Of a DNA stretch of 45,431 nt, positions 1 to 45,431 are shown piece by piece (the stretch's first letter is position 1; every line of letters begins with the position of its first letter). A program made the translations under genes and the position numbers. This DNA comes from Oscillospiraceae bacterium (GTDB lineage: Bacteria > Bacillota > Clostridia > Oscillospirales > Oscillospiraceae), in NCBI GenBank assembly GCA_017469115.1, contig JAFUGY010000105.1:1-45431 (forward strand), in the 5' to 3' direction. The notes beneath the pieces were generated by a model. That model was not told where the DNA came from, searched no databases, and saw only the letters and a program-made list of their open reading frames with translations.

Positions 1-2123
1 AGTTTTTTACGAGCAGGAACACTACAAATCAGATCCGCAATTAAATCCATGCGCTCAGTATTATCGTCTGAAGGGCCATTGAAAGGCGGCAGAGATTCCT
101 GATCAAACGCCTCCTGAATATTAAAGGCAATCGACTTCGGAGCAAAGCCGTATTCGGTGATGAAATAATCGAGGTGCCTGCCAAACAAAGCATTATTCTC
201 ATACCGCCTATTGATCGTAGAGCAGTAATCGCGGAGTAGCCATAGATTTTCATCGCTCAGTTCATTGTGGGCAAGATGCTCCAGCAGCGCTTCGAGGGTA
301 AACACTTTGATCCTCTTGCCACCGCCCCCCGGGTGCGGGACAAACTTCTCATGCTCCGTCACGCCAACAGCGTCAACGATATAGTAGCATTCTTTTGTGT
401 TTGCATTAGGCGTGACTTCGCGTAGCCGGTCATCATCAACAACACGGCAGCCACGGCCCTTCATCTGTGTGTAAAGCACGTCGGAATGAACGTCTTTCAT
501 GAAGAGAACGACTTCCAAAGGCTTAACATCGGTGCCTGTTGCAACTAGCGTGACTGTGACAGCAATGCGGAAATCCTTCTCCACCCTGAGATCACGGATC
601 AGACCATTTGAATCCTCTGCCGTATAAGTAATCTTCTGTACGAAGTGCTCGGGAACCACGCCATCTTCAAACTCCTCACCGAAGACGTCCTTTGCCACCT
701 GCACAATCTGTGTAGCATGGTTGTCATCCTTGGCAAATATGAGCGTCTTAGGGATATAGGCCCATTTCTTTTCCCGGTCAGGATACAGCTCTTCATAAAC
801 GGATTTTTTATATGCCTGCAACACCTCTCTGATCTGATCAGGATTGATTACCGAGCGATCTAGTGCATTTGGATCGTAATCCACGCGATGGTGGGCCTCA
901 TAGCTGGTTTCCTTTCCGGTCTTGCGGGCAGTCTCCGTAACCTTTGTACCAGCTTTAATTGCTCCGCCGTGTTCAGTAACCTCTGTCTTTATCCGATAAA
1001 CACGGGAAGGAACGTTGACTCCGTCTACGACAGAATTGTCATAGGTGTATTCTTCAATGATATTGTTGTTGAAAAATGCGTATGCTTCCGGTGTCGGGGT
1101 AGCAGTAAGCCCCAGCACATGAGCTCCGGAGAAATAATCAAGCACCGCTCTCCACTTGCCATAAATGGACCTGTGGCATTCGTCAACAATGATAAGTTGA
1201 AAGTAGTCAGGCGGCAATCTCAGATCATCACCGAGCTGCACAACATTAGTATCTTCCTTTTCCTCATCAGCCGTATTTTTTTCATCCTCGGCATCTTCAT
1301 CGTCATCGCTGGGGATGGGATTTCCAGTCAAAACAGCAAACAGCTTCTGAATAGTGGAAATAACAATGTCGGCCTTAATATCTTTATCCTGCCTCAGCCG
1401 CTTAATCTCATACAGAGAGCTCATTTCCTGCTGACCCTCAGTGCGATCGAAGGTGCTAAATTCGCTCTCAGTCTGCCTCGCCAGATTGTTCCTGTCTACC
1501 AAGAAAAGGATTCTTCTGGCCGGAGTGTAATTCAGAAGCCTGTAGCTTGCAAGACATGCAAGGTACGTTTTGCCGGAGCCTGTCGCCAGAATAGCGAGGC
1601 TCTTCTTATTCCCTTCTTTAATGGAATTCTCAAATTTGGTTTCTGCTCTGTACTGGCAGGCACGCAGACCGCGCATTTCAAGTCGCGGCAAGGCACCGTA
1701 TTCAGAGACCTGACCGATCAACTGCAGCATTTTTTTCGGGGAGTGCATTTCGGTTAGCTCAACATAGTCGCTATCCGGCTGCAGCATGTTTTTGAAATAA
1801 ATCTTCTTCCCGTTCGCAAGATACACCAAGGGAATCTGATTCGGGAACCACACTCCATACCAGCTCTGTGGATTGCAGGCGTAGTCCTCGGCCTGGGCCT
1901 GAACATCCTCCCCAAGCGGGTTCTCTTCACGCTTTGCCTCGACCACAGCGATGGCCTTGTCGTCCACAAAGAGCAAATAGTCACTTTCGGTATTGCCCTG
2001 CATAAGCGCTTCCTTCACAGCAGAAGCACTCCTCGGCACATACTCATCCCTTGAAACGATATCCCAGCCAGCGTTATGAAGTTGTTTGTCGATCTTGACT
2101 CTCGCCTTTTCCTCTGGCAGCAT
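1..2123 (-). CDS. hsdR: Type I restriction enzyme R subunit (HsdR), 3' end beyond window
   Basis: Open frame of 707 codons that runs off the left edge without a stop. The N-terminal nuclease domain shows D48 and E62-A63-K64, the D...EXK pattern of type I R subunits. A superfamily 2 helicase/translocase follows: ATGSGKT (about 180-186), DECH (314-317), GLTATPT (338-344), and a late QMKGRGCR motif VI. Family role: ATP-driven DNA translocation and cleavage of unmethylated DNA in complex with HsdM and HsdS, which would lie to the left if present. An acidic insert (about 273-292) precedes the DECH motif. The ATG at 2123 is chosen because an in-frame TGA lies two codons upstream and AAAGGGAT is suitably placed. 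The gene starts just inside foreign DNA that interrupts comEC, so it was probably acquired horizontally. The product class is clear; whether the system is complete cannot be seen. Confidence 0.9.
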   Translation of the reverse strand, partial: MLPEEKARVKIDKQLHNAGWDIVSRDEYVPRSASAVKEALMQGNTESDYLLFVDDKAIAVVEAKREENPLGEDVQAQAEDYACNPQSWYGVWFPNQIPLVYLANGKKIYFKNMLQPDSDYVELTEMHSPKKMLQLIGQVSEYGALPRLEMRGLRACQYRAETKFENSIKEGNKKSLAILATGSGKTYLACLASYRLLNYTPARRILFLVDRNNLARQTESEFSTFDRTEGQQEMSSLYEIKRLRQDKDIKADIVISTIQKLFAVLTGNPIPSDDDEDAEDEKNTADEEKEDTNVVQLGDDLRLPPDYFQLIIVDECHRSIYGKWRAVLDYFSGAHVLGLTATPTPEAYAFFNNNIIEEYTYDNSVVDGVNVPSRVYRIKTEVTEHGGAIKAGTKVTETARKTGKETSYEAHHRVDYDPNALDRSVINPDQIREVLQAYKKSVYEELYPDREKKWAYIPKTLIFAKDDNHATQIVQVAKDVFGEEFEDGVVPEHFVQKITYTAEDSNGLIRDLRVEKDFRIAVTVTLVATGTDVKPLEVVLFMKDVHSDVLYTQMKGRGCRVVDDDRLREVTPNANTKECYYIVDAVGVTEHEKFVPHPGGGGKRIKVFTLEALLEHLAHNELSDENLWLLRDYCSTINRRYENNALFGRHLDYFITEYGFAPKSIAFNIQEAFDQESLPPFNGPSDDNTERMDLIADLICSVPARKK

Positions 2124-2164
2124 GGCGTATCATCCCTTTCACGAGCTTATAATAATACTTGATT

Positions 2165-2193
2165 ATCATACCACAAAAGCGGTCCGAGCTCAA
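2165..2193 (-). promoter_or_regulatory. Likely hsdR promoter
   Basis: On the minus strand TTGAGC (2188-2193), a 17-base spacer and TATGAT (2165-2170) form a sigma-A-like promoter about 40 bases upstream of the hsdR start. Read from sequence only. Confidence 0.5.
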
Positions 2194-2202
2194 CATAAAA
2201 GC

Positions 2203-2241
2203 GGCAGATCGGACCAGCTTTTTCAGCCAATCTGACCTGCC
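2203..2241 (-). terminator. 16-bp imperfect hairpin upstream of hsdR
   Basis: Arms 2203-2218 and 2226-2241 surround a 7-base loop. In the minus-strand transcript 15 of 16 positions pair, counting G-U wobbles, with a single A-C mismatch. The run after the stem is GCTTTTATG, so the T tract is weak. It sits immediately upstream of the hsdR -35 box and may insulate hsdR from comEC transcription. It could instead be a structured end of a mobile element. Confidence 0.45.
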
Positions 2242-2253
2242 GTTATTATCAGG

Positions 2254-2301
2254 TTTACCCCACCTTTTGAGCTTGCCCAAAAAGTTTACCCCCGGGGTAA
2301 A
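2254..2301. repeat. TTTACCCC repeat with 17-bp perfect palindrome
   Basis: TTTACCCC occurs at 2254-2261 and 2285-2292. The second copy is followed by one C and the exact inverse GGGGTAAA (2294-2301), giving a perfect 17-base palindrome. Three copies of an 8-base word in 48 bases beside a gene-disrupting junction suggest a protein-binding array or a mobile-element end. I cannot name the element. Confidence 0.5.
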
Positions 2302-2324
2302 AATACAGGCTTTTCCTGCATTTT

Positions 2325-3173
2325 TCATATTAACTTTAGTCGGGTGAAGTGCAATTTCGACCTACATTCAAAGTACCAAGAGCCGAAAAGTGCCGTATTT
2401 ACGGGCTTTTTTGCCATAGTGTAAAAGCCCAACATTAGATAAAAGACGCCGGAAACCGCAACGATGTGCATGATGCCGGAGCGTGACATGGCAACTTCCA
2501 GCTCCGGAAGCTGATAGAACTCCGTCTTTTCGCCCAGCAGAAGGGACCGGACAAGAATCCGCTCCGTACCGGAAAAGAGCCGATCTATTTTCTGCAGGAG
2601 AACATGCCTGGTAACAGTCGGGAGAAAACGCAGGGAATGACTGACTGCTCCCAAAACAGGTTCACTTTTGCCGGATGCCGTAAGCTGGATGCCGGAAGCG
2701 AGATCCCCTTCATAGGGTTGGCCGTACCGCACATCGGCAGAGCGAAGGCGTGCTTCCACAATCACCACCTGTCCCGGCCGGGCTGAGGCAATGGTATAGG
2801 TCGGATCGTACAGGCGAACGCCGAGAGACGGCAATCCTTCGGTTGCAAGAATTCCGCGGGCGGATGCAGTTTGATCCGTAGAGCGCGGATAATCGGTCAG
2901 GACAACGGCGACAGGAAGCGTCTGTCCATCCAGGGCATGGGCTTTCTCCACCGTCTGAGCGGAATACAGGCAAAACCAGAAAAGGCCGAAGGACAGGCCA
3001 AAACAGGCGAGACGAACCGGCGCACAGAAACGCCTCTTTCGGAAGAAGCAGAACAGTATGCCAAGCAGAAAAAAAGCAATTGCGAAGATTTCAGCCGCGG
3101 CGAGATCCGGCAGAAAAGAAGCACAGAACACAGCCACAGAAAATGAAATTGACGCAATTGCCAGTATACGCAT
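2325..3173 (-). pseudogene. comEC: comEC/rec2 5' fragment, truncated by inserted DNA
   Basis: The frame encodes 282 residues. Residues 1-242 look like the N-terminus of ComEC, the membrane channel that takes up single-stranded DNA in competence: hydrophobic segments near 5-60, a DUF4131-like soluble part, then SRSGIMHIVAVSG, the conserved start of the Competence domain. Recognisable homology stops after AVSG (base 2448). The last 40 residues are unrelated and end at a TGA. Full ComEC is roughly 700-800 residues, so the rest of the channel and any metallo-beta-lactamase-like domain are missing here. The start has GGTGAGGTG upstream. DNA uptake through this copy should be lost. The remainder may lie beyond the left edge if an island has split the gene. 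Confidence 0.8.
2391..2411 (+). terminator. Candidate plus-strand intrinsic terminator near the comEC junction
   Basis: CCGTA-TT-TACGG (2393-2404) is followed on the plus strand by GC and six T residues. It faces rightward, against comEC, so it probably belongs to the inserted element and not to comEC. The stem is only 5-6 bp. Confidence 0.35.
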
Positions 3174-3186
3174 AACACCTCACCCA

Positions 3187-3286
3187 CCACCCTGAAGGGT
3201 GGTCCCCCCTCCCCATAAAGGGAGGGTAAAGATGAAAACTCTTAGCGAACCAGTCACTTCGTGACAGCTCTCTCTGAGAGAGAGCC
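3187..3286. repeat. REP-like cluster of four small hairpins (copy 1)
   Basis: This gap between the HIT gene and comEC holds CCACCCT-GA-AGGGTGG (3187-3202), CCCTCCC...GGGAGGG (3207-3226), GTCAC-TTC-GTGAC, and GCTCTCTC-TGA-GAGAGAGC. The last 36 bases (3251-3286) match 36952-36987 with three differences. Two of those are a compensating T-A to C-G change in the stem, so this is a dispersed structured repeat, not chance. Confidence 0.75.
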
Positions 3287-3310
3287 TTGATACAACTTAA
3301 CCAGCCTTTT

Positions 3311-3649
3311 TTAGAAGGATTCAGAGAGCTTTTTGCCGCCGAGGAGATGGAAATGGAGATGGAAGACCGTCTGTCCGCCGTCTTCTCCGCAGCAGTTGAT
3401 AATGCGATAGCCGTTGGTAAGACCTTCAGCCTTGGCAATCTTCGGGATGGCTTCGAAAATCTTAGCTACAGCGGCAGAATTCTCCTCCGAAATCTCATCG
3501 GCACAGGCAATATGAGCCTTCGGCACAACAAGCACGTGAACAGGAGCCTGCGGATTGATATCGCGAAATGCATAAACGAATTCATCTTCATAGACTTTGG
3601 TGGAGGGAATCTCCCCTGCAATAATCTTACAAAACAGACAATCGTTCAT
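3311..3649 (-). CDS. HIT (histidine triad) family nucleotide hydrolase
   Basis: A 112-residue protein of normal length for the Hint branch of the HIT superfamily. Near the N-terminus CLFCKIIAGEIPS is the usual start. The catalytic triad motif HLHFHLLGG lies near the C-terminus, and its central histidine is the nucleophile in this family. Known members hydrolyse purine nucleoside phosphoramidates and aminoacyl-adenylates. That fits its place 26 bases downstream of alaS, probably on the same transcript, although the link to AlaS is inference. A good RBS (AAAGGAG) precedes the ATG. Confidence 0.93.
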   Translation of the reverse strand: MNDCLFCKIIAGEIPSTKVYEDEFVYAFRDINPQAPVHVLVVPKAHIACADEISEENSAAVAKIFEAIPKIAKAEGLTNGYRIINCCGEDGGQTVFHLHFHLLGGKKLSESF

Positions 3650-3675
3650 TTGTTTTCTCCTTTCAGGTTTGGTGA

Positions 3676-6318
3676 TCAGTTGAGTTTGGAAGAGACGAAA
3701 GCTTCCAGAGCAGCAAGGGATTCATCCAGCTTGGAGAGGTCGGTGCCGCCGCCCATTGCGGAATCCGGTTTGCCGCCGCCTTTTCCGTTTGTAATGGCAG
3801 TGACGTGACGAATCACATCTCCGGCCTTGATCCCTGCCGAAACAGCATCAGCGCCGCATACACAGAGGTAAGAAATTTTTTCGCCGTTTACCGAGGCAAG
3901 AAGCGCAACAACGTCAGAGTCTTTATCACGCAAAACATCACCGAGGCTCCGGAGGGCTGCCGCATCGTTATCGGCAAGCTTGACGGTTGTGACATGGAGG
4001 GAACCGACGGTCTTTGCCTTATCCAGATACAGCTGTGCATTGCCGGATGACTCTTTTGCCTTGAACTGCTCGATCTGACGCTTCAGCTCACGGATTTCGG
4101 AAGCCTGCGCGTTGAGGCGTTCCGGCAGATCGGCAGGAGCTGCTTTAAACATGGCAGAAACCGTTGAGAGCAGTTCGGTATTCTCCTGCAGGAGAGCAAC
4201 CGTCTTTTTCCCGGTGAGGGCTTCCACTCTTCTGACGCCGGAAGCGACAGAAGCTTCGGACACGATGTGGAACGCTCCGACCTGAGCGGTGTTTGCAAGG
4301 TGCGTACCGCCGCAGAGCTCGGCACTGAATCCGCCCATTTTCACAACGCACACGGTGCTGCCGTACTTTTCGCCAAAGAGAGCCGTAGCGCCGGACTTTT
4401 TGGCATCTTCCAGAGACATGACATCCGTCGTCACATCTACACCGGAGAGAATATAGCCGTTGACAAGGTCTTCAATTTTGCGAAGATCTTCTTTGGAAAC
4501 AGCCGACATGTTCGTAAAGTCGAACCGGAGGGAATCCTCCTGTACGAGAGAACCAGCCTGATGGACATGATCGCCCAGAACGGCACGAAGAGCGCTCTGC
4601 AGCATATGAGTGGCACTGTGAGCACGGGCAATCGCGGCACGGCGCTGTTTATCGTAAGCGGAAACCACCGGATCACCGAGCTTGAGCGTACCGCCGAAGA
4701 GGTGCCCGTAATGCATGTATTTGCCGCCTTTATTGCGGATGACATTCGTCACGGTAAAGACAGCGTCCCCGCAGGTGATAAAGCCATGGTCGGCTTCCTG
4801 ACCGCCCATCTCAGCATAGAGCACTGTTTTGTCAAGAACGAGGATTCCGTCATCTCCGTCATACAGGTCGGATGCCTGTTCGCCTTCCGAGACAATGGCG
4901 AGGATTTTGCCCGCAGCCTGATCTGCTTCGTATCCGACAAACTGCGTGTCGGGGATCTCTTTGCCGAACTCAATACCGGCCCAGCCGAGGTCACCGAGGG
5001 CTTTGCGCGCTTCACGGGCACGGACGCGCTGTTCTTCCATCAGAGTATGGAAGCCGGCTTCATCCACCGTCATTCCCTCATCGGCACACATTTCAATGGT
5101 GAGATCGAGTGGGAAGCCAAACGTATCATACAGTTTGAACGCATCGGCACCGGAGAAAACAGACTCGTTTTTCTTTTTATGATCTTCCAGAAGGTCTTTG
5201 AAGATCGCCATACCGGCGTCAATCGTCCGGTTGAAGTTCTCCTCTTCGTGACGGATGACGGAGATGATATAATTCTCTTTCTCACGAAGTTCCGGATACT
5301 GGCATTCGTTTTCATGAACAACGGTATCCACGATTTTCCACAGGAACGCTTCATTGACGTTCAGGAGCTTTCCGTGGCGGGCAGCGCGCCGCATCAGACG
5401 ACGAAGCACATAGCCTCTCCCCTCGTTGGAAGGCAGAATGCCGTCACTGATCATGAAGACGGAAGAGCGGATATGGTCGGTAATCACGCGGAGGGAGACA
5501 TCGGTTTTATGATCCTTGCCGTAATAAGCGCCGGTGAGCTCGCTGACGCGGTTGGTAATATTCATCACCGTGTCTACATCAAAGAGAGAATTGACATTCT
5601 GGCAGACGCAGGCAAGACGCTCAAGGCCCATACCGGTATCGATATTCTTCTGCTTGAGCTCGGTATAGTTGTTATGCCCGTCGTTATCGAACTGAGAGAA
5701 CACGTTATTCCAGACTTCAATATAGCGGTCACAATCACAGCCTACCGTGCAGGTCGGTTTTCCGCAGCCAAATTCTTCTCCGCGATCATAATAGATCTCA
5801 GAGCAGGGGCCGCAGGGGCCTGCGCCATGCTCCCAGAAGTTATCCTCTTTTCCGAACCGGAAAATACGCTCGGGAGCGATGCCGATCTCTTTCTCCCAGA
5901 TTTCAAAGGCTTCGTCATCATCCTTGTATACAGAGGGATAAAGCCGGTCGGGTTCAAGACCAACCCATTCGGGAGAGGTAAGGAACTCCCAGCTCCAGGC
6001 AATGGCTTCATGCTTGAAGTAATCGCCGAAGGAGAAGTTACCGAGCATTTCAAAATAGGTGCCGTGACGAGCCGTCTTGCCGACATTTTCAATATCGCCG
6101 GTACGGATGCACTTCTGGCAAGTGCAGATCCGGTGACGGGGAGGCTCTTCTTCCCCGCGGAAATACGGCTTCATCGGCGTCATGCCGGCATTGATCAGCA
6201 GGACACTGGCGTCGTTCTGCGGAACGAGAGAAAAGCTGGGGAGGCGGAGATGCCCTTTGGTTTCAAAAAAGCTCAAAAACATCTCGCGCAGTTCATTCAG
6301 ACCATGATAAGGATGCAT
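3676..6318 (-). CDS. alaS: Alanyl-tRNA synthetase
   Basis: An 880-residue enzyme that charges tRNA-Ala. The class II catalytic core begins with FFETKGHLRLPS and LINAGMTPMKPYF. It continues through RICTCQKCIRTGDIENVG and FWEHGAGPCGPCSEIYYD. The second half has the editing domain, with AHSATHMLQ (HxxxH) and CGGTH zinc ligands that remove mischarged Ser and Gly. The C-terminal DHHA1 domain ends with GKGGGKPDSAMGGG. The start at 6318 has GGAGG seven bases upstream. A longer frame reaches 6363 but lacks an RBS and adds 15 non-family residues. The U32 gene ends 46 bases upstream and the HIT gene follows, suggesting one operon. Everything needed for activity appears intact. Confidence 0.98.
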   Translation of the reverse strand: MHPYHGLNELREMFLSFFETKGHLRLPSFSLVPQNDASVLLINAGMTPMKPYFRGEEEPPRHRICTCQKCIRTGDIENVGKTARHGTYFEMLGNFSFGDYFKHEAIAWSWEFLTSPEWVGLEPDRLYPSVYKDDDEAFEIWEKEIGIAPERIFRFGKEDNFWEHGAGPCGPCSEIYYDRGEEFGCGKPTCTVGCDCDRYIEVWNNVFSQFDNDGHNNYTELKQKNIDTGMGLERLACVCQNVNSLFDVDTVMNITNRVSELTGAYYGKDHKTDVSLRVITDHIRSSVFMISDGILPSNEGRGYVLRRLMRRAARHGKLLNVNEAFLWKIVDTVVHENECQYPELREKENYIISVIRHEEENFNRTIDAGMAIFKDLLEDHKKKNESVFSGADAFKLYDTFGFPLDLTIEMCADEGMTVDEAGFHTLMEEQRVRAREARKALGDLGWAGIEFGKEIPDTQFVGYEADQAAGKILAIVSEGEQASDLYDGDDGILVLDKTVLYAEMGGQEADHGFITCGDAVFTVTNVIRNKGGKYMHYGHLFGGTLKLGDPVVSAYDKQRRAAIARAHSATHMLQSALRAVLGDHVHQAGSLVQEDSLRFDFTNMSAVSKEDLRKIEDLVNGYILSGVDVTTDVMSLEDAKKSGATALFGEKYGSTVCVVKMGGFSAELCGGTHLANTAQVGAFHIVSEASVASGVRRVEALTGKKTVALLQENTELLSTVSAMFKAAPADLPERLNAQASEIRELKRQIEQFKAKESSGNAQLYLDKAKTVGSLHVTTVKLADNDAAALRSLGDVLRDKDSDVVALLASVNGEKISYLCVCGADAVSAGIKAGDVIRHVTAITNGKGGGKPDSAMGGGTDLSKLDESLAALEAFVSSKLN

Positions 6319-6363
6319 AAATTTTTCCTCCGGAAAAAAGAATTCATAATGGAATTGCCGCAA

Positions 6364-7596
6364 TTACTCTTTGGGTACTTTTCTGTTTTTGCGAATGATG
6401 GTATATGGCGGGACGGCGATGGGAAGCTTCATCCGAAAACGCATCATTGCCCGGTGCGTATCGGGAATTTCATTGCCGTCTTCATCCGTGAGAGAACCCG
6501 GCGTAAACCGGACGGGCGTGGTATCGGGATTCATCAGCTCCAGTTCCTCGCCGACGAAAAAGCGATTTCGCTGCGTGAGAAGAGCGTTTCCGCCTTCATC
6601 GCACTGTTCCACCACAGCAACGATATCCGCCGTCTGAGAATAGGAAGACGACCCGTAATGCTGCCCGGGATAACCGTAGAAAAAGCCGGTGCAATACGTC
6701 CGATGGCTGATTTTTTCCGTCTCCTCCACCCAAATCGGATCCAGCGGCTGACGAGCCATGGCTGCATCAATGGCATGCCGATAGGCATTGGTGATGATGG
6801 CAGTGTAATAGGCGCTTTTCATTCTGCCTTCAATCTTGAAGCTTTCAACGCCGGCATCCATCAGTTCCGGCAGATGCTCAATCATGCGAAGGTCATTGGA
6901 ATTGAGGATAAACGTGCCGTTATCTTCGGAGATCTCATAATATTCTCCGGGACGGGTTTCTTCCACGAGGTGGTACTTCCACCGACAGGGTTGCGCACAC
7001 TGGCCTCGATTGGCATCTCGGTCGGCAAGATAATTGGAAAGAAGGCAGCGACCGGAAAAAGAGACACACATCGCACCGTGGACAAATGCTTCCAGCCGCA
7101 AATCTTTCGGCGTGTGAGCACGGATTTTGCTGATTTCCTCCAGGGAAAGCTCTCTTGCCAAAACGACGGTATCGGCTCCCTGATCGTAAAGGTAACGGGC
7201 AGTAGCACTGTTGACTACGCCGAGCTGTGTGCTGACATGGCGGCTGACATTCGGCGCATATTTTGCAGCAAGGGAAAGCACTCCGAGATCTGCGATAATC
7301 AGCGCGTCCACTCCTGCAGACTGGAGAAATGCCAGATAGTCCGGCAGGCGCTCCAGTTCCTCTTCCCTCGGAAGCGTATTGCAGGTGACATAAACTTTCA
7401 CGCCGGCAGCATGCGCTGTCTGCACGCCGCGCAGAAGCGTATCATTATCAAAATTCGCGGCAGCAGCGCGCATTCCAAACTCCCGGCCTGCAAGATAAAC
7501 GGCATCAGCACCGTACCGCACGGCCATGACGAGGCGTTCATAATCACCCGCCGGAGAGAGCAATTCAGGAGGCTGTATGAGGGTGTGTGTTGGCAT
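6364..7596 (-). CDS. Peptidase U32 family protein, TrhP-like tRNA hydroxylation factor
   Basis: A 410-residue protein of the U32 'collagenase-like' family. It begins with PPELLSPAGDYERL and AVRYGADAVYLAG. The family centre is present (HGAMCVSFSGRCLLSNYL) with the cysteine-rich RGQCAQPCRW. A short barrel-like C-terminal domain follows. Characterised relatives (TrhP of E. coli, the YrrN/YrrO type of Bacillus) make 5-hydroxyuridine at tRNA position 34 with prephenate-derived chemistry; true protease activity is doubtful. Its position next to mltG matches the Bacillus yrr neighbourhood. The ATG at 7596 overlaps the mltG 3' end by 32 bases; an ATG at 7614 is also possible, and neither has a strong RBS. 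Family assignment is firm, substrate inferred. Confidence 0.88.
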   Translation of the reverse strand: MPTHTLIQPPELLSPAGDYERLVMAVRYGADAVYLAGREFGMRAAAANFDNDTLLRGVQTAHAAGVKVYVTCNTLPREEELERLPDYLAFLQSAGVDALIIADLGVLSLAAKYAPNVSRHVSTQLGVVNSATARYLYDQGADTVVLARELSLEEISKIRAHTPKDLRLEAFVHGAMCVSFSGRCLLSNYLADRDANRGQCAQPCRWKYHLVEETRPGEYYEISEDNGTFILNSNDLRMIEHLPELMDAGVESFKIEGRMKSAYYTAIITNAYRHAIDAAMARQPLDPIWVEETEKISHRTYCTGFFYGYPGQHYGSSSYSQTADIVAVVEQCDEGGNALLTQRNRFFVGEELELMNPDTTPVRFTPGSLTDEDGNEIPDTHRAMMRFRMKLPIAVPPYTIIRKNRKVPKE

Positions 7597-8932
7597 AGTT
7601 TGCAAACTCTTCATAAGTGGTAAAGAAATTGAGTTTATCGCTTTCCGGATCCGCATAAAAGTAATAATAATTACTCTCAGCCGGATTCAAAGCGGCATTG
7701 ATGGACGCAAGCCCCGGATTACAAATCGGTGTGGGAGGCAACCCGGGATTGAGATGCGTATTATAGGGGGAATTATCGGCAAGCATCTCGGCCGTCGGTT
7801 CCCCGTTATGATCCTGATAGAGATAAAGAATCGTGGAATCCATCCCAAGAGACATTCCGCTGACCAGACGGTTATAAATAACCGAGGCAACCAGAGGTCG
7901 ATCCTCATCCAGTTTGGCCTCTTTCTCAATGATGGAAGCGACGGAAACCACATCTTTCACGGTAATGCCCATTTTCTCCGTCTGGGAAAGCATATCGGCA
8001 TTATACTTGAGATAGAAGTTGTTGAGGAGCTTATTGATAGCGGAAGAAGCCTCCATATTCACATAGAACTGGTAAGTATCCGGGAATAGATAGCCTTCCA
8101 GACGGGATGCTCCGGCATATGTGGAAGCCTCCACAAAGTCATATTTGAAATTATATTCTGCAGCAGCTTTCACAAAGGCATCGTAGGAAGCAACTTTATT
8201 CTCTTCCAGACGAAGGAAAATATCACGCATGGTGAAGCCTTCCGGAATCGTCACATCCACGGTGACCATCGCGCCGGCACCTTCCCGCATATTCTGAACA
8301 AGAGCACGGTAATCATAGGATGATTTCAGCTCATACTCCCCCGGATCAAGCTTTGTATCGGCATTGGAAACCTTGCAGAATGCTTCGAAAAGCCAACGAT
8401 AATGCACGAGACCTTTCTGATAAAGAGCTTCACTGACATAAGAGAGGTCGGCATGGGTGACGGTTTTTTCCTCCAGCGTACCGTCTTCTTTTGTAACGAA
8501 TGCAGTTTCGGAGGTGAAAGCAGACGTCGGCAGATTGACAACCGCCGTAAAATTGTTCCGATTGAGAGCCATCACATCGCTGGCTGCCATCCATGCAAAA
8601 AAGGCGAGCGCTACGGAAAGGCAAAGCACAAAGAGAAAGTACATCAACCCTCCGAGGCAACCGGAACGCTGTTCCCGTTTTCTCACCTTGGATGGAGGCG
8701 TAGGCGGGATCTTTTTATCCTGCTTCCCCTTTACGGGAACGGGATCACGCACACGCCCGGAAGATTTCTTCGGAGAAAAACTCTCCTGCCAAGAAGAAGG
8801 CATCCCCTTTTCCGCCGAAACTGCTTCCATCAGGCGCGTGTTGTGCACCTCGTCAGGTAACGGATCCGCCGTTTCATTCAGGCGCGTGGCATCCTGAGAA
8901 AACATGTTCAGTTTATCTCTTTCATCGGGCAT
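7565..8932 (-). CDS. mltG: Endolytic murein transglycosylase MltG
   Basis: 455 residues. A cytoplasmic N-terminal tail of about 90 residues leads to one membrane helix (about 97-120). Extracellular parts follow: a LysM-like subdomain (TIPEGFTMRDIF) and the YceG catalytic domain. Family signatures are VASIIEKEAKLDEDRPLVA, which holds the catalytic glutamate, plus NRL, SLGMDSTILY and NTHLNPGLPPTPICNPG. MltG cleaves nascent glycan strands at the membrane and sets their length. A GGAGG six bases before the ATG supports this start. tmk lies 12 bases upstream, so the two are probably cotranscribed. No abnormal features. Confidence 0.95.
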   Translation of the reverse strand: MPDERDKLNMFSQDATRLNETADPLPDEVHNTRLMEAVSAEKGMPSSWQESFSPKKSSGRVRDPVPVKGKQDKKIPPTPPSKVRKREQRSGCLGGLMYFLFVLCLSVALAFFAWMAASDVMALNRNNFTAVVNLPTSAFTSETAFVTKEDGTLEEKTVTHADLSYVSEALYQKGLVHYRWLFEAFCKVSNADTKLDPGEYELKSSYDYRALVQNMREGAGAMVTVDVTIPEGFTMRDIFLRLEENKVASYDAFVKAAAEYNFKYDFVEASTYAGASRLEGYLFPDTYQFYVNMEASSAINKLLNNFYLKYNADMLSQTEKMGITVKDVVSVASIIEKEAKLDEDRPLVASVIYNRLVSGMSLGMDSTILYLYQDHNGEPTAEMLADNSPYNTHLNPGLPPTPICNPGLASINAALNPAESNYYYFYADPESDKLNFFTTYEEFANYANTHPHTAS

Positions 8933-8944
8933 GTCAATCCTCCG

Positions 8945-9610
8945 TCAGATCACACTGCGGATGAGATTATAAATCTCGTCATTTTTTTCTTCAAGGCCAC
9001 GCTCGCAGCCGGTTTCATCCAGACAGGAAATGCGATGCCAGCCAAAATAATCACAGGCGAGTTCGGCTGTGTGGAGGCACTTTTTCAGATAAGAAGAATC
9101 CTTTTCGTGGATATCGGCATGGGTTCCCGTTCTGTCCTGCCGGCGTTTCATCCGTGCAAGGGAAATCTCGACCGTCGTATCCAGATAGATAACGACATCG
9201 GGTTTCGGGAGCAGCATTTTTTGAAATTCCAGATCACTGAGCCATGCAAAGAATGCCGGCAGTTCCTCATCCGGCAGTTTGGATCCCTGATGCACCACAT
9301 TGGAAGTGGTATACCGGTCGGAGAGAATAAGGCCGCCGTTATGATATGTCTCTCCCCAATCGTCCCGATAGGAAGCAAACCGATCTACCGCATAAAAAGT
9401 GGACGCGGTGTAGGCATTCACATCTCCCGGCCTGGAGCCGAATGCACCGTCGAGATACAGGCGCACAAGTGCGCTGCTCTCTTTGTCATATCGCGGAAAC
9501 ACAATATGGGAAAAGGAGATGCCGTCGGCACTCAACCTTTCACAGACGCGCCTGTACTGGCTGCTTTTGCCGCTGCCGTCAATCCCTTCCAGAACAATTA
9601 ATTTACCCAA
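8945..9610 (-). CDS. tmk: dTMP kinase-like (thymidylate kinase)
   Basis: A 221-residue P-loop kinase: LGKLIVLEGIDGSGKSSQ at the N-terminus, FPRYDKESS as the nucleoside-binding stretch, and LSDRYTTSNVVHQGSK, the DRY/DR[YW] motif of thymidylate kinases. It converts dTMP to dTDP for DNA synthesis. I chose the TTG at 9610 because CTGGAGG lies five bases before it; an upstream start would add ten unlikely residues. The C-terminal half diverges from the compact E. coli enzyme, so a related deoxynucleoside kinase is possible but less likely. It lies between prfC and mltG, all leftward. Confidence 0.88.
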   Translation of the reverse strand: MGKLIVLEGIDGSGKSSQYRRVCERLSADGISFSHIVFPRYDKESSALVRLYLDGAFGSRPGDVNAYTASTFYAVDRFASYRDDWGETYHNGGLILSDRYTTSNVVHQGSKLPDEELPAFFAWLSDLEFQKMLLPKPDVVIYLDTTVEISLARMKRRQDRTGTHADIHEKDSSYLKKCLHTAELACDYFGWHRISCLDETGCERGLEEKNDEIYNLIRSVI

Positions 9611-9657
9611 AACATCCTCCAGCCGGAAATACAGAATCACTCTTAAAGAAGTTGTTT

Positions 9658-11250
9658 TCAGTTCTCCGAAAACTCACGCAAACGAAGCGCAGGGTTTTTA
9701 TCCAAAGCCCAGGTCACACACCAGGGTGAAGTGAACAGCAACAGATTGTTGCCTTTGAAATCCTGCACCCATCGGGTATCGCTTGTCAGATTCAGAGAGG
9801 AAATATCCGGATCATCGTTTTCAATCCAGCGAATGACCTCAAAAGGCAGATCACGACGGCGAATTTCAACGCCGTACTCCGTCTTCAATCGATATTCCAG
9901 CACTTCAAACTGCAGAACACCGACAACGCCGACAATCACTTCTTCAAACCCGGTATTGGGGGCGTGGAAGATCTGGATTGCACCTTCCTGTGCAATCTGT
10001 TCGATCCCCTTTTCAAACTGTTTGCGTTTCATCGTGTCGATACGCTCAACCGCAGCAAAATGCTCAGGCGCGAAGGTGGGAATGCCGGCAAAAGCGACAT
10101 TCATTCCCTTTTCACAGATCGTATCCCCGATGGAAAAAATCCCAGGATCAAAAACACCGATGATATCGCCGGCAAACGCTTCATCTATAATTGCACGATC
10201 GGAAGCCATCAACTGCTGCGGTTGTGCCAAACGAAGGGCTTTGCCGCCCTGCACATGGAAATATTCACTGTCACGCTCAAATTTGCCGGAGCAAATGCGC
10301 ATAAAGGCAATTCTGTCACGATGCGCTTTGTTCATGTTCGCCTGGATTTTGAACACAAAAGCGGAGAAAGCAGGATTGAAAGGATCCACTTCCGTTTCCC
10401 CGGCAAAACGCGGCAAAGGAGACAGCGTCATCTTCAGGAAGTGCTCCAAAAATTCCTCCACACCGAAATTATTCAGTGCAGAGCCGAAAAACACGGGGCT
10501 GAGCTTTCCTGCATGCACCTGATCCAGATCAAAATCATATCCTGCACCGTCGATCAGCTCGATATCATCAAAAAGCGTTTCACGAAGCTTATGCCCGATA
10601 AAGGCATCCACGGTCTCCACATCATCTGCCGGAATCTCGGTGGCACGGATACGGTTCTGCCCTCTGTGGGCATCCGTAAAGGCAAGGATTTTTCTGGTGC
10701 CGCGGTCATAGACGCCTTTGAATTCCTGTCCGCAGCCAATCGGCCAGTTGATCGGGTAAGTTCCGATTCCGAATTCGTTTTCCAGCTCTTCCATCAGTTC
10801 GTAAGGATCGCGCGCTTCCCTATCCATCTTATTGATGAATGTAAAAATCGGGATATGCCGCATCGCGCAGACCTTGAAGAGCTTTCTCGTCTGGGGCTCA
10901 ATACCCTTGGCTGCGTCAAGAACCATCACAGCAGAATCCGCTGCCATGAGCGTACGATAAGTATCCTCCGAAAAGTCCTGGTGGCCGGGAGTATCCAGAA
11001 TGTTGATGCAGTAACCTTCATATTCAAACTGGAGGACGGAGCTTGTGATGGAAATTCCTCTCTGTTTCTCCAAATCCATCCAGTCAGACACCGCATGCCG
11101 GCTCGTCGCTTTTCCTTTTACGGAGCCCGCAGTCTGAATTGCCCCGCCGTAAAGCAAAAGCTTTTCCGTCAGCGTCGTTTTACCGGCGTCCGGATGTGAA
11201 ATGATGGCAAAAGTTCTTCTTCGTCTGATTTCTTCTTTCAGGTCAGGCAT
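9658..11250 (-). CDS. prfC: Peptide chain release factor 3
   Basis: A 530-residue translational GTPase of normal RF3 length. The G motifs are visible: SHPDAGKTTL (G1), QRGISITSS (G2), DTPGHQDF (G3) and NKMD (G4). The domain 2-3 regions and the characteristic C-terminal ending (LLFTSPWCVTWALDKNP) follow. RF3 recycles RF1/RF2 from the ribosome after peptide release. It differs from EF-G by length and by the KGKATSRHAVSDWM insert. GGGAG precedes the ATG. Its own strong promoter (11289-11317) lies at the end of the upstream gene, so it probably starts the prfC-to-HIT transcription unit. Confidence 0.97.
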   Translation of the reverse strand: MPDLKEEIRRRRTFAIISHPDAGKTTLTEKLLLYGGAIQTAGSVKGKATSRHAVSDWMDLEKQRGISITSSVLQFEYEGYCINILDTPGHQDFSEDTYRTLMAADSAVMVLDAAKGIEPQTRKLFKVCAMRHIPIFTFINKMDREARDPYELMEELENEFGIGTYPINWPIGCGQEFKGVYDRGTRKILAFTDAHRGQNRIRATEIPADDVETVDAFIGHKLRETLFDDIELIDGAGYDFDLDQVHAGKLSPVFFGSALNNFGVEEFLEHFLKMTLSPLPRFAGETEVDPFNPAFSAFVFKIQANMNKAHRDRIAFMRICSGKFERDSEYFHVQGGKALRLAQPQQLMASDRAIIDEAFAGDIIGVFDPGIFSIGDTICEKGMNVAFAGIPTFAPEHFAAVERIDTMKRKQFEKGIEQIAQEGAIQIFHAPNTGFEEVIVGVVGVLQFEVLEYRLKTEYGVEIRRRDLPFEVIRWIENDDPDISSLNLTSDTRWVQDFKGNNLLLFTSPWCVTWALDKNPALRLREFSEN

Positions 11251-11288
11251 AACATTCTCCCAGAAATTACAATTGAATGAACCTGCTT

Positions 11289-11317
11289 ATAATAGCATTT
11301 TGGAAACGATGTGTCAA
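11289..11317 (-). promoter_or_regulatory. Strong promoter of prfC
   Basis: Minus strand: TTGACA (11312-11317), 17-base spacer ending in TGC, TATTAT (11289-11294). This is a consensus -35 box with an extended -10. The -35 box overlaps the stop region of the upstream PIN/NYN gene. Confidence 0.8.
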
Positions 11318-12378
11318 TCGGTGGAATGATCGGAAACCGCCTCGCCGGCTGCGGAATCAGGTGTTTCCACCCCGGTAGGGGCAGCTGTGGTTTTTGCGGT
11401 TGTCTTACGGGCAGAAGCTTTTTTCTGCACTGGAACGGCTGCCGGAAGAATCGGGCGGATGATGTTATAGAGCTCCAGCCCTTCTTTTTGCCCGAAGAGC
11501 TTGATCATTTCCCGATAGGCCGCCTGGCGGAAATTTCTGCTGCCGTAAAGCTTCATCACAGTCGCTGTTGCTTTTCCGATTTTTTCGCTTTCCACCTTCC
11601 GGTCCCGAAGGGCAACCGTGATTTTATTGTTCATCTGCGTCTTTTCAGTAGCACCGCGTACCGGATGGCTGTTTGTGGCCTCCTGCGGCTGTACAACCGG
11701 CACTGCGGGAGCTTCTTCCGTTTGCACAGCTGCCGCGCTTGTGGAAGCAGCCGGAGTTGACAAAGAAGGAGCCGCTGCGGGAGCTGGAGCTGTTGGAGCT
11801 GCAGGAACGGCAGATGATTCTGCAGCCTTTTGGGGGATTGCTTTCTCTGCGCTGTTGTGAGAGACAGAAGCAGACGATTGTGAACCGCTGTTGGCCTGGG
11901 CTGCTCTCATACGATAGGGAGAACGAGGAGCCGACGCAGGTTTTGCAGAAGCAGATGAACGGACTGCAGACTGCTGCGGATGGGCATCTTCCGTTTTCTC
12001 AAATGTCATGGACTTCATCTGGCTGATCTTGGTGTCCTTCTCTCCCCAGAAAGCGAGCGTATTGTGAAATCCGGCATCGTTGCTGACGATAACATATTCC
12101 GGTTCCTTCCCGACGGTACCGATCAGAAAACCGAGATAACTCACAAGCTGCATATCGAGAGACTGCTTCCCCACATTCACCTTATGAAAACAGAGCTTTG
12201 CCTGGATTTCACTGAGAATATCAAGGCTGATCTTACTTGCGTTTTTTGTATAAAAAAGATGCACGGTATCAATCGGGCGCAGACGGCTGATGCCTTCCAG
12301 GCCCTTTTCATGCACATTTTCAAAATCAATGAGAAATATTTTCTCAACTTCAGGCTTTGCCTGTACAGACAATTCCAA
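11314..12378 (-). CDS. PIN/NYN-domain putative ribonuclease with Ala/Pro-rich linker
   Basis: 354 residues in three parts. Residues about 12-130 form a PIN/NYN-like fold with the expected spaced acidic residues: FLIDFENVH, QSLDMQLVSYLG and VIVSNDAGF. A low-complexity Ala/Pro/Ser/Thr linker (about 130-255) leads to a conserved-looking helical C-terminus of about 60 residues (KITVALRDRKVESEKIG...). PIN/NYN enzymes are metal-dependent RNases in tRNA or rRNA processing, toxins or defence; the substrate here is unknown. The start is the TTG at 12378, with AGGAGG eight bases upstream. It has its own promoter. An RNA-binding role for the C-terminal part is my guess. Confidence 0.75.
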   Translation of the reverse strand: MELSVQAKPEVEKIFLIDFENVHEKGLEGISRLRPIDTVHLFYTKNASKISLDILSEIQAKLCFHKVNVGKQSLDMQLVSYLGFLIGTVGKEPEYVIVSNDAGFHNTLAFWGEKDTKISQMKSMTFEKTEDAHPQQSAVRSSASAKPASAPRSPYRMRAAQANSGSQSSASVSHNSAEKAIPQKAAESSAVPAAPTAPAPAAAPSLSTPAASTSAAAVQTEEAPAVPVVQPQEATNSHPVRGATEKTQMNNKITVALRDRKVESEKIGKATATVMKLYGSRNFRQAAYREMIKLFGQKEGLELYNIIRPILPAAVPVQKKASARKTTAKTTAAPTGVETPDSAAGEAVSDHSTD

Positions 12379-12409
12379 ACAATAATCCTCCTATTTAGAA
12401 TGATTGCAG

Positions 12410-12438
12410 ATTATAACACGATTGGAAAGATTTCGCAA
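12410..12438 (-). promoter_or_regulatory. Promoter of the PIN/NYN gene
   Basis: Minus strand: TTGCGA (12433-12438), 17-base spacer, perfect TATAAT (12410-12415), about 30 bases before the TTG start. Confidence 0.75.
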
Positions 12439-12449
12439 TCATTCCGTTC

Positions 12450-12489
12450 AAAAAAAGGATTTCTCCGGCTAAAAATGCCGAAGAAATCC
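12450..12489 (-). terminator. Intrinsic terminator after the APH-fold gene
   Basis: Minus strand: 13-base arms (12477-12489 and 12457-12469) with one mismatch around a 7-base loop, followed by a run of T. It lies seven bases after the stop of the kinase-like gene and closes the adhE unit. Confidence 0.9.
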
Positions 12490-12495
12490 AAAAAC

Positions 12496-13245
12496 TTATT
12501 CGTAATCGACAACGTTTGCCCAGCGGAGCAGGAAGTCGCGTTCTTCGAGATTACCTTTGACAGACTGGGAAGCTGCCACAATCGGCATCCATTTCTGTAC
12601 ATACCGCTTGTCGGTTCCGCTCTTTTCACAGAACAGATCAAGGTATTTGTCGGCTGTTTCTGCATCCCCGGAGAGGTTGAAGGTCAGGAACGTCCTTGCG
12701 GCATCGGCAGAGGCATTGCCCTGGGTGGCATGTGCCCAGTCAATAATGTAAAGATCGCCGGATTCGGTGAGAATGACATTGGAGGGGCACAGATCGCCGT
12801 GGCAAAGCTTATCGTGGGTGGGAAGCCCTTCCAGACGGATCAGAAGCTCATACCGGGTGACGGGCTCAAGGTCAGCAGAGAGAATCTTGCGGTTCATCTT
12901 ATCCTTCAGGCGGCTCAGCAGCGGGCAGCGGCGGGAATGAATCAGCATCTGCGTCTCGACCAGCATATCCAGATACTTGTCTTTGTTTTCCGGATCATCC
13001 CGCATGAGGTGGGAAAGCGTCGTCCCCTCGATATATTCGGAAACAATGGCCCACATGCCGTCTACCGTGGTGACTTCCAGAATTTTGGGAACATTCAGGC
13101 CGAGATTTTCCACTCTTGCCTGGTTGAGTGCTTCGTTGAGAATATCAGCCTTGGAAAAGCTGTGGTTAAACACCTTGATACAGGCATCCCCGTCCCGATA
13201 AATGGTCTTGGTCTTTCTTTCGGCAATAACATTGTTCAGGTTCAT
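12496..13245 (-). CDS. Aminoglycoside phosphotransferase/choline-kinase fold protein
   Basis: 249 residues with the APH kinase fold. An N-lobe lysine-containing strand (DACIKVFNHS) and hinge VSEYIEGTTLSHL precede the catalytic loop HGDLCPSNVIL, then the metal-binding aspartate in YIIDWAHA. It resembles the small chromosomal APH-like family of gut anaerobes more than known resistance enzymes. The phosphate acceptor is unknown and drug resistance should not be assumed. It begins three bases after the adhE stop, with an AAAGGAG RBS overlapping the end of adhE, so it is almost certainly cotranscribed with adhE. The functional reason for this pairing is not visible. Confidence 0.82.
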   Translation of the reverse strand: MNLNNVIAERKTKTIYRDGDACIKVFNHSFSKADILNEALNQARVENLGLNVPKILEVTTVDGMWAIVSEYIEGTTLSHLMRDDPENKDKYLDMLVETQMLIHSRRCPLLSRLKDKMNRKILSADLEPVTRYELLIRLEGLPTHDKLCHGDLCPSNVILTESGDLYIIDWAHATQGNASADAARTFLTFNLSGDAETADKYLDLFCEKSGTDKRYVQKWMPIVAASQSVKGNLEERDFLLRWANVVDYE

Positions 13246-13248
13246 GAT

Positions 13249-15900
13249 TTATCTCCTTTCCAGTTGTTTCTCATCCGGTTTGGGTGTTTCGGTAAAGGAT
13301 TTTCCATAGTATGCGTTGAGATACATCTGCTTGATCTCACTCATCAGCGGATAACGCGGGTTAGCGCCGGTGCACTGATCGTCAAAGGCCTGTTCGACCA
13401 TCTCATCCAATGTGCTGAGGAAGGCATCTTCATCCGGAACATAATCCCGAATAGTCGGCTTGATGCCGATCTGCGCCTTGAGCTCATCAATCTTCTTGAT
13501 CAGGTTTTCAACCTTCTTCTCATCCGTACGTCCGCCGCAGCCGAGATACTCGGCAACTTCGGCATAGCGAGCCATCGTGTGAGGATGATCATACTGCGGG
13601 AAGGAACCCATCTTGGTGGGAGCCTCTGCGGAATTGAAGCGAATCACTTCATCCATCATCAGAGCGTTGGCAAGGCCGTGAGCAATGTGATGGAAAGCGC
13701 CCAGCTTGTGAGCCATGGAGTGCATCACACCGAGGAAAGCATTGGCAAAAGCCATACCCGCCATGGTAGCGGCATTGGCGACCTTTTCGCGTGCTTCCAC
13801 ATCCTGCCCGTTCTCATAAGCACGAGGCAGATAAGTAAAGAGATTTTTCAGGGCACGAAGGGCAATACCGTCGGTATAGTCCGTTGCCATAACGGAAGCG
13901 TATGCTTCCAGTGCGTGGGAAACGGCATCGATGCCGGAAGATGCCGTAAGGCCCTTCGGGGCCGTCATATGATAATCGACATCCACGATTGCCATGTTGG
14001 GCATGAGCTCATAATCAGCCAGAGGATATTTGATATTGGTGGATTCATCAGTGATAACGGCAAACGGTGTTACTTCGCTTCCGGTTCCGGCAGACGTCGG
14101 CACGGCAATGAAATAGGCTTTCTCCCCCATCTTCGGGAACTTGTAAATGCGCTTGCGGATATCGGAGAAGCGCATGGCCATATCGGCAAAATCAGCTTCC
14201 GGATGCTCATACATCACCCACATGATCTTGGCAGCATCCATCGGGCTGCCGCCGCCGAGGGCGATAATCGTGTCCGGCTTAAAGGCGGCCATCTGTTCCG
14301 CGCCGCGTTTGGCACAGGCAAGAGTAGGATCATTCGGCACGTCAAAGAAGCAGGTGTACTGAATGCCGAGCTGTGTTAGCTTTGCAAAAATCGGCTCAGC
14401 CGCACCGGTTTTGTAAAGATGGGGCCCAGTTACGATGAAGGCACGCTTTTTGCCCATTTCGCCGAGCTCATTGAGTGCTACCGGCAGGCAGCCTTTCTTG
14501 ATATAAATCTTTTCCGGAGCACGGAACCAGAGCATATTTTCCCTTCTTTCCACCACTGTTTTGATGTTGAGCAGATGCTTCACGCCGACGTTTTCGGAAA
14601 CGGAGTTACTACCCCAGGATCCGCATCCCAGCGTAAGCGACGGAGTCAGAGCAAAGTTGTACAGATCTCCGAGGCCGCCGTGGGAAGACGGCGTGTTGAC
14701 GACAATACGGCAGGTCTTCATTCTTGCCTGGAATTCATTGAGTTTATCCTGCTCGGTTGCAGCGTTGAGATAGATGGAAGACGTGTGACCGAGACCGCCG
14801 TCGTCAATCAGCTTCTCTGCCTTTGCAAATGCATCCTGAATATCTTTTGCACGGTACATGGCGAGAACGGGAGAGAGCTTTTCGTGGGCAAATTCTTCCG
14901 ACAGATCAACCGACTCTACTTCACCGATCAGGATTTTCGTTCCATCCGGAACGGTAACACCTGCAAGGGAAGCAATCTTGGAGGCTCTCTGCCCGACGAT
15001 GCCGGCATTGAGAGAGCCGTTGATAATCATCGTCTTACGGACTTTTTCCGTCTCTTCCGGATCGAGGAAATAGCAGCCGCGTTTTGCAAATTCGTGTTTT
15101 ACTTCATCGTACACCTTGTCGAGCACAATGACGGACTGCTCGGAGGCGCAGATCATGCCGTTATCAAATGTCTTGGAGTGGATAATCGAGTTAACAGCCA
15201 GCAAGATATCGGCTGTGTCATCAATGATGGCCGGCGTATTGCCTGCACCGACGCCAAGTGCCGGGGTACCGGAAGAATAGGCAGCGTTCACCATGCTGGG
15301 GCCGCCGGTAGCCAGAATGCAGTCCGCTTCCTTCATCAGGAGACGTGTCATTTCACGGGAAGGGGCATTGATCCATCCGATGATGTCCTCAGGAGCTCCT
15401 GCCGCGACAGCGGCTTCCAGAACATCCTTTGCAGCCAGAACCGTGCTCTCTTTGGCACGGTGATGCGGGGAGATGATGATACCGTTTCTCGTCTTTAAAG
15501 CGAGAAGCGTTTTGAAAATAGCGGTAGAGGTCGGGTTCGTCGTTGGAATAATGGCACAGATCAAGCCGAGAGGTTCGGCAATTTTCCGGATGCCATAGGC
15601 TTTGTCCTCTTCAATCACACCGCAGGTCTTTGTGTTGCGATAGGCATTATAGATATATTCGGAAGCAAAATGGTTTTTAATCACCTTGTCTTCCACAACA
15701 CCCATATGCGTTTCTTCTACAGCAGCTTTCGCCAGCGGAACGCGAGCTTTGTTCGCTGCTGTTGCCGCAGCAAGAAAGATCTTGTCCACTTGCTCCTGTG
15801 TGAAATGGGCATATTCCTTCTGGGCAGCTTTTACACGTGCAATCTCGGCTTCCAGCGCTTCAATAGAATCAATGACGGGATATTCTTTCTTCATAGTCAT
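13249..15900 (-). CDS. adhE: Bifunctional aldehyde-alcohol dehydrogenase AdhE
   Basis: 883 residues. The N-terminal half is a CoA-acylating aldehyde dehydrogenase (IPTTNPTSTAIFK, GAGNTPAIID, catalytic cysteine in NGMICASEQS). The C-terminal half is an iron-dependent alcohol dehydrogenase (GGGSPMDAAKIMW, PTSAGTGSEVTPF, the GAFHHIAHG iron-ligand region). The enzyme reduces acetyl-CoA to ethanol and regenerates two NAD+, the core of fermentative redox balance; it forms filaments (spirosomes) in other species. The ATG at 15900 lies only three bases after AAGGAGG; the in-frame ATG at 15894 has better spacing and may be the true start. A terminator upstream separates it from the surface-protein gene. 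Confidence 0.97.
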   Translation of the reverse strand: MTMKKEYPVIDSIEALEAEIARVKAAQKEYAHFTQEQVDKIFLAAATAANKARVPLAKAAVEETHMGVVEDKVIKNHFASEYIYNAYRNTKTCGVIEEDKAYGIRKIAEPLGLICAIIPTTNPTSTAIFKTLLALKTRNGIIISPHHRAKESTVLAAKDVLEAAVAAGAPEDIIGWINAPSREMTRLLMKEADCILATGGPSMVNAAYSSGTPALGVGAGNTPAIIDDTADILLAVNSIIHSKTFDNGMICASEQSVIVLDKVYDEVKHEFAKRGCYFLDPEETEKVRKTMIINGSLNAGIVGQRASKIASLAGVTVPDGTKILIGEVESVDLSEEFAHEKLSPVLAMYRAKDIQDAFAKAEKLIDDGGLGHTSSIYLNAATEQDKLNEFQARMKTCRIVVNTPSSHGGLGDLYNFALTPSLTLGCGSWGSNSVSENVGVKHLLNIKTVVERRENMLWFRAPEKIYIKKGCLPVALNELGEMGKKRAFIVTGPHLYKTGAAEPIFAKLTQLGIQYTCFFDVPNDPTLACAKRGAEQMAAFKPDTIIALGGGSPMDAAKIMWVMYEHPEADFADMAMRFSDIRKRIYKFPKMGEKAYFIAVPTSAGTGSEVTPFAVITDESTNIKYPLADYELMPNMAIVDVDYHMTAPKGLTASSGIDAVSHALEAYASVMATDYTDGIALRALKNLFTYLPRAYENGQDVEAREKVANAATMAGMAFANAFLGVMHSMAHKLGAFHHIAHGLANALMMDEVIRFNSAEAPTKMGSFPQYDHPHTMARYAEVAEYLGCGGRTDEKKVENLIKKIDELKAQIGIKPTIRDYVPDEDAFLSTLDEMVEQAFDDQCTGANPRYPLMSEIKQMYLNAYYGKSFTETPKPDEKQLERR

Positions 15901-15922
15901 CCCCCTCCTTTTTTACGTCCTC

Positions 15923-15951
15923 ATTTTAACAAATTTTTTGCGATTTGGGAA
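15923..15951 (-). promoter_or_regulatory. Candidate adhE promoter
   Basis: Minus strand: TTCCCA (15946-15951), 17-base spacer, TAAAAT (15923-15928). The -35 box is weak. TTGTTAA overlapping the -10 is one half of a Rex-type redox operator; the second half is not seen, so Rex control is only a possibility. Confidence 0.4.
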
Positions 15952-16022
15952 GCCCGCAGAATTGTACAAAATATCATCAAAACCGCCGGTTAGATTTCTT
16001 TATTTTATGCACAATGTATAAA

Positions 16023-16048
16023 GAAACCGCACCGAATGGTGCGGTTTC
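16023..16048 (-). terminator. Intrinsic terminator of the surface-protein gene
   Basis: AAACCGCACC (16024-16033), loop GAAT, GGTGCGGTTT (16038-16047). On the minus strand the stem is followed by CTTTATA, a modest T tract. It lies 30 bases after the stop of the surface gene. Confidence 0.8.
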
Positions 16049-16078
16049 CGGTCTTTAGTTGTTTTGCAATCTCTGTGC

Positions 16079-19000
16079 TCAGTGCATTCCCTTGTTCTTC
16101 TTGAACTGCGGGACGATAATCACAACAATTGCCACTGCAGACAGAGCCAGGATCACAAGCCAGAGGGTGATGTTGCTGTTATCGCCCGTGGCCGGGTTGT
16201 TGGAAGCCTGCGTTGCGGAGATCACGCGGAAGGTCGTCGTCGTGTAGTTATATCCGTTGTTGCCGTTGTAAATGTAAGCAGAGATATAATACGTACCGAG
16301 TGCGAGCCTGTTAAGGAAGGCAGAGTTGAGCGTGAAACCGTTTGTTCCGTTCCAGGTGTAGGCAGAAGGATCGAGCCTTGTCGGGTTGGAGGAGCCGATC
16401 CAGACGCCGCCGTCCTGATTGATGGTATCGGATGCCTGGAATGCAACCACTCTGTTGCCGCCGTAAACATGGTAGTCAATACCGTTTGCCTTCAGGCCCA
16501 TGCCGGTGGTGACCGTTGCGCTTGCCTTGCCGAGTCCGGTTACCACTTCAAGCGTATGATCCTTGGACTCCAGCGGAGCAAAGTATGTGCCCTTGATGGA
16601 CAGTGCCTTGGTGGCTGTGTCATACGTCCAGTATCCGCTCGGAACGAGCTCGCCGTCAACATACACTGCCTGCGGTGCCGGGTTCACCGTGAAGTTCACG
16701 AAGTTGTCGATCTTGCTCCAGTCGACCTTTGTCGGGCTGATGGAAACGTAATCGTTCTTAATCGTGAGCGGAAGGTTCTTCAGAGCACCATCCATGCCGT
16801 TCCAGTTCAGGAAGACCCAGTTCTGTCCTGCTGCCAGGTTGTTCAGGTCTGCATAAGAGATAATGTAGAAGTAGTATCCCTGATACTGACCGCTGGGTAC
16901 GACACCCCATGTGGTACGATCCTGTGCACCACCAAGTGACTCAGTGTTTTCATCATCGTTGATTCCGACGTAACCAGTTGCAGAGTTTGGATCAAAGATA
17001 TAATTCTCAAGGAGAATAGAATTGGTGTTGTCTGCTGCGTTGCCTATTGTCATCTTATCAGGTAACTCACTGGTAACCACAGCTACATTCCAGTTAATAG
17101 CTCCGATCGGATATGCTGTCTTTGTCTTAATCAAATCAAATGTATCGTTGAGATACTCAACAATATTACCATTGAAGTATTCAACATAATCGTAAGGATC
17201 GGTCGTTACAACTTGTGCATTGCTTGGGCTTATATCTTTCGTATTAGGAACAGCAAAGAGACCTGCATACTTCGGGAATACATAAAGTCTAAGCTTATCC
17301 TGCATTACATACCCATTTTTGAAGGTGAAACGCAGATCATAACGTCCCGTCGGGCAATCCTCAAGAACTTTTGTATCCGGAATACGAATAGTACCAGTCT
17401 TACCAGCTTGCTGATATAGCAAGTTATATGACCTACCGTTCTCTACAACTTTTCCATTGCTATCTGTGATAATTCCCACTGCATCGATTCTGACAAGAGA
17501 AGGCATAACCTCTTTAAATACGATCGGATCTGGATTACTCTTATCATAGACAATATATGGAATCTTAGTGCCATCTTTTAATGTTTCTGTACCATAACGT
17601 TTTGTAATTGATGTATCGATTTCGACATTCGGTGTATCATTGTACAAAACTTCATAATATCTGTCTTTTTCGACATATTTGATATATGCTACCTCAGGAT
17701 CGACATTAGCTGCAACTTTTTTCGTTCCATCTGCATTTTCTTTATATGCAAACCAACCACCATCTATTCTAAAGAATGGAGTATTAGCAGGATCCGTTGG
17801 TTTAAGACTCGTTTTTGTTATTGTAGTATCGACAGGCGTTCTTGAATCATTTTTACACATCATAACAATTGTTTGGCTGTTTCCTTCGACTTTTATACCA
17901 ACAACATTATGTGATTCTATATTTAACCCATTAACTGTTACTTTTGCTGTGCCACTAACATGGATTCCATTGTTAAAGTGACCAACAGTAACATTAGGTC
18001 CTACGTACACGTTTCCACCTGTTAAAGCTAATCCATCGCCAGTATGATCACTATCTAATACAACATTCTTAATGATGACATCGCCTTTAGATACGCTGAT
18101 TCCACTTGTACTCGAGCATTGAACTATATGTCCATTGCCATCAAATACAACCTTCTCTGCTTGAGAATCGAGAACAATTGGAGAAGATGTCGCCATATCA
18201 CTAAGCAATTTAACAGTAACTGTCGCTTCTGTTGGGAATGTTGCAAGAGCACTTGTGAGTGCAGTTAGTGTGCTATACCCATAATTAACAACATCACCGC
18301 CAACAGCAACAGAAACAACAAACAACGCTTTAGCGTAATCACTTACACCCTTTTGCTGGATCGAGACATTAACATCATCGACTGCAATTCTGGTTATAGA
18401 CTGTCTGTCTGCTTCATTGGTTGGACGAGGATTTGTCATAACCCCTGCAGCCCGTTCGGAACGTAGCGTACCACCATTAACATAGACCAGTGGACTATCT
18501 CCACCCTCTTTTGCATTTCCGGAAACAGCAATCGCTGCACCTGTATTGGGCCATACTTCACTTTCAGTAGCAAATCCAGTGATTGCTCCGCCGTTAACAG
18601 TAAGAACTGTAGACTCTCCAGATACCGCTATACCTGTAGGTCCATAAATTGAACCTGCATGAACCTTAATAATACTATCTTCACCCAGGATAGCAGGAGC
18701 ATTTGGATTTTTACTTGTGACTTCCGCAACACTGCTAGAGATTTCAAGCTCGCCACCAACAACGTAAATTGCATAGTTTGCCGGGTTTGCTCCAAGTCCA
18801 TCGTTACTTCCGGCAGAAACAATACCTCCAGTCATTCTAACCGTACCGCCGTTGACATAGACAACAGCATCATCACTATATCTGACATATTGAGTTGCAT
18901 CAGGTCTATATTTTAAAGATAAAGGATCATTTCCAGGAATCCCACCAACGAGTGTAGTTCCTTGACCAATTACAACAGTACCACCTTCATCAACAAAAAC

Positions 19001-20125
19001 TGCATTGTTCTGCGCAAATACAGTAATATCTACGTAATTACCATTGACCAATCCACCAAGGTTAAGTACACCACCACTGGTTACATAAAAACCATCGCCT
19101 ACGATAGTACCATTTGTAAAGGTAACAGTTCCACCATATTTTCCATTGCGAATCGTAAATGCAGCAGGGCATTTTCTTGCATCAATTGTTGCAGCATGCA
19201 AATCAACGGTGATCCTATAGTCAGTTGAGTTGCAGATATCAAAGGATTTTCCGTAAAACTCAATAACATTATTATATGCTTGGCTGGCAACTGCTTCTGC
19301 AAGGCTGGAATAGCCTGCTACCTGATAAAAATTAGAAGTAATCTGAGTCGGATCTGTTATGGCTGACATTAATGTAACACTTTCATTCATGAACTGATCA
19401 ATTCCGTCATTCTCTGCCTGAAGTTCATTGAATTGGTCAACCAATGCATTGTACTGAGAGAGTATATTCTGATATTCTTCATTATCCTGATAAGAATCGT
19501 CTTCATAGCTGCTCTCAATCGCATCCATCTGAGCTGCCAGAGCATCAATCTGCCCAGAAAGAGTGTTCTGCTCCGTGCTGATTTCTTCTTTGCGTTCCTC
19601 TACTGCTTCCTCATCTATTTCACCGCTTCCGGTTCCATAAACAGCCTTATCGCCAAAGAGGTCAAGAGCTGTCTGAAGAGTTGCTTCATCAATAGTATCA
19701 ATATGATCGCGTACATACATCAGGAAGTCTTCATTTTCCTGAACAAGCTCATACTCTGAATCGACAATTCCGCTATAATCTCCGTCTGCTTTCTTCATAT
19801 ATTTTGCAGCTGCTTCTTGAGCATAATTGGAGATATCAGAGGCAGTATTTGAAGCTTTTGCCTGCTCGATCTGAGAAGCGTAATTTGGTAGTTCTTCAGC
19901 TCTAGCGCCAGTAAACGGAGTATCATCCTCCGGGCGCTGATCGCCGCCGATGACAAGGCTGCCGCCGGAATTGACGCTGACATTACCGCCACCGCCGAGC
20001 ACGATGCCGCCGCCATTGACGTTGGCTGTATCGTCACTGACGATTGCGGACGCACTGGTAGCCATCAGGCTGAAAAGCATGGTGACCAACAGCACGAAAC
20101 TTAAAAGCTTGACCATCTTTTTCAT
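16079..20125 (-). CDS. Large cell-surface protein, beta-helix repeats, NPATG anchor
   Basis: 1348 residues. A signal peptide (about 1-27, ending SASA) is followed by glycine-rich repeats and a predicted coiled-coil stretch (about 130-235, rich in Q/E/D/L). Many GG-turn repeats come next (VYVNGGTVRMTGG, IYVVGGELEISS, LTVNGGAITG), typical of right-handed parallel beta-helices of adhesins and pectate-lyase-like surface proteins. Ig-like C-terminal modules lead to NPATGD (about 1310-1315), a membrane helix and a KKNKGMH tail: a sortase-type signal or a plain membrane anchor. No sortase gene is in the window. The ATG at 20125 has AAGGAG nine bases upstream. The ends are GC-richer than the middle, suggesting a recombined passenger region. 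Ligand unknown. Confidence 0.85.
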   Translation of the reverse strand: MKKMVKLLSFVLLVTMLFSLMATSASAIVSDDTANVNGGGIVLGGGGNVSVNSGGSLVIGGDQRPEDDTPFTGARAEELPNYASQIEQAKASNTASDISNYAQEAAAKYMKKADGDYSGIVDSEYELVQENEDFLMYVRDHIDTIDEATLQTALDLFGDKAVYGTGSGEIDEEAVEERKEEISTEQNTLSGQIDALAAQMDAIESSYEDDSYQDNEEYQNILSQYNALVDQFNELQAENDGIDQFMNESVTLMSAITDPTQITSNFYQVAGYSSLAEAVASQAYNNVIEFYGKSFDICNSTDYRITVDLHAATIDARKCPAAFTIRNGKYGGTVTFTNGTIVGDGFYVTSGGVLNLGGLVNGNYVDITVFAQNNAVFVDEGGTVVIGQGTTLVGGIPGNDPLSLKYRPDATQYVRYSDDAVVYVNGGTVRMTGGIVSAGSNDGLGANPANYAIYVVGGELEISSSVAEVTSKNPNAPAILGEDSIIKVHAGSIYGPTGIAVSGESTVLTVNGGAITGFATESEVWPNTGAAIAVSGNAKEGGDSPLVYVNGGTLRSERAAGVMTNPRPTNEADRQSITRIAVDDVNVSIQQKGVSDYAKALFVVSVAVGGDVVNYGYSTLTALTSALATFPTEATVTVKLLSDMATSSPIVLDSQAEKVVFDGNGHIVQCSSTSGISVSKGDVIIKNVVLDSDHTGDGLALTGGNVYVGPNVTVGHFNNGIHVSGTAKVTVNGLNIESHNVVGIKVEGNSQTIVMMCKNDSRTPVDTTITKTSLKPTDPANTPFFRIDGGWFAYKENADGTKKVAANVDPEVAYIKYVEKDRYYEVLYNDTPNVEIDTSITKRYGTETLKDGTKIPYIVYDKSNPDPIVFKEVMPSLVRIDAVGIITDSNGKVVENGRSYNLLYQQAGKTGTIRIPDTKVLEDCPTGRYDLRFTFKNGYVMQDKLRLYVFPKYAGLFAVPNTKDISPSNAQVVTTDPYDYVEYFNGNIVEYLNDTFDLIKTKTAYPIGAINWNVAVVTSELPDKMTIGNAADNTNSILLENYIFDPNSATGYVGINDDENTESLGGAQDRTTWGVVPSGQYQGYYFYIISYADLNNLAAGQNWVFLNWNGMDGALKNLPLTIKNDYVSISPTKVDWSKIDNFVNFTVNPAPQAVYVDGELVPSGYWTYDTATKALSIKGTYFAPLESKDHTLEVVTGLGKASATVTTGMGLKANGIDYHVYGGNRVVAFQASDTINQDGGVWIGSSNPTRLDPSAYTWNGTNGFTLNSAFLNRLALGTYYISAYIYNGNNGYNYTTTTFRVISATQASNNPATGDNSNITLWLVILALSAVAIVVIIVPQFKKNKGMH

Positions 20126-20415
20126 AATTAAGGTCTCCTTTTCTTTCCCTCCGCGAATTGAACATATAATCATAAATTATATGCTTTTGACTGCGCCAAA
20201 TAGATACGGCAAAAGCAGCCGCAATACGGCACATGCATAATGTAACACAGAAGCAACGGAATTGCAAGTGGATTTTTCCTAATTTTGAAAAATATTTTTA
20301 CCAATTTGTAATCTCTTTGCTCGTGTCTTGTTTGCTGGATACTATATAACAAGATTTTCAAAATTTCAAGTAATTCTTTTGTAAACATTGTAAGAATTAG
20401 ACTTTTTCGCGCAGA
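20126..20415. other. AT-rich intergenic region with surface-gene promoter candidate
   Basis: About 290 bases without a recognisable gene. On the minus strand TATAAT (20176-20181) lies about 50 bases before the surface-protein start, but I see no good -35 box. I recognise no RNA gene in the rest. Confidence 0.4.
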
Positions 20416-20449
20416 AAATAAAAAAGCACCCGGTACATTGGGGTGCTTT
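20416..20449 (-). terminator. Intrinsic terminator of the LCP gene
   Basis: Minus strand: AAAGCACCC (20449-20441), an 8-9 base loop, GGGTGCTTT (20431-20423), then TTTATTTT. It lies about 65 bases downstream of the LCP stop. Confidence 0.85.
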
Positions 20450-20512
20450 CCTAACATTTTTACATACTTTCGTTGCCTTATTTTGTGATTTGAGAAGTTT
20501 TACAACGAAAAA

Positions 20513-21472
20513 TCATTTCAAAAATTCTGCAATTCGTTCCTGTTCCCTTTTAAAACTGAAGTTTGACATGGTGTAAGAGGCAGATCCATCCTTTTCCGGA
20601 ACCTGAAGCTGCTTCAGATTAGAGAGAAGAAATTGCGGTGCATGCAGGAACAATCGGAAAAGCGTGCCTTTCGGCAGGTTCGTGTGAACAAGCGGAAGGA
20701 TTTTATTAACGGCATGATTCAACCGGAAAAGAGGCAGATTTCTAACCTGTTTGATCATGGCCTGCATGACGGTTCTCTGCCGCTGCTGGCGGCCGAAATT
20801 ATCATCCACCGCACGGAGGCGGGCATATTCCAGCGTGTCATGTCCGTTCAGATGGTTCTTCCCCGGCGTGACATAAGCTTGCGTCCAGACGCCGGCATAG
20901 ATGTAGCCTTCGTTGTTCAGAGCAGTAACCTCTTCGTCTGTGAGGTCTATATCCACTCCCCCGATGGCATCCACGATCTGTGCAAAAGTGTCAAAATTGA
21001 CCTGTACATAGCCATCCACTTTCACATTGAAATTCCGTTCAATTGCGGAAACCATACCAGGAGCGCCTTCGTAAGAATAAACGTGAGTCAGCAGCTCATC
21101 ACTCCAGATTGATGGGACATAAATACTGATCCCTCTCTCGAACGAAATCACTTTCATGCTTCCGGTAAGGAGATTCAGTGAAACAAGCGTTGTGCTGTCG
21201 CATCTTCCGCGGTCTCCCGTTCCGGGTAACGGCAAATCAGTTCCGAGGCACAGGATGTTGATTGTATTTCTGCTGTGTTTCGGAGGTTCTTCCACCGTTT
21301 GAGGCGCGGCTGACACCTCTTCCGCTTCCGGTGGTTTGTCAAAGCTGAGCCTAGCTATCTTACAGATTACAAATAGGGAAAGCAAAAGAAAAAGAAGCAC
21401 AAGGCCGGCCATCACTTTCAGGGTTCTTCTTTTCTTTTTGCTCATATGATTCCATCTATCTTTTCTATTCAT
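20513..21472 (-). CDS. LytR-CpsA-Psr (LCP) family cell-wall ligase
   Basis: 319 residues. A short basic cytoplasmic tail and one membrane helix (about 20-40) are followed by the LCP domain: NILCLGTD, GRCDSTTLVSLN, NFDTFAQIVDAIGGVDIDL, and the arginine-rich LEYARLRAVDDNFGRQQRQR. LCP enzymes transfer lipid-linked teichoic-acid or capsule chains to peptidoglycan outside the membrane; the conserved Asp and Arg residues bind the pyrophosphate. The ATG at 21472 has AAGGAG eight bases upstream; a longer frame to 21556 has no RBS. It is transcribed divergently from xpaC-telA from a strong promoter. The polymer attached cannot be inferred. Confidence 0.92.
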   Translation of the reverse strand: MNRKDRWNHMSKKKRRTLKVMAGLVLLFLLLSLFVICKIARLSFDKPPEAEEVSAAPQTVEEPPKHSRNTINILCLGTDLPLPGTGDRGRCDSTTLVSLNLLTGSMKVISFERGISIYVPSIWSDELLTHVYSYEGAPGMVSAIERNFNVKVDGYVQVNFDTFAQIVDAIGGVDIDLTDEEVTALNNEGYIYAGVWTQAYVTPGKNHLNGHDTLEYARLRAVDDNFGRQQRQRTVMQAMIKQVRNLPLFRLNHAVNKILPLVHTNLPKGTLFRLFLHAPQFLLSNLKQLQVPEKDGSASYTMSNFSFKREQERIAEFLK

Positions 21473-21501
21473 CAGCAATTCTCCTTGAAATCTTCCCGGG
21501 C

Positions 21502-21530
21502 ATTTTAGCACATTGCGTTCCCTTCTGCAA
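21502..21530 (-). promoter_or_regulatory. Promoter of the LCP gene
   Basis: Minus strand: TTGCAG (21525-21530), 17-base spacer ending TGC, TAAAAT (21502-21507), an extended -10 promoter about 30 bases before the start. Confidence 0.8.
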
Positions 21531-21601
21531 TGAAAAACAAACAACCTTTGTAACAATAAAAAAGATTTTCATTTTCTTCATCGGATTCCGGCCTCTTTCT
21601 C

Positions 21602-21630
21602 TTGACTACTTTATTAAAGTAGAATAAAAT
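21602..21630 (+). promoter_or_regulatory. xpaC-telA promoter with 17-bp palindrome in the spacer
   Basis: TTGACT (21602-21607), exactly 17 bases, TAAAAT (21625-21630). Bases 21606-21622 form a perfect palindrome, CTACTTTA-T-TAAAGTAG, filling the spacer. A dimeric repressor bound there would block RNA polymerase, so this is a strong operator candidate. The regulator is unknown. Confidence 0.8.
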
Positions 21631-21661
21631 ATGGCAAAAGAAAAACTCGGAGGTTCAGGAT

Positions 21662-22480
21662 ATGGGCAGCAAAAAGAAAAAAAGCACTCTGACAAAACCG
21701 GCAATTGCTTTTATTGTCTGCTTTGCAGTGCTCTGCGGGTTCGTTTTCTCTCCCTTTTCTCTGAGTGGGCTTCTTCTGGATCTCGGAATCAGCTTTGGTG
21801 TCGCCTATCTGGTAAAATGGCTTGAGTCAAAGCGAGATCAGAACAGCATTACAGGGAAAAAAGAACAGAACAAAGAAAAAGAGAACGTAGCAAACACCAA
21901 GAAAACAAGTGAACGCGTCGCCGATACGACAACATCCGGCAGAAAGACATCCGGAGAACGCCTCAGACGCAAAAGCTACGGAGAAAAGATTGACCCGATT
22001 TTAGAAGAGGGAGATCGCGCCATTCGCGAAATGCAAAGGCTGAAAACAACCATCAAGGATCCCGCCGTTCAGGAAAAAATCGACCAGATTATTGATATCA
22101 CAGAGAAAATTTCTCAGGATGCGATCGAAGATCCCTCTGATATTCCCCAAATCAAGAAGTTTTTCCGCTACTATCTCCCGACAACGATCAAGCTACTCAA
22201 TGCGTATGACAGAATGTCTTCCCAGGGGATTGAAGGGGAAAACATTGACAAGAGCATGGCCAATATCAATGAGATGCTCGACGTTGCAATTGCCGCCTAT
22301 AAAAAACGCCTGGATTCCCTGTTTGAGAATCAGGCGTTGGATATAGAAACAGATATCGACGTGATGAACCAGATGCTGGAACGCGAAGGTCTATCCGAGC
22401 GAAAAGATTTTACCGGTATTTCCGCTGCACAAGGTGCAGCACAACAGAGCAGTGCCGCAACGGCACAGCAGAAAGGATAA
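21662..22480 (+). CDS. XpaC-like protein (5-bromo-4-chloroindolyl phosphate hydrolysis family)
   Basis: 272 residues. A basic N-terminus, two close hydrophobic helices (about 12-52) and a charged Lys/Glu/Thr linker precede a helical domain starting near KIDPILEEGDRAIREM. KFFRYYLPTTIKLLNAYDRM is the hallmark of the XpaC family. The family is named from a phenotype in Bacillus; its chemistry is unproven and it probably serves envelope or phage-stress functions together with TelA. GGAGG eight bases before the ATG supports the start. telA follows six bases downstream, the usual pairing in Bacillota. Expression probably depends on the palindrome in its promoter. Confidence 0.85.
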   Translation: MGSKKKKSTLTKPAIAFIVCFAVLCGFVFSPFSLSGLLLDLGISFGVAYLVKWLESKRDQNSITGKKEQNKEKENVANTKKTSERVADTTTSGRKTSGERLRRKSYGEKIDPILEEGDRAIREMQRLKTTIKDPAVQEKIDQIIDITEKISQDAIEDPSDIPQIKKFFRYYLPTTIKLLNAYDRMSSQGIEGENIDKSMANINEMLDVAIAAYKKRLDSLFENQALDIETDIDVMNQMLEREGLSERKDFTGISAAQGAAQQSSAATAQQKG

Positions 22481-22486
22481 AGAATT

Positions 22487-23650
22487 ATGGCAGAAAACAC
22501 ATCTATCCCGACCCTCACCCTTGATCCAAACGGCACCCAGGCTGCAGCACAGGCTGCTGCGCTTGAAGAAGAACTCAAACAGGCCGAAGAAGTGAAAGAG
22601 CAGCCCGCTGCCGAAAAAATTGAGCTTGAGAAGCTCTCTCCCGAAGAGCAGGCAGCTGTAAAAGAGTTTTCTTCTCAGATCGACGTCATGAACACCGAGC
22701 AGGTTATGAATTACGGTGCTGCTGCCCAGAAAAACATTTCCGAGTTCTCCGATGCTGCTCTCAGCACCGTCAAGACAAAGGATCTCGGAGAAGTCGGCAG
22801 TATGCTCTCCGACCTCGTGGTAGAACTGAAGGGCATGAAATTTGAGGAGAAAGAAAAAGGCCTGAAGGCACTCTTCAAGAGAGGCCAGAGCAATATGGAA
22901 TCCCTGAAAGCACAATACAATGTAGCCGAAGCAAACGTGGATAAGATCGTGGAAGCACTGGAAAACCATGAAATCGTCCTGATGAAGGACATTTCTCTCA
23001 TGGATAAGATGTACGACAAGAATCAGGAGTACATGAAAGAGCTTACCATGTATATCCTTGCAGGCAAGCTGAAAATAGAAGAGCTTCGCAATGTGGAACT
23101 TCCTGCCCTGCAGAAAAAAGCACAGGAAAGCAATCTCCCGGAAGATGCTCAGGCTGCCAATGATTTTGCCAATATGATCGGCAGATTTGAAAAGAAAATC
23201 CATGATTTGGAGCTCACGCGAATGATCTCCGTTCAGATGGGGCCGCAGATCCGGTTGATTCAGAACAATGATTCTCTGATGACGGAAAAAATCCGTACTT
23301 CCATCAACAACACCATTCCTCTCTGGAAGAACCAGATGGTATTGGCACTCACGATGTACCATTCCGATGAGGCCATGAAAGCCCAGCATGAGGTGAGCGA
23401 AGTAACCAATGACCTTCTTCTCAAGAATGCCGAAACGCTCCATCAGGGCAGTGTCAACGTCGCAAAGGAAGCAGAGCGCGGCGTTGTGGATATTGAGACG
23501 CTTCAGAAGACCAACCTTGAGCTGATTTCCACCTTGGAAGAAGTCCGCCAGATTCAGGATGACGGCCGTACGCGCCGTGCAGCCGCCGAGCAGGAGCTTG
23601 CAAAAATCGAAGGCGAGCTGAAACAGAAACTTTTGGAGATGAAGGGCTAA
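22487..23650 (+). CDS. telA: TelA family toxic-anion resistance protein
   Basis: 387 residues, soluble, almost wholly helical. After an Ala/Glu-rich N-terminal tail the TelA domain includes QVMNYGAAAQKNISEFSD, a long coiled-coil centre, NDSLMTEKIRTSINNTIPLWKNQMV and a C-terminal VDIETLQKTNLELISTLEEV helix. TelA proteins were linked to tellurite and bacteriocin tolerance; the biochemical role is unknown. An AAAGGA RBS overlaps the end of xpaC, so translation is coupled. A ybaK-like gene follows three bases after the stop. Confidence 0.93.
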   Translation: MAENTSIPTLTLDPNGTQAAAQAAALEEELKQAEEVKEQPAAEKIELEKLSPEEQAAVKEFSSQIDVMNTEQVMNYGAAAQKNISEFSDAALSTVKTKDLGEVGSMLSDLVVELKGMKFEEKEKGLKALFKRGQSNMESLKAQYNVAEANVDKIVEALENHEIVLMKDISLMDKMYDKNQEYMKELTMYILAGKLKIEELRNVELPALQKKAQESNLPEDAQAANDFANMIGRFEKKIHDLELTRMISVQMGPQIRLIQNNDSLMTEKIRTSINNTIPLWKNQMVLALTMYHSDEAMKAQHEVSEVTNDLLLKNAETLHQGSVNVAKEAERGVVDIETLQKTNLELISTLEEVRQIQDDGRTRRAAAEQELAKIEGELKQKLLEMKG

Positions 23651-23652
23651 GT

Positions 23653-24138
23653 ATGTCAATCGAAAAAGGCAGGGCATATTTCAGACAATTCGGATTGGAA
23701 GACCGCGTCCGTGAATTTGATGTTTCTTCCGCGACGGTGGAGCTCGCCGCTCAGGCGCTCGGTGTGGAGGGCGCACGCATTGCAAAAACGCTATCCTTTA
23801 AACTCCCGGAAGAAAAGCCGATTCTGATTCTGGCTGCCGGAGATGCCAGAATTGATAACCATAAATATAAAGAAAAGTTTCATGCAAAAGCAAAAATGCT
23901 GACTCCGGATGAAGTGCTACACTTTATCGGTCATCCGATCGGAGGGGTTTGTCCGTTCGGCATCAACGATGGTGTGGATGTTTATCTTGACGAAAGCCTG
24001 AAGCGCTTTGAAACGGTGTTCCCTGCTGTAGGGAGTGCTTCAAGCGCCATCGAACTGAATCTCGATGAACTGTATCGGTATTCCAATGCATTGGAATGGA
24101 TTGACGTCTGCAAACTGCCGGAAGAAACGCTTTCATGA
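23653..24138 (+). CDS. YbaK/EbsC-type aminoacyl-tRNA deacylase
   Basis: 161 residues, the length of free-standing YbaK/ProX editing proteins. VSSATVELAAQALGVEGARIAKTLSFK contains the catalytic lysine region, and HPIGGVCPFGI is the GG[VT]xPFG family motif. The fold hydrolyses mischarged Cys-, Ala- or Pro-tRNA, or related substrates; specificity is not readable. It is the third gene of the xpaC-telA unit and ends at a terminator, so it may be coregulated with stress genes. Confidence 0.88.
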   Translation: MSIEKGRAYFRQFGLEDRVREFDVSSATVELAAQALGVEGARIAKTLSFKLPEEKPILILAAGDARIDNHKYKEKFHAKAKMLTPDEVLHFIGHPIGGVCPFGINDGVDVYLDESLKRFETVFPAVGSASSAIELNLDELYRYSNALEWIDVCKLPEETLS

Positions 24139-24166
24139 AAAAAGCTTCCCGTTTGGGAAGCTTTTT
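24138..24166. terminator. Bidirectional intrinsic terminator
   Basis: AAAAAGCTTCCC (24139-24150), loop GTTT, GGGAAGCTTTTT (24155-24166): a perfect 12-bp stem with A and T runs on both sides. It serves the rightward telA-ybaK unit and the leftward isomerase gene, which converge here. Confidence 0.95.
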
Positions 24167-24168
24167 CG

Positions 24169-25587
24169 TTATCTTGTGACGATCTCAACCGGAACGTTGA
24201 GAATTTTTGCCACTTTCAGTATGGTGTCGATATGACGGCCGGTTGCCTCTGCGAAGTGGTGGGTCGGACCTGCAAGGCTCCAGCGATTGACAAATTCTCT
24301 TGCACCGCAGGTGAATTTGACGCGGTTATTGGTGTCCCCGATGGAGAGGACTTTTCCGTCAATATTCTCAGCCTCGGCTACGATAAACTTGAAGTTGCCG
24401 TCACCGTCCTGCGTAATGGCAAGATAAGTCACAGGGCCGAGACGCGGATAAAACTGTGTAAGATATCCGCCGCCCGTCTTCCCGTGGAAGACTTTTACAA
24501 TCTTCATGGAAGGTTTCTTTCCGGAAATTCTGGCATCGCCCGAGCCACTGTGCCCTATAATTGCCGTATCATCGTTGAAATCAATGGAATACATTTCAGC
24601 GAGTTGGCCTTCTCCGGCGATGGTGCTGAGAATGCTCATCCCCATAGCCACTTTCATGTCACCTTCGACTGCGCAGGCAGTCCCCTGCTTGATGAGCATG
24701 GAAAAGGCAGGAATCAGCATGCTGTCAAGCAAGCCGGCTTTTCCCTGGGCAAAGCCGTCGTAGTGGGAAGCAATCAGGCCAAGCTTTTCATCTTTGACCC
24801 ACTGTTCAAAAGCAACTACATATTTGGCCATCTCCCAGACTTCTTCGATACTTCCGCCGCCTTCGATGTCAAATGTATCAAGAATATCCTCTGCTTTGGC
24901 GCGAATCAGTGCCTCATCGGTAATATTGTCGGCAATTGCCCACATCTTCTCCCAGTCAAACTGTTTGGTATAAAGGAACATCCGGCGGTAAAGATTCGTC
25001 TCATCAATATAGAGATCCATCATGCCGGGATACGGCCTTCCGATCTGGGCAATATTGGTATCACGGAAACGACGGCGCACCTGGGCTGCTTTGCACCAGT
25101 CTTCAATCTCACGCTGTACGGCAGGATCTCCGCCTTCCACAACACCGGTGATGACATCAAAGCGCTTTCCGAAGCGCTGCAGATCTGCTGCGCTCTCCCC
25201 TACGGCACCGCAGGCGTAGCCTTCACCAAGCCAGGAGGCAATATCGGTATGATCGTAATCAAGGGCTTTGAGTTTCTGCACGTTCACAAGAATAACCGGA
25301 ACATCCAGATCCCGGATTGCCGGCAGCATATTGTAGGAAGTGGCATACGTCAGAAGCTGCATGAAAACGAGATCCACATCGGCTGCACGGAATTTGTCTC
25401 CGGCTGCCTGTGACTGCTCTTTTGTGGTGATCAGCCCACCGTCAATCAGCTCTACCGTGTCCGGAATGGTCTTTTTAAAGGCTTCGTATTGTGCCTCAAA
25501 CTCAGGCACGAGAGAGGGAAACTGGGGCAGATACGCTCCCAGCGCAATGGAAAAGACGCCTACTCTTGCTTTGGTGTTGACTAACAT
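24169..25587 (-). CDS. L-arabinose/L-fucose isomerase superfamily protein
   Basis: 472 residues. VGVFSIALGAYLPQFPSL and LVFMQLLTYATSYNMLPAIRDL match the N-terminal Rossmann-like part of sugar isomerases. Later EGDMKVAMGMSILSTIAGEG, GHSGSGDARIS and SLAGPTHHFAEATGRHI cover the metal and substrate region, where His and Glu residues bind Mn2+. Family enzymes interconvert aldoses and ketoses; the sugar is unknown, and the ending differs from classical AraA. There is no kinase, transporter or regulator beside it, which is unusual for such an enzyme. GAGGAGG lies six bases before the ATG. It could be a polyol or rare-sugar isomerase. Confidence 0.85.
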   Translation of the reverse strand: MLVNTKARVGVFSIALGAYLPQFPSLVPEFEAQYEAFKKTIPDTVELIDGGLITTKEQSQAAGDKFRAADVDLVFMQLLTYATSYNMLPAIRDLDVPVILVNVQKLKALDYDHTDIASWLGEGYACGAVGESAADLQRFGKRFDVITGVVEGGDPAVQREIEDWCKAAQVRRRFRDTNIAQIGRPYPGMMDLYIDETNLYRRMFLYTKQFDWEKMWAIADNITDEALIRAKAEDILDTFDIEGGGSIEEVWEMAKYVVAFEQWVKDEKLGLIASHYDGFAQGKAGLLDSMLIPAFSMLIKQGTACAVEGDMKVAMGMSILSTIAGEGQLAEMYSIDFNDDTAIIGHSGSGDARISGKKPSMKIVKVFHGKTGGGYLTQFYPRLGPVTYLAITQDGDGNFKFIVAEAENIDGKVLSIGDTNNRVKFTCGAREFVNRWSLAGPTHHFAEATGRHIDTILKVAKILNVPVEIVTR

Positions 25588-25662
25588 AGAATCCTCCTCT
25601 GAAAAATATATATTTCCTGCGGGCTTCTTTTTTGCCCGAAACTTTCGGAGTGAATGCCTGTT

Positions 25663-26889
25663 TTATGCTTTTGTGACACGGAAAAAGTTCTTCTTTCCCC
25701 GCTTCACGAGAATGCCCTCTTTGAGCTCTTCTTCTGTGTAAACTTTTTTAAAGTCTGTAATCTTCTCATCATTCACCGTGACGCCGCCCTGCTGAATGTT
25801 TCTGCGTGCATCCCCGTTGGAAGAGCACAAACCTGTTTTCACCAGAATGGTAACAATATCGGTAGCATCATCGGCAGCAAGCTCGAAGGACGGAATGTTG
25901 GAAAGATCACCGGCTCCGCCGAAAAGTGCCTTTGCTCCGGCTTCCGCCTTTTTCGCTTCTTCCTCTCCATGCACAAGAGAGGTAAGCTCAAAGGCAAGGA
26001 TCTCCTTGGCACGGTTGAGTTCACTGCCTTCCCATTTGTCCATTTCGTCAATCTGTTCCAGCGGGAGGAAGGTCAGCATGCGGATACACTTGAGCACATC
26101 GGCGTCACCCACGTTGCGCCAATACTGGTAGAAATCATACGGAGAAGTCTTATTCGGGTCAAGCCACACGGCGCCGGACTGGGTCTTCCCCATTTTTTTG
26201 CCTTCGGAGTTCAGAAGCAGCGTAATGGTCATTGCCTGTGCTTTGGCATCCTGCTCTTCCAGACCGAGTTTTTTGCGAATCAGCTCACGGCCGGCAAGCA
26301 TGTTGGACCACTGGTCATCGCCGCCGAACTGAAGGTTGCATCCATATTTCTGATACAACACATAGAAATCATATGCCTGCATAATCATGTAGTTGAATTC
26401 AAAGAAGCTCAAGCCCTTTTCCATACGCTGCTTGTAGCACTCGGCCCGCAGCATATTGTTGACGGAGAAATAAGCCCCGACTTCCCGTAAAAGCTCCACA
26501 TAGTTCAGATCCAGCAGCCAGTCGGCATTGTTGACCATCATGGCTTTCCCCTCGGAAAAGTCAATGAAGCGGCTCATCTGGACCTTGAAGCAGTCGATAT
26601 TGTGCTGGATGATCTCTTTCGTCATCATCGGGCGCATATCCGTTCTGCCGGAAGGATCCCCAACCATACCGGTTCCGCCGCCGAGCAGAGCGATCGGCTT
26701 GTTGCCAGCCTGCTGCAGGCGCTTCATCAAACAAAGCGCCATAAAATGACCGACATGAAGGCTGTCCGCCGTGGGGTCAAAGCCGATATAAAAAGTAGCC
26801 TGTCCGTTGTTGATCAGATCTCTTACCTTTGCCTCATCCGTAATCTGCGCGATCAGGCCTCTTGCACGAAGTTCTTCAAAAATACCCAT
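25663..26889 (-). CDS. tyrS: Tyrosyl-tRNA synthetase
   Basis: 408 residues, a class I synthetase of bacterial type. [18 protein letters not shown] holds the HIGH-like motif, [10 protein letters not shown] and [11 protein letters not shown] bind tyrosine and ATP, and [14 protein letters not shown] is the KMSKS-like loop. The C-terminal S4 RNA-binding domain ([25 protein letters not shown]) is complete. It lies 28 bases after recN, at the place where spore-formers usually carry spoIVB. I see no T-box leader, so it is probably read from the recN transcript. Confidence 0.97.
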
Positions 26890-26917
26890 TCTTCCTACCT
26901 CGATTGTCTCTCAAAAA

Positions 26918-28600
26918 TTAGTTTAAACGTTTTTTATACTGCTGCGCAGCCAATAGCTGTTCGGATGCAGCTTCAAGCGTAACATCCGTGATATGGTCAC
27001 CGCCGTAAAGGCGAGCGATCTCTTTTTTTCTGCCTTCTTCATCAAGCGCAAGCACCTCGGTGAAAGTTCTGCCGGAGGATTCCGATTTGGAAACGAGATA
27101 CTGCGTGTCAGCCATTGCGGCAATCTGCGGCAAGTGCGTTACACACATCACCTGTTTGTTTCTGGATACGGCATATAACTTTTCTGCCACTCGCTGTGCG
27201 GCAATGCCGGAAACACCGGTATCGATTTCATCAAAAATCATGGTTTGCACACTGTCATGTTCGGCAAAAACATTTTTCAGCGCCAGCATGATGCGGCTCA
27301 ACTCACCGCCGGAAGCAATACGGCTGATTCTTCCCGGGTCTTCCCCGGCATTGGCTGACATCAGGAAACGCACAACATCCGCTCCGTCAGGAGCAAAACC
27401 GTACATATTATCAACCGGTGCAAATTCCACCACAAACCGTACCGACGGCATATTGAGTTCTTTCAACTCCGTGATGATGCGTCTTTCCAGCTCGGCAGCA
27501 GCTTCCCGGCGTACTTTCGTGAGTGCTTGCCCGGCCTGAACACATTGATCCCGCTGTGCTTTCAAATCTCGTTTCAAGGCAGCAATGCGATCTTCCGAAT
27601 ATTCAATTTCCTCCAGTTTTTTGCGTGATTCGTCCAGCAGAGCTATCAGCCCGGACTCATCCCGGCTGTATTTGCGCTGAAGCCTGTCCAGCTGGCTGAC
27701 GCGGTTTTCCAGAAGGTCATACTCCTCCGGAGAAAAATCCAGGGAAGAGCGAAAATCGGAAAGCGTTTCGACTGCATCCGAGAGAAGAAACGATGCATCC
27801 CGAAGGGACTTTGCTGCCGATTCAAGCTCTGCCGAGAGGCGTGCGGCACGTTCTGCATAATACTGAGCGTTTTCCGTAAGGCTCTCTGCATTCTCTTCTC
27901 CTTCGGAGAGAAACCCGAGTGCACTGTCAAGAGATTCCCGCAGTTTTTCGGAATTGCGAAGCAGATCCCGTCTTGCCGTTACGGTTTCATACTCCCCTTC
28001 TTTCAGATTCGCACGTTCCAGCTCTTCGATGCGGAAGTGCAGTGTATCACTCAGGCGCTGTTTTTCTTCATCATTCAGAGAAAGTGCTTTCAGTTCCCGG
28101 CGAATTTTTTGAAACGCTTCAAATTCCTCCCGAAACGCCCGAAACGATTCGCCTGTCTCTCCAAAACTGTCGAGAAAACCAAGATGGCTTTTTTCGTCCA
28201 GAAGACGCAGCCCGTCATTCTGTCCGTGAATGTCTACCAGCTGAGATGCCAGCTCCCGTAATTGAGACGCCGTTACCGGAACGCCGCACACTCTGGAGGA
28301 AGACTTCCCCTCCTGAGTGATCTTCCGCTGAAGAATCAGTTCCCCCTCGTAGGGAATGTCATTCTCTTCGAGCCACTTCAGCTCGGCGTCAAGGGAAAAC
28401 ACCGCCGTGACAAGCCCGTTCGAAGCCCCTTTCCGCACGAGTTCCCGGCTGGTTCTGTTGCCGAGGACGGCATTAATCGAGTCAATCACGATGGATTTGC
28501 CCGCGCCCGTCTCACCTCCCAGAACATTCAGGCCTTTTCCGAATAAAATATCCGCATGTTCGATCACTGCGATATTCTCAATATGAAGTTCACTCAGCAT
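26918..28600 (-). CDS. recN: DNA repair protein RecN
   Basis: 560 residues, SMC-like. The Walker A motif GGETGAGKSIVIDSI is at the N-terminus, with long coiled coils between about 160 and 370. The C-terminal ATPase half has RIASGGELSRIMLALK (signature) and IFDEIDTGVSG (Walker B). RecN acts early in double-strand break repair and holds DNA ends. The gene lies 44 bases after argR, an order shared with Bacillus ahrC-recN. RBS weak (GGTGAAG). Confidence 0.96.
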   Translation of the reverse strand: MLSELHIENIAVIEHADILFGKGLNVLGGETGAGKSIVIDSINAVLGNRTSRELVRKGASNGLVTAVFSLDAELKWLEENDIPYEGELILQRKITQEGKSSSRVCGVPVTASQLRELASQLVDIHGQNDGLRLLDEKSHLGFLDSFGETGESFRAFREEFEAFQKIRRELKALSLNDEEKQRLSDTLHFRIEELERANLKEGEYETVTARRDLLRNSEKLRESLDSALGFLSEGEENAESLTENAQYYAERAARLSAELESAAKSLRDASFLLSDAVETLSDFRSSLDFSPEEYDLLENRVSQLDRLQRKYSRDESGLIALLDESRKKLEEIEYSEDRIAALKRDLKAQRDQCVQAGQALTKVRREAAAELERRIITELKELNMPSVRFVVEFAPVDNMYGFAPDGADVVRFLMSANAGEDPGRISRIASGGELSRIMLALKNVFAEHDSVQTMIFDEIDTGVSGIAAQRVAEKLYAVSRNKQVMCVTHLPQIAAMADTQYLVSKSESSGRTFTEVLALDEEGRKKEIARLYGGDHITDVTLEAASEQLLAAQQYKKRLN

Positions 28601-28644
28601 AGCACTTCACCAGATTTCTACGGGAGACACCCGTTTCCGTCTCT

Positions 28645-29097
28645 TCAGGCGAGAAGTTCCTGAAGGGTTCCCAGCAGTTTTTCTGCGGCATCCATATCCG
28701 TCATAGCAAGAAAAGCCGTGTCATCTCCGGCAAGCGTCCCGACAAGGCCCTCAAAATGCATCCCGTCAATGGCGGAACAGGCTCCCGACGCAAGCCCCGA
28801 AAGTGTTTTCATCACCAGAATATTCTGCGCAAGATCCAGGGAGAGAACACTTTCTTTCAGAATCTTATGCAGCCGTGAACTGTTGGAACGATCATCCGCT
28901 TCAGGCGGTTTTACATAGCGTACCTGACCATCGGCTCCCGTCTCCTTGATAAGGCGCATGTCCTTCATATCACGCGAGAGCGTAGCCTGCGTGCTTTTGA
29001 TGCCGCGTTGAGCCAATGCTTCCAGAAGCTGATTCTGAGTAGAAATATTCTCCTTGGAAATAATGTCAAGGATTACGCTTTGTCTTCCGGGTTTCAA
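28645..29097 (-). CDS. argR: Arginine repressor ArgR/AhrC
   Basis: 150 residues from a TTG at 29097, the usual ArgR length, with CTGGAGG eight bases upstream. A longer frame from the ATG at 29142 adds 15 residues without an RBS. The N-terminal winged helix contains TQNQLLEALAQRGIKSTQATLSRDM. The C-terminal oligomerisation and arginine-binding domain contains SACSAIDG-like residues and VGTLAGDDTAFL. Hexamers bind ARG boxes to control arginine synthesis and breakdown. No arginine genes are in this window, so its targets lie elsewhere. Confidence 0.93.
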   Translation of the reverse strand: MKPGRQSVILDIISKENISTQNQLLEALAQRGIKSTQATLSRDMKDMRLIKETGADGQVRYVKPPEADDRSNSSRLHKILKESVLSLDLAQNILVMKTLSGLASGACSAIDGMHFEGLVGTLAGDDTAFLAMTDMDAAEKLLGTLQELLA

Positions 29098-29147
29098 TTG
29101 ATTTTCCTCCAGGTAATTTGTAATATTTGTGACCTGAATCATGGGAT

Positions 29148-29993
29148 TCAGGTTAATTTTTCATAAGTATTCTCATAAAAACTTTTTGCTCCGAGGTCGG
29201 CAAAGAGAACCTTTTTCTCGGAACGCCTGACCGTCACCACATCATCTTTATGAATGTCGGCTGCAACCGTCCCGTCGATTGAGAGATAAGCGCGCCTGTC
29301 ATGCAGCCTCGTTGCCGTGACGGATGCCACACGATCCGGCCCAAGCACAAAGGTGCGTGAGACCATCGTGTGCGCACAGATCGGAGTGACGATGATATTG
29401 TCTGTCTCCGGTTCCACCACGGGGCCTCCGGCAGAAAGCGAATAACCGGTAGAGCCTGTCGGCGTGGAAAAGATGATTCCATCCCCGCCGAAGCTGGTGA
29501 TCGTCTGCCCGTCACACATGGCGTGAAGCTGAATTGTGTCACCGTAACCATGGATATAGGCATCATTCAAGGCCGAATCCTCAAGAATCTTCTCTCCGTC
29601 GCGATATAGAGATACGTCAATCATCATGCGGCGGCTGAGCCGATATTCTCCCCGGGCAGCCTTCACGACAAGAGCAATGTCTTCCGGTTCGAGAGACGTC
29701 ATGAATCCCATTGTGCCGAGATTCACACCGAGAAGAGGAACCGGACGAATATTGATGGTGCGGACAACGCGGAGAACCGTCCCGTCCCCTCCGATAATAA
29801 TGGCAAGCGTCAAATCGTTTTCCAGACGGTCAAGAGGTACCAGCGGCAAATCCTTCGGAATCACCTCGTCTCCCGGTTCTGCAAACACGGGGCATACAAC
29901 GGCAGAAATCCCTGCAGATTCAAGCAGGGAGATACACTTTCTCGTCAGCTCAAGTTGATTATCTCTGTAAGGATTCGGGCAGACAGCAATCAT
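29148..29993 (-). CDS. nadK: NAD kinase
   Basis: 281 residues. IIIGGDGTVLR is the GGDGT catalytic loop; LGVNLGTMGFMTSL, ALNDAYIHGYG and FSTPTGSTGYSLSAGGPVV are the other family blocks. It phosphorylates NAD+ to NADP+ in the cytosol. The ATG overlaps the tlyA stop by four bases (ATGA), showing translational coupling. Placement between tlyA and argR differs from the Bacillus order, where nadK is elsewhere, but occurs in some Clostridia. Confidence 0.96.
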   Translation of the reverse strand: MIAVCPNPYRDNQLELTRKCISLLESAGISAVVCPVFAEPGDEVIPKDLPLVPLDRLENDLTLAIIIGGDGTVLRVVRTINIRPVPLLGVNLGTMGFMTSLEPEDIALVVKAARGEYRLSRRMMIDVSLYRDGEKILEDSALNDAYIHGYGDTIQLHAMCDGQTITSFGGDGIIFSTPTGSTGYSLSAGGPVVEPETDNIIVTPICAHTMVSRTFVLGPDRVASVTATRLHDRRAYLSIDGTVAADIHKDDVVTVRRSEKKVLFADLGAKSFYENTYEKLT

Positions 29994-30790
29994 TTTTTTA
30001 ACTCCGTATGTGCTTTTTCAACCGTTTCCGCCACATCAATCGATACCGGCGGAAGCAGTTCGTTTTTCATATACAGCAAGAATTCCACATTTCCTTCCGG
30101 ACCGGTGATTGGGGAATAATCCAACCCGCACACCGAGAAACCGATGGAAGGCATAAATGAAAGAATCTCCTGAATGACCTGCTCGTGCACTTTGGGGTCG
30201 CGTACAACTCCCTTTTTCCCGACGAGCTCCCTGCCGGCTTCAAACTGCGGTTTGATCAGGCACATGATCTCTGCACCGGGTTTCAGGAGTCCGGCTACCG
30301 CAGGCATCACAAGCTTCAGAGAAATAAAAGAGACATCACAAACGGCAAGATCCAGCTTTTCCGGAATCTGCTCTTCCGTGACATATCGTAAATTGGTCCT
30401 CTCCAGGCTGACGACGCGTTCGTCATTTCGGATTTTCCAGGCAAGCTGGCCATATCCCACATCCACGGCATAGACTTTTTGGGCACCGTGCTGCAGAAGA
30501 ACGTCGGTAAATCCTCCGGTTGAAGCGCCGCAATCGATGCAGATCTTTCCGGTCGGATCAATCGGGAAGACGCGCAACGCTTTATCCAGTTTATACCCGC
30601 CGCGGCTGACAAACGGGAGCTCTTTCATCCTCACATCCGGCTCTGCGTCGGGAGAAACCTGCTGGCCCGGCTTGTCTGCACGCTGCCCTTCCAGAAAAAC
30701 GCATCCGCTCATAATCAAAGCACGTGCTTTCTCCCGGCTGGGTGCAAACCCTTTCTCAAAAAGCAATTGATCAAGCCTGATTTTACTCAT
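29990..30790 (-). CDS. tlyA: TlyA family rRNA 2'-O-methyltransferase (hemolysin A-like)
   Basis: 266 residues. An N-terminal S4 domain (IRLDQLLFEKGFAPSREKA) is followed by an FtsJ-like methyltransferase: SRGGYKLDKAL, CIDCGASTGGFTD (SAM site), AVDVGYGQL, CDVSFISLK and KPQFEAGRE. Characterised relatives methylate C1409 of 16S and C1920 of 23S rRNA; the hemolysin name is historical. I start at the ATG at 30790 because AGGAG lies eight bases upstream, inside the end of dxs, which it overlaps by eight bases. Substrate not tested. Confidence 0.93.
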   Translation of the reverse strand: MSKIRLDQLLFEKGFAPSREKARALIMSGCVFLEGQRADKPGQQVSPDAEPDVRMKELPFVSRGGYKLDKALRVFPIDPTGKICIDCGASTGGFTDVLLQHGAQKVYAVDVGYGQLAWKIRNDERVVSLERTNLRYVTEEQIPEKLDLAVCDVSFISLKLVMPAVAGLLKPGAEIMCLIKPQFEAGRELVGKKGVVRDPKVHEQVIQEILSFMPSIGFSVCGLDYSPITGPEGNVEFLLYMKNELLPPVSIDVAETVEKAHTELKK

Positions 30791-32633
30791 GTGTTTTGCT
30801 CCTACCGGAAAGCAATTCCTTCGCTGAGCGGGCAATTCCCGCTACATCAAGCCCGCAGGTACGCATCAAATCCTTCACCGAACCCTGCGGAAGAATCCCT
30901 TCTCCCAGATTCAGAAGCCGGCTGCCTTTCAGCGAAATCTGCTTTTTCTGGGCATTGGCCAGGATTTTTTCTCCAAGGCACCCAGGTGCACAGACACTCT
31001 CAGCCATCAGAAACCAGCCTGTTTTTTGAAGAGAAGCAAGAAGCAAATCCGTTTTCAGCGGTGATGCTCTGCTGATTTTCACAACCTCGCAGGAAATCCC
31101 TTCGGCGGCGAGCAAATCCGCTGCGGCAAGGGCTTCATTGATCATGGTGCCGTAGGCTGCAATGGTAAGCGTATCACCCTCGCGTACGATACTCTCCGGG
31201 GCTGTGTTGCTTGCCGTATAAAGACCCTCTCCCCCACGCGGATATCGGATTGCCACAGGGCCTTCCAGCTCATAAAGTGCCATGGAGAGCATGGCACGCA
31301 GTTCGGCAAAAGAAGCCGGACAAAGAACCGTCATCCCCGGAACCGTGGAGAGAAAAGCGAGGTCAAATACGCCGTTGTGCGTTTCACCGTCGTTGCCGAC
31401 GATCCCGGCTCTGTCCACACAGAAAACCACATGAAGCTTCTGCAGGGAAACATCATGCAAAAGCATATCATAAGCGCGCTGCAAAAAGCTGGAATACACG
31501 GCAAACACCGGTAAAAGCCCCTGTTTTGCCATTCCGGCAGCCATGGAAACTGCATGGCCTTCCGCAATGCCGACATCAAAAAACCGGTTTGGAAAATGCT
31601 GGGAGAACTCAAACAACCCCGTTCCGTCAGACATGGCTGCTGTAATCGCTGTGATTCTTTCATCCCGGGAAGCAAGAGCACAGAGCTCTTTCCCCATGCA
31701 ATCTCCAAATCCTTCGGATTGTGACAGGGGTTTTCCGTTGACTTTATTGAAAGGACCGATTCCATGGTAAATATCCGGATGTGCCTCGGCATACTGGCAG
31801 CCTTTTCCTTTTACCGTTACAACATGCAGCAGCACGGGCATGCGGAGTGATTTTGCCAGCCGAATGGCACTTTCCAGTTCCCGGATATCATGCCCATCGA
31901 TTGGGCCGAGATAGTTCAGGCCCAGAGCGGAAAACATGTTGCCGGCAAAAAGCTTCTTTTTTACCTCTTCTTTGACGCGATGGCCGAAACGATAAAGATC
32001 GGAATCAATGCCGACAACGGCGCGATAGCGTTTTTTGAAACCGGCATAGCCTTCGCTCAACCGCATCCGGCTGAGCACTTTTGTCATCCCGCCGACATTT
32101 CCGTTGATCGACATGGCATTGTCATTGAGGATAATCACAATCGGCTCCATACTGGCAGCAACGTTTTCAATCCCCTCATAGGCGAGCCCGCCGGTCAATG
32201 CACCGTCACCGATGACGGCGCAAATGTCATAATCCTGGTGAAGCAGAGTTCTCGCTTTTGCCATACCAAGCGCAACCGAAACCGAATCCGATGCGTGGCC
32301 TGCAATAAAAGCGTCGGCATCACTTTCGTATGGTTTCGGAAATCCGGAAATTCCGCCAAACTGGCGAAGCGTGTGGAATTGTTCCAGCCTCCCGTTTAAT
32401 ATTTTATGCGTATAACACTGGTGCCCGACGTCAAACAGGATCCTGTCCTGAGAGGCGTTATACACCCGATTGAGAGCAATGGATAGTTCCACCGTGCCGA
32501 GATTGGAGGCAAGATGCCCGCCTGTTTTTGAAATCGTATCCACCAGAAGACAGCGGATCTCCCGGCTCAGCTCATCCAGCTGCGGGTAATTCAGTTTTAA
32601 AAGATCCTCGCGGGAATGTAATTCGTCCAGCAT
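30783..32633 (-). CDS. dxs: 1-deoxy-D-xylulose-5-phosphate synthase
   Basis: 616 residues of normal length. Thiamine-diphosphate sites: GHQCYTHKILNGR, VIGDGALTGGLAYE with the following NDNAMSI, and the transketolase block FCVDRAGIVGNDGETHNG. It condenses pyruvate and glyceraldehyde 3-phosphate, the first step of the MEP isoprenoid pathway, and so pairs logically with ispA immediately upstream. The end overlaps tlyA. The RBS before the ATG is weak. Confidence 0.97.
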   Translation of the reverse strand: MLDELHSREDLLKLNYPQLDELSREIRCLLVDTISKTGGHLASNLGTVELSIALNRVYNASQDRILFDVGHQCYTHKILNGRLEQFHTLRQFGGISGFPKPYESDADAFIAGHASDSVSVALGMAKARTLLHQDYDICAVIGDGALTGGLAYEGIENVAASMEPIVIILNDNAMSINGNVGGMTKVLSRMRLSEGYAGFKKRYRAVVGIDSDLYRFGHRVKEEVKKKLFAGNMFSALGLNYLGPIDGHDIRELESAIRLAKSLRMPVLLHVVTVKGKGCQYAEAHPDIYHGIGPFNKVNGKPLSQSEGFGDCMGKELCALASRDERITAITAAMSDGTGLFEFSQHFPNRFFDVGIAEGHAVSMAAGMAKQGLLPVFAVYSSFLQRAYDMLLHDVSLQKLHVVFCVDRAGIVGNDGETHNGVFDLAFLSTVPGMTVLCPASFAELRAMLSMALYELEGPVAIRYPRGGEGLYTASNTAPESIVREGDTLTIAAYGTMINEALAAADLLAAEGISCEVVKISRASPLKTDLLLASLQKTGWFLMAESVCAPGCLGEKILANAQKKQISLKGSRLLNLGEGILPQGSVKDLMRTCGLDVAGIARSAKELLSGRSKTHE

Positions 32634-32642
32634 GTCACAGCC

Positions 32643-33512
32643 TCAGTTTACTCGCTCTGCCAAAGACCTGGCCAGCGCAGAGAGAAACTCTGTATGGGAA
32701 AAATACTCTTCCAGCACGGAAATTGCGGAAGCCGTCAGACGATTGATTTCTTCGGCGCATCCATCTATCCCCAAAAGAGCCATATAGGTATTTTTATGTT
32801 CCTGAACATCGGAGCCGACCGGTTTCCCGAGCTCCGCATCGGTAGAAATCACGTCGAGCACATCATCCCGAATCTGGAAAGCAAGCCCAAGCTGCCTGCC
32901 AAATTGAAAAGCCGCTTCGATTTTGGGAAGATCAGCGCCTGCAGCCGCTGCGCCGATCGCGCAGGACGAAGCAAGCAGCGCGCCTGTTTTATGGGTGTTG
33001 ATCTCCGTCAGCTGTTCTGACGTGAGATTTTGACCTTCCCCGATCATATCAAGGAACTGCCCCCGGCACATTCCCTGATAACCGGCAGCCTGTGCCAGAA
33101 TGGAAGCGCATCGCACCAACACAGACGGCGGAAGAGGCGCAGAAAGAAGGGTTTCAAATGCAAGGCTCTGCAGCGCATCTCCGGCAAGAGTTGCCGTGCA
33201 CTCCCCGTAAACCACATGGTTGGTCGGCTTCCCGCGCCGCAAAGCGTCATTATCCATGCAGGGCAGATCATCGTGGATCAGGCTGTAGGTATGAATCATT
33301 TCGATGGCGCATGCAGCCGGCAGCGTCGCCAGGAGATCTCCGCCGAGGGCATCGGCAAAAGCCAGGGCAAGAACCGGCCGAATCCGTTTGCCGCCGGCAA
33401 GGAGGCTGTAACGCATCGCCTCTGCAAGCCCGCCTTTCTCGCCTTCCGGAACAAGAATTGCAGTTTGCAGATACTCCTCTGCCAGCGCTTTATACTCCTC
33501 AAACGACTTCAT
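32643..33512 (-). CDS. ispA: Polyprenyl (farnesyl/geranylgeranyl) diphosphate synthase
   Basis: 289 residues. LAGGKRIRPVL precedes the first aspartate-rich motif SLIHDDLPCMDND; the second is FQIRDDVLDV. These bind Mg2+-diphosphate during chain elongation of IPP onto allylic diphosphates. Length and the residues before DDLPCMD fit a short-chain (C15-C20) enzyme. The start overlaps the xseB stop by four bases. Dxs and IspA form an isoprenoid pair within the cluster. Confidence 0.95.
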   Translation of the reverse strand: MKSFEEYKALAEEYLQTAILVPEGEKGGLAEAMRYSLLAGGKRIRPVLALAFADALGGDLLATLPAACAIEMIHTYSLIHDDLPCMDNDALRRGKPTNHVVYGECTATLAGDALQSLAFETLLSAPLPPSVLVRCASILAQAAGYQGMCRGQFLDMIGEGQNLTSEQLTEINTHKTGALLASSCAIGAAAAGADLPKIEAAFQFGRQLGLAFQIRDDVLDVISTDAELGKPVGSDVQEHKNTYMALLGIDGCAEEINRLTASAISVLEEYFSHTEFLSALARSLAERVN

Positions 33513-33748
33513 AGATCTTCCTCTCCGTCAAACGGCTCTTCCCGAACAGAGCCGTCCTTCCCGACGCGAAGGATGGAAACCTTCTGTTCCGCCTCATCGA
33601 GCATGGTATTGCACGAGGATACCAGATGCGTCCCTTCTTCAAAGAGCGCAAGGGATTCCTCCAACGGCAGATCGCCGGATTCCAGATGCTTTACAATTTC
33701 ATCAAGACGCCTGACGGATTCTTCAAAAGACAATTTTTTCTTTGCCAT
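33509..33748 (-). CDS. xseB: Exodeoxyribonuclease VII small subunit
   Basis: 79 residues. LSFEESVRRLDEIVKHLESGDLPLEES is the family helix pair, and SLALFEEGTHL follows. XseB subunits coat XseA to form exonuclease VII, which degrades single-stranded DNA. It starts four bases after xseA with AAGGAATAG overlapping the xseA stop. The acidic C-terminus (DGEEDL) is common in the family. Confidence 0.95.
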   Translation of the reverse strand: MAKKKLSFEESVRRLDEIVKHLESGDLPLEESLALFEEGTHLVSSCNTMLDEAEQKVSILRVGKDGSVREEPFDGEEDL

Positions 33749-33751
33749 AAT

Positions 33752-34987
33752 CTATTCCTTATTGAAAACTGTAGAGAAACTCTTCCCCGTAAAAAGAGTA
33801 TTGACCGTGCACTCAGCCCGGCCATCAGCAAACTGAAGGCCTATTTCTTCCCCGGGTGAAAGAGCGGTTACCGATCGAACAATCCGATCCTCTCCGTCCA
33901 AAGCAGCCGTATACCCACGAGAGAGAACCTTCAGAGGGCTCAAAGCATCCAGCGAAGCCGTCAACGCTGAAAAATGATGTTTTTTTGCAGAGAGAATCCT
34001 CTGCTGGTGAAAAAGCAGCCTCTCCCGCAGCAGATCCACATCCATTCTTCGGAGATTGAGAACTTCCCCGGCTTCCGAAAGCACCCGACGGGAAGCATAA
34101 GAAGTCAGAAGCTTTCGGGAAACATCCAGTTTCTTTTCCATGGCTTTCCAGAGGCGAACACCGGCATTTTGCAGGCCGGAACGGATCTCTGCCTGGTCAG
34201 GCACAGCGATCTCAGCAGCATTGGACGGAGTGGAAGCCCGCTGATCTGCAACATAATCGATAATCGTCACATCCGGTTCATGCCCTACCGCTGAAATAAC
34301 CGGAATACGGGAAGCAAAGACAGCTCTGGCTACTCTTTCATCGTTAAAGCCCCAGAGATCTTCCATGGAACCGCCGCCCCTGCCGGTTATAATCAAATCG
34401 GCAAGGTGATTTTCATTCACAAGCCGGATCGCGGCACAAATTTCTGAAGGAGCTTCCGCTCCCTGCACGCGAACCGGAACCACAAGAATTTCGGCACGCG
34501 GCCAGCGAACGCCGAGAATCCGAATCATATCCCGCACAGCAGCACCTGCAGGAGATGTTACCAGAGCAATTTTGGCAGGAAAACACGGCAGAGGCTTTTT
34601 CGCTTCGGGGGAAAACAACCCCTCTGCGTCGAGCTTTGCCTTGAGCTGTTCAAAGGCTGCCTGCAGATCTCCGGCTCCGGAGGGCATCATCGCATTGACA
34701 TAGAGCTGATACTTTCCATCCCGCGGATAGACAGACACTCTGCCCACAGCCAGAACCTGCATACCGTTCTCCGGCCTGAAACGCACCATACGGGCATTCC
34801 CTTTGAAAAGGACACAGCTCAGGGTGCTCTCGGCATCCTTCAGGGAAAAGTATGCATGCCCGGAAGAATAAAGCTTATAATTGGAAACTTCTCCCAGAAC
34901 ACAGACGTTATGGAAAACCGGAACGGATTCAATGCATTCTTTCAAAAGCGCATTCAGACGGGAGACAGTAAAAACTTCTTTTTCCAC
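33752..34987 (-). CDS. xseA: Exodeoxyribonuclease VII large subunit
   Basis: 411 residues. An N-terminal OB-fold (VCVLGEVSNYKLYSSGHAYF) is followed by the catalytic domain with ALVTSPAGAAVRDMI, IITGRGGGSMEDLWGFNDE and ISAVGHEPDVTIIDYVAD, all typical of XseA. It is the catalytic chain of exonuclease VII. The start is a GTG at 34987 without a clear RBS, 13 bases after nusB. folD, which lies between nusB and xseA in Bacillus, is absent here. Confidence 0.96.
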   Translation of the reverse strand: MEKEVFTVSRLNALLKECIESVPVFHNVCVLGEVSNYKLYSSGHAYFSLKDAESTLSCVLFKGNARMVRFRPENGMQVLAVGRVSVYPRDGKYQLYVNAMMPSGAGDLQAAFEQLKAKLDAEGLFSPEAKKPLPCFPAKIALVTSPAGAAVRDMIRILGVRWPRAEILVVPVRVQGAEAPSEICAAIRLVNENHLADLIITGRGGGSMEDLWGFNDERVARAVFASRIPVISAVGHEPDVTIIDYVADQRASTPSNAAEIAVPDQAEIRSGLQNAGVRLWKAMEKKLDVSRKLLTSYASRRVLSEAGEVLNLRRMDVDLLRERLLFHQQRILSAKKHHFSALTASLDALSPLKVLSRGYTAALDGEDRIVRSVTALSPGEEIGLQFADGRAECTVNTLFTGKSFSTVFNKE

Positions 34988-35000
34988 GAATTGCTAATAA

Positions 35001-35450
35001 TCAGGCAAGCCCTTCTCCGCGGGCAAAACCGCCGAGAACACCGTTTACAAAAGCAACCGTCTCTGCATCGTCGTACTTTTTGTCTATTTCAACGGCGCTG
35101 TTGATCGCGGTAGCCAGAGAAACATCTTCCCGATATAAAATTTCCGCAATTGCCACCCGAAGCACGGCACGGGCTGTGCCGGAAATGCGCTTCACACTCC
35201 AGGATTTGGAATACGTCTGAAGATAGGCATCAATCTCAGAGAGATGGGAAAACACAGCCTCTACCACAGACCGGATATATTCCAGGAAAGATCCTTCCGG
35301 CTTCTCTGCAAAAAGCTCATTTTCTTCTGCCAGCGTGCTGTAATGCTCCTCAGAGAAAAAATCTTCCAGAAAAGCCATGGATTCCGTATCCGATTGGGAA
35401 GCACCGAAAACAATCTGCACGGCAATCTCCCGTGCGGTATCTCTTGTCAT
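35001..35450 (-). CDS. nusB: Transcription antitermination factor NusB
   Basis: 149 residues, all helical. The N-terminus RDTAREIAVQIVFGASQSD is an unusual variant of the arginine-rich RNA-binding helix. YSKSWSVKRISGTARAVLRVAIAEILY and INSAVEIDKKYDDAETVAFVNGVLG are clear NusB blocks. With NusE it binds boxA and promotes rRNA transcription. Second gene of the asp23 unit. Confidence 0.93.
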   Translation of the reverse strand: MTRDTAREIAVQIVFGASQSDTESMAFLEDFFSEEHYSTLAEENELFAEKPEGSFLEYIRSVVEAVFSHLSEIDAYLQTYSKSWSVKRISGTARAVLRVAIAEILYREDVSLATAINSAVEIDKKYDDAETVAFVNGVLGGFARGEGLA

Positions 35451-35462
35451 AGCCGCCTGCCC

Positions 35463-35816
35463 TCAGAATGCTACACCCGCAACATGAACGTTGACGGAAG
35501 CATCTTCAAACCCGGTCGAAGTCTGAATAGCAGACAGGGCGTTTTCCTGCACCTTTTTGGCAACATCGAGAATACTGCCGCCGTATTTCACGGTGATCAC
35601 GGCATCTGCACAAATCTCTTCGTCCTTAAAGCGGACTTTCACGCCTTTGATTGCTTTTCTTGTTCCGGATTCCGCGTCCTCATAACCGACAGTGCTTGCA
35701 AGCTCTGCCACACCATCCGTCTCCGTGACGGCCGAGCGAACAAGTGAAGCTACAACATCCTCCGAGATATTGATTGTCCCTTTATCCATTTTGCGGGAAA
35801 TATACGAATCTGCCAT
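35463..35816 (-). CDS. Asp23/Gls24 family protein (YqhY-like)
   Basis: 117 residues. ISEDVVASLVRSAVTETDGVAELAS and VKVRFKDEEICADAVITVKYGG are the family core. Relatives occur beside nusB in many Bacillota; YqhY affects acetyl-CoA carboxylase in Bacillus and other paralogues act in envelope stress. The exact role here is unknown. It is first in the long leftward cluster that runs to tyrS, with a CGGAGG RBS eight bases before the ATG. Confidence 0.93.
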   Translation of the reverse strand: MADSYISRKMDKGTINISEDVVASLVRSAVTETDGVAELASTVGYEDAESGTRKAIKGVKVRFKDEEICADAVITVKYGGSILDVAKKVQENALSAIQTSTGFEDASVNVHVAGVAF

Positions 35817-35901
35817 TTTAAACCTCCGGCAAAGACTATTACTTTTTCATTTCAGGAACCGGTTCAACGTCGGCACCTGACTTCCGGCTCTCTTCAGCCA
35901 G

Positions 35902-35948
35902 TGAATATTTGGTTTGTATACCCCAAAAATATTCATAATATTGTAGCA
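35902..35948 (-). promoter_or_regulatory. asp23 extended -10 promoter with inverted repeat at +1
   Basis: Minus strand: TGC-TACAAT (35948-35940), no good -35 box. TGAATATTT (35902-35910) and AAATATTCA (35927-35935) are perfect 9-base inverted arms 16 apart, covering the expected transcription start. This could be an operator for a dimeric regulator of the whole cluster. Confidence 0.55.
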
Positions 35949-36003
35949 TGATATGCCGAAAAAAGAAAGAGGAAGTTTCAACATTTTTCATTCTCTTCTT
36001 CTC

Positions 36004-36032
36004 TTGCAACTGCCTGCCGGATGTGATAAGAT
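36004..36032 (+). promoter_or_regulatory. Promoter of the small membrane-protein gene
   Basis: TTGCAA (36004-36009), 17-base spacer, TAAGAT (36027-36032), about 30 bases before the ATG at 36064. Confidence 0.65.
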
Positions 36033-36063
36033 ACTGACTACCTTAAATTTGGAGGCAAAAATC

Positions 36064-36546
36064 ATGGCAATGAAAATTATCTGGGGTGCTGCCCTCACTT
36101 TTCTCGGCTGGATCGGCTATTATCTCTTTGGGCGGCAGCTCGTTTTTAATTTCAAGGTAGCGTTTTCGCTGATCCGACAGATGAATGAAACTCAGGAAGA
36201 TCTGATTGCGCCGGGTGCAAAGCGATATACGGTGATTTCCACCATTGTAATGGCAGTTTTATGCCTTGTCGTCTGTATCGTTGTTCTTCTCTTCTGCCCG
36301 CTTTACCAAAAGATCTGTTTTGCCTGCGGCATCGTCGTCTGTGCGGCCATGCTCGTTGGGAAGATTTCCCCGAATAACCGGGAAATGTTTGATTCCTTCT
36401 GCGCTGCGTATTACAAATTTGTGCCGGATGATGAGCTTCGCACGGCAATGTACAATAAAAAACCGAGCCGTATGAAGCTGCGCCTGCATGACATGGGTCT
36501 GAGCACCGCTTTCATTCCCACTTTTAAAAAAGGAGAAAACGATTGA
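36064..36546 (+). CDS. Small membrane protein of unknown function
   Basis: 160 residues. Hydrophobic helices at about 5-25, 56-76 and 80-100 are followed by a charged cytoplasmic-like tail ending in TFKKGEND. I do not recognise the family. The start at 36064 has TTGGAGG eight bases upstream, and a longer upstream frame lacks an RBS. It is alone between a good promoter and a good terminator, transcribed away from asp23, so it is a single-gene unit. Codon use resembles the neighbouring housekeeping genes, which argues for a real resident gene. Confidence 0.75.
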   Translation: MAMKIIWGAALTFLGWIGYYLFGRQLVFNFKVAFSLIRQMNETQEDLIAPGAKRYTVISTIVMAVLCLVVCIVVLLFCPLYQKICFACGIVVCAAMLVGKISPNNREMFDSFCAAYYKFVPDDELRTAMYNKKPSRMKLRLHDMGLSTAFIPTFKKGEND

Positions 36547-36570
36547 GTTTCCATCCTCGTTTTCATACCG

Positions 36571-36600
36571 CAGCCGGATTTAAAATCCGGCTGTTTTTTT
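36571..36600 (+). terminator. Intrinsic terminator
   Basis: CAGCCGGATT (36571-36580), short loop, AATCCGGCTG (36584-36593), then seven T. It lies 25 bases after the stop of the small membrane-protein gene. Confidence 0.95.
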
Positions 36601-36659
36601 ATGGAAACGCTCATTCCATCGAAGTGCACAGAATGGCGATTTGTTCAGCGTTGCCTTAG

Positions 36660-36878
36660 AAACAAAAAATCAATCAGGCTGGAGAGAAAGCAGCTGTAGC
36701 ACATGATGAGGTATTTGGTTTCGGAATATGAATTCCAATTACGAAAAATCAGGTGCGATCAGGAAAAGCTATAGCAGTTCTCAACGAAGCAAAAAAAGAG
36801 GTTTCCTCTTCTCTGCAGCATAATTACATTCCAAAACCCAAAATAATCCGATATGTGATAGGCAAACCTTCGGAATAA
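36660..36878 (+). pseudogene. Possible decayed short reading frame
   Basis: A single frame of about 73 codons is interrupted only by TGA at 36729-36731 and ends at TAA 36876. The second half reads like protein (GKAIAVLNEAKKEVSSSLQ), but no start codon with RBS is visible and I recognise no family. This may be a gene remnant or chance. The rest of the stretch 36601-36945 holds nothing I can name. Confidence 0.2.
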
Positions 36879-36945
36879 GAGGGTTTATGCAACTATACAT
36901 TCTCAAGAAGTAGGATAGGGTTGTTTCTGAACGTCGCGGAGATCA

Positions 36946-36987
36946 CTCCCTCAGTCACTTCGTGACAGCTCCCTCAGAGAGGGAGCC
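36946..36987. repeat. REP-like double hairpin (copy 2)
   Basis: GTCAC-TTC-GTGAC (36954-36966) and GCTCCCTC-AGA-GAGGGAGC (36968-36986). Bases 36952-36987 match 3251-3286 at 33 of 36 positions, with a paired compensating change in the second stem. It lies just downstream of the peptide operon terminator. Confidence 0.8.
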
Positions 36988-37002
36988 AGGGCATAAAAAC
37001 AT

Positions 37003-37047
37003 AAAAAAATAGTACAGACAGTGAGCAAATCTGACCACTATCTGTAC
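37003..37047 (-). terminator. Strong terminator of the two-peptide operon
   Basis: Minus strand: 12-base arms (37047-37036 and 37023-37012) pair fully with one G-U wobble around a 12-base loop, then TATTTTTTTATG. It begins 13 bases after the second peptide stop. Confidence 0.92.
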
Positions 37048-37059
37048 AAAGGAATTTCA

Positions 37060-37212
37060 TTACTTTTTCTCTTTCCACGATTCCTCGTACTTCTCCTGAA
37101 TATCCGAAGGAAGTCCTACATACGGGTTGTAGACGAACGGATTGTAGTCGCCGCCGACGGCTTCTTTTACTTCATGTTCATTGAGCTCTTTTGCATTTTC
37201 GAATCTTATCAT
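37060..37212 (-). CDS. Double-glycine leader peptide 2 (putative secreted peptide precursor)
   Basis: 50 residues, easily missed for its size. The leader is 21 residues and ends GG at 20-21; L10, N11, E14 and V15 sit at -12, -11, -8 and -7, as in class II bacteriocin and ComC-type leaders. The 29-residue core starts DYNPFVYNPYVGLP, with YNPxV repeated twice, and ends in a charged helix-like tail. It has no cysteine. Nine of 21 leader residues equal those of the upstream peptide at the same positions, while the cores differ. GGGAGG lies seven bases before the ATG; the preceding gene ends 15 bases upstream. Likely fate: cleavage after GG and export by a peptidase-containing ABC transporter encoded elsewhere. 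Activity unknown. Confidence 0.8.
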   Translation of the reverse strand: MIRFENAKELNEHEVKEAVGGDYNPFVYNPYVGLPSDIQEKYEESWKEKK

Positions 37213-37227
37213 TTTGGTACCTCCCTA

Positions 37228-37479
37228 TTATCTACGATCCTGAGGGAACGGAAGCGGACGTGCAGGAGCCTGCGGTGCCATAGGGGCCTTATTTCCTCTG
37301 CGGTCCTGGGGGAACGGAAGCGGACGGTCGGCATCGGGGGTTTCTTCAGGATAATGGGTAGGCAGCTGGATCAGCCATTCTACGAAGGTATCAAAAATTG
37401 TATGGTTATCATCGTAGCCGCCGGCAATCTTTGTCAGGTCCATTTCATTGAGTGCTTTTACATTTTCAAGAATTTTCAT
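37228..37479 (-). CDS. Double-glycine leader peptide 1 with duplicated RPLPFPQDRR tail
   Basis: 83 residues from the ATG at 37479, which has AAAGGAG nine bases upstream; a longer frame to 37506 has no RBS. The leader ends LNEMDLTKIAGG: L-12, N-11, D-8, L-7, I-4, G-2, G-1, an excellent match to the double-glycine consensus. The 62-residue core has two parts. Residues 22-51 carry eight acidic and no basic residues, with an aromatic/hydrophobic patch (FDTFVEWLIQLP). Residues 52-83 carry nine prolines and net charge about +5, with RPLPFPQDRR at 52-61 and again at 74-83. No cysteine, so not a lanthipeptide. It could be a bacteriocin, signal or other RiPP precursor; the acidic part might mask the basic tail. 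No processing genes adjoin. Confidence 0.8.
   Translation of the reverse strand: MKILENVKALNEMDLTKIAGGYDDNHTIFDTFVEWLIQLPTHYPEETPDADRPLPFPQDRRGNKAPMAPQAPARPLPFPQDRR
37231..37326 (-). repeat. 30-bp direct repeat inside peptide gene 1
   Basis: Bases 37231-37260 and 37297-37326 agree at 27 of 30 positions and encode the two RPLPFPQDRR blocks exactly. All three differences are A/G changes at codon positions that leave the residues unchanged, showing an internal duplication kept at protein level. Confidence 0.95.
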
Positions 37480-37558
37480 TTTTTTAATCTCCTTTGTTTT
37501 TTTCATTTGTTTTATTCAGCCTCATGGGCTGATTTGTTTTTCTCTTGATTACGTGCAC

Positions 37559-37567
37559 AGTATAGCA
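37559..37567 (-). promoter_or_regulatory. Extended -10 promoter of the two-peptide operon
   Basis: Minus strand: TGC-TATACT, with no clear -35 box, about 80 bases before the first peptide gene. A small hairpin (CAGCC-TCATG-GGCTG, 37517-37531) lies in the leader. A perfect GCGAAGC-GTA-GCTTCGC palindrome (37596-37612) lies 29 bases upstream, where an activator or repressor could bind. Confidence 0.6.
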
Positions 37568-37655
37568 CGGGGAATATCACAGAAGTGTCACAGGAGCGAA
37601 GCGTAGCTTCGCAGGGGTCAGGGGGTAGGATGTAGTGGGTAGAGACCTCATCCGT

Positions 37656-37693
37656 CAGCCCGAATGGGCTGCCACCTTCTCCACCGGAGAAGG
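37656..37693. repeat. REP-like double hairpin upstream of the peptide operon
   Basis: CAGCCC-GAAT-GGGCTG (37656-37671) and CCTTCTCC-ACC-GGAGAAGG (37675-37693), both perfect. The layout, two hairpins a few bases apart, mirrors the copies at 3251 and 36952, though the sequence differs. It may be a second class of the same kind of element. Confidence 0.7.
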
Positions 37694-37781
37694 CTTATAA
37701 GGTTATATAAGGAAATCATTGGGAAAGAGGAAGCGGAGGCAGAATATAAAAAAAGCCATCCATATCAGGATGACCTGTTTT

Positions 37782-37829
37782 ACTTTTCAGGGGGCGGAAT
37801 AGAGAACCGTCCCCTGTTCCACTTTTCAG
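37782..37829. repeat. Hairpin flanked by 9-bp direct repeats
   Basis: ACTTTTCAG occurs at 37782-37790 and 37821-37829. Between them GGGGGCGG (37790-37797) and CCGTCCCC (37807-37814) pair with one wobble. It abuts the stop of the H1-like gene and lacks a T run. GGGGACGG-type hairpins are common as dispersed elements in gut Clostridia, so a REP-type element is likelier than a terminator. The stretch 37694-37781 holds nothing I recognise. Confidence 0.5.
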
Positions 37830-38492
37830 TTACTTCAGCAAGCCCATGAGGAGGGATGCGAGGCCGCCGGAATTGGAAGCATCGTCATCGGATGCGGGAG
37901 CTGCATTGCCGGCGTTTGACGCCATGCCGGAGAGAAGCGAGCCCAGGAGACCGCCGTTATTATTGGCCTGCCCGCCGGAAGCACCGCCTGCATTGGCCAG
38001 AAGAGCACCAAGAATGCCGCCGTCGTTCCCGGCAGCAGAGGAAGCCTGCTGCGGCTGCTGATTCTGCACGCCTGCAAGGGCGGTCAGAAGAGAAACGAGA
38101 GGACTGGCAGCTTCCTCATTATTCCGGGTGAGAAGAGCGAGAGCGGCGTCCTTCGTCTCCTGATCGGCTGAGCGATACGCTTCGACCAGCTTTTTTTCAG
38201 CGGCCGTCAGCTTCAGGGAAGAGGCGGAAGAATTTGATGCTGCCGTGGAGGCAGGCTTGCTTGCAGAAGAAACAGCGGGCTTTTTCGCCGAGGAGGAAGC
38301 TGCGGGCTTTTTCGCTGCTGAAGAAGTTTTGGTTTCCGTTTTCGCTGCAGAAGAAGATGTTGGCTTTTTCGCGGAAGAAGAGGCTGCCGGTTTTTTGGCT
38401 GCAGCGGATGTTGCAGGCTTTTTGGCAGTTGCGGTTGTTTTGGTCTCTGTTTTCTTTGCGGCAGAAGAGGAAGATACTTTTTTCGTAGCCAT
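37830..38492 (-). CDS. Histone-H1-like Lys/Ala/Ser-rich protein
   Basis: 220 residues. Residues 1-95 consist of imperfect AKKPAASSSAKKP-type repeats, strongly basic and disordered, like bacterial H1-like DNA-binding tails. A helical stretch (about 95-125, LTAAEKKLVEAYRSADQETKDAALALL) follows. The end is rich in Gly/Ala/Asn/Leu with repeated GGLLGSLL and GGLASLLMGLL blocks that may oligomerise. The function is unknown; a nucleoid-associated or RNA-binding role is inferred only from composition. GGAG precedes the ATG. It lies 13 bases after the chromate transporter pair, so it may share their transcript. Composition makes homology searches unreliable. Confidence 0.7.
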   Translation of the reverse strand: MATKKVSSSSAAKKTETKTTATAKKPATSAAAKKPAASSSAKKPTSSSAAKTETKTSSAAKKPAASSSAKKPAVSSASKPASTAASNSSASSLKLTAAEKKLVEAYRSADQETKDAALALLTRNNEEAASPLVSLLTALAGVQNQQPQQASSAAGNDGGILGALLANAGGASGGQANNNGGLLGSLLSGMASNAGNAAPASDDDASNSGGLASLLMGLLK

Positions 38493-38505
38493 TTCTTATT
38501 CTCCT

Positions 38506-39081
38506 TTAAAATTTGAATAAAATACCGACAAGGGCAGAAGCAAGGATAAAGAAAATGGGATGAAGCTTTTTCACCGCTTTTACACCGCGGGTCAGGACGA
38601 GAAGAACAACGGCAAGGAGAATCGCCTTGAGATTCAGCGCATCGAGCAAAACATGTGTTTCGGCATAGCGATCGAGCGTGAAAAGGGCAATTTTCACAAC
38701 GAGGAGACCCGCTGCCGCAATCAGCCCGACGCTGCAGGGGCGCAAGCCGTAAAACGCCGAATCAACATATTTGTTGGTGCGGAACTTTTCGAGAATGCGG
38801 GCAATGATCAGGATGACAATGACGCTCGGCGTAACAAGACCGATGGTGGCAATGATGCTGCCCGGAATGCCCGCTGTGGTGAAGCCCACATAGGTTGCCA
38901 TGTTCACACCGATGGGACCGGGAGTAGACTCGGAAACCGCAATCATATCGGCAAGCTGCTCGGTTGTAAACCAGCCCTGCGTTGCCGACATGCGATAGAG
39001 GAAAGGCAACGTTGCCATGCCCCCGCCGACGGAGAACAGGCCGGTTTTAAAAAATTCCCAGAAGAGAGTGAGCAAAATCAT
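38506..39081 (-). CDS. Chromate transporter family subunit (second half)
   Basis: 191 residues with about five or six membrane helices. FSVGGGMATLPFLYRM and ESTPGPIGVNMATYVGF are the CHR family repeats. Short-chain CHR proteins work as pairs, each forming half of the transporter, with opposite topology. The start overlaps the partner's stop by four bases (ATGA). Chromate is a lab substrate; the natural anion in gut anaerobes is unknown. Confidence 0.9.
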   Translation of the reverse strand: MILLTLFWEFFKTGLFSVGGGMATLPFLYRMSATQGWFTTEQLADMIAVSESTPGPIGVNMATYVGFTTAGIPGSIIATIGLVTPSVIVILIIARILEKFRTNKYVDSAFYGLRPCSVGLIAAAGLLVVKIALFTLDRYAETHVLLDALNLKAILLAVVLLVLTRGVKAVKKLHPIFFILASALVGILFKF

Positions 39082-39632
39082 TTTCCGCGCACCCCCAGAT
39101 TCGTCAGAAGGATGCCGGCAACGGCACTGATGACCACAAGAATCACCGGTGAGACACCGAAGAAGAAGGAACAGACCAGCACCAGCAGAAAGATGACAAA
39201 GGCAGCCTTGTCGATGACAGCGCTTTTAAAGAGCTTGACGACCGAGTTGAAAATCAGAACGCACACGCAGACGCGAATGCCGGCAAAGGCGCTTTTCACA
39301 GCGGGAATATGGGCAAAATTGGTAAGGATGCCCGCAATGACCGTGATGATGACAACAGACGGGAAAATAACACCGAGGGTGGCGATGATGCCGCCGATGG
39401 TACCGGCGAGCTTGTTGCCGATAAAGGTTGCCGTATTGACGGCAATGACGCCGGGCGTACACTGACCGACGGCATAATAGTCCATCAGCTCTTCATTGGT
39501 AGCCCAGGAGCGCTTATCGATGAGTTCCCTCTCCAGAATGGGAATCATGGCGTAACCGCCGCCGAAGGTCATCACCCCGACTTTGGCAAAGGCTATAAAC
39601 AACTCCAAAAGATTGACGCGGGATTTGCTCAT
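39078..39632 (-). CDS. Chromate transporter family subunit (first half)
   Basis: 184 residues. FAKVGVMTFGGGYAMIPILERELI and GQCTPGVIAVNTATFIG are the CHR signatures, similar in plan to the partner encoded immediately downstream. With it, the protein should form a heterodimeric anion transporter driven by the membrane gradient. Its ATG overlaps the stop of the phosphoglucomutase gene by four bases, so the three are cotranslated, although no functional link is known. Confidence 0.9.
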   Translation of the reverse strand: MSKSRVNLLELFIAFAKVGVMTFGGGYAMIPILERELIDKRSWATNEELMDYYAVGQCTPGVIAVNTATFIGNKLAGTIGGIIATLGVIFPSVVIITVIAGILTNFAHIPAVKSAFAGIRVCVCVLIFNSVVKLFKSAVIDKAAFVIFLLVLVCSFFFGVSPVILVVISAVAGILLTNLGVRGK

Positions 39633-41359
39633 TTGCCGAGTTCCTCCGCATAGCCTTCATAACGGGAGATTTTTTCTCTGCAGGCTGCCTCATCGGCACC
39701 GCGGACGAGAAGGTAGATTTTGATTTTCGGCTCCGTACCGGACGGACGGATGATAAACGTGCAGCCGTCAGCCAGCTCGAAATAGAGGACGTTGGAACCC
39801 TTCATGGGGCTATAGTCAACCCTGCCGAGCCCGGCAACATAAATGCTGCCGTCGAGATAGTCACGGGAGCGGATGACGGTTTCCCCGGCAATTTTTTCCG
39901 GCATGGCGTTACGTAGGCTCTCCATGAGGGCACGCATCTTTTCAAGGCCGTCAACCCCGGGCATGACGAGATTGAGGGTTTTTTCCATAAACCAGCCGTA
40001 CTTTTCATAGAGATCATGCATGGCGTCGAGAAGCGTCATCCCCTGCTTGTAATAAAACGCTGCCATTTCTGCAACGAGCATGGAAGCCGTGACGGCGTCT
40101 TTATCGCGGACATAATCCCCCGCCATATAGCCGTAGCTCTCTTCATAGGCGAAGATATACTTCCAGGTGCCGGCGGCTTCCCAGGAAGCAACGCGTTCTG
40201 CCATGAATTTAAAGCCGGTGAAGGTATCTTCAAAATGGACATTGTTTTCTTCACAGACAACGCGCGCCATACCGGTTGTGACGATGCTTGCAACCGCACC
40301 GGCGTTTTCTGGCAGAGTGCCGGCTTCTTTCCGGGCGCGGATGATATAATCGAGCAGGAGGACACCGAGCTGGTTGCCGGTGATGGTGACATAGTTGCCC
40401 TCCGGATCGCGAACCATGGTGCCGATGCGATCGGAATCAGGGTCGGTGCCGATGATGAGGTCACTCCCGACTTTTTTGGCGAGATCAACCGCGAGATAAA
40501 ACCCTTCGGGGTTTTCGGGGTTGGGGCTCACAACGGTGGGGAAATTGCCATCGATGACCATCTGCTCTTCCACTGGATAGAGATGTTTGATGCCGAGACG
40601 ACGGAGCGCTTCCGGCACAAGCTTGTATCCGCAGCCGTGGAACGGCGTATAGACAATTTTAAACTGATCCGCTACCTCAGAGACCACCTGCTTGTTGATG
40701 GCCTGGGAGAGCACGCAGTTGAGAAACAGCTCATCGGTTTCCTCCCCGATCAGTTCAATTTTGCCTTCGGCAAGGGCAATGTCATAATCAACCGTTTGAT
40801 AGCAGTTGAAAATATCCGTTTCGGCCATGCGCTTGGCAATGGCCTCGGCTTTCTGGGGCGGGAGCTGTGCGCCGTCGGACCAGTAGACCTTATAGCCGTT
40901 ATATTCTTTCGGATTGTGGCTGGCGGTGATATTCAGGCCGGCCGTTGTGCCGTAATGAATAATGGCGAAGCTGAGCTCAGGCGTGGGGCGGAGCGCATCA
41001 AAAAGGCGGACGTGAATGCCGTTTGCTGCCATCACGCAGGCAGCTTCTTCGGCAAAGAGGCGGCTGTTGAGGCGGCAGTCATGCGCGATGGCAATGCCCT
41101 TTTGCATGGCTTCTTTCCCCTCGGCACAGATTACATCGGCAAAGGCCTGAGTTGCATGGCGGATGATGTGGATGTTCATGTTGTGAAGACCCACCTTCAT
41201 GGTGCCGCGAAGGCCGGCCGTCCCGAACTCCAGAGGCGCAAAAAAGCGGTTTTTGATTTCGTTTTCGTCTTCGGAAATGGCATCGAGCTCGCTCCATTCC
41301 TCCTCGGTAAGGCTCGGGCTGTCCAGCCACTTCTGATATTCGTCCATATAAAAACTCAT
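39629..41359 (-). CDS. Phosphoglucomutase/phosphomannomutase (PgcA-like)
   Basis: 576 residues, the long Bacillus PgcA type. Catalytic serine in GLNITASHNPKEYNGYK, metal loop GTDPDSDRIG, sugar-binding FAYEESYGYMAGD and phosphate-binding FIIRPSGTEPKIKIY: all four family motifs are present. It interconverts glucose 1- and 6-phosphate, feeding UDP-glucose and cell-wall polymer synthesis. RBS GAAGGA is far from optimal. rlmH ends 22 bases upstream. Confidence 0.95.
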   Translation of the reverse strand: MSFYMDEYQKWLDSPSLTEEEWSELDAISEDENEIKNRFFAPLEFGTAGLRGTMKVGLHNMNIHIIRHATQAFADVICAEGKEAMQKGIAIAHDCRLNSRLFAEEAACVMAANGIHVRLFDALRPTPELSFAIIHYGTTAGLNITASHNPKEYNGYKVYWSDGAQLPPQKAEAIAKRMAETDIFNCYQTVDYDIALAEGKIELIGEETDELFLNCVLSQAINKQVVSEVADQFKIVYTPFHGCGYKLVPEALRRLGIKHLYPVEEQMVIDGNFPTVVSPNPENPEGFYLAVDLAKKVGSDLIIGTDPDSDRIGTMVRDPEGNYVTITGNQLGVLLLDYIIRARKEAGTLPENAGAVASIVTTGMARVVCEENNVHFEDTFTGFKFMAERVASWEAAGTWKYIFAYEESYGYMAGDYVRDKDAVTASMLVAEMAAFYYKQGMTLLDAMHDLYEKYGWFMEKTLNLVMPGVDGLEKMRALMESLRNAMPEKIAGETVIRSRDYLDGSIYVAGLGRVDYSPMKGSNVLYFELADGCTFIIRPSGTEPKIKIYLLVRGADEAACREKISRYEGYAEELGK

Positions 41360-41381
41360 GGCACAAATCCTTCTTTCTTTT

Positions 41382-41864
41382 TTATTTATGATAGGATGAA
41401 CCTTCGTTGATTTTAAAACCGCGGTAGATCTGCTCTGCCAACATCACGCGGGCAAGATGATGGGGAAACGTCATATCCGACATGGAAAGACGGAGATCGG
41501 CAGAACGCTTGATTTTATCCGAGAGGCCGTAAGACGAGCCGATGACAAAGCAAAGCTTCGGTTTTCCGGAATCTTCCCTTGCGCGAATGACGGCAGCAAT
41601 ATCTTCGCTGGATAACTTTTTTCCTTCAACGCACAGAGCCACAACATAACTGCCCTGTGGTATATTTTTTACCACAAGATCTGCTTCCTTGTCAAGAGCT
41701 GAGGTGATTTCTGCTTCGGATGGTTTGTCTGAAAGACGGATTTCCGTTAATTCGGCAACTTCAAAGCGGCAATAAGCCCCAAGACGCTTGGCATATTCGG
41801 CAAACGCATCGATATAGAATTTTTCCCGAAGGCGGCCGACACAGATGAGTTTGACAGATAACAT
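41382..41864 (-). CDS. rlmH: 23S rRNA (pseudouridine1915-N3)-methyltransferase RlmH
   Basis: 160 residues, matching the usual 159. The SPOUT fold shows LCFVIGSSYGLSD and the C-terminal SMSDMTFPHHLARVMLAEQIYRGFKI, which ends in the family's xxYHK. It methylates pseudouridine 1915 in helix 69 as a homodimer. I start at the ATG at 41864; GGGGTGA is a weak RBS, and the longer frame would run back through the murA terminator. Confidence 0.96.
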   Translation of the reverse strand: MLSVKLICVGRLREKFYIDAFAEYAKRLGAYCRFEVAELTEIRLSDKPSEAEITSALDKEADLVVKNIPQGSYVVALCVEGKKLSSEDIAAVIRAREDSGKPKLCFVIGSSYGLSDKIKRSADLRLSMSDMTFPHHLARVMLAEQIYRGFKINEGSSYHK

Positions 41865-41882
41865 ATCATTTTCACCCCAAAC

Positions 41883-41907
41883 AAAAAAGGGTGCCGGAAA
41901 GCACCCT
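41883..41907 (-). terminator. Intrinsic terminator of murA
   Basis: Minus strand: AGGGTGC (41907-41901), 6-base loop, GCACCCT (41894-41888), then TTTTTT. It lies only 19 bases before the rlmH start, so rlmH may depend on readthrough or an internal promoter in murA. Confidence 0.9.
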
Positions 41908-41925
41908 GGAATTTTCAAATTCAGT

Positions 41926-43248
41926 TCAGCCGGCGATGGTGATTCTCGCCGGGGCATCCTCGCGGTCGGGGAACCAGACCGCTGAAATATCTGCACCGAG
42001 GCGTTTCAGTTTGCCGACAAAGTCTTCATATCCACGTTCAATATAATGAACGTCTTCAATGACGGTTTCGCCTTCGGCACAAAGACCCGCAATGACCATT
42101 GCAGCGCCTGCGCGGAGGTCACATGCCATGACAGGCGCACCTGTCAGAGATTCAACGCCCTGAATGATGCAGACTTTGCCTTCGACATGGATGTCTGCAC
42201 CCATTTTCTGCAGTTCCTGCGCGTATTTGAAACGGTTATCATAAATGCCTTCGGTGATGACAGAGGTTCCGTTCGCCATGGTGAGCAGAACCGCCATCTG
42301 AGGCTGCATATCCGTCGGGAAGCCGGGATACGGCATAGTTTTAATGTTGGTTTTATGAAGGTTGGAAGCACCTTTTACCAGAACGGCGTCTTCGTACTTC
42401 TGGACGATGGTACCGGTTTCGCGGAGCTTGTCGCTGATGCATTCCAGATGCTTGGGAATGACGTTGCGAATCAGCACTTCGCCACCGGTTGCAGCGGCTG
42501 CCACCATGTAGGTGCCCGCTTCGATCTGGTCAGGAATCACGGCATAGGTGCCGCCGTGGAGTTTTTCGACACCCTGAATTTTAATGGTGTCGGTTCCTGC
42601 ACCACGGACATCAGCGCCCATGGAGTTGAGGAAGTTTGCAAGGTCAACGATATGCGGCTCACGGGCTGCGTTTTCGATGATCGTTCTCCCGGAGGCAAGG
42701 ACCGCTGCCAGAATAATGTTGATAGTAGCACCTACCGAAACCTTGTCGAGATAGACTTTGGAGCCATGCATTTTACCATCCCGTGCAGAGGCATAGACAA
42801 AGCCGTGCTGAATGGAAACATCGGCCCCGAGAGCTTCCATCCCTTTGATATGCTGGTCAATCGGGCGCTCGCCGAAATTGCAGCCGCCGGGCATCGTCGT
42901 CTTCGAAACACCGAAACGACCCAGCATGGCGCCGATCAGATAGTAAGATGCGCGAATTTTGCGCATCAGATCAAAAGGAGTATCGCGGAAAGAGACATTG
43001 GTGCAGTCGATATCGACTGTCGTGCGATTTACAAAACGAACCTTTGCTCCGAGCTCAGAGACAATGGTGAGAAGCATATCGGTGTCGCTGATGTGAGGCA
43101 TATTTTCGATGCGGCATACTCCATCCACGAGGAGAGCTGCAGGAATCATTGCCACGGCTGCATTTTTGGCTCCGCTGATGACTACTTCACCTTTCAACGG
43201 CGTGCCGCCATTAATGACATATCCGTATCGTTCCAAAGGAAACACCAC
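41926..43248 (-). CDS. murA: UDP-N-acetylglucosamine 1-carboxyvinyltransferase MurA
   Basis: 440 residues in two inverse alpha/beta domains. VISGAKNAAVAMIPAALL and the active-site loop PGGCNFGERPIDQHIKG, with the cysteine that fosfomycin attacks, are intact. Later TDMQPQMAVLL and DLRAGAAMVIAGL are also typical. It starts peptidoglycan synthesis by adding enolpyruvate to UDP-GlcNAc. The called GTG at 43248 has no clear RBS; a TTG at 43236 would give MERYGYVINGG, a more usual N-terminus. Own extended -10 promoter and terminator. Confidence 0.97.
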   Translation of the reverse strand: MVFPLERYGYVINGGTPLKGEVVISGAKNAAVAMIPAALLVDGVCRIENMPHISDTDMLLTIVSELGAKVRFVNRTTVDIDCTNVSFRDTPFDLMRKIRASYYLIGAMLGRFGVSKTTMPGGCNFGERPIDQHIKGMEALGADVSIQHGFVYASARDGKMHGSKVYLDKVSVGATINIILAAVLASGRTIIENAAREPHIVDLANFLNSMGADVRGAGTDTIKIQGVEKLHGGTYAVIPDQIEAGTYMVAAAATGGEVLIRNVIPKHLECISDKLRETGTIVQKYEDAVLVKGASNLHKTNIKTMPYPGFPTDMQPQMAVLLTMANGTSVITEGIYDNRFKYAQELQKMGADIHVEGKVCIIQGVESLTGAPVMACDLRAGAAMVIAGLCAEGETVIEDVHYIERGYEDFVGKLKRLGADISAVWFPDREDAPARITIAG

Positions 43249-43261
43249 CCAAGTACTTTAT

Positions 43262-43340
43262 AATTAAGTTGATGCAATTTAGTTGAAACAATTAAGTTGT
43301 AAATATTAGCGTTAACATAATTGCGAATGTTATTATAGCA
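43262..43340 (-). promoter_or_regulatory. murA promoter and leader with three 14-bp-spaced repeats
   Basis: Minus strand: TGC-TATAAT (43340-43332), a perfect extended -10. Between it and the gene, AATTAAGTTG (43262-43271), AATTTAGTTG (43276-43285) and AATTAAGTTG (43290-43299) repeat every 14 bases. They lie within the expected 5' untranslated region and could bind a regulator. Confidence 0.65.
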
Positions 43341-43400
43341 CAGTGTCTACCGGAAAGCTATATCTTTGTTCTTTCATTCTTTTGTTACTAAATTGCAAAG

Positions 43401-43426
43401 TCAGCCGCCCATAAGGGGGCGGCTGA
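43401..43426 (-). terminator. Hairpin after the lipoprotein gene
   Basis: TCAGCCGCCC (43401-43410), 6-base loop, GGGCGGCTGA (43417-43426). A perfect 10-bp GC-rich stem, but on the minus strand it is followed only by CTTTGC, so the T run is poor. Probably a terminator for the lipoprotein gene. Confidence 0.7.
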
Positions 43427-43461
43427 TATTTGATGAGCGTAGAAAAGTTTTCTGTGCGCAA

Positions 43462-44355
43462 TTATGCTGCAGCGGTGATGCTTGTGGTGTGGAGGTTGGC
43501 ACCTTCGTACCAGTAGAGGAAACCTTCGAGATCGACAACATCGCCGACTTTCAGAGCTTCGACTGCTTTATAAACATCCGTGTCGTTGCCGCAGAGGTAA
43601 TACTCTACACAGAACTCATAGGTCTTGCCGTCTTTGGAGAGTTTGAAATAGAGGTCATCGGTCTTTTCCGTCTCGTTTTTATAAGCAAAGGCATTGCCGG
43701 CTTCATCATAGGCTTCGACCATCATCCCCTTGCAGGAGACAAACTGATTCTGGTGAGCAATGAGGTCATCGGTACCGAGGAGATCGGTGACGTCAGTTGC
43801 CTCGGCGATGAAGGAATCACCGTCGACAAACTCGAAGGTGGCATCGACAATTTCAATCTCGCCGGACCACTCGGCTTTATATCCGGTAACCTTGATTTTT
43901 GCGCCCGGAACAAGCTTGGCAGCATCTTCTTCAGAGCAGGCCATGTTGTAGATGAAGTAAGCGCCGTCGGCATCCTGAGAGTAGACGGTTACTTTGCCGT
44001 CCCACCAGGACTGGTGAGCCTGAACATAGGTCTCGACGCAGACAGGGGTATCGACCTCAGCGGCAGCATACTCGGCATACGTCATCAGAGCGGGAGCGGC
44101 CTCTTCAGCGGCTTCTTCAACTGCTTCTGCGGGAGCTTCTTCAGCTGCAGGAGCAGGCTCCTCTGTGGGTTCGGGAGTGGGCTCCGGGGTAGGCTCAGCT
44201 GTGGGCTCGGGAGTGGGTTCGGGAGTGGGTTCCGGGGTGGGCTCAGCCGTCGGTGCGGGAGTGGCCGTAGGGGCAGCTGCCTTGCCGGAATTGCCGCAGG
44301 CTGCAAAGGAAAAAGCAAGTGCGAGCACAAGCATCAGGGTGAGGAACTTTTTCAT
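43462..44355 (-). CDS. Putative lipoprotein with TPEP repeats and OB-like domain
   Basis: 297 residues. A signal peptide of type II ends at FAAC (Cys20), a near-canonical lipobox. Residues about 27-75 are TPEPTPEP and TAEP repeats, a spacer across the wall. A Glu/Ala-rich stretch follows. The C-terminal 190 residues carry segments such as KLVPGAKIKVTGYKAEW and ALKVGDVVDLEGFLYWY, which resemble OB-fold (nucleic-acid or small-molecule binding) modules. No enzyme motif. The role at the membrane surface is unknown. AAAGGAG precedes the ATG; a 7-bp hairpin (44399-44420) lies in the leader. Confidence 0.82.
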   Translation of the reverse strand: MKKFLTLMLVLALAFSFAACGNSGKAAAPTATPAPTAEPTPEPTPEPTPEPTAEPTPEPTPEPTEEPAPAAEEAPAEAVEEAAEEAAPALMTYAEYAAAEVDTPVCVETYVQAHQSWWDGKVTVYSQDADGAYFIYNMACSEEDAAKLVPGAKIKVTGYKAEWSGEIEIVDATFEFVDGDSFIAEATDVTDLLGTDDLIAHQNQFVSCKGMMVEAYDEAGNAFAYKNETEKTDDLYFKLSKDGKTYEFCVEYYLCGNDTDVYKAVEALKVGDVVDLEGFLYWYEGANLHTTSITAAA

Positions 44356-44446
44356 TTTCTGTTCTCCTTTACGGAAAATTTATTACAGGAGCTGATTTGT
44401 TTGCCGCAAGAAAGGCAAACAAGAGAGCTTTCTGCAAACGCCGAAT

Positions 44447-44474
44447 ATTATAACGCTTTTTAACGATAATGCAA
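44447..44474 (-). promoter_or_regulatory. Promoter of the lipoprotein gene
   Basis: Minus strand: TTGCAT (44469-44474), 16-base spacer, perfect TATAAT (44447-44452), about 90 bases before the ATG. Confidence 0.7.
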
Positions 44475-44495
44475 GAGGAAAAATATGAATTGTTC

Positions 44496-44780
44496 AGGTA
44501 ACACCTCGTATAAGGTGCGAAGCAGGCGCTCGCGGAGACAACATGTTACCTCGTAATTGGTGCACTGCGCGCGAGCTAAATAGAAGGATGAGTAATGATG
44601 GGGTTGCAAGATTTCAGTGAGTGCACTGCGCCGAGCTAATTGATATGGTTGACTTTTTAAACAGTTCATGGGGCACTGCACCGAGCTAATAGATAAAGTT
44701 GACTTTTTATACAGTTCATGGGGGCACTGCGCGCGAGCTAAATAGAAGGAGGAGTAACGATCGGGTTGCAGGATTTCACG
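44496..44780. repeat. Intergenic repeat block, units in order A-B-B-A
   Basis: Four units begin with GCACTGC at 44562, 44623, 44673 and 44724 and continue CGAGCTAA or CACCGAGCTAA. The outer two share GCTAAATAGAAGGA and GGGTTGCA; the inner two share TTGACTTTTT and ACAGTTCATGGGG. Upstream lie AGGTAAC/GTTACCT arms (44496-44502, 44545-44551) and a CACCT...AGGTG hairpin. No open frame or known element fits. It may be duplicated regulatory or decayed mobile DNA. Confidence 0.7.
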
Positions 44781-45431
44781 AACATTTGTTGTTGGCTAAG
44801 GAAGTAAGGAGTTGTTTGACCTCGCGCGAGACGTAAGCAATTTCTTCTTCGGTGATGGATGTGCTGCAGGGCAGGTTGAGGATGCGGGAGGCATAATAGG
44901 GTGCCTTTTCGAGACGGTAAGTCTCCTCCCCTTCATAAGGCTTCTGCTCATTGATGAGCCCCCAGATGGCGCGGGTCTGAATTCCCTTTTTCTCCAGCTC
45001 GGTGATGATGGTACGCATGGAGGCAGAGATTTCACTACGGTCTATCAGCAGAGAATAAAACCAGCAGTTGGAAGAAATATCGGCACGGAAAGGCATCAGG
45101 CGTGCAAGAGGAAAGCCCTCAAAAGCCTGACAGTAGCACGCATAATTGTGCTGCTTGCGGCGGATAAATTCCGGCAGCTCTTCCAGCTGTGCAACACCGA
45201 GGGAGGCCTGCAGGTTCGTCATGCGGTAGTTATAGCCGATTTCGTTGTGGATGTAATAATGCGGGTCGGTTTTTGCCTGAGTAGAGAGAAAGCGGATATG
45301 GTCCACTGTTTCACTCTTTTGAGCGGTGACTGCCCCTCCCCCGCCGTTGGTGATGATTTTATTGCCGTTAAAGCTGAAGTTGCCGAAGTGGCCGTTGGTG
45401 CCGGCATAGCATCAGGCATAGGGGCCCTCGG
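44776..45431 (-). CDS. DegT/DnrJ/EryC1/StrS-type PLP aminotransferase, 5' end beyond window
   Basis: About 210 C-terminal codons are visible. FSFNGNKIITNGGGG contains the lysine that binds pyridoxal phosphate. IGYNYRMTNLQASLGVAQLEEL is the conserved substrate/dimer region of sugar aminotransferases that make amino-sugars for surface glycans. In the first 20 bases of the visible frame a TGA (45412-45414) interrupts the sequence just before CYAGTNGHFG, where the family continues without a break. This is either a disrupted gene or an error at the sequence end. The closest relatives by motif are LegC/perosamine-type enzymes, but the sugar is unknown. Confidence 0.8.

Follow-up and report, generated by a model that had tools for sequence, protein, structure and literature searches.

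A two-gene operon of an Oscillospiraceae bacterium as a probable member of a dispersed, co-regulated double-glycine secretome

The window analyzed here, a 45,431-nucleotide stretch of DNA corresponding to contig C112 of an Oscillospiraceae genome (G000; 2.64 Mb in 148 contigs, 89% complete), contains a small operon of two genes, A and B, which we read as precursors of two secreted proteins belonging to a dispersed, co-regulated double-glycine (GG) secretome with one predicted switch and one exporter predicted to act in trans. Judged from sequence, we put the probability of this reading at roughly 0.7 and prefer it to that of a two-peptide bacteriocin. It builds on a leader and a promoter shared among the members, a motif found genome-wide, an enrichment of GG genes behind that motif, the presence of a C39 exporter and, in other genomes, a linkage between the regulator, the exporter and the motif.

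The transcription unit runs on the minus strand from 37592 to 37003 and comprises, in this order, an operator-promoter, gene A, a 15-bp gap, gene B and a terminator. The operator-promoter (37559..37592) consists of two 11-bp direct repeats, TGTGACACTTC (37592-37582) and TGTGATATTCC (37581-37571), and, downstream of both, the extended -10 TGCTATACT (37567-37559); the -10 is present as the initial annotation had claimed, and the repeats upstream of it push the operon feature out to 37592. The same architecture precedes other members, and a consensus scan for -35/-10 promoters listed none at this operon. Gene A (37228-37479, 83 aa) starts with an ATG adjoining the ribosome binding site (RBS) AAAGGAG (37489-37495), which is similar in the aligned members, and gene B (37060-37212, 50 aa) is preceded by AGGGAGG (37220-37226), all on the minus strand; the earlier description of genes of 83 and 50 codons, with good RBSs and 15 bases apart, was thus accurate. 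The Rho-independent terminator (37003..37047, minus strand), likewise announced there, has a stem-loop at 37012-37047 with 13 outer stem pairs, a folding energy of -19.6 kcal/mol and a z of -5.63 (as stable in 0 of 200 shuffles), followed by a U run. The 5' untranslated region (UTR) holds a hairpin, TCAGCC-CATGA-GGCTGA (37516..37532, minus strand), listed on the opposite strand as terminator-like; by eye, it recurs with a varying loop before some members with long 5' UTRs, and Rfam gave no match at E <= 1 within 36800-37800. Promoter and terminator enclose no genes other than A and B, and a third gene for immunity is absent from the operon. Its neighbors are ordinary genes and encode NusB, Asp23, two chromate-transporter proteins, phosphoglucomutase, a SPOUT methyltransferase and an EPSP-synthase-family protein, together with three further proteins, two of which match nothing in Pfam and one only below the cut-offs. 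Among these ten neighboring window proteins, Pfam searches detected no maturase, kinase or transporter of the GG-peptide kind, and no histidine kinase.

The leaders of gene A (MKILENVKALNEMDLTKIAGG, 37417..37479, minus strand) and gene B (MIRFENAKELNEHEVKEAVGG, 37150-37212, minus strand) are, as had been stated, both 21 residues long, end in GG and are identical at nine positions, and the cores behind them begin with YDDN and DYNP, respectively. The A core (62 aa, 37231..37416, minus strand) has a net charge of -3 (K+R minus D+E) and the B core (29 aa) one of -2; neither contains Cys or a GxxxG motif, and Ser/Thr residues number just four in A and two in B. No Pfam family matches either core at E <= 1, and neither gene matches the TIGR03793 or TIGR03798 leaders at E <= 1. 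A search of the A core against PDB sequences returned 13 weak matches, all to chains of fluorescent proteins (E >= 0.091), which we take as chance. At positions -12, -7 and -4, the A leader has L, L and I and the B leader L, V and A. The initial annotation had located the shared signature in the -12 and -8 region; position -12 is indeed conserved, while the conserved hydrophobic set is formed by -12, -7 and -4, and -8 is mostly acidic in 56 leaders linked to the promoter motif described below. The consensus of these leaders, which were counted at lengths of 15-30 residues, reads L(-12)-N-D-x-E-L(-7)-E-x-V(-4)-x-G-G.

A 21-residue leader profile built from ten leaders matches the A leader at E 7.9e-11 and the B leader at E 2.2e-9, both being included in the profile by construction. 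In a profile search, it finds seven copies in G000 (E 3.5e-11 to 7.3e-6), namely A, B, three on C124, one on C64 and one on C55; six of the seven are in the profile by construction, and that on C55 alone is new. These copies represent five transcription units (C112, two on C124, C64 and C55), each lying behind a motif site, that of C55 with two mismatches. The leader stands above chance, and the class II-type GG leader originally proposed is supported. A leader matrix picks up four copies in the related genome G026 (three of them on C34, the fourth on C27); in 35 other genomes (G026 not among them), the profile matched nine, only at E 0.06 to 0.8, and these matches were taken as chance.

A full-length paralogue of gene A is encoded on C124 (61% identity), and G026 has a homologue (82%). 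Against 59 other genomes, it matches G026 at E 4.8e-31, and additionally at 0.0015 on C27 of that genome; the best match outside G026 (G042, E 0.0011) is part of a 301-aa frame of another family, and the remaining ones (E 0.05 to 1) were regarded as chance. Relatives of gene A also occur in four metagenome-assembled genomes (MAGs), RUG13650 (two loci, best 82%), RUG14036, RGIG4490 and RGIG3778, whose titles name a Ruminococcaceae, Oscillospiraceae or Clostridia bacterium. The titles of RGIG4490 and RGIG3778 name roe-deer stomach samples, and the RUG bins are of rumen origin. The conservation of the leader among relatives, which the initial annotation had named as a check, is therefore supported by the G026 copies and by these MAGs. 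Between A and its 82% homologue, 43 of the 62 aligned codons are identical, 8 differ synonymously and 11 non-synonymously, which is too short an alignment for claiming selection on A. As to a phage or mobile origin of gene A, a phage collection gave no match, and 0 of 34 pattern stretches in viral contigs encode a relative; we rejected this origin. Gene B found nothing better than E 0.057 among the 59 other genomes. The partner gene of A varies between loci, where its relatives sit beside other neighbors.

Upstream regions of the members contain the direct repeats TGTGACAnTTC TGTGATA followed by the extended -10. Searching for TGTGA-N6-TGTGA-N9-TGCTATACT with up to three mismatches, and for the reversed pattern as a control, we found 23 sites in G000 and 15 in G026 against 0 and 0 control sites, and 437 against 11 over 101 genomes of the genus (G000 included; drawn from a larger group). 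Positions that the pattern leaves free between the repeats are conserved as well (C in 20, A in 18, G in 18, T in 18 and T in 17 of 22 G000 sites); this comparison omits the three-mismatch site on C100, which lies before a transporter-like gene and is among the sites resembling chance. At another site (L117 2105; G000:C44:11104), the motif is accompanied by an RBS-like stretch and by no GG or other near open reading frame (ORF), with GGGGACGC at the expected start; it is perhaps a decayed member.

To the genes behind the motif we applied a fixed rule at 98 sites of seven genomes (23/23 in G000, 15/15 in G026, 13/13 in G081, 16/16 in G117, 20/23 in G110, 7/11 in G020 and 4/7 in G009). A GG-leader gene followed 50 sites, a gene with a Sec-like N-terminus 23, another ORF 15 and none 10, compared with 36, 158, 840 and 4,966, respectively, at 6,000 random positions, which are a coarse control for promoters and come from a pool holding some family genes. 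Where an ORF lay downstream, it was a GG gene at 50 of 88 sites versus 36 of 1,034 random positions; the Sec-like class was weakly enriched (23/88 vs 158/1,034). Of the genes counted as GG, at least one is a false positive (a 357-aa Sec-like protein of G000), and several leaders that look like GG by eye escape the rule. The 25 of 98 sites classed as neither GG nor Sec-like count against the regulon reading, though several of them are GG by eye. A GG-only rule gives 56 of 98 sites, a figure without a random control.

By eye, ten GG units can be distinguished in G000: A-B, two on C124, one on C64, LysM proteins on C12 and C106, two on C131, a protein with CW_7 repeats on C145 and a PepSY protein on C55. 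Pfam recognizes LysM (3.6e-16), CW_7 (6.1e-25) and PepSY (8.3e-11) in the cores of the G000 motif genes and, below its cut-offs, SH3_3 in a G026 protein (4.7e-5) and Bacteriocin_IIc in the C64 member (0.0024), a glycine-rich protein of 101 aa. TIGR04149 matches two sister peptides on C124, also below cut-off (E 0.0057 and 0.099). Since A and B keep company with cores of the LysM, CW_7 and PepSY kind, their likely role would be at the cell surface or just outside.

Some motif genes of other genomes deserve mention in their own right. In G110, a 242-aa motif protein (L185, G110:C119:36540-37933, at 175-903) has a Nif11-type leader that ends in GG (32.6 bits, cut-off 32.3), after which there is a weak intein-like N-terminal match (E 0.0063). 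In motif proteins of 126-127 aa from G020 and G110 (L161 and L175), AVTGG is followed by KVSGG before a region that is LysM-like by eye, and the leader looks as if doubled. G081 carries five near-identical GG-leader genes (L147, L149, L151, L152 and L159), each behind a motif and with a core LysM-like by eye; two are at contig ends, so some of them may be assembly duplicates rather than a recent expansion.

Class IIb bacteriocins have cationic cores with GxxxG motifs. That A and B form such a two-peptide bacteriocin, with cores jointly hitting target membranes after export in trans, agrees with the adjacency of two GG-leader genes that share one promoter and one terminator, with the presence of a C39 exporter in G000 and with the sub-threshold Bacteriocin_IIc match of the glycine-rich C64 member. 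However, the A-B cores are acidic and lack GxxxG, no immunity gene is found within the operon, the A-B pairing is not conserved, B having no match better than E 0.057 in the 59 other genomes and A being re-partnered at other loci, and several GG proteins behind the motif have LysM, CW_7 or PepSY domains; we thus consider this explanation improbable. We think it very unlikely that the cores are ComC-like signals, secreted as pheromones for the regulator that adjoins the exporter: besides the position of that response regulator, it has in its favor the weak match of gene A to the NCBIfam ComC model, which at 12.5 bits is far under the cut-off of 50 (gene B has no match at E <= 1). Moreover, no histidine kinase was recognized by Pfam among the ten neighboring window proteins, and a set of pheromones would be large if it comprised the ten GG-leader promoters of this genome, with their different cores. 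That Pfam recognized no maturase and no GG-type kinase or transporter among the same ten proteins further weakens the idea of a bacteriocin, signal or RiPP pair inferred in the initial annotation.

Only one C39 peptidase domain was found in G000 at E <= 0.001 (G000:C106:16486-16878), on a contig different from that of the A-B operon. Its host protein (727 aa) is of the NHLM_micro_ABC1 type (TIGR03796; 937.6 bits, cut-off 853.3) and is followed by NHLM_micro_ABC2 (TIGR03797; 710.8 bits, cut-off 709.4). Before ABC1 lies a short HlyD-like subunit (L002 7870-8430; 149 or 186 aa, depending on the choice of start; 173 aa in G026), which covers only positions 1-59 of the 421 of the TIGR03794 profile (33.1 bits, cut-off 156.2). 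G026 has the same exporter set. The search for a peptidase-containing transporter elsewhere in the genome, as the initial annotation had suggested, has thus yielded a single C39 transporter that could serve A and B in trans; as G000 is 89% complete, a second C39 gene could be missing from the data. No Nif11 leader (TIGR03798) was detected in G000 at E <= 0.01, and the proteins with short leaders may therefore be the natural candidate substrates of this exporter. A further observation counts against the regulon reading: upstream of the exporter operon, there is a similar extended -10, though by eye no repeats.

NHLM exporters are known from RiPP-type precursors (PMC2887384), which could speak for A and B being RiPP precursors modified by a maturase encoded elsewhere in the genome, as could the Nif11-type precursor under the motif in G110 and the weak TIGR04149 matches of the C124 sister peptides. 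On the other hand, the cores offer no Cys and few Ser/Thr, no maturase is among the ten neighboring window proteins, and known folded domains are among the cores behind the motif; a RiPP origin hence appears quite improbable.

Beside the exporter on C106 lies a regulator of 269 aa in which a receiver domain (5.8e-11) is recognized, together with a weak match to Trans_reg_C (0.0097; 16.4 bits, below the curated cut-off of 26.2). Twelve orthologues all have the receiver domain and all match Trans_reg_C at E <= 0.1, the latter below cut-off for member 1; BTAD has no match at E <= 0.1 in the twelve. When the 12-orthologue profile was compared with PDB sequences, residues 124-196 of the regulator were placed on residues 8-83 of EmbR (E 2.5e-4), this being among the best 60 of 79 matches, most of which are to receiver domains. 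EmbR is a SARP-family protein. The repeats of the motif lie in 11-bp units at the -35 region. Operators of SARPs are described as heptamers with 4-bp spacers, that is, 11-bp units, which in all cases but PimR overlap the -35 box (PMC5930380), and this layout is the one seen at the motif. Given the missing BTAD match, we would call the regulator SARP-like in operator layout and possibly in fold, but not a classical SARP.

A close orthologue of the regulator (66% identity or more) is present in 36 of the 101 genomes, G000 included. All 36 have at least two motif sites (median 9.5, range 2-29), compared with 7 of the 65 genomes without one. TIGR03796 scores above cut-off in 36/36 and 27/65, respectively, and the 27 genomes that have the exporter without the regulator show a median of 0 motif sites, which indicates that the motif tracks the regulator more closely than it does the exporter. 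The seven exceptions are G117 (16 sites), G009 (7), G093 (6), G082 (4) and G119, G106 and G094 (2 each), among which TIGR03796 exceeds its cut-off in G093 and G106 alone; incompleteness could, but need not, account for these exceptions. In 22 of the 36 genomes, the regulator lies within 15 kb of the exporter (a 23rd case, G033, rests on a partial match below cut-off). The ten genomes that have both the regulator and a complete list of sites contain 126 motif sites, 22 of them at most 20 kb from the exporter and 25 at most 20 kb from the regulator, with 1.8 expected in each case; the two counts are not independent, as the genes are often linked, and G015 and G026 add none to the exporter count. 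On an exporter tree of 62 genomes (the 36 with the regulator and 26 of the 27 exporter-bearing ones without it, G114 being omitted), made by a quick method from a single exporter copy of each genome (the regulator-linked copy if more than one was present) and showing some long branches, the regulator undergoes about six changes, three of them forced by supported branches. Of three independent pairs on supported branches, two agree and one shows no difference, which is not significant. Because regulator and motif are phylogenetically clustered, their link is suggestive only, and so is the proposal that the regulator beside the exporter could be the switch of the motif promoters.

The repeats may instead belong to another OmpR-family regulator, responding for example to stress or nutrients. 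SARPs and OmpR share a DNA-binding architecture (PMC5930380), so that 11-bp repeats alone name neither, and the association of regulator and motif is, besides being clustered, broken by seven genomes. The co-occurrence of 36/36 versus 7/65, and the 25 of 126 sites close to the exporter-side regulator where 1.8 would be expected, argue against such a regulator. We regard it as a possibility to be kept in mind, although on the unlikely side.

Given the preferred reading of a dispersed GG secretome, we postulate that a response regulator with an OmpR/SARP-like DNA-binding domain would bind the two tandem 11-bp repeats, which would take the place of a -35 box, and that the operon would be switched on by the bound regulator. 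The 21-residue leader would then be recognized through residues near -12, -7 and -4, the C39 domain of the sole NHLM-type exporter found would cut after GG, and the cores would be exported by TIGR03796 and TIGR03797 with the short HlyD-like subunit, all encoded on another contig. Possibly, this route is common to the ten GG-leader promoters of G000, with cores ranging from glycine-rich peptides to LysM, CW_7 and PepSY proteins. Binding by the regulator, leader cleavage, export and the role of the cores are predictions from sequence.

The core of gene A contains the decapeptide RPLPFPQDRR twice, as a first copy (37297..37326, minus strand), common to cores that are otherwise different, and as a second, C-terminal copy at the end of the core (37231..37260, minus strand). 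This cassette, often followed by GNKAP, also has two copies in the C124 paralogue and is found in RUG13650, RUG14036, RGIG4490 and RGIG3778, in cores of at least three kinds. Uninterrupted copies differ from the first A copy at 0 to 4 of 30 bases, and one further copy is interrupted by 9 bases; the close similarity of the cassette DNA across genomes may be due to recent exchange. The 32 C-terminal residues of A are basic (net +5) and contain 28% Pro, and the hexamer RPLPFP is also present in bovine Bac7 (PMC7736402). Bac7 was absent from the PDB-sequence matches of the A core, and a likeness of six residues is weak evidence. It would be tempting to see in the regulon a combinatorial arsenal for surface functions or antagonism, with cores reshuffled as cassettes, the cassette as a functional module and the C-terminus of A as a bacterial counterpart of proline-rich antimicrobial peptides such as Bac7, yet we hold this to be highly improbable. 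If it were true, one leader, one switch and one exporter would carry cassette-shuffled cores.

GG leaders and C39 exporters are usually read as belonging to bacteriocins and signals, and several known systems resemble parts of what we describe. Co-regulation of GG peptides at one locus is already known from plantaricin (pln) of Lactobacillus plantarum C11, where several GG-leader operons, a dedicated exporter (PlnGH) and regulators acting on tandem promoter repeats are described (PMC2714321); that system is a single locus of five operons encoding bacteriocins and immunity genes, whereas here the promoters are spread over many contigs, some cores are wall-binding and the candidate regulator is OmpR/SARP-like. 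GG proteins have also been implicated in biofilm: the small EbfG1-4 proteins of Synechococcus elongatus require a C39 peptidase for efficient secretion, but their four genes lie on one polycistronic transcript, whose regulation the paper calls unknown (PMC4997328). NHLM exporters with distant precursors are known as well, as the NHLP/Nif11 systems share the exporter family (TIGR03794/03796/03797) with G000, their precursors can be far from the export genes, and the region before GG resembles class II leaders (PMC2887384); unlike those, the leaders described here have 15-30 residues, A and B match neither family, and the HlyD-like subunit is short. In the Lah cluster of Lachnospiraceae C6A11, one tolerant C39 protease, LahT, lies beside nine precursors with diverse cores and reads the last 13 leader residues, and the 56-leader consensus is a short motif of such a kind; Lah is a single cluster with Nif11-type leaders (PMC6363468). 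Among the open-licence papers listed in full-text searches, judged by titles and the beginnings of abstracts and with subscription journals largely uncovered, none described a dispersed GG secretome with wall-binding domains and a SARP-like operator.

With the motif, the secretome can be listed directly, down to tiny genes that annotation may overlook, and motif and regulator together form a testable regulator-operator pair. Genome miners who take each GG pair as a bacteriocin would misread such loci. Given that similar short leaders occur on many dispersed small proteins behind one motif, several of them carrying wall-binding domains, the GG route may be a general secretion pathway in this gut lineage.
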